Source: Microbacteriaceae bacterium
GTDB taxonomy: Bacteria > Actinomycetota > Actinomycetes > Actinomycetales > Microbacteriaceae
Reading direction: 5' to 3'
NCBI GenBank assembly: GCA_016463265.1
Contig: JAEMRP010000010.1
Span: 1 to 13,702, forward strand
DNA: 13,702 bases
The notes under the pieces were generated by a model. That model searched no databases. It saw only the letters and a list, made by a program, of their open reading frames with translations, and was not told where the DNA came from. Position 1 is the stretch's first letter; each line of letters starts with the position of its first letter. Shown here one piece after another: positions 1 through 13,702 of the stretch. Position numbers and translations under genes: made by a program.

Positions 1-1139
1 GCTTTACCCGCGGACGCAAGTTGCTGAAACTGCGTCAGCACCGTTGTCGGTTTGACTTGACGCAGGATTGCTTCTTCCAATTGGCGCTGGCGACCCATGC
101 GCTCATAGTCGTCAGAGTCGCAACGTGTTCGGGCATACATCAGTGCGCGATTACCGTTGAGATGAGTCGCGCCGGCCGGAAAACTGTCGGTGATGGGTTC
201 CCCTACAACACACACGTTCACGCGCTCCTCAATGAGGATATCCACACCACCGAGGGCATCGATGAGTCCGCTAAAACCGCGCATATCAAGGAGGACATAG
301 AACTGGACGGGGATTCCGGTGATGGCTTCGACCGAATCCCGCATGGCCTCGACTCCCGGCGATGATCCAGCCGCAACCGCATCCGGATACAACTCTGCAT
401 GCTGTTCCGCCCACGGATAGATATAGGCGAAAAGGCACTCATCGCCGCAATTGAAACCGTCTGGCCATTCGGAACGCATCGGTGAATCCTTGGTGAACGG
501 AGCGTTGTACAAATTTCGCGGAATTCCCACCACAGAGATTTGGCCGGAGTTCGCGTCGACGGTGACAAGACTGACCGAGTCTGGTCGAAGTCCAATCCGG
601 TCAGTCCCGGCATCTCCGCCGAGCAACATGAAACTGTACTTACCTTCGATCGGCTCGACCGTCGGGGCATCAGCAAAAATACCCGCAATCGTGGCTCTCG
701 TCACTCCCGCGAGATACGTCCCATACGCGGCGCCACCCGCAGGCCCACACATCGCGACGACAGTGAAAATCGCGACCCAGAAGCGAGTTCGGCCAGGGAC
801 ATGAACGAACCGAACCAATCGAAACGTGTCGACGGCAGCAATGAACGAAATCAGCGCGAGAACAACCAGAATCACCTGTATGCCGAATAGCCCCCAATAC
901 GACACCCAGAAACCGAAGGTAACCCCCGCCGCGAGCAGGTAAGACACGAGCGTCGCAAGCCCGATGAGCAAAAGTGCCAGCCACGTGCCAAACAGGATTC
1001 GTCCGAGTCGACGATTTCCCGCGAGCAACTGTGCCGAGCCGGGGATAATCAACGACAGGATGATGAGCCACCACGCCCTACGGCGCATTACCGCCGCGTC
1101 GTGAAGGTCTGGGTTACGAATCGGTGATGTCAGACTCAC
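1..1139 (-). CDS. LCP (LytR-CpsA-Psr) family cell-wall ligase with multi-span membrane N-terminus, 3' end beyond window
   Basis: LCP proteins transfer undecaprenyl-linked polymers (teichoic acid-like glycopolymers, arabinogalactan) onto peptidoglycan outside the membrane. I translated the minus strand by hand: the frame is open from a GTG at 1139 to the window edge (379 codons, no stop). Hydrophobic segments lie at about residues 22-40, 47-80, 83-100 and 121-140, the first ending in [10 protein letters not shown]. The LCP domain starts near residue 165 with [14 protein letters not shown] and then RPDSVSLV (Arg185, Asp187), IPRNL (Arg208), [18 protein letters not shown] and, close to the edge, [19 protein letters not shown]; these Arg/Asp positions bind the polyprenyl pyrophosphate in the family. 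The GTG start overlaps the purE stop (GTGA), so translation is probably coupled; no SD is evident. An in-frame ATG at 1088 is an alternative start, but it would still precede the first membrane segment. The polymer substrate cannot be told from sequence. Confidence 0.92.
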
Positions 1140-1633
1140 GACAGCGAATCTTTGAGTGCAGCGTTTTTTTCGGCGACGAGGTCAGCCAAGGACAGGGAGT
1201 ACTTGTCCAATTGAGCGGCGAGGGTCGGGCTCGAAATTGACAACATTCGAACCGCGAGCAACGCGGCGTTGGTCGAGTTTCCGATTGACACCGTAGCGAC
1301 GGGAACTCCGCCTGGCATTTGGACGATGGACAACAGCGAGTCGAGCCCGTCCAACTGAGACAACGCAATCGGAACACCGATAACCGGCAAACTTGTGACC
1401 GAGGCCAGCATTCCCGGAAGATGGGCGGCGCCTCCGGCGCCCGCGATGATGACCGAGACACCATTCGAGCGAGCTTGTTTGCCCCACTCGATCATGGCCT
1501 CGGGGGTGCGATGGGCACTCAGCACCTGCACATCGGACGCGACGCCGAACTGTTCCAGGATGTCCTTGGCGGCGCTCATCGTTGGCCAATCCGAGTCGGA
1601 TCCCATAACGATAGCGACGAGTGGCGTACTCAC
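1136..1633 (-). CDS. purE: PurE, N5-carboxyaminoimidazole ribonucleotide mutase
   Basis: Class I PurE shifts the carboxyl group of N5-CAIR to give 4-carboxy-AIR in de novo purine synthesis; the enzyme is a cytosolic octamer. At 165 aa it has normal length. It shows GSDSDW at residues 11-16, SAHRTP at 39-44 (His41 is the expected catalytic His), the [14 protein letters not shown] loop at about 64-77, and [10 protein letters not shown] near residue 118. The start is GTG at 1633; no other start preserves the N-terminal beta strand. The gene follows purK by 9 bp, and its stop overlaps the start of the LCP gene. Its SD is oddly close to the start (separate entry). Codons 155-157 contain a run of seven A (see findings). 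Confidence 0.97.
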
Positions 1634-1639
1634 CCCTCC
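1634..1639 (-). promoter_or_regulatory. purE Shine-Dalgarno with abnormally short spacing
   Basis: The minus strand reads GGAGGG directly followed by the GTG start of purE, leaving 0-1 nt where 5-9 nt is usual. An ATG lies just upstream (positions 1641-1639), but its frame stops after three codons (ATG GAG GGG TGA). Efficient initiation may therefore depend on ribosomes terminating at the purK TAG (1645-1643), 9 bp away. The sequence is seen directly; the coupling is inference. Confidence 0.5.
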
Positions 1640-1642
1640 ATG

Positions 1643-2746
1643 CTAAATGTCGGCATGAAAGATTTCCGCCGCGGCGCGCGCCCTGGCCATGGTGTCGGTG
1701 ACGTCCGTTCCTGTCGCGGTGACGTGACCAACTTTGCGGCCTGCGCGCGGTTCCTTGCCATAGTTGTGAAGTTTGACGTCGCTCAATTGGGTCAAGCGGC
1801 TGTAACGCCCGAGGTCCATCGAACCGAACACATTCACCATTACCGCCCACGGGTGGAGCGATTTGGTCGAACCGAGAGGCATGTCGCAAATCGCGCGAAG
1901 GTGTTGTTCGAACTGGGACGTCACGCTGCCTTCGATCGTGACGTGGCCGGAATTATGGGGTCGCATCGCCAGTTCGTTCACGAGGAGGCGACCATCGTTC
2001 GTTTCGAACAACTCGACCGCGAGGACACCGTTGACGTTCAGGTCCTTCGCAATTTGCCGACCCAGTTCCGCGGCAACCTCGACGATGCGACTGTCGTCGG
2101 TTGGCGCAGGAAGAATCACTTCGGCGCACACGCCATTCGCCTGCGTCGTTTCGACCGCGGGCCAGACGGACGTTTCTCCGCTGGGGCGGCGGGCAACGAG
2201 CTGGGCGAGCTCGCGTGAGAAATCGACCATCTCTTCCATAAGGACGGGGCCTCGATGCAACCAGTCCGCGACCTGCGCGGCGTCGGTGACGACCGCGACT
2301 CCTTTGCCGTCATAACCACCGCGTGGCACTTTCGCGATGATGCGGCCGCCATTGGTATCGAGAAAACCCTTAACGTCAGCCGTTGTTTCGGCGACTCCCC
2401 AGACAGGAAGTGGGTGACCCAAGTCTTCAAGAATGTGCCGCATCACGATCTTGTCCTGAGCGACGGCTAGCGGCGCGGATCCTGGTCTCACGGCGACACC
2501 CGCCTTTTCGAGGGCCACGATGATGTCCGATGGCACGTGCTCGTGGTCGAACGTGATCACGTCCACGCCTCGGGCGAATGTCAAAACTGTGTCGAGGTCA
2601 CGAAAATCCCCCACTGTCGTTGCGCGATCGCGGGCCGACGAATCGTTCGTTTCCGCCAGAACTCTCAGTTCAAGACCGAGTTCAATGGCGGGACCAATCA
2701 TCATCCGGGCGAGTTGACCTCCGCCGATGACGCCGATGACTCGCAC
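1643..2746 (-). CDS. purK: PurK, N5-carboxyaminoimidazole ribonucleotide synthase
   Basis: This ATP-grasp enzyme makes N5-CAIR from AIR, ATP and bicarbonate, the substrate of the adjacent PurE. At 367 aa it has family length. The N-terminal preATP-grasp fold opens with GVIGGGQLARM (residues 5-15); FDHEHVP near residue 66 is the actinobacterial form of FEFENVP. The ATP-grasp core has KVPRGGYDGKG near 139-149 and LLVNELAMRPHNSGH near 255, the metal- and substrate-binding region. The GTG start at 2746 is well placed: AAAGGAG (2757-2751) lies 4 nt upstream. birA lies 35 bp upstream and purE 9 bp downstream, so purK-purE translate in series. Confidence 0.97.
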   Translation of the reverse strand: MRVIGVIGGGQLARMMIGPAIELGLELRVLAETNDSSARDRATTVGDFRDLDTVLTFARGVDVITFDHEHVPSDIIVALEKAGVAVRPGSAPLAVAQDKIVMRHILEDLGHPLPVWGVAETTADVKGFLDTNGGRIIAKVPRGGYDGKGVAVVTDAAQVADWLHRGPVLMEEMVDFSRELAQLVARRPSGETSVWPAVETTQANGVCAEVILPAPTDDSRIVEVAAELGRQIAKDLNVNGVLAVELFETNDGRLLVNELAMRPHNSGHVTIEGSVTSQFEQHLRAICDMPLGSTKSLHPWAVMVNVFGSMDLGRYSRLTQLSDVKLHNYGKEPRAGRKVGHVTATGTDVTDTMARARAAAEIFHADI

Positions 2747-2781
2747 AGCACTCCTTTGGACGGGATGAGGACTGTTTCAGC

Positions 2782-3516
2782 CTACCGAACCGACTCGTCG
2801 CCCCCGAGGCGAAGGTGCGTAACGTCCCCCGCCACGAATTCTTCGGTGCCGTTCACGGTCTCGACGAGAAGCGAGCCTGTGAGCCCGAGCCCCGTCGCGC
2901 GGCCCGATGCGACACGGCCGTCGGGTAATTCAATCCAAACCTGACGTCCGACGGTATCAATGGCGCCCTGGAGGTCAGCCAGCAACTGGTCATCATCGAG
3001 GGTTTGGGCACTCCGAATCACCGCGTCGGCGAGCGCCGCCACGATGGTCGCGGAGGTGAGTGAGACGCCCTCCGCCACGAGGGACGTCACGGTGTCAGCC
3101 GAAAGCCCGTCGGGGATGCCCGTGACGTTGATGCCGATTCCGATGGCGATTCGATCCGCGTCCAGCGATTCGATCAGTATCCCTGCCACCTTGCGACCGC
3201 CGATGTGAACGTCGTTGGGCCACTTGACCGTCGTGAGAATTCCCTCCTGAGCGTGACCGGAGATGATGCCCGCCAATGCGACGGCGACACACAGTGGCAA
3301 CCGTGTCATGTGGGCTGGCAAGCCCAGCGCAGCGCGTGAGATAACAACGGTCATCGCGACACCAGTTCCCGGGTCCATCGACCATATTCGGTCCATTCGC
3401 CCTCGTCCTGCGGTCTGGTCCGATGTCGCGATCACGTCACCGTGACCGAAATCGGTCGATTGAGCGGTTCGATTCGTCGATTCGACCTGATCAAACCAGT
3501 GAATGACCGCGACCAC
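2782..3516 (-). CDS. birA: BirA-type biotin--[acetyl-CoA-carboxylase] ligase, without DNA-binding domain
   Basis: It activates biotin with ATP and attaches it to the BCCP lysine of acyl-CoA carboxylase. The 244-aa protein shows VESTN near residue 11, the biotinyl-AMP loop AGRGRMDRIW at about 36-45, KWPNDV at about 98-103 and GGRKVAGILIE just after it (catalytic Lys108 in this numbering), then a small C-terminal SH3-like domain from about residue 190. There is no N-terminal winged helix, so it is a monofunctional ligase and not a repressor like E. coli BirA. The GTG start shares its first base with the accE stop (TAGTG); no SD is visible, so coupled translation is likely. It lies beside its substrate's genes: accE and accD are immediately upstream, and the BCCP-bearing alpha subunit is encoded at 7330. 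Confidence 0.95.
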   Translation of the reverse strand: MVAVIHWFDQVESTNRTAQSTDFGHGDVIATSDQTAGRGRMDRIWSMDPGTGVAMTVVISRAALGLPAHMTRLPLCVAVALAGIISGHAQEGILTTVKWPNDVHIGGRKVAGILIESLDADRIAIGIGINVTGIPDGLSADTVTSLVAEGVSLTSATIVAALADAVIRSAQTLDDDQLLADLQGAIDTVGRQVWIELPDGRVASGRATGLGLTGSLLVETVNGTEEFVAGDVTHLRLGGDESVR

Positions 3517-3737
3517 TAGCGCAGCGGATTCGACCAGGTTCGGCCGGCGACGGGTTCGCGAGGTGCGCGTGTGTCGCGAGTCCAGCCATCGACACGCTTG
3601 TCCTCTTCGACCGCTCCGCCTTCGCGCAGCATCCCCGCCACGACGGCGATTACCGCGGCTTCCTGCTCGGGAGAGGGGGAACCTCCCACGACGTGAATCT
3701 GCGTGAGCGGGTCAAGGTCCGGTGCTGGTTCGGCCAT
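3516..3737 (-). CDS. accE: Acyl-CoA carboxylase epsilon subunit
   Basis: This is a small accessory subunit, found in actinobacteria, that stabilises and stimulates the alpha-beta carboxylase complex. The 73-aa protein fits the family: a short acidic lead (AEPAPDLDP), a beta strand IHVVGGSPSPEQ (residues 14-25), a helix EAAVIAVVAGMLREGG, and a basic C-terminus with two spaced tryptophans (WTRDTRAPR, then RTWSNPLR). Recognition rests on this pattern and on its position between accD and birA; the sequence itself is poorly conserved in the family. ATG at 3737 overlaps the accD stop (TAATG), and its own stop overlaps the birA start, so three proteins of one pathway are translated in relay. Confidence 0.85.
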   Translation of the reverse strand: MAEPAPDLDPLTQIHVVGGSPSPEQEAAVIAVVAGMLREGGAVEEDKRVDGWTRDTRAPREPVAGRTWSNPLR

Positions 3738-5335
3738 TAGAGCGGGATGTTCCCGTGCTTCTTGGCCGGCATGCTGGCGCGCTTCGTCCCGAGAGCACGC
3801 ATCGAACGAATAATCGCGATTCGCGTCATGTGGGGGTAGATGACGTTATCAATCTCGCCACGCTCAGCGGCGAGGAATGGGCTCGCAACGTTCTGGGTGT
3901 ACTCGCTCGCCAATTTCGCGCGAAGGGCGGCCACGTCTTCGCCCTTTTCTTCCGCTTCCTTGATTTCGGCGCGATACAAAATGTTGACGGCACCCTGACC
4001 GCCCATGACGGCCAGTTCTGCGGTCGGCCAGGCCATGTTGATGTCGGCACCGAGATGCTTGGAGCCCATCACGATGTACGCCCCGCCGTAGGCCTTGCGA
4101 GTGATGACGGTGATGAGGGGCACGGTCGCTTCGGAATAGGCGTAGAGCAACTTCGCGCCGCGGCGAATGACACCCTGCCACTCCTGGTCGGTTCCTGGCA
4201 AGAACCCGGGAACGTCGACAAGAGTGATGATGGGAAGCCCGAACGCGTCGCAAAAGCGAACAAATCGCGCCGCCTTCTCGCTGGCGTCGATGTTGAGCGT
4301 TCCCGCCATCTCCTTCGGTTGGTTGGCAACCACTCCGACCGGTTTTCCTTCGACACGGGCAAAACCGATAATAATGTTCGGCGCGAACAGCGGTTGCACC
4401 TCGAGGAACGAATTCTCGTCCACCGACCTCGCGATGACATCGAGCATGTCATATGGCTGATTCGCGCTGTCCGGGATGATCGAGTCGAGTTCGTTGTCCG
4501 CCTCTGTCGGGGTCTCGGACACCACGGATGCGTACAGAGGATGTTGAGCGAGGTTGTTCTGAGGCAAATAGGCGAGGATTGATCGCACGTAATCGAACGC
4601 GTCGGGTTCGTCACTCGCAAGATAGTGCGAAACTCCAGTGCGAACCGAGTGAGTCTCGGCTCCGCCGAGTTCTTCCATGCCGACGTCTTCGCCCGTAACC
4701 GCCTTGATGACATCGGGACCCGTGACGAACATTTGGCTCGTTTTGTCGACCATGACCACAAAGTCGGTGAGCGCGGGCGAATACACCGCACCTCCCGCAG
4801 CAGGCCCACAAATGATGGAAAACTGGGGGATGACGCCACTGGACTGGGTGTTGAGTCGGAAGATTTCGCCGTACTTGCCCAGAGCTGTCACGCCCTCTTG
4901 AATTCGAGCACCGCCGGAATCGAGGATTCCGATGATCGGAACACCCGCCTTCAAGGCGTATTCCTGAAGTTTGACGATTTTGGCACCGGCTGCTTCTCCG
5001 AGCGAACCGCCGAACACACTGAAGTCTTGGCTGAAAATTCCGACCTCGCGGCCGTGAATTCGACCCACGCCCATGATGACGGCGTCACGATCCGGACGCT
5101 TCCCAGAGTCGCCGAACGAGTCGCCCCGCGAACGAACAAACTTGTCGATTTCGGTGAAGCCGGTTCCGGGGTCGACGAGCTGCATGATGCGGGCCATCGC
5201 CGAATTCTTGCCCTTGGCTTTTTGCTTTTCTGCCGCGGCTGCTTGTGCCTCGTCGAGTCGCTTGAGCCGCGCGGCGAAATCAGCAATCCGCGCGGCGGTC
5301 GTCGCGGGTTGGGGGGTCGGTTTCTTCTCGGTCAC
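3737..5335 (-). CDS. accD: Acyl-CoA carboxylase beta subunit (carboxyltransferase)
   Basis: It transfers the carboxyl group from carboxybiotin to acetyl-, propionyl- or longer acyl-CoA, giving malonyl-CoA or methylmalonyl-CoA. The 532-aa protein has both crotonase-like halves and is full length. The N-half oxyanion site is [10 protein letters not shown] (139-148, Gly141-Gly142-Ala143) with GPAAGG at 177-182; the C-half site is [14 protein letters not shown] (413-426). Ile421 sits where Streptomyces coelicolor PccB has Asp422 and AccB has Ile, a residue known to set acyl preference, so acetyl-CoA use is plausible. GTG at 5335 is the start, with AAGG 7 nt upstream that also forms part of a TAAGGT hexamer (separate entry). 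accE follows with overlapping stop/start. The alpha partner is encoded divergently at 7330. Confidence 0.96.
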
Positions 5336-5341
5336 GTAATT

Positions 5342-5347
5342 ACCTTA
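5342..5347 (-). promoter_or_regulatory. Candidate -10 element for accD
   Basis: TAAGGT on the minus strand fits the actinobacterial -10 consensus TANNNT and ends 6 nt before the accD GTG, so transcription could begin at or next to the start codon. No good -35 was found at 16-18 bp. The same bases can serve as a weak SD (AAGG, 7 nt from GTG), so the two readings compete. Confidence 0.35.
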
Positions 5348-5370
5348 GCGAGAGTGCGTTGTCGGGGCAC

Positions 5371-6636
5371 CTATCCCCGCGGATTCCCGTCCTTGACAAA
5401 CGTCACGATGGTTTCCACGTGGTGCGTGTGCGGGAACAAATCGAGGGCCCGAAGGCGCGTCGGGTGATAGCCGTGTTCGCGCGCAAAGGCGATGTCACGC
5501 GACAAGGCGACCGGGTCGCACGCGACGTAGACGATTTGAGCGAGGGCAAGTCGACCGAGACTAGCCATGACCTCACGGCCCGCTCCCGACCGCGGCGGAT
5601 CGAGAACGACCGTCCCCGCAGCGAGTCGCGACCGTTCCGCCGGGGTCGCACGCTGATCGAGTGCGCGCAGCCATTTTTCGACCGTGCCAGTTTCGGCAAA
5701 CGCACCGACCCACTCGCTGAGGTTTTCGCCCGCGTGTTCGGTTGCGCGCTCGTCTGATTCGACGCTCGTGACTCGGGTCGATGGTCCACCGAAATCGGCG
5801 AGCGCCACCGCGAACAAGCCAACGCCGCCGTAGAGGTCGAGGTTGAGCGCCGCGGCGTCGAAATGGACAGGGTCAATCGCGTCCCGAACCTCGGCCGTCA
5901 GGGTCACAGCTGCTTCGCGGTGAACCTGCCAGAAACCGTTGTCGTCGACTTGAAACTCGCGGTTTCCCACGCGTTCGCGAATGACCGTCGGTTTTTGTTC
6001 ACCGACAATGAGCCGCGGGTCACCGATGGACGGTGACAGCACATCGACCGAACCGAACATCCCGTAGTTGTCGGACAGCGGTGCGAGGCGATTGATCCCT
6101 TCGGTTGCCAGCGGCAGGGACTTCACGGCGATGATGTCGTGCGACCGGCGGGCGCGTGGACCGACCTGGCCCTGTTCGTTGACGTGAAGGCGGACGCGCG
6201 TGCGCCACCCCAAACCGTTTCGTTCGTCGTCGCCGGGCAGAGCGTCCACGCGATCGAGCAGGAGTGCAATCGTGGCCTCGTCCAGTTTTCCGAACCGAGC
6301 GAGCGCGTCCTTCAGAACGTCGCGCTTGAGTTCACGCTGGTGTTCGAGGTCAATGTGCCCAAAATCCGCTCCGCCCACCCGGGCATGGATTGGTCGGTCG
6401 ATTCCGGCTTCCGCCCAGACGTGAGGAACGCGGTACGGGCTGGGCGTGATGACCTCGATGGCGTCGGCGCGCCAGAAACTAGGCTTGGAGTCGTCGGTCA
6501 CACGGGCGGTCACGGTCTCACCGGGGATTGCGTCGCTCACGAATACAACCCGTCCGTCGAGCCGCCCGACCGCGAAGCCACCGTGTGCTATTCCGGTCAG
6601 CGTCAGCTCAATGTCAGTACCCAGCGGTTCACCCAT
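5371..6636 (-). CDS. TRAM-domain class I SAM-dependent RNA (uracil-5-) methyltransferase, TrmA/RlmC/RlmD family
   Basis: The family methylates C5 of specific uridines in tRNA or rRNA. The 421-aa protein has an N-terminal TRAM RNA-binding fold (about 6-62), a central domain, and a C-terminal Rossmann methyltransferase. Motifs: FQVDDNGFWQVH (228-239), the SAM loop LDLYGGVGLF (266-275), DPPRSGAG (346-353), YVACDP (370-375) with nucleophile Cys373, and FPHTHHVE (401-408) with general base Glu408. The CxxxxxCxxC iron-sulfur cysteines of RlmD-type enzymes are absent; that region reads ARVGGADFGHIDL (85-97), so no [4Fe-4S] cluster is expected. Which uridine it modifies cannot be decided. ATG at 6636 is the start. 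It diverges from maf and lies 35 bp upstream of accD, so it may share a transcript with the carboxylase genes. Confidence 0.9.
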   Translation of the reverse strand: MGEPLGTDIELTLTGIAHGGFAVGRLDGRVVFVSDAIPGETVTARVTDDSKPSFWRADAIEVITPSPYRVPHVWAEAGIDRPIHARVGGADFGHIDLEHQRELKRDVLKDALARFGKLDEATIALLLDRVDALPGDDERNGLGWRTRVRLHVNEQGQVGPRARRSHDIIAVKSLPLATEGINRLAPLSDNYGMFGSVDVLSPSIGDPRLIVGEQKPTVIRERVGNREFQVDDNGFWQVHREAAVTLTAEVRDAIDPVHFDAAALNLDLYGGVGLFAVALADFGGPSTRVTSVESDERATEHAGENLSEWVGAFAETGTVEKWLRALDQRATPAERSRLAAGTVVLDPPRSGAGREVMASLGRLALAQIVYVACDPVALSRDIAFAREHGYHPTRLRALDLFPHTHHVETIVTFVKDGNPRG

Positions 6637-6642
6637 TTGCTC

Positions 6643-6648
6643 AGCCTA
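6643..6648 (-). promoter_or_regulatory. Candidate -10 element for the RNA methyltransferase gene
   Basis: TAGGCT on the minus strand matches TANNNT and ends 6 nt (GAGCAA) before the ATG. No convincing SD precedes the start. The same hexamer occurs before the biotin carboxylase gene at 7317-7322. No good -35 was found at the usual distance. Confidence 0.4.
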
Positions 6649-6657
6649 CGGTCACGG

Positions 6658-6663
6658 TAGTGT
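6658..6663 (+). promoter_or_regulatory. Candidate -10 element for maf
   Basis: TAGTGT fits TANNNT and ends 6 nt before the GTG of maf; no SD is visible. A partial -35 (TTGCTC, 6637-6642) would leave a 15-bp spacer, which is short. The element sits in the 33-bp divergent gap beside the oppositely directed -10 at 6643-6648. Confidence 0.35.
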
Positions 6664-6669
6664 CGGGCT

Positions 6670-7287
6670 GTGCGTCTCGTTCTCGCCTCTACGTCACCCG
6701 CTCGCCTTGCGACGCTTCGCGCAGCCGGTGTCGAACCGTTGACCATTTCCCCCGGTGTCGACGAGGATGCGGTCGTCGCGGCGGCGGGGCACCTCGAACC
6801 CGCTGCCATGGTCGAACTGCTGGCGCGGGCGAAAGCCGAGGCCGTTGCCGACTCTCACGGATCGACACTTGACGGACTCATCCTCGGCGGCGATTCCGCA
6901 TTCGTCATCGACGGAATCATTCACGGAAAGCCCCACCTCCCCGAGGTCGCCCGCGAGCGCTGGCTGCGTCAACGCGGCCGGACGGGCGTCCTGTATTCCG
7001 GCCACTGGCTCATCGATCATCGAGGTGGTGAGAACCACGGCGGTGCTGGAATCGTGACACACGCCGATGTCACCTTCGCTGATGTGACGGACGCCGAAAT
7101 AGATGCCTACATCGCGACGGGTGAGCCGCTTTACGTAGCCGGGGCTTTCACGATCGATTCCCTCGGCGGGCCCTTCATCGAATCGATTGTCGGCGACCCG
7201 CACACGGTCGTCGGTTTGTCGCTCCCCGCCCTGAGAAATCTTGTCCGGTCGTTCGGAATCGAATGGACCGACCTGTGGAATCGCTGA
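6670..7287 (+). CDS. maf: Maf-like nucleoside triphosphate pyrophosphatase
   Basis: Maf proteins hydrolyse non-canonical or modified NTPs, or dTTP/UTP, to the monophosphate and pyrophosphate, guarding the nucleotide pool. The 205-aa protein shows LVLASTSPARLATLRAAGV (3-21; the family has SxSPRR here), a helix containing LARAKAEAVA (51-60), the metal and base segment LGGDSAFVIDG (72-82, Asp75) followed by GKP at 86-88, a mid-region RGRTGVLYSGHWL, and a C-terminal GPFIESIVGDPHTVVGLSLP (167-186), the variant of the family's nVvGLPL end. The GTG start at 6670 is required because the catalytic loop begins at residue 5. It is followed after 42 bp by the biotin carboxylase gene. Substrate preference within the family is not resolved. 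Confidence 0.92.
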   Translation: MRLVLASTSPARLATLRAAGVEPLTISPGVDEDAVVAAAGHLEPAAMVELLARAKAEAVADSHGSTLDGLILGGDSAFVIDGIIHGKPHLPEVARERWLRQRGRTGVLYSGHWLIDHRGGENHGGAGIVTHADVTFADVTDAEIDAYIATGEPLYVAGAFTIDSLGGPFIESIVGDPHTVVGLSLPALRNLVRSFGIEWTDLWNR

Positions 7288-7293
7288 CCTAGA

Positions 7294-7322
7294 GAGACAG
7301 AGAGCGTGCCGACCAATAGGCT
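7294..7322 (+). promoter_or_regulatory. Candidate promoter for the biotin carboxylase gene
   Basis: GAGACA (7294-7299; 4 of 6 match to TTGACA) is followed by a 17-bp spacer and TAGGCT (7317-7322, fits TANNNT). Seven nt then lead to the A of ATG at 7330, so the transcript could begin at the start codon. This is the best -35/-10 pair seen in the window. Initiation at 7330 would leave no room for an SD, although AAAGGG lies 1 nt before the ATG. Confidence 0.5.
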
Positions 7323-7329
7323 AAAGGGC

Positions 7330-9099
7330 ATGTCAGCACGCATTACCAAGGTCCTTATCGCTAACCGCGGTGAAATTGCTGTTCGCGTCATGCGCGCAGC
7401 GAAAGATGCGGGAATCGCGACTGTCGCGGTTTACGCGAATCAGGACATCAATTCTCAGCACGTCAAAATGGCGGACGAAGCCATCAGCCTGCACGGCACA
7501 ACGAGTGCCGACACCTACCTCGTCATTGCCAAAATTCTCGCGGCCGCAAAACGAACGGGCGCCAACGCGATTCACCCCGGGTATGGATTTCTCTCCGAGA
7601 ACGCGGACTTTGCCCGAGCCGTGGTGGATGCAGGAATCATTTGGATCGGACCGACTCCAGAGGCAATCGAACGCCTCGGTGACAAGGTCAGTGCTCGTCA
7701 CGTCGCTCAGAAGGTTGGCGCTCCGCTCGCACCGGGGACACTGAACCCGGTCGAGACCGCCCAGGAAGTCCTCGACTTCGTGGATGTTCACGGGCTCCCC
7801 GTCGCCATCAAGGCAGCGTTTGGTGGCGGTGGACGTGGGCTCAAGGTCGTGCATACACGCGAAGAAATCCCCGAGCAGTTCGAGTCCGCGACGCGCGAGG
7901 CCATCGCCGCGTTCGGTCGCGGTGAATGTTTCGTCGAGAAGTACCTCGACAAACCCCGACACGTCGAGACACAGTGCCTAGCCGACCACAAGGGAAACGT
8001 GGTCGTCGTGTCAACGCGTGACTGCTCGTTGCAAAGGCGTCACCAGAAACTCGTCGAGGAAGCCCCCGCACCGTTCCTCACCGACGCTCAGCGAGACCTG
8101 CTGTATTCGGCGTCAAAGAACATCCTGAAAGAGGTCGGCTACGTCGGCGCGGGAACCTGTGAATTTTTGATTGGCGCCGACGGCACTATCACCTTCCTCG
8201 AGGTCAACACTCGCCTCCAGGTCGAACACCCCGTGTCAGAAGAAGTCACCGGCCTCGACCTGGTTCGTGAACAGTTCCGAATCGCCGAGGGCGGTCTCGT
8301 CGACTACCCGGACCCGATCATCACGGGCCACTCGATCGAATTTCGCATCAACGGTGAAGACGCCGGCGCCAACTTCCGCCCCACTCCCGGACCAATCAAA
8401 GCACTTCGCCTCCCCGGTGGCCCAGGCATCCGGGTTGATGCCGGTTTCGTTCCTGGTGACGTAATCTCTGGTTCATTCGACTCGCTGCTCGCCAAGCTCA
8501 TCGTCACCGGTAGAGACCGAAAAGACGCTCTAGCCAAGGCTCGACGGGCGTTGAGCGAATTCCAGGTCGTTGGGCTCCCGACAGTGCTCCCGTTCCACCA
8601 ACTCGTCGTGAACGATCCGGCGTTTGCTCCCGTGGGCGACGAACCCTTCGCGATCTATACGAGCTGGATTGAGACCGAATTCAACAACACCGTCGCCGAA
8701 TATGCCGGCCTTATCGGCGCCGGTGAAGCGACCGACACCCGCCACGACGTCGTCGTCGAGGTCGACGGTAAGCGCATCGCCGTTTCGGTTCCCGATTCGC
8801 TGTTGCCGACGTCGGCTCGAATCCACAAGCCTCTTGCACCGGTGCGCTCCACGGCCGTTCATGCGTCCGGCGCGAGCGGAAACGACGTTGCCTCTCCGAT
8901 GCAGGCGACGGTTGTCAAGGTCGAGGTCGCACCCGGCGATGTCGTGGTCAAGGGGCAGACCGTCGTCGTTCTTGAAGCGATGAAGATGGAACAGGCCATC
9001 ACCGCGTCCCGTGACGGTGTCGTCGCCAAGGTCAGCGCCGAGGTCGGGACGACGGTCAAGGCCGGTTTCGTGTTGCTCTCGCTCGAAAAGAGTTCCTAG
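7330..9099 (+). CDS. accA: Acyl-CoA carboxylase alpha subunit: biotin carboxylase fused to biotin carboxyl carrier protein
   Basis: It uses ATP and bicarbonate to carboxylate its own biotin, which then feeds AccD. From ATG 7330 it is 589 aa: biotin carboxylase N-domain (about 1-115, starting [19 protein letters not shown]), ATP-grasp (about 115-320) with [26 protein letters not shown] and [17 protein letters not shown]-terminal biotin carboxylase domain (about 330-440), a linker, then a lipoyl-like BCCP with VLEAMKMEQ where Lys552 (codon 8983-8985) receives biotin. An in-frame GTG at 7306 would add 8 residues, but homologues begin right before the KVLIANRGE strand and the ATG fits the promoter described, so 7330 is preferred. 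The adjacent BirA should biotinylate it. It precedes the PNP gene by 2 bp. Confidence 0.96.
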
Positions 9100-9101
9100 A
9101 C

Positions 9102-9198
9102 ATGATGCACAGTGGCTCACACCCCCTCGACGATCCTTCGGTAGACCCCCAGGAAGTGGCCCGCGAGGCCGCCACCCAAATCGCAAAAAAAGACGGGA
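9102..9198 (+). pseudogene. Displaced N-terminal segment of the purine nucleoside phosphorylase gene (frame-shifted from 9199-9942)
   Basis: From ATG 9102 (or 9105) the frame encodes MMHSGSHPLDDPSVDPQEVA and continues REAATQIAKK to 9191. This resembles the N-terminus expected of actinobacterial PNPs (a PLDDP-type lead and an amphipathic helix ahead of TGVAKHDIALTLGSG). The run of seven A at 9185-9191 puts the rest of the gene in the +1 frame, so this frame goes on out of register and stops at 9243-9245 (46-47 codons). With six A the two parts would fuse as IAKK-TGVAKHD, giving a 279-aa PNP of normal length. The upstream frame of 9199-9942 itself has a TAG at 9142-9144 and no start codon before 9199. 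Confidence 0.75.
9185..9191 (+). other. Seven-A run at the frame break in the PNP gene
   Basis: The sequence is GC, seven A, then GACGGGAGTG. Reading across it with one base fewer restores the family frame. A -1 ribosomal slip would not help: that frame reaches TGA within about ten codons. Only a +1 (or -2) shift, an mRNA one A shorter, or a one-base sequence error reconnects the gene. Confidence 0.85.
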
Positions 9199-9942
9199 GT
9201 GGCGAAGCACGACATCGCGCTGACTCTCGGCAGCGGTTGGGGTAAAGCGGCTGACCTCATCGGCGAGACGATCGCCGAATTCCCCGCCACCGAAATCACG
9301 GGGTTCTCGAAGCCCGCGGTCGAGGGTCACGTCGGAACGATTCGTTCGATTCGCACGGCCTCCGGTGCTCACGCGCTCATTATCGGAGCGCGCACTCACT
9401 TTTACGAGGACCACGGCGTTCGGCGGGTTGTGCATTCGGTTCGCACGGCTGCTGCAACCGGCGCCAAAATCATGGTGCTGACCAACGGGGCCGGTGGGCT
9501 CAAGGAGTCGTGGGGGCCCGGGACTCCCGTTCTAATTAGCGACCACATCAACCTCACCGCATCATCGCCTCTCGAGGGTGCAACGTTCATTGACCTCACC
9601 GACTTGTATTCGACCCGTCTGCGTGAGCTCGCTCGAAGCGTCAAACCCGACCTGGACGAAGGCGTTTATGTGCAGTTCCGCGGACCGCACTACGAAACTC
9701 CCGCCGAGGTACAAATGGCGGGACGCATGGGCGGACACATCGTCGGAATGTCGACGGCGCTCGAAGCCATCGCCGCTCGCGAATCCGGAATGGAAGTGAT
9801 CGGTTTCTCGCTCATCACCAACCTCGCTGCGGGGCTCGGTGATCCCCTCAGCCACGCCGAGGTGATTGCTGCCGGCAAGGACGCCGAGCCCGTGATGTCG
9901 GCGTTGCTCGCCGACGTCGTCGCCGCACTCGTCAAGGGATAA
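9199..9942 (+). CDS. punA: Purine nucleoside phosphorylase (trimeric PNP family), frame-shifted relative to its own N-terminus
   Basis: PNP splits purine (deoxy)ribonucleosides with phosphate into base and (deoxy)ribose-1-phosphate. From the GTG at 9199 this frame gives 247 aa with phosphate loop LTLGSGWGKA (9-18), GHVGTI (43-48), the GARTHFYEDHG segment (63-73), TNGAGGL (95-101), DHINLTASSPLEG (115-127), QFRGPHYETPAE (159-170), VGMSTALEA (182-190) and SLITNLAAG (204-212), where the family's base-binding Asn lies. All catalytic parts are therefore present in this frame; only the first ~32 residues are missing and lie in the frame at 9102. If GTG 9199 is used directly, a shortened but possibly active enzyme results; GGGA just before it is a poor SD. 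The neighbouring phosphomutase (start 3 bp after this stop) would convert its sugar product. Confidence 0.88.
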   Translation: MAKHDIALTLGSGWGKAADLIGETIAEFPATEITGFSKPAVEGHVGTIRSIRTASGAHALIIGARTHFYEDHGVRRVVHSVRTAAATGAKIMVLTNGAGGLKESWGPGTPVLISDHINLTASSPLEGATFIDLTDLYSTRLRELARSVKPDLDEGVYVQFRGPHYETPAEVQMAGRMGGHIVGMSTALEAIAARESGMEVIGFSLITNLAAGLGDPLSHAEVIAAGKDAEPVMSALLADVVAALVKG

Positions 9943-9945
9943 TCC

Positions 9946-11601
9946 GTGTCATCGCGTGACCTGATTGCCCGAGCAAACGCGTGGCTCGCGCAGGATCCCG
10001 ACGCCGAGACCGCCGCTGAACTGGAAGCAATCATCGCCCGTGCCGATGCCGGTGACGAATCCGCATTTGCCGACCTCTCTGACCGTTTCGACACACGCTT
10101 GACGTTCGGCACGGCCGGACTTCGCGGCGAGTTGGGTGCCGGCCCGAACCGCATGAACCGAGTTCTCGTTTCTCAGGCCGCGCACGGGTTCGCTCAATTC
10201 CTCTTGGAACGCGAAGTGAAACCGAGCGTCGTAATCGGCTACGACGGTCGCGTGAATTCGGACGTATTCGCTCGGGACTCCGCCGAAATCTTCGCGGGGC
10301 TCGGTTTGCGCGTCATCCTGTTTGATCGCGCGATTCCGACACCCGTTGTCGCGACTGCCCTGCGCGAACTAGGGCTGAGTGCTGCGGTCGTCGTCACCGC
10401 GAGTCACAACCCGCCGCGCGACAACGGATACAAAGTGTATTTGGGGGGCAAGGATGCTGGGTCACAGATCGTGTCCCCGGACGACACCGACATCGAAGCC
10501 CTGATTCTGCACGCGACGAACCTGAACATCGCCGATTTCCCGCGGTCGAGCGTCTACAACACCGCTCCCGAATCACTCATCGACACGTTCGTGGAGAAAA
10601 CTGCGGCGATCTCGACTCGACCCGCGACTCCCGTCCGATTCGTCTACACCGCGCTGCACGGCGTCGGGTGGGAGCTCGCAAATCGGTGTTATCTCGCCGC
10701 AGGATTGGGTGACGCAATCGTCGTCCCCGAACAGATCGAACCCGACGGCGCTTTCCCCACGGTGGCGTTTCCCAACCCAGAAGAACCAGGGGCTCTCGAC
10801 CTCGCGTATGCGACGGCCGACCGGGCCGGAGTGGAACTCATCATCGCGAACGACCCCGATGCAGACCGGCTCGCGGTCGCTATCCGAGACAACGGCGCAT
10901 GGCGTCGACTGACCGGAAACGAGGTCGGAAGTCTGCTCGGGTGGCGCGCCGCCGAGCGCAGCAAGGGAACCGGAAAACCCGCCGCTCTCGCCGCGTCGAT
11001 TGTCTCGTCCCCCGCTCTTGGCGCGGTTGCCGCAGACTACGGAATCGAGTTTTCGTACACGCTGACGGGGTTCAAGTTCGTCAACCGTGTACCGAACCTC
11101 ATTTTCGGTTACGAGGAGGCACTGGGGTATCTCGTCGACCCAAACAAGGTTCGCGACAAAGACGGCATCTCGGCCGCGATTGATTTTCTGTCGATGGCTG
11201 GTGAGCTCCAAGAGCGCGGGCTGACCATCGCCGATCACCTCGTGGAATTCGCCGACAGATTCGGCGCGTTCGCGTCGACCCAGATTTCACTTCGCGTCGC
11301 CAATTTGTCGGACATCCCCGCCATCTCGTCGAAATTCCGCGATTCGCCGCCGGCGATGCTCGGCGGTCGTGCGGTGACGGCCGTAGACGATTTTGCGAAC
11401 GGATTCGAGAACTTCCCTCCGACGGACTTGATTCGGCTGACAATCGACGGTGGCTCACGCGTCATCGTTCGCCCCTCGGGCACAGAGCCGAAGCTCAAGA
11501 TCTACATCGATGCGGCCGTCACCGAGGGGTCGGACCGATCGGCCCGTGTCGCTGACGTCGTCGCGGCCATCGAATCGGACCTCCGGGCATTTATCGCATG
11601 A
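9946..11601 (+). CDS. PGM2-like phosphohexomutase / phosphopentomutase (alpha-D-phosphohexomutase family)
   Basis: It interconverts sugar 1- and 6- (or 5-) phosphates through a phosphoserine. At 551 aa it has the long PGM2-type architecture: FGTAGLRGELG (54-64), active-site TASHNPPRDNGYK (151-163, phosphoserine Ser153), metal-binding DPDADR (303-308), sugar-specificity loop GYEEALG (388-394) and phosphate-binding RPSGTEPK (509-516). Such genes are often annotated as phosphomannomutase (pmmB lies next to PNP in Mycobacterium tuberculosis), but the immediate PNP neighbour makes ribose-1-phosphate to ribose-5-phosphate conversion a reasonable main role; that is inference. GTG start at 9946 with AAGGGA (9934-9939) 6 nt upstream, inside the end of the PNP gene. 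Its TGA overlaps a tiny 9-codon ATG frame (11598-11627) that leads into the P450. Confidence 0.94.
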   Translation: MSSRDLIARANAWLAQDPDAETAAELEAIIARADAGDESAFADLSDRFDTRLTFGTAGLRGELGAGPNRMNRVLVSQAAHGFAQFLLEREVKPSVVIGYDGRVNSDVFARDSAEIFAGLGLRVILFDRAIPTPVVATALRELGLSAAVVVTASHNPPRDNGYKVYLGGKDAGSQIVSPDDTDIEALILHATNLNIADFPRSSVYNTAPESLIDTFVEKTAAISTRPATPVRFVYTALHGVGWELANRCYLAAGLGDAIVVPEQIEPDGAFPTVAFPNPEEPGALDLAYATADRAGVELIIANDPDADRLAVAIRDNGAWRRLTGNEVGSLLGWRAAERSKGTGKPAALAASIVSSPALGAVAADYGIEFSYTLTGFKFVNRVPNLIFGYEEALGYLVDPNKVRDKDGISAAIDFLSMAGELQERGLTIADHLVEFADRFGAFASTQISLRVANLSDIPAISSKFRDSPPAMLGGRAVTAVDDFANGFENFPPTDLIRLTIDGGSRVIVRPSGTEPKLKIYIDAAVTEGSDRSARVADVVAAIESDLRAFIA

Positions 11602-11609
11602 CCAAAACC

Positions 11610-11614
11610 GAGGG
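11610..11614 (+). promoter_or_regulatory. Shine-Dalgarno supporting the TTG start of the P450 gene
   Basis: GAGGG lies 5 nt before TTG at 11620. The in-frame sequence upstream reaches a stop at 11599-11601 without any ATG, GTG or TTG, so TTG is the only available start that keeps the protein's expected first residues (LDFADEDFLVDPYP). Confidence 0.55.
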
Positions 11615-11619
11615 CACCG

Positions 11620-12801
11620 TTGCTTGATTTCGCCGACGAAGATTTCCTCGTCGACCCGTATCCTGCCCTCGCCGAGGCTAGGGCGGTCGGTAAACCGCTC
11701 TGGCACGAACCGACCGGGATGTTCCTCGCCGCGCGTCACACCGACGCCAACGCGGTATTGCGCAATAAGTCGCTCGGCAGGATTTTCACACCGAAGACTC
11801 CCGATAACGAATGGCATGACTTTAACTACCTGCATTCGGATTCGATGCTCGATTCCGAGCCCCCCAAGCACACACGGTTGAAGTCGCTCGTGAGCAAAGC
11901 ATTCAATCCGCGCACAATCACCGCCCTCACGCCCCACATCGAGCGGCTCACAACAGAACTGCTCGACGACTGTGCGGAAAAACTCGAAACGGACGGCACA
12001 TTCGATGTTCTCGCTGATTTTGCCGAGCCGCTTCCGGTCAAGGTCATCGCCCACATGCTCGGGTTCCCCGACGCCGACGAGCACCTCTTGCGGCCGTGGT
12101 CGCAATCCATCGTGAAGATGTACGAGGTCAACCCCAGCGAAACCCACGAGACCGAGGCTCGTGCTTCGGCGACGGAATTTGCCGACTATGTTCACGGTTT
12201 GATGCAACTTCGGAAGGCGTTCCCCGGAACCGACCTCATCAGCACCTTGGCTGCTGCTGAAAAGGACGGCGAGCGCCTCAGCGTCGAGGAACTCATCGCG
12301 ACGTGCGTGTTGCTGCTCAATGCGGGACACGAAGCCAGCGTCAACGGGTTCGGAAACGGCATCGTGGCCGCATTGAAAAGACCCGCCGTGATGCAGCCTC
12401 TGCGCGACGACCCCCGCATCGTGTCTGGCACCGCCCTCGAGGAATTCCTTCGGTTCGATTCGCCGTTGCAACTTTTCGAACGCACCGCGACCACCCACAC
12501 CGAGATCAACGGGGTCGCCATCCGACAAGGGCAAAAGATTGCTGCGCTGTTGGGCGCGGCCAACCGCGACCCCGACGTGTTCGACGACGCCGACTCCATG
12601 GACTTGACCCGGGAGCCGAACCAGCACATCGCGTTCGGAGCGGGAATTCACTTCTGTATCGGTGCGCCGCTCGCACGACTGGAAATGAAAATCTCGTTGC
12701 CGGCACTCATCGAGCGCTTCCCCACTCTTGAACTCGCGGGCGAACCGACTCGTCGCCCCACCTTCGTACTGCGGGGATACGACGCAATTCCCGTCACCTA
12801 G
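11620..12801 (+). CDS. Cytochrome P450
   Basis: A soluble bacterial P450 monooxygenase of 393 aa with no membrane anchor. Motifs: DPYPALAEAR near the N-terminus (12-21), the C-helix heme contact PPKHTRLKSLVSKAF (81-95), I-helix LLLNAGHEASVN (231-242), the K-helix ExxR (Glu275-Arg278, EFLR) and the heme loop FGAGIHFCIG (339-348) with Cys346 as thiolate ligand. The I-helix has Ala239 where most P450s carry the proton-relay Thr, with Ser240 next to it. No ferredoxin or reductase gene is adjacent, so electrons must come from elsewhere. It lies 18 bp after the phosphomutase and is probably co-transcribed, but its substrate cannot be inferred. The TTG start is backed by GAGGG. The gene ends 15 bp from the stop of the converging gene. 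Confidence 0.95.
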   Translation: MLDFADEDFLVDPYPALAEARAVGKPLWHEPTGMFLAARHTDANAVLRNKSLGRIFTPKTPDNEWHDFNYLHSDSMLDSEPPKHTRLKSLVSKAFNPRTITALTPHIERLTTELLDDCAEKLETDGTFDVLADFAEPLPVKVIAHMLGFPDADEHLLRPWSQSIVKMYEVNPSETHETEARASATEFADYVHGLMQLRKAFPGTDLISTLAAAEKDGERLSVEELIATCVLLLNAGHEASVNGFGNGIVAALKRPAVMQPLRDDPRIVSGTALEEFLRFDSPLQLFERTATTHTEINGVAIRQGQKIAALLGAANRDPDVFDDADSMDLTREPNQHIAFGAGIHFCIGAPLARLEMKISLPALIERFPTLELAGEPTRRPTFVLRGYDAIPVT

Positions 12802-12816
12802 GGCCTCGACCTAGCG

Positions 12817-13702
12817 CTATGGGGTCTTCGCGAAACTCATTCCCGCGAAGTTGAACGGATAGGCGTTCCACCCCCAGTCAAAACCCGAGCCGTTGATTTT
12901 GAGTTCAAACCCTATGTTCTTGTGCCTGTCGAGACCGACGAGACGGATTCCGCCGCCCTCGCTCGCGTAATCCACCAGATAGCTCGTGCCGTGCTGGTAG
13001 ATGCTCGAGCAAATTGGGCTCCATAGAGCCGGCGAGTGGTCAAATCGCCAGACTTCCTTTGCCGTCTGCTTCCTCAGGTTCAGCGAATACTGACGCGGTA
13101 CTGACTCGGATCGACCAGCGCCCGACGGAGAGTGGGCAAAACTTGCGAGACCGTTATCGAACAACATCAAGTTCCCGGCCGACGTAAACGAAACGGCGTG
13201 ATGCCCAATCGGAGGATTAGTTCCTGCCGGAAGGTCAAGCGCAAAGGCGCGGAGGGACGGGTAGGTGTACCACGCCTTGTCCGGGTCGCCCAGAATCCAC
13301 TTGATTTTGTCGTCGTCGTACCCAATGCCGATTACAAAGTCTTCTCGTCCTGACAAAACGAGTTGATTCTTCTGCTTCCAATACGTTGCTGCGTTGTTGT
13401 GGAACCAGTCGTCTCCCTGTCTAACGAAAGCGCTGGGGTCGTCACCGCCTTCGATCATCGCCTTTCGCACGATGTCCGCGACGTCCCACGTCTCCAGAAC
13501 CTCGCCGTTTGTGTCGACTTCGATGACGTCCGATTCGACGTCAGGAGACTTGTCGAACTCAAGAAGCATCCCCTCTCGACCCGGGTCGATGTTGTGGTGG
13601 AAATTGGAGTATCCGGCCGCCGAGTAATTCCCCACCGAGTGGGAATCACCGAACGGCGTGATTTCGTAAAGGTCGCTACCGTTTCCTACATAAAAATTGT
13701 TC
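12817..13702 (-). CDS. Arylsulfotransferase (ASST) family protein, 5' end beyond window
   Basis: The frame is open from the window edge to TAG at 12819-12817; 294 residues are visible and the N-terminus is missing. Family members are beta-propeller enzymes that move sulfate between phenolic compounds, usually outside the membrane. Recognisable blocks (numbered from the first visible codon): NFHHNIDPGREGMLLEF (33-49), VIEVDTNGEVLETWDV (59-74), DWFHNNAATYWKQKNQLVLS (98-117), GREDFVIGIG (118-127), IKWILGDPDKAW (133-144) and IGHHAVSFTSAGNLMLFDNG (165-184). His101, Arg119 and His167/His168 fall where E. coli-type AssT has its catalytic His and Arg residues. A GTG at 13635 lies inside the conserved region and is not the true start. 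Actual sulfotransferase activity is unproven, as many actinobacterial members are uncharacterised. Sampled 60-base rows of this gene are about 45-55% GC, lower than the carboxylase genes. Confidence 0.82.
   Translation of the reverse strand, partial: NNFYVGNGSDLYEITPFGDSHSVGNYSAAGYSNFHHNIDPGREGMLLEFDKSPDVESDVIEVDTNGEVLETWDVADIVRKAMIEGGDDPSAFVRQGDDWFHNNAATYWKQKNQLVLSGREDFVIGIGYDDDKIKWILGDPDKAWYTYPSLRAFALDLPAGTNPPIGHHAVSFTSAGNLMLFDNGLASFAHSPSGAGRSESVPRQYSLNLRKQTAKEVWRFDHSPALWSPICSSIYQHGTSYLVDYASEGGGIRLVGLDRHKNIGFELKINGSGFDWGWNAYPFNFAGMSFAKTP

Follow-up and report, generated by a model that had tools for sequence, protein, structure and literature searches.

A one-base shift at a run of seven A residues divides the purine nucleoside phosphorylase gene of a draft Microbacteriaceae genome

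Introduction

Why would a conserved salvage enzyme be laid out in two reading frames? The question is raised by a purine nucleoside phosphorylase (PNP) gene in the window, by which we mean the whole stretch of 13,702 nucleotides that was analyzed (61% G+C). The window makes up contig C95 of a draft genome that comprises 1,215,161 bases in 252 contigs and is 83.4% complete. A sequence-only reading had described the gene as split at a homopolymer and had offered three causes: a homopolymer error, named as the simplest, a recent indel that inactivates or truncates the enzyme, or rescue of an intact product by slippage of RNA polymerase. Here, we weigh these causes against the gene's relatives, the selection on its two pieces, and the quality of the assembly from which it was taken.

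Results and Discussion

The upstream frame (9102 to 9245, + strand) opens at ATG 9102 and carries 30 codons of a PNP N-terminus, MMHSGSHPLDDPSVDPQEVAREAATQIAKK, into a run of seven A residues (A7) at 9185 to 9191 (+ strand). Past the run, this frame has no further resemblance to PNP and ends with TAA at 9243 to 9245. The remainder of the enzyme continues in the +1 frame as an open reading frame at 9199 to 9942 (+ strand; 744 nt including the stop, 247 aa), the first start codon of which is GTG 9199. Close relatives read REAATQIAKKTGVAKHDIALTLGSGWG in a single frame, and this homology to their in-frame N-terminus identifies the upstream piece as real PNP. Family models recognize the downstream product, which scored 275.4 bits against PRK08202 (curated cut-off, 218) and 224.5 against TIGR01697 (curated cut-off, 197.1); against the TIGR01698 equivalog, the downstream piece alone reached 297.7, just below the curated cut-off of 302.6. 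Its best solved relative is 1c3x, which we take to be the Cellulomonas PNP, and residues 3 to 241 align nearly end to end with 1c3x residues 29 to 264. The product therefore resembles the actinobacterial trimeric-type PNP (PRK08202/TIGR01697; 1c3x), with the difference that here alone the 30 N-terminal codons sit in another frame. Together, the frames and family matches bear out the split that had been described from the letters of the window. Judged by homology, the arrangement is not due to chance, the two halves being adjoining parts of one conserved protein. This is the only PNP match in the draft genome. Since the relatives that were checked are intact, the extra A is most likely either a sequence error or a mutation of very recent date. 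Literature searches joining PNP with frameshift and slippage, or the Cellulomonas PNP crystal structure with its N-terminal part, found no report.

Fourteen genomes of the same genus were searched, and the site is covered in 11 of them (G001 to G004, G006, G008, and G010 to G014, leaving G005, G007, and G009). PNP occupies one frame in all 11, as judged by translation in 10 and by DNA alignment in G004, which has one base fewer at the run than the source genome; the shift is shared by none. The run itself is variable. It reads GCGAAAAAG (A5) in G002, G004, G008, and G013, and GCAAAAAAG (A6) in G012 and G014, which carry the two most similar A-run alleles, while other codons occupy the position in G001, G003, G006, and G011. 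In G010, an in-frame A7 (GCC AAA AAA ACG) stands at the same place (L010, just upstream of 1501), so a run of this length is tolerated here provided that the frame is kept. The A7 of the source is one residue longer than the A6 alleles, and the simplest derivation would be an A6 allele plus one A. Farther afield, of 546 PNP loci in public genomes, the best 80, which include ten copies of the same-genus relatives, all stay open for at least 25 codons upstream. Most of the nearest records that carry a name are metagenome genomes labeled Microbacteriaceae, Micrococcales, or Actinomycetota. Comparison with close relatives, which had been proposed as a check on the split, therefore places the extra A in the source assembly only. 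Programmed or conserved recoding, including programmed +1 ribosomal frameshifting, for which relatives would be expected to share the shift site and the two frames, is rejected on the single frame found in 11 of 11 covering relatives. A viral contig (L276) that matched a 20-base pattern proved to be unrelated.

Selection was assessed on the two pieces separately, with the sequence left unaltered. Over 245 codons from 9199, omega between the source and five relatives was 0.013 to 0.034, compared with 0.012 to 0.044 among those five relatives themselves. Residues unique to one lineage over the same 245 codons numbered two in the source genome and zero to three in the other five, and ahead of the run, two to five residue differences from the five relatives were counted over 27 codons. 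Judged by these rates, the downstream part bears no sign of relaxed selection, and the 744-nt reading frame contains no second lesion. Any unconstrained period would be bounded to about 3 to 6% of the branch, a rough figure that assumes a terminal dS of 0.20 to 0.35. Either the PNP gene is functional in the cells, or its break is very recent. The earlier remark that 744 uninterrupted nucleotides imply a recent change or a protein that is still made accords with these values. The same range of omega fits slippage rescue, a very recent event, and an error alike.

One way in which the gene could work as written is through a shorter functional PNP that begins at GTG 9199, which opens a 247-aa frame containing the family-matching part of the enzyme. 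We regard this as very improbable. A restart at that codon drops a conserved N-terminus: the best 80 of 546 public loci retain the upstream in-frame codons noted above, and 11 N-terminal residues are invariant among the 12 proteins of alignment A1 (P8, L9, D11, P16, A20, A23, A24, I27, A28, T31, and G32). In addition, no clear ribosome-binding site was seen by eye at the usual distance. A helix at residues 16 to 31 (block pLDDT, 85 to 94) in the predicted structure of an intact relative would be lost with the GTG start; this is a weak point, as the model is poor overall (mean pLDDT, 59.0; the other four models, 33 to 34). Finally, the equivalent codon is GTG in one and GTC in five of the six same-genus relatives compared at this codon, and a conserved internal start at this position is rejected accordingly.

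Alternatively, A7 could be real and some full-length PNP could still be made, either through slippage of RNA polymerase to an A6 transcript or through a +1 ribosomal shift at AAA-AAA-G, in which the lysyl-tRNA would re-pair from AAA to AAG. The purifying selection visible on both sides of the run would fit such rescue, and skipping one base after AAA AAA would restore the KKTG of the relatives exactly. There are also precedents. The report on the insect endosymbiont Blochmannia vafer describes frameshifted genes with poly-A tracts that have the same kind of A-run indel, remain normally constrained elsewhere, and show no accelerated evolution; correction by transcriptional slippage was proposed for them (PMC3017870). 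Single-base transcription deletions occur in homopolymers of Buchnera and increase with run length (PMC5574713), and an eight-A run in a human gene is described as giving about a tenth of the full-length product (PMC1088944). Yet, such endosymbionts have extremely AT-biased genomes with many tracts of nine or more (PMC3017870), whereas here G+C is 61%, the tract is seven, and the shift is common to no relative checked. For slippage rescue, a long A/T tract of about nine or more would be expected; the length at which selection against A/T runs can be seen is stated to vary among bacteria but to be nine in a large share of genomes (PMC1088944). Slippage rescue would furthermore need a transcriptional deletion, an event that is rare in Escherichia coli homopolymers. 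In the transcription study, fewer than 1% of E. coli deletions began in homopolymer runs, insertions prevailed over deletions in homopolymers, and no frame-restoring error was seen (PMC5574713). Among the 11 relatives that cover the site, the shift is absent and the tract varies in length, and the frame-0 codon after the run is GAC, a sense codon at which nothing would seem to force a pause. With a short tract, an unconserved shift, and the need for a deletion, rescue is disfavored, and we consider it unlikely. Of the three causes first offered, this one has accordingly lost ground, while the homopolymer error and the recent indel stay in contention. That A7 is both real and fixed, with low-level PNP obtained by +1 re-pairing on AAA-AAA-G or by A7-to-A6 transcriptional slippage, is more doubtful still. 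If true, rescue would extend to an actinobacterium with a G+C content of about 61%, a setting remote from the AT-rich endosymbionts for which it was proposed.

How error-prone is the assembly? In a survey of frameshifts, 963 stop-to-stop open reading frames (ORFs) of G014 were compared with pieces of the source genome (65 pieces, 20 of them wholly N, with 294 kb of letters, approximately 229 kb covered by homology) and with a control drawn from three relatives (20 pieces, approximately 295 kb of letters, 2 wholly N, approximately 221 kb covered). The source genome yielded 10 candidate pairs, of which five fell at N gaps and three involved spurious reference ORFs, one in L167 and two in L260, the latter judged by eye; the L167 ORF lies antisense to what we take to be an L28-like protein. 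Of the two real frameshifts, one was that in PNP, and the other was in a T2SSE-family ATPase gene on L259. The control yielded eight pairs, among which no real frameshift was recognized: one was a tmRNA, one a short ORF (90 aa) with low identity, taken as spurious, and six were 5-prime overhangs at gene starts, in which the start codon of a stop-to-stop reference ORF coincides with the junction or closely follows it, as judged by eye. Because the window had been chosen for its frameshift, the count was taken outside it, where one frameshift in the source against none in the control is no difference, the numbers being too few. A globally error-prone assembly is therefore unsupported: apart from PNP, about 229 kb of the source held a single real frameshift, and none was recognized in about 221 kb of control.

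Near position 1118 of L259 (G000:C117), the T2SSE-family ATPase gene lacks two bases that the eight aligned relatives have, and the site is not at a homopolymer. The eight include G004, which is 97% identical over the 270-base L259 query; G010, which matched the first part of the query only, and a second G008 piece were left out. By this alignment, it is a second private frameshift of the draft. The readable sample contains eight A/T runs of seven or eight bases, four of them inside one homologous frame, one at the PNP site, and three outside the tested homology. The run at 1164 to 1170 (T7 on the + strand, A7 on the purE strand) lies inside one homologous frame; it had been cited as a sign that A7 is not always miscalled here, a view upheld by this count. 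The other A/T runs in frame indicate that A7 is not routinely miscalled in this assembly, which argues somewhat against a systematic error and not against a single one. The gaps of the draft are 10 and 100 N in length, a pattern that suggests short reads, for which A7 is seldom a problem.

These results bear on the possibility of a real loss. In this account, slippage during replication would have lengthened A6 to A7 very recently and inactivated PNP in the strain or population, so that purine salvage through PNP was lost or reduced and decay is yet to become visible. We view it as the second most probable explanation. Runs of A are prone to slip, A6 alleles are present in G012 and G014, and the draft has at least one other private frameshift, the one on L259 near 1118. 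The rarity of frameshifts in the remainder of what was sampled from the assembly also speaks for a real event. PNP also appears to be dispensable in the family, where 14 of 299 genomes have no PNP match. Against this, a match was found in the other 285, the source genome included, and in 261 of the 267 family genomes that are at least 90% complete. On these frequencies, life without PNP is plausible, and a real loss would be possible but uncommon. Such an inactivation must also have been very recent, because selection is not relaxed and the 744 nt hold no second lesion. Were A7 real and fixed, the locus would represent a young loss of PNP in a family with few genomes that have no match. The 14 genomes with no match include all six sampled from genus g13 (G026, G130, G191, G240, G284, and G321), which suggests a lineage-wide loss or replacement of the enzyme, although their completeness is 77 to 89%.

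The account that we prefer, with about even odds, attributes the extra A to a mistake in this single draft sequence. A run of six A residues, the length in the two most similar A-run alleles, would have slipped by one base at the stage of amplification, sequencing, or assembly. PNP would then most likely be intact in the living population, and the extra A would be absent from its cells. An error is favored because the extra A is private to this assembly (11 of 11 relatives and 80 of 80 public loci are in frame), because both halves evolve as a working gene, and because the source is a fragmented draft of 252 contigs, incomplete and interrupted by N gaps. It is opposed by an assembly that is not frameshift-ridden, by four other 7-base A/T runs in homologous frames, and by the probable use of short reads. 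What the comparisons establish is an extra base, restricted to the source among the genomes checked, with an intact coding signature on both sides. In what was tested, there is no difference from an ordinary homopolymer indel in a draft or from a young pseudogene, which are likewise private, single, located at a homopolymer, and found in a gene that is otherwise intact. Most likely, then, the case is an ordinary one, with no novel form of decoding involved. It calls for caution, as one surplus base in a draft can be enough for a conserved salvage enzyme to seem absent or recoded.

The split gene is flanked on the same strand by two long open frames. Upstream, at 7306 to 9099 (+ strand), lies a 597-aa frame of the biotin carboxylase plus biotin carrier type, the best model scores of which are below curated cut-offs. 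Downstream, at 9946 to 11601 (+ strand), is a phosphohexomutase-like frame of 551 aa, also with model scores below curated cut-offs. Farther along the window, a cytochrome P450 at 11620 to 12801 adjoins an arylsulfotransferase-family gene (PF05935) at 12817 to 13701 (- strand), which is cut by the end of the contig.
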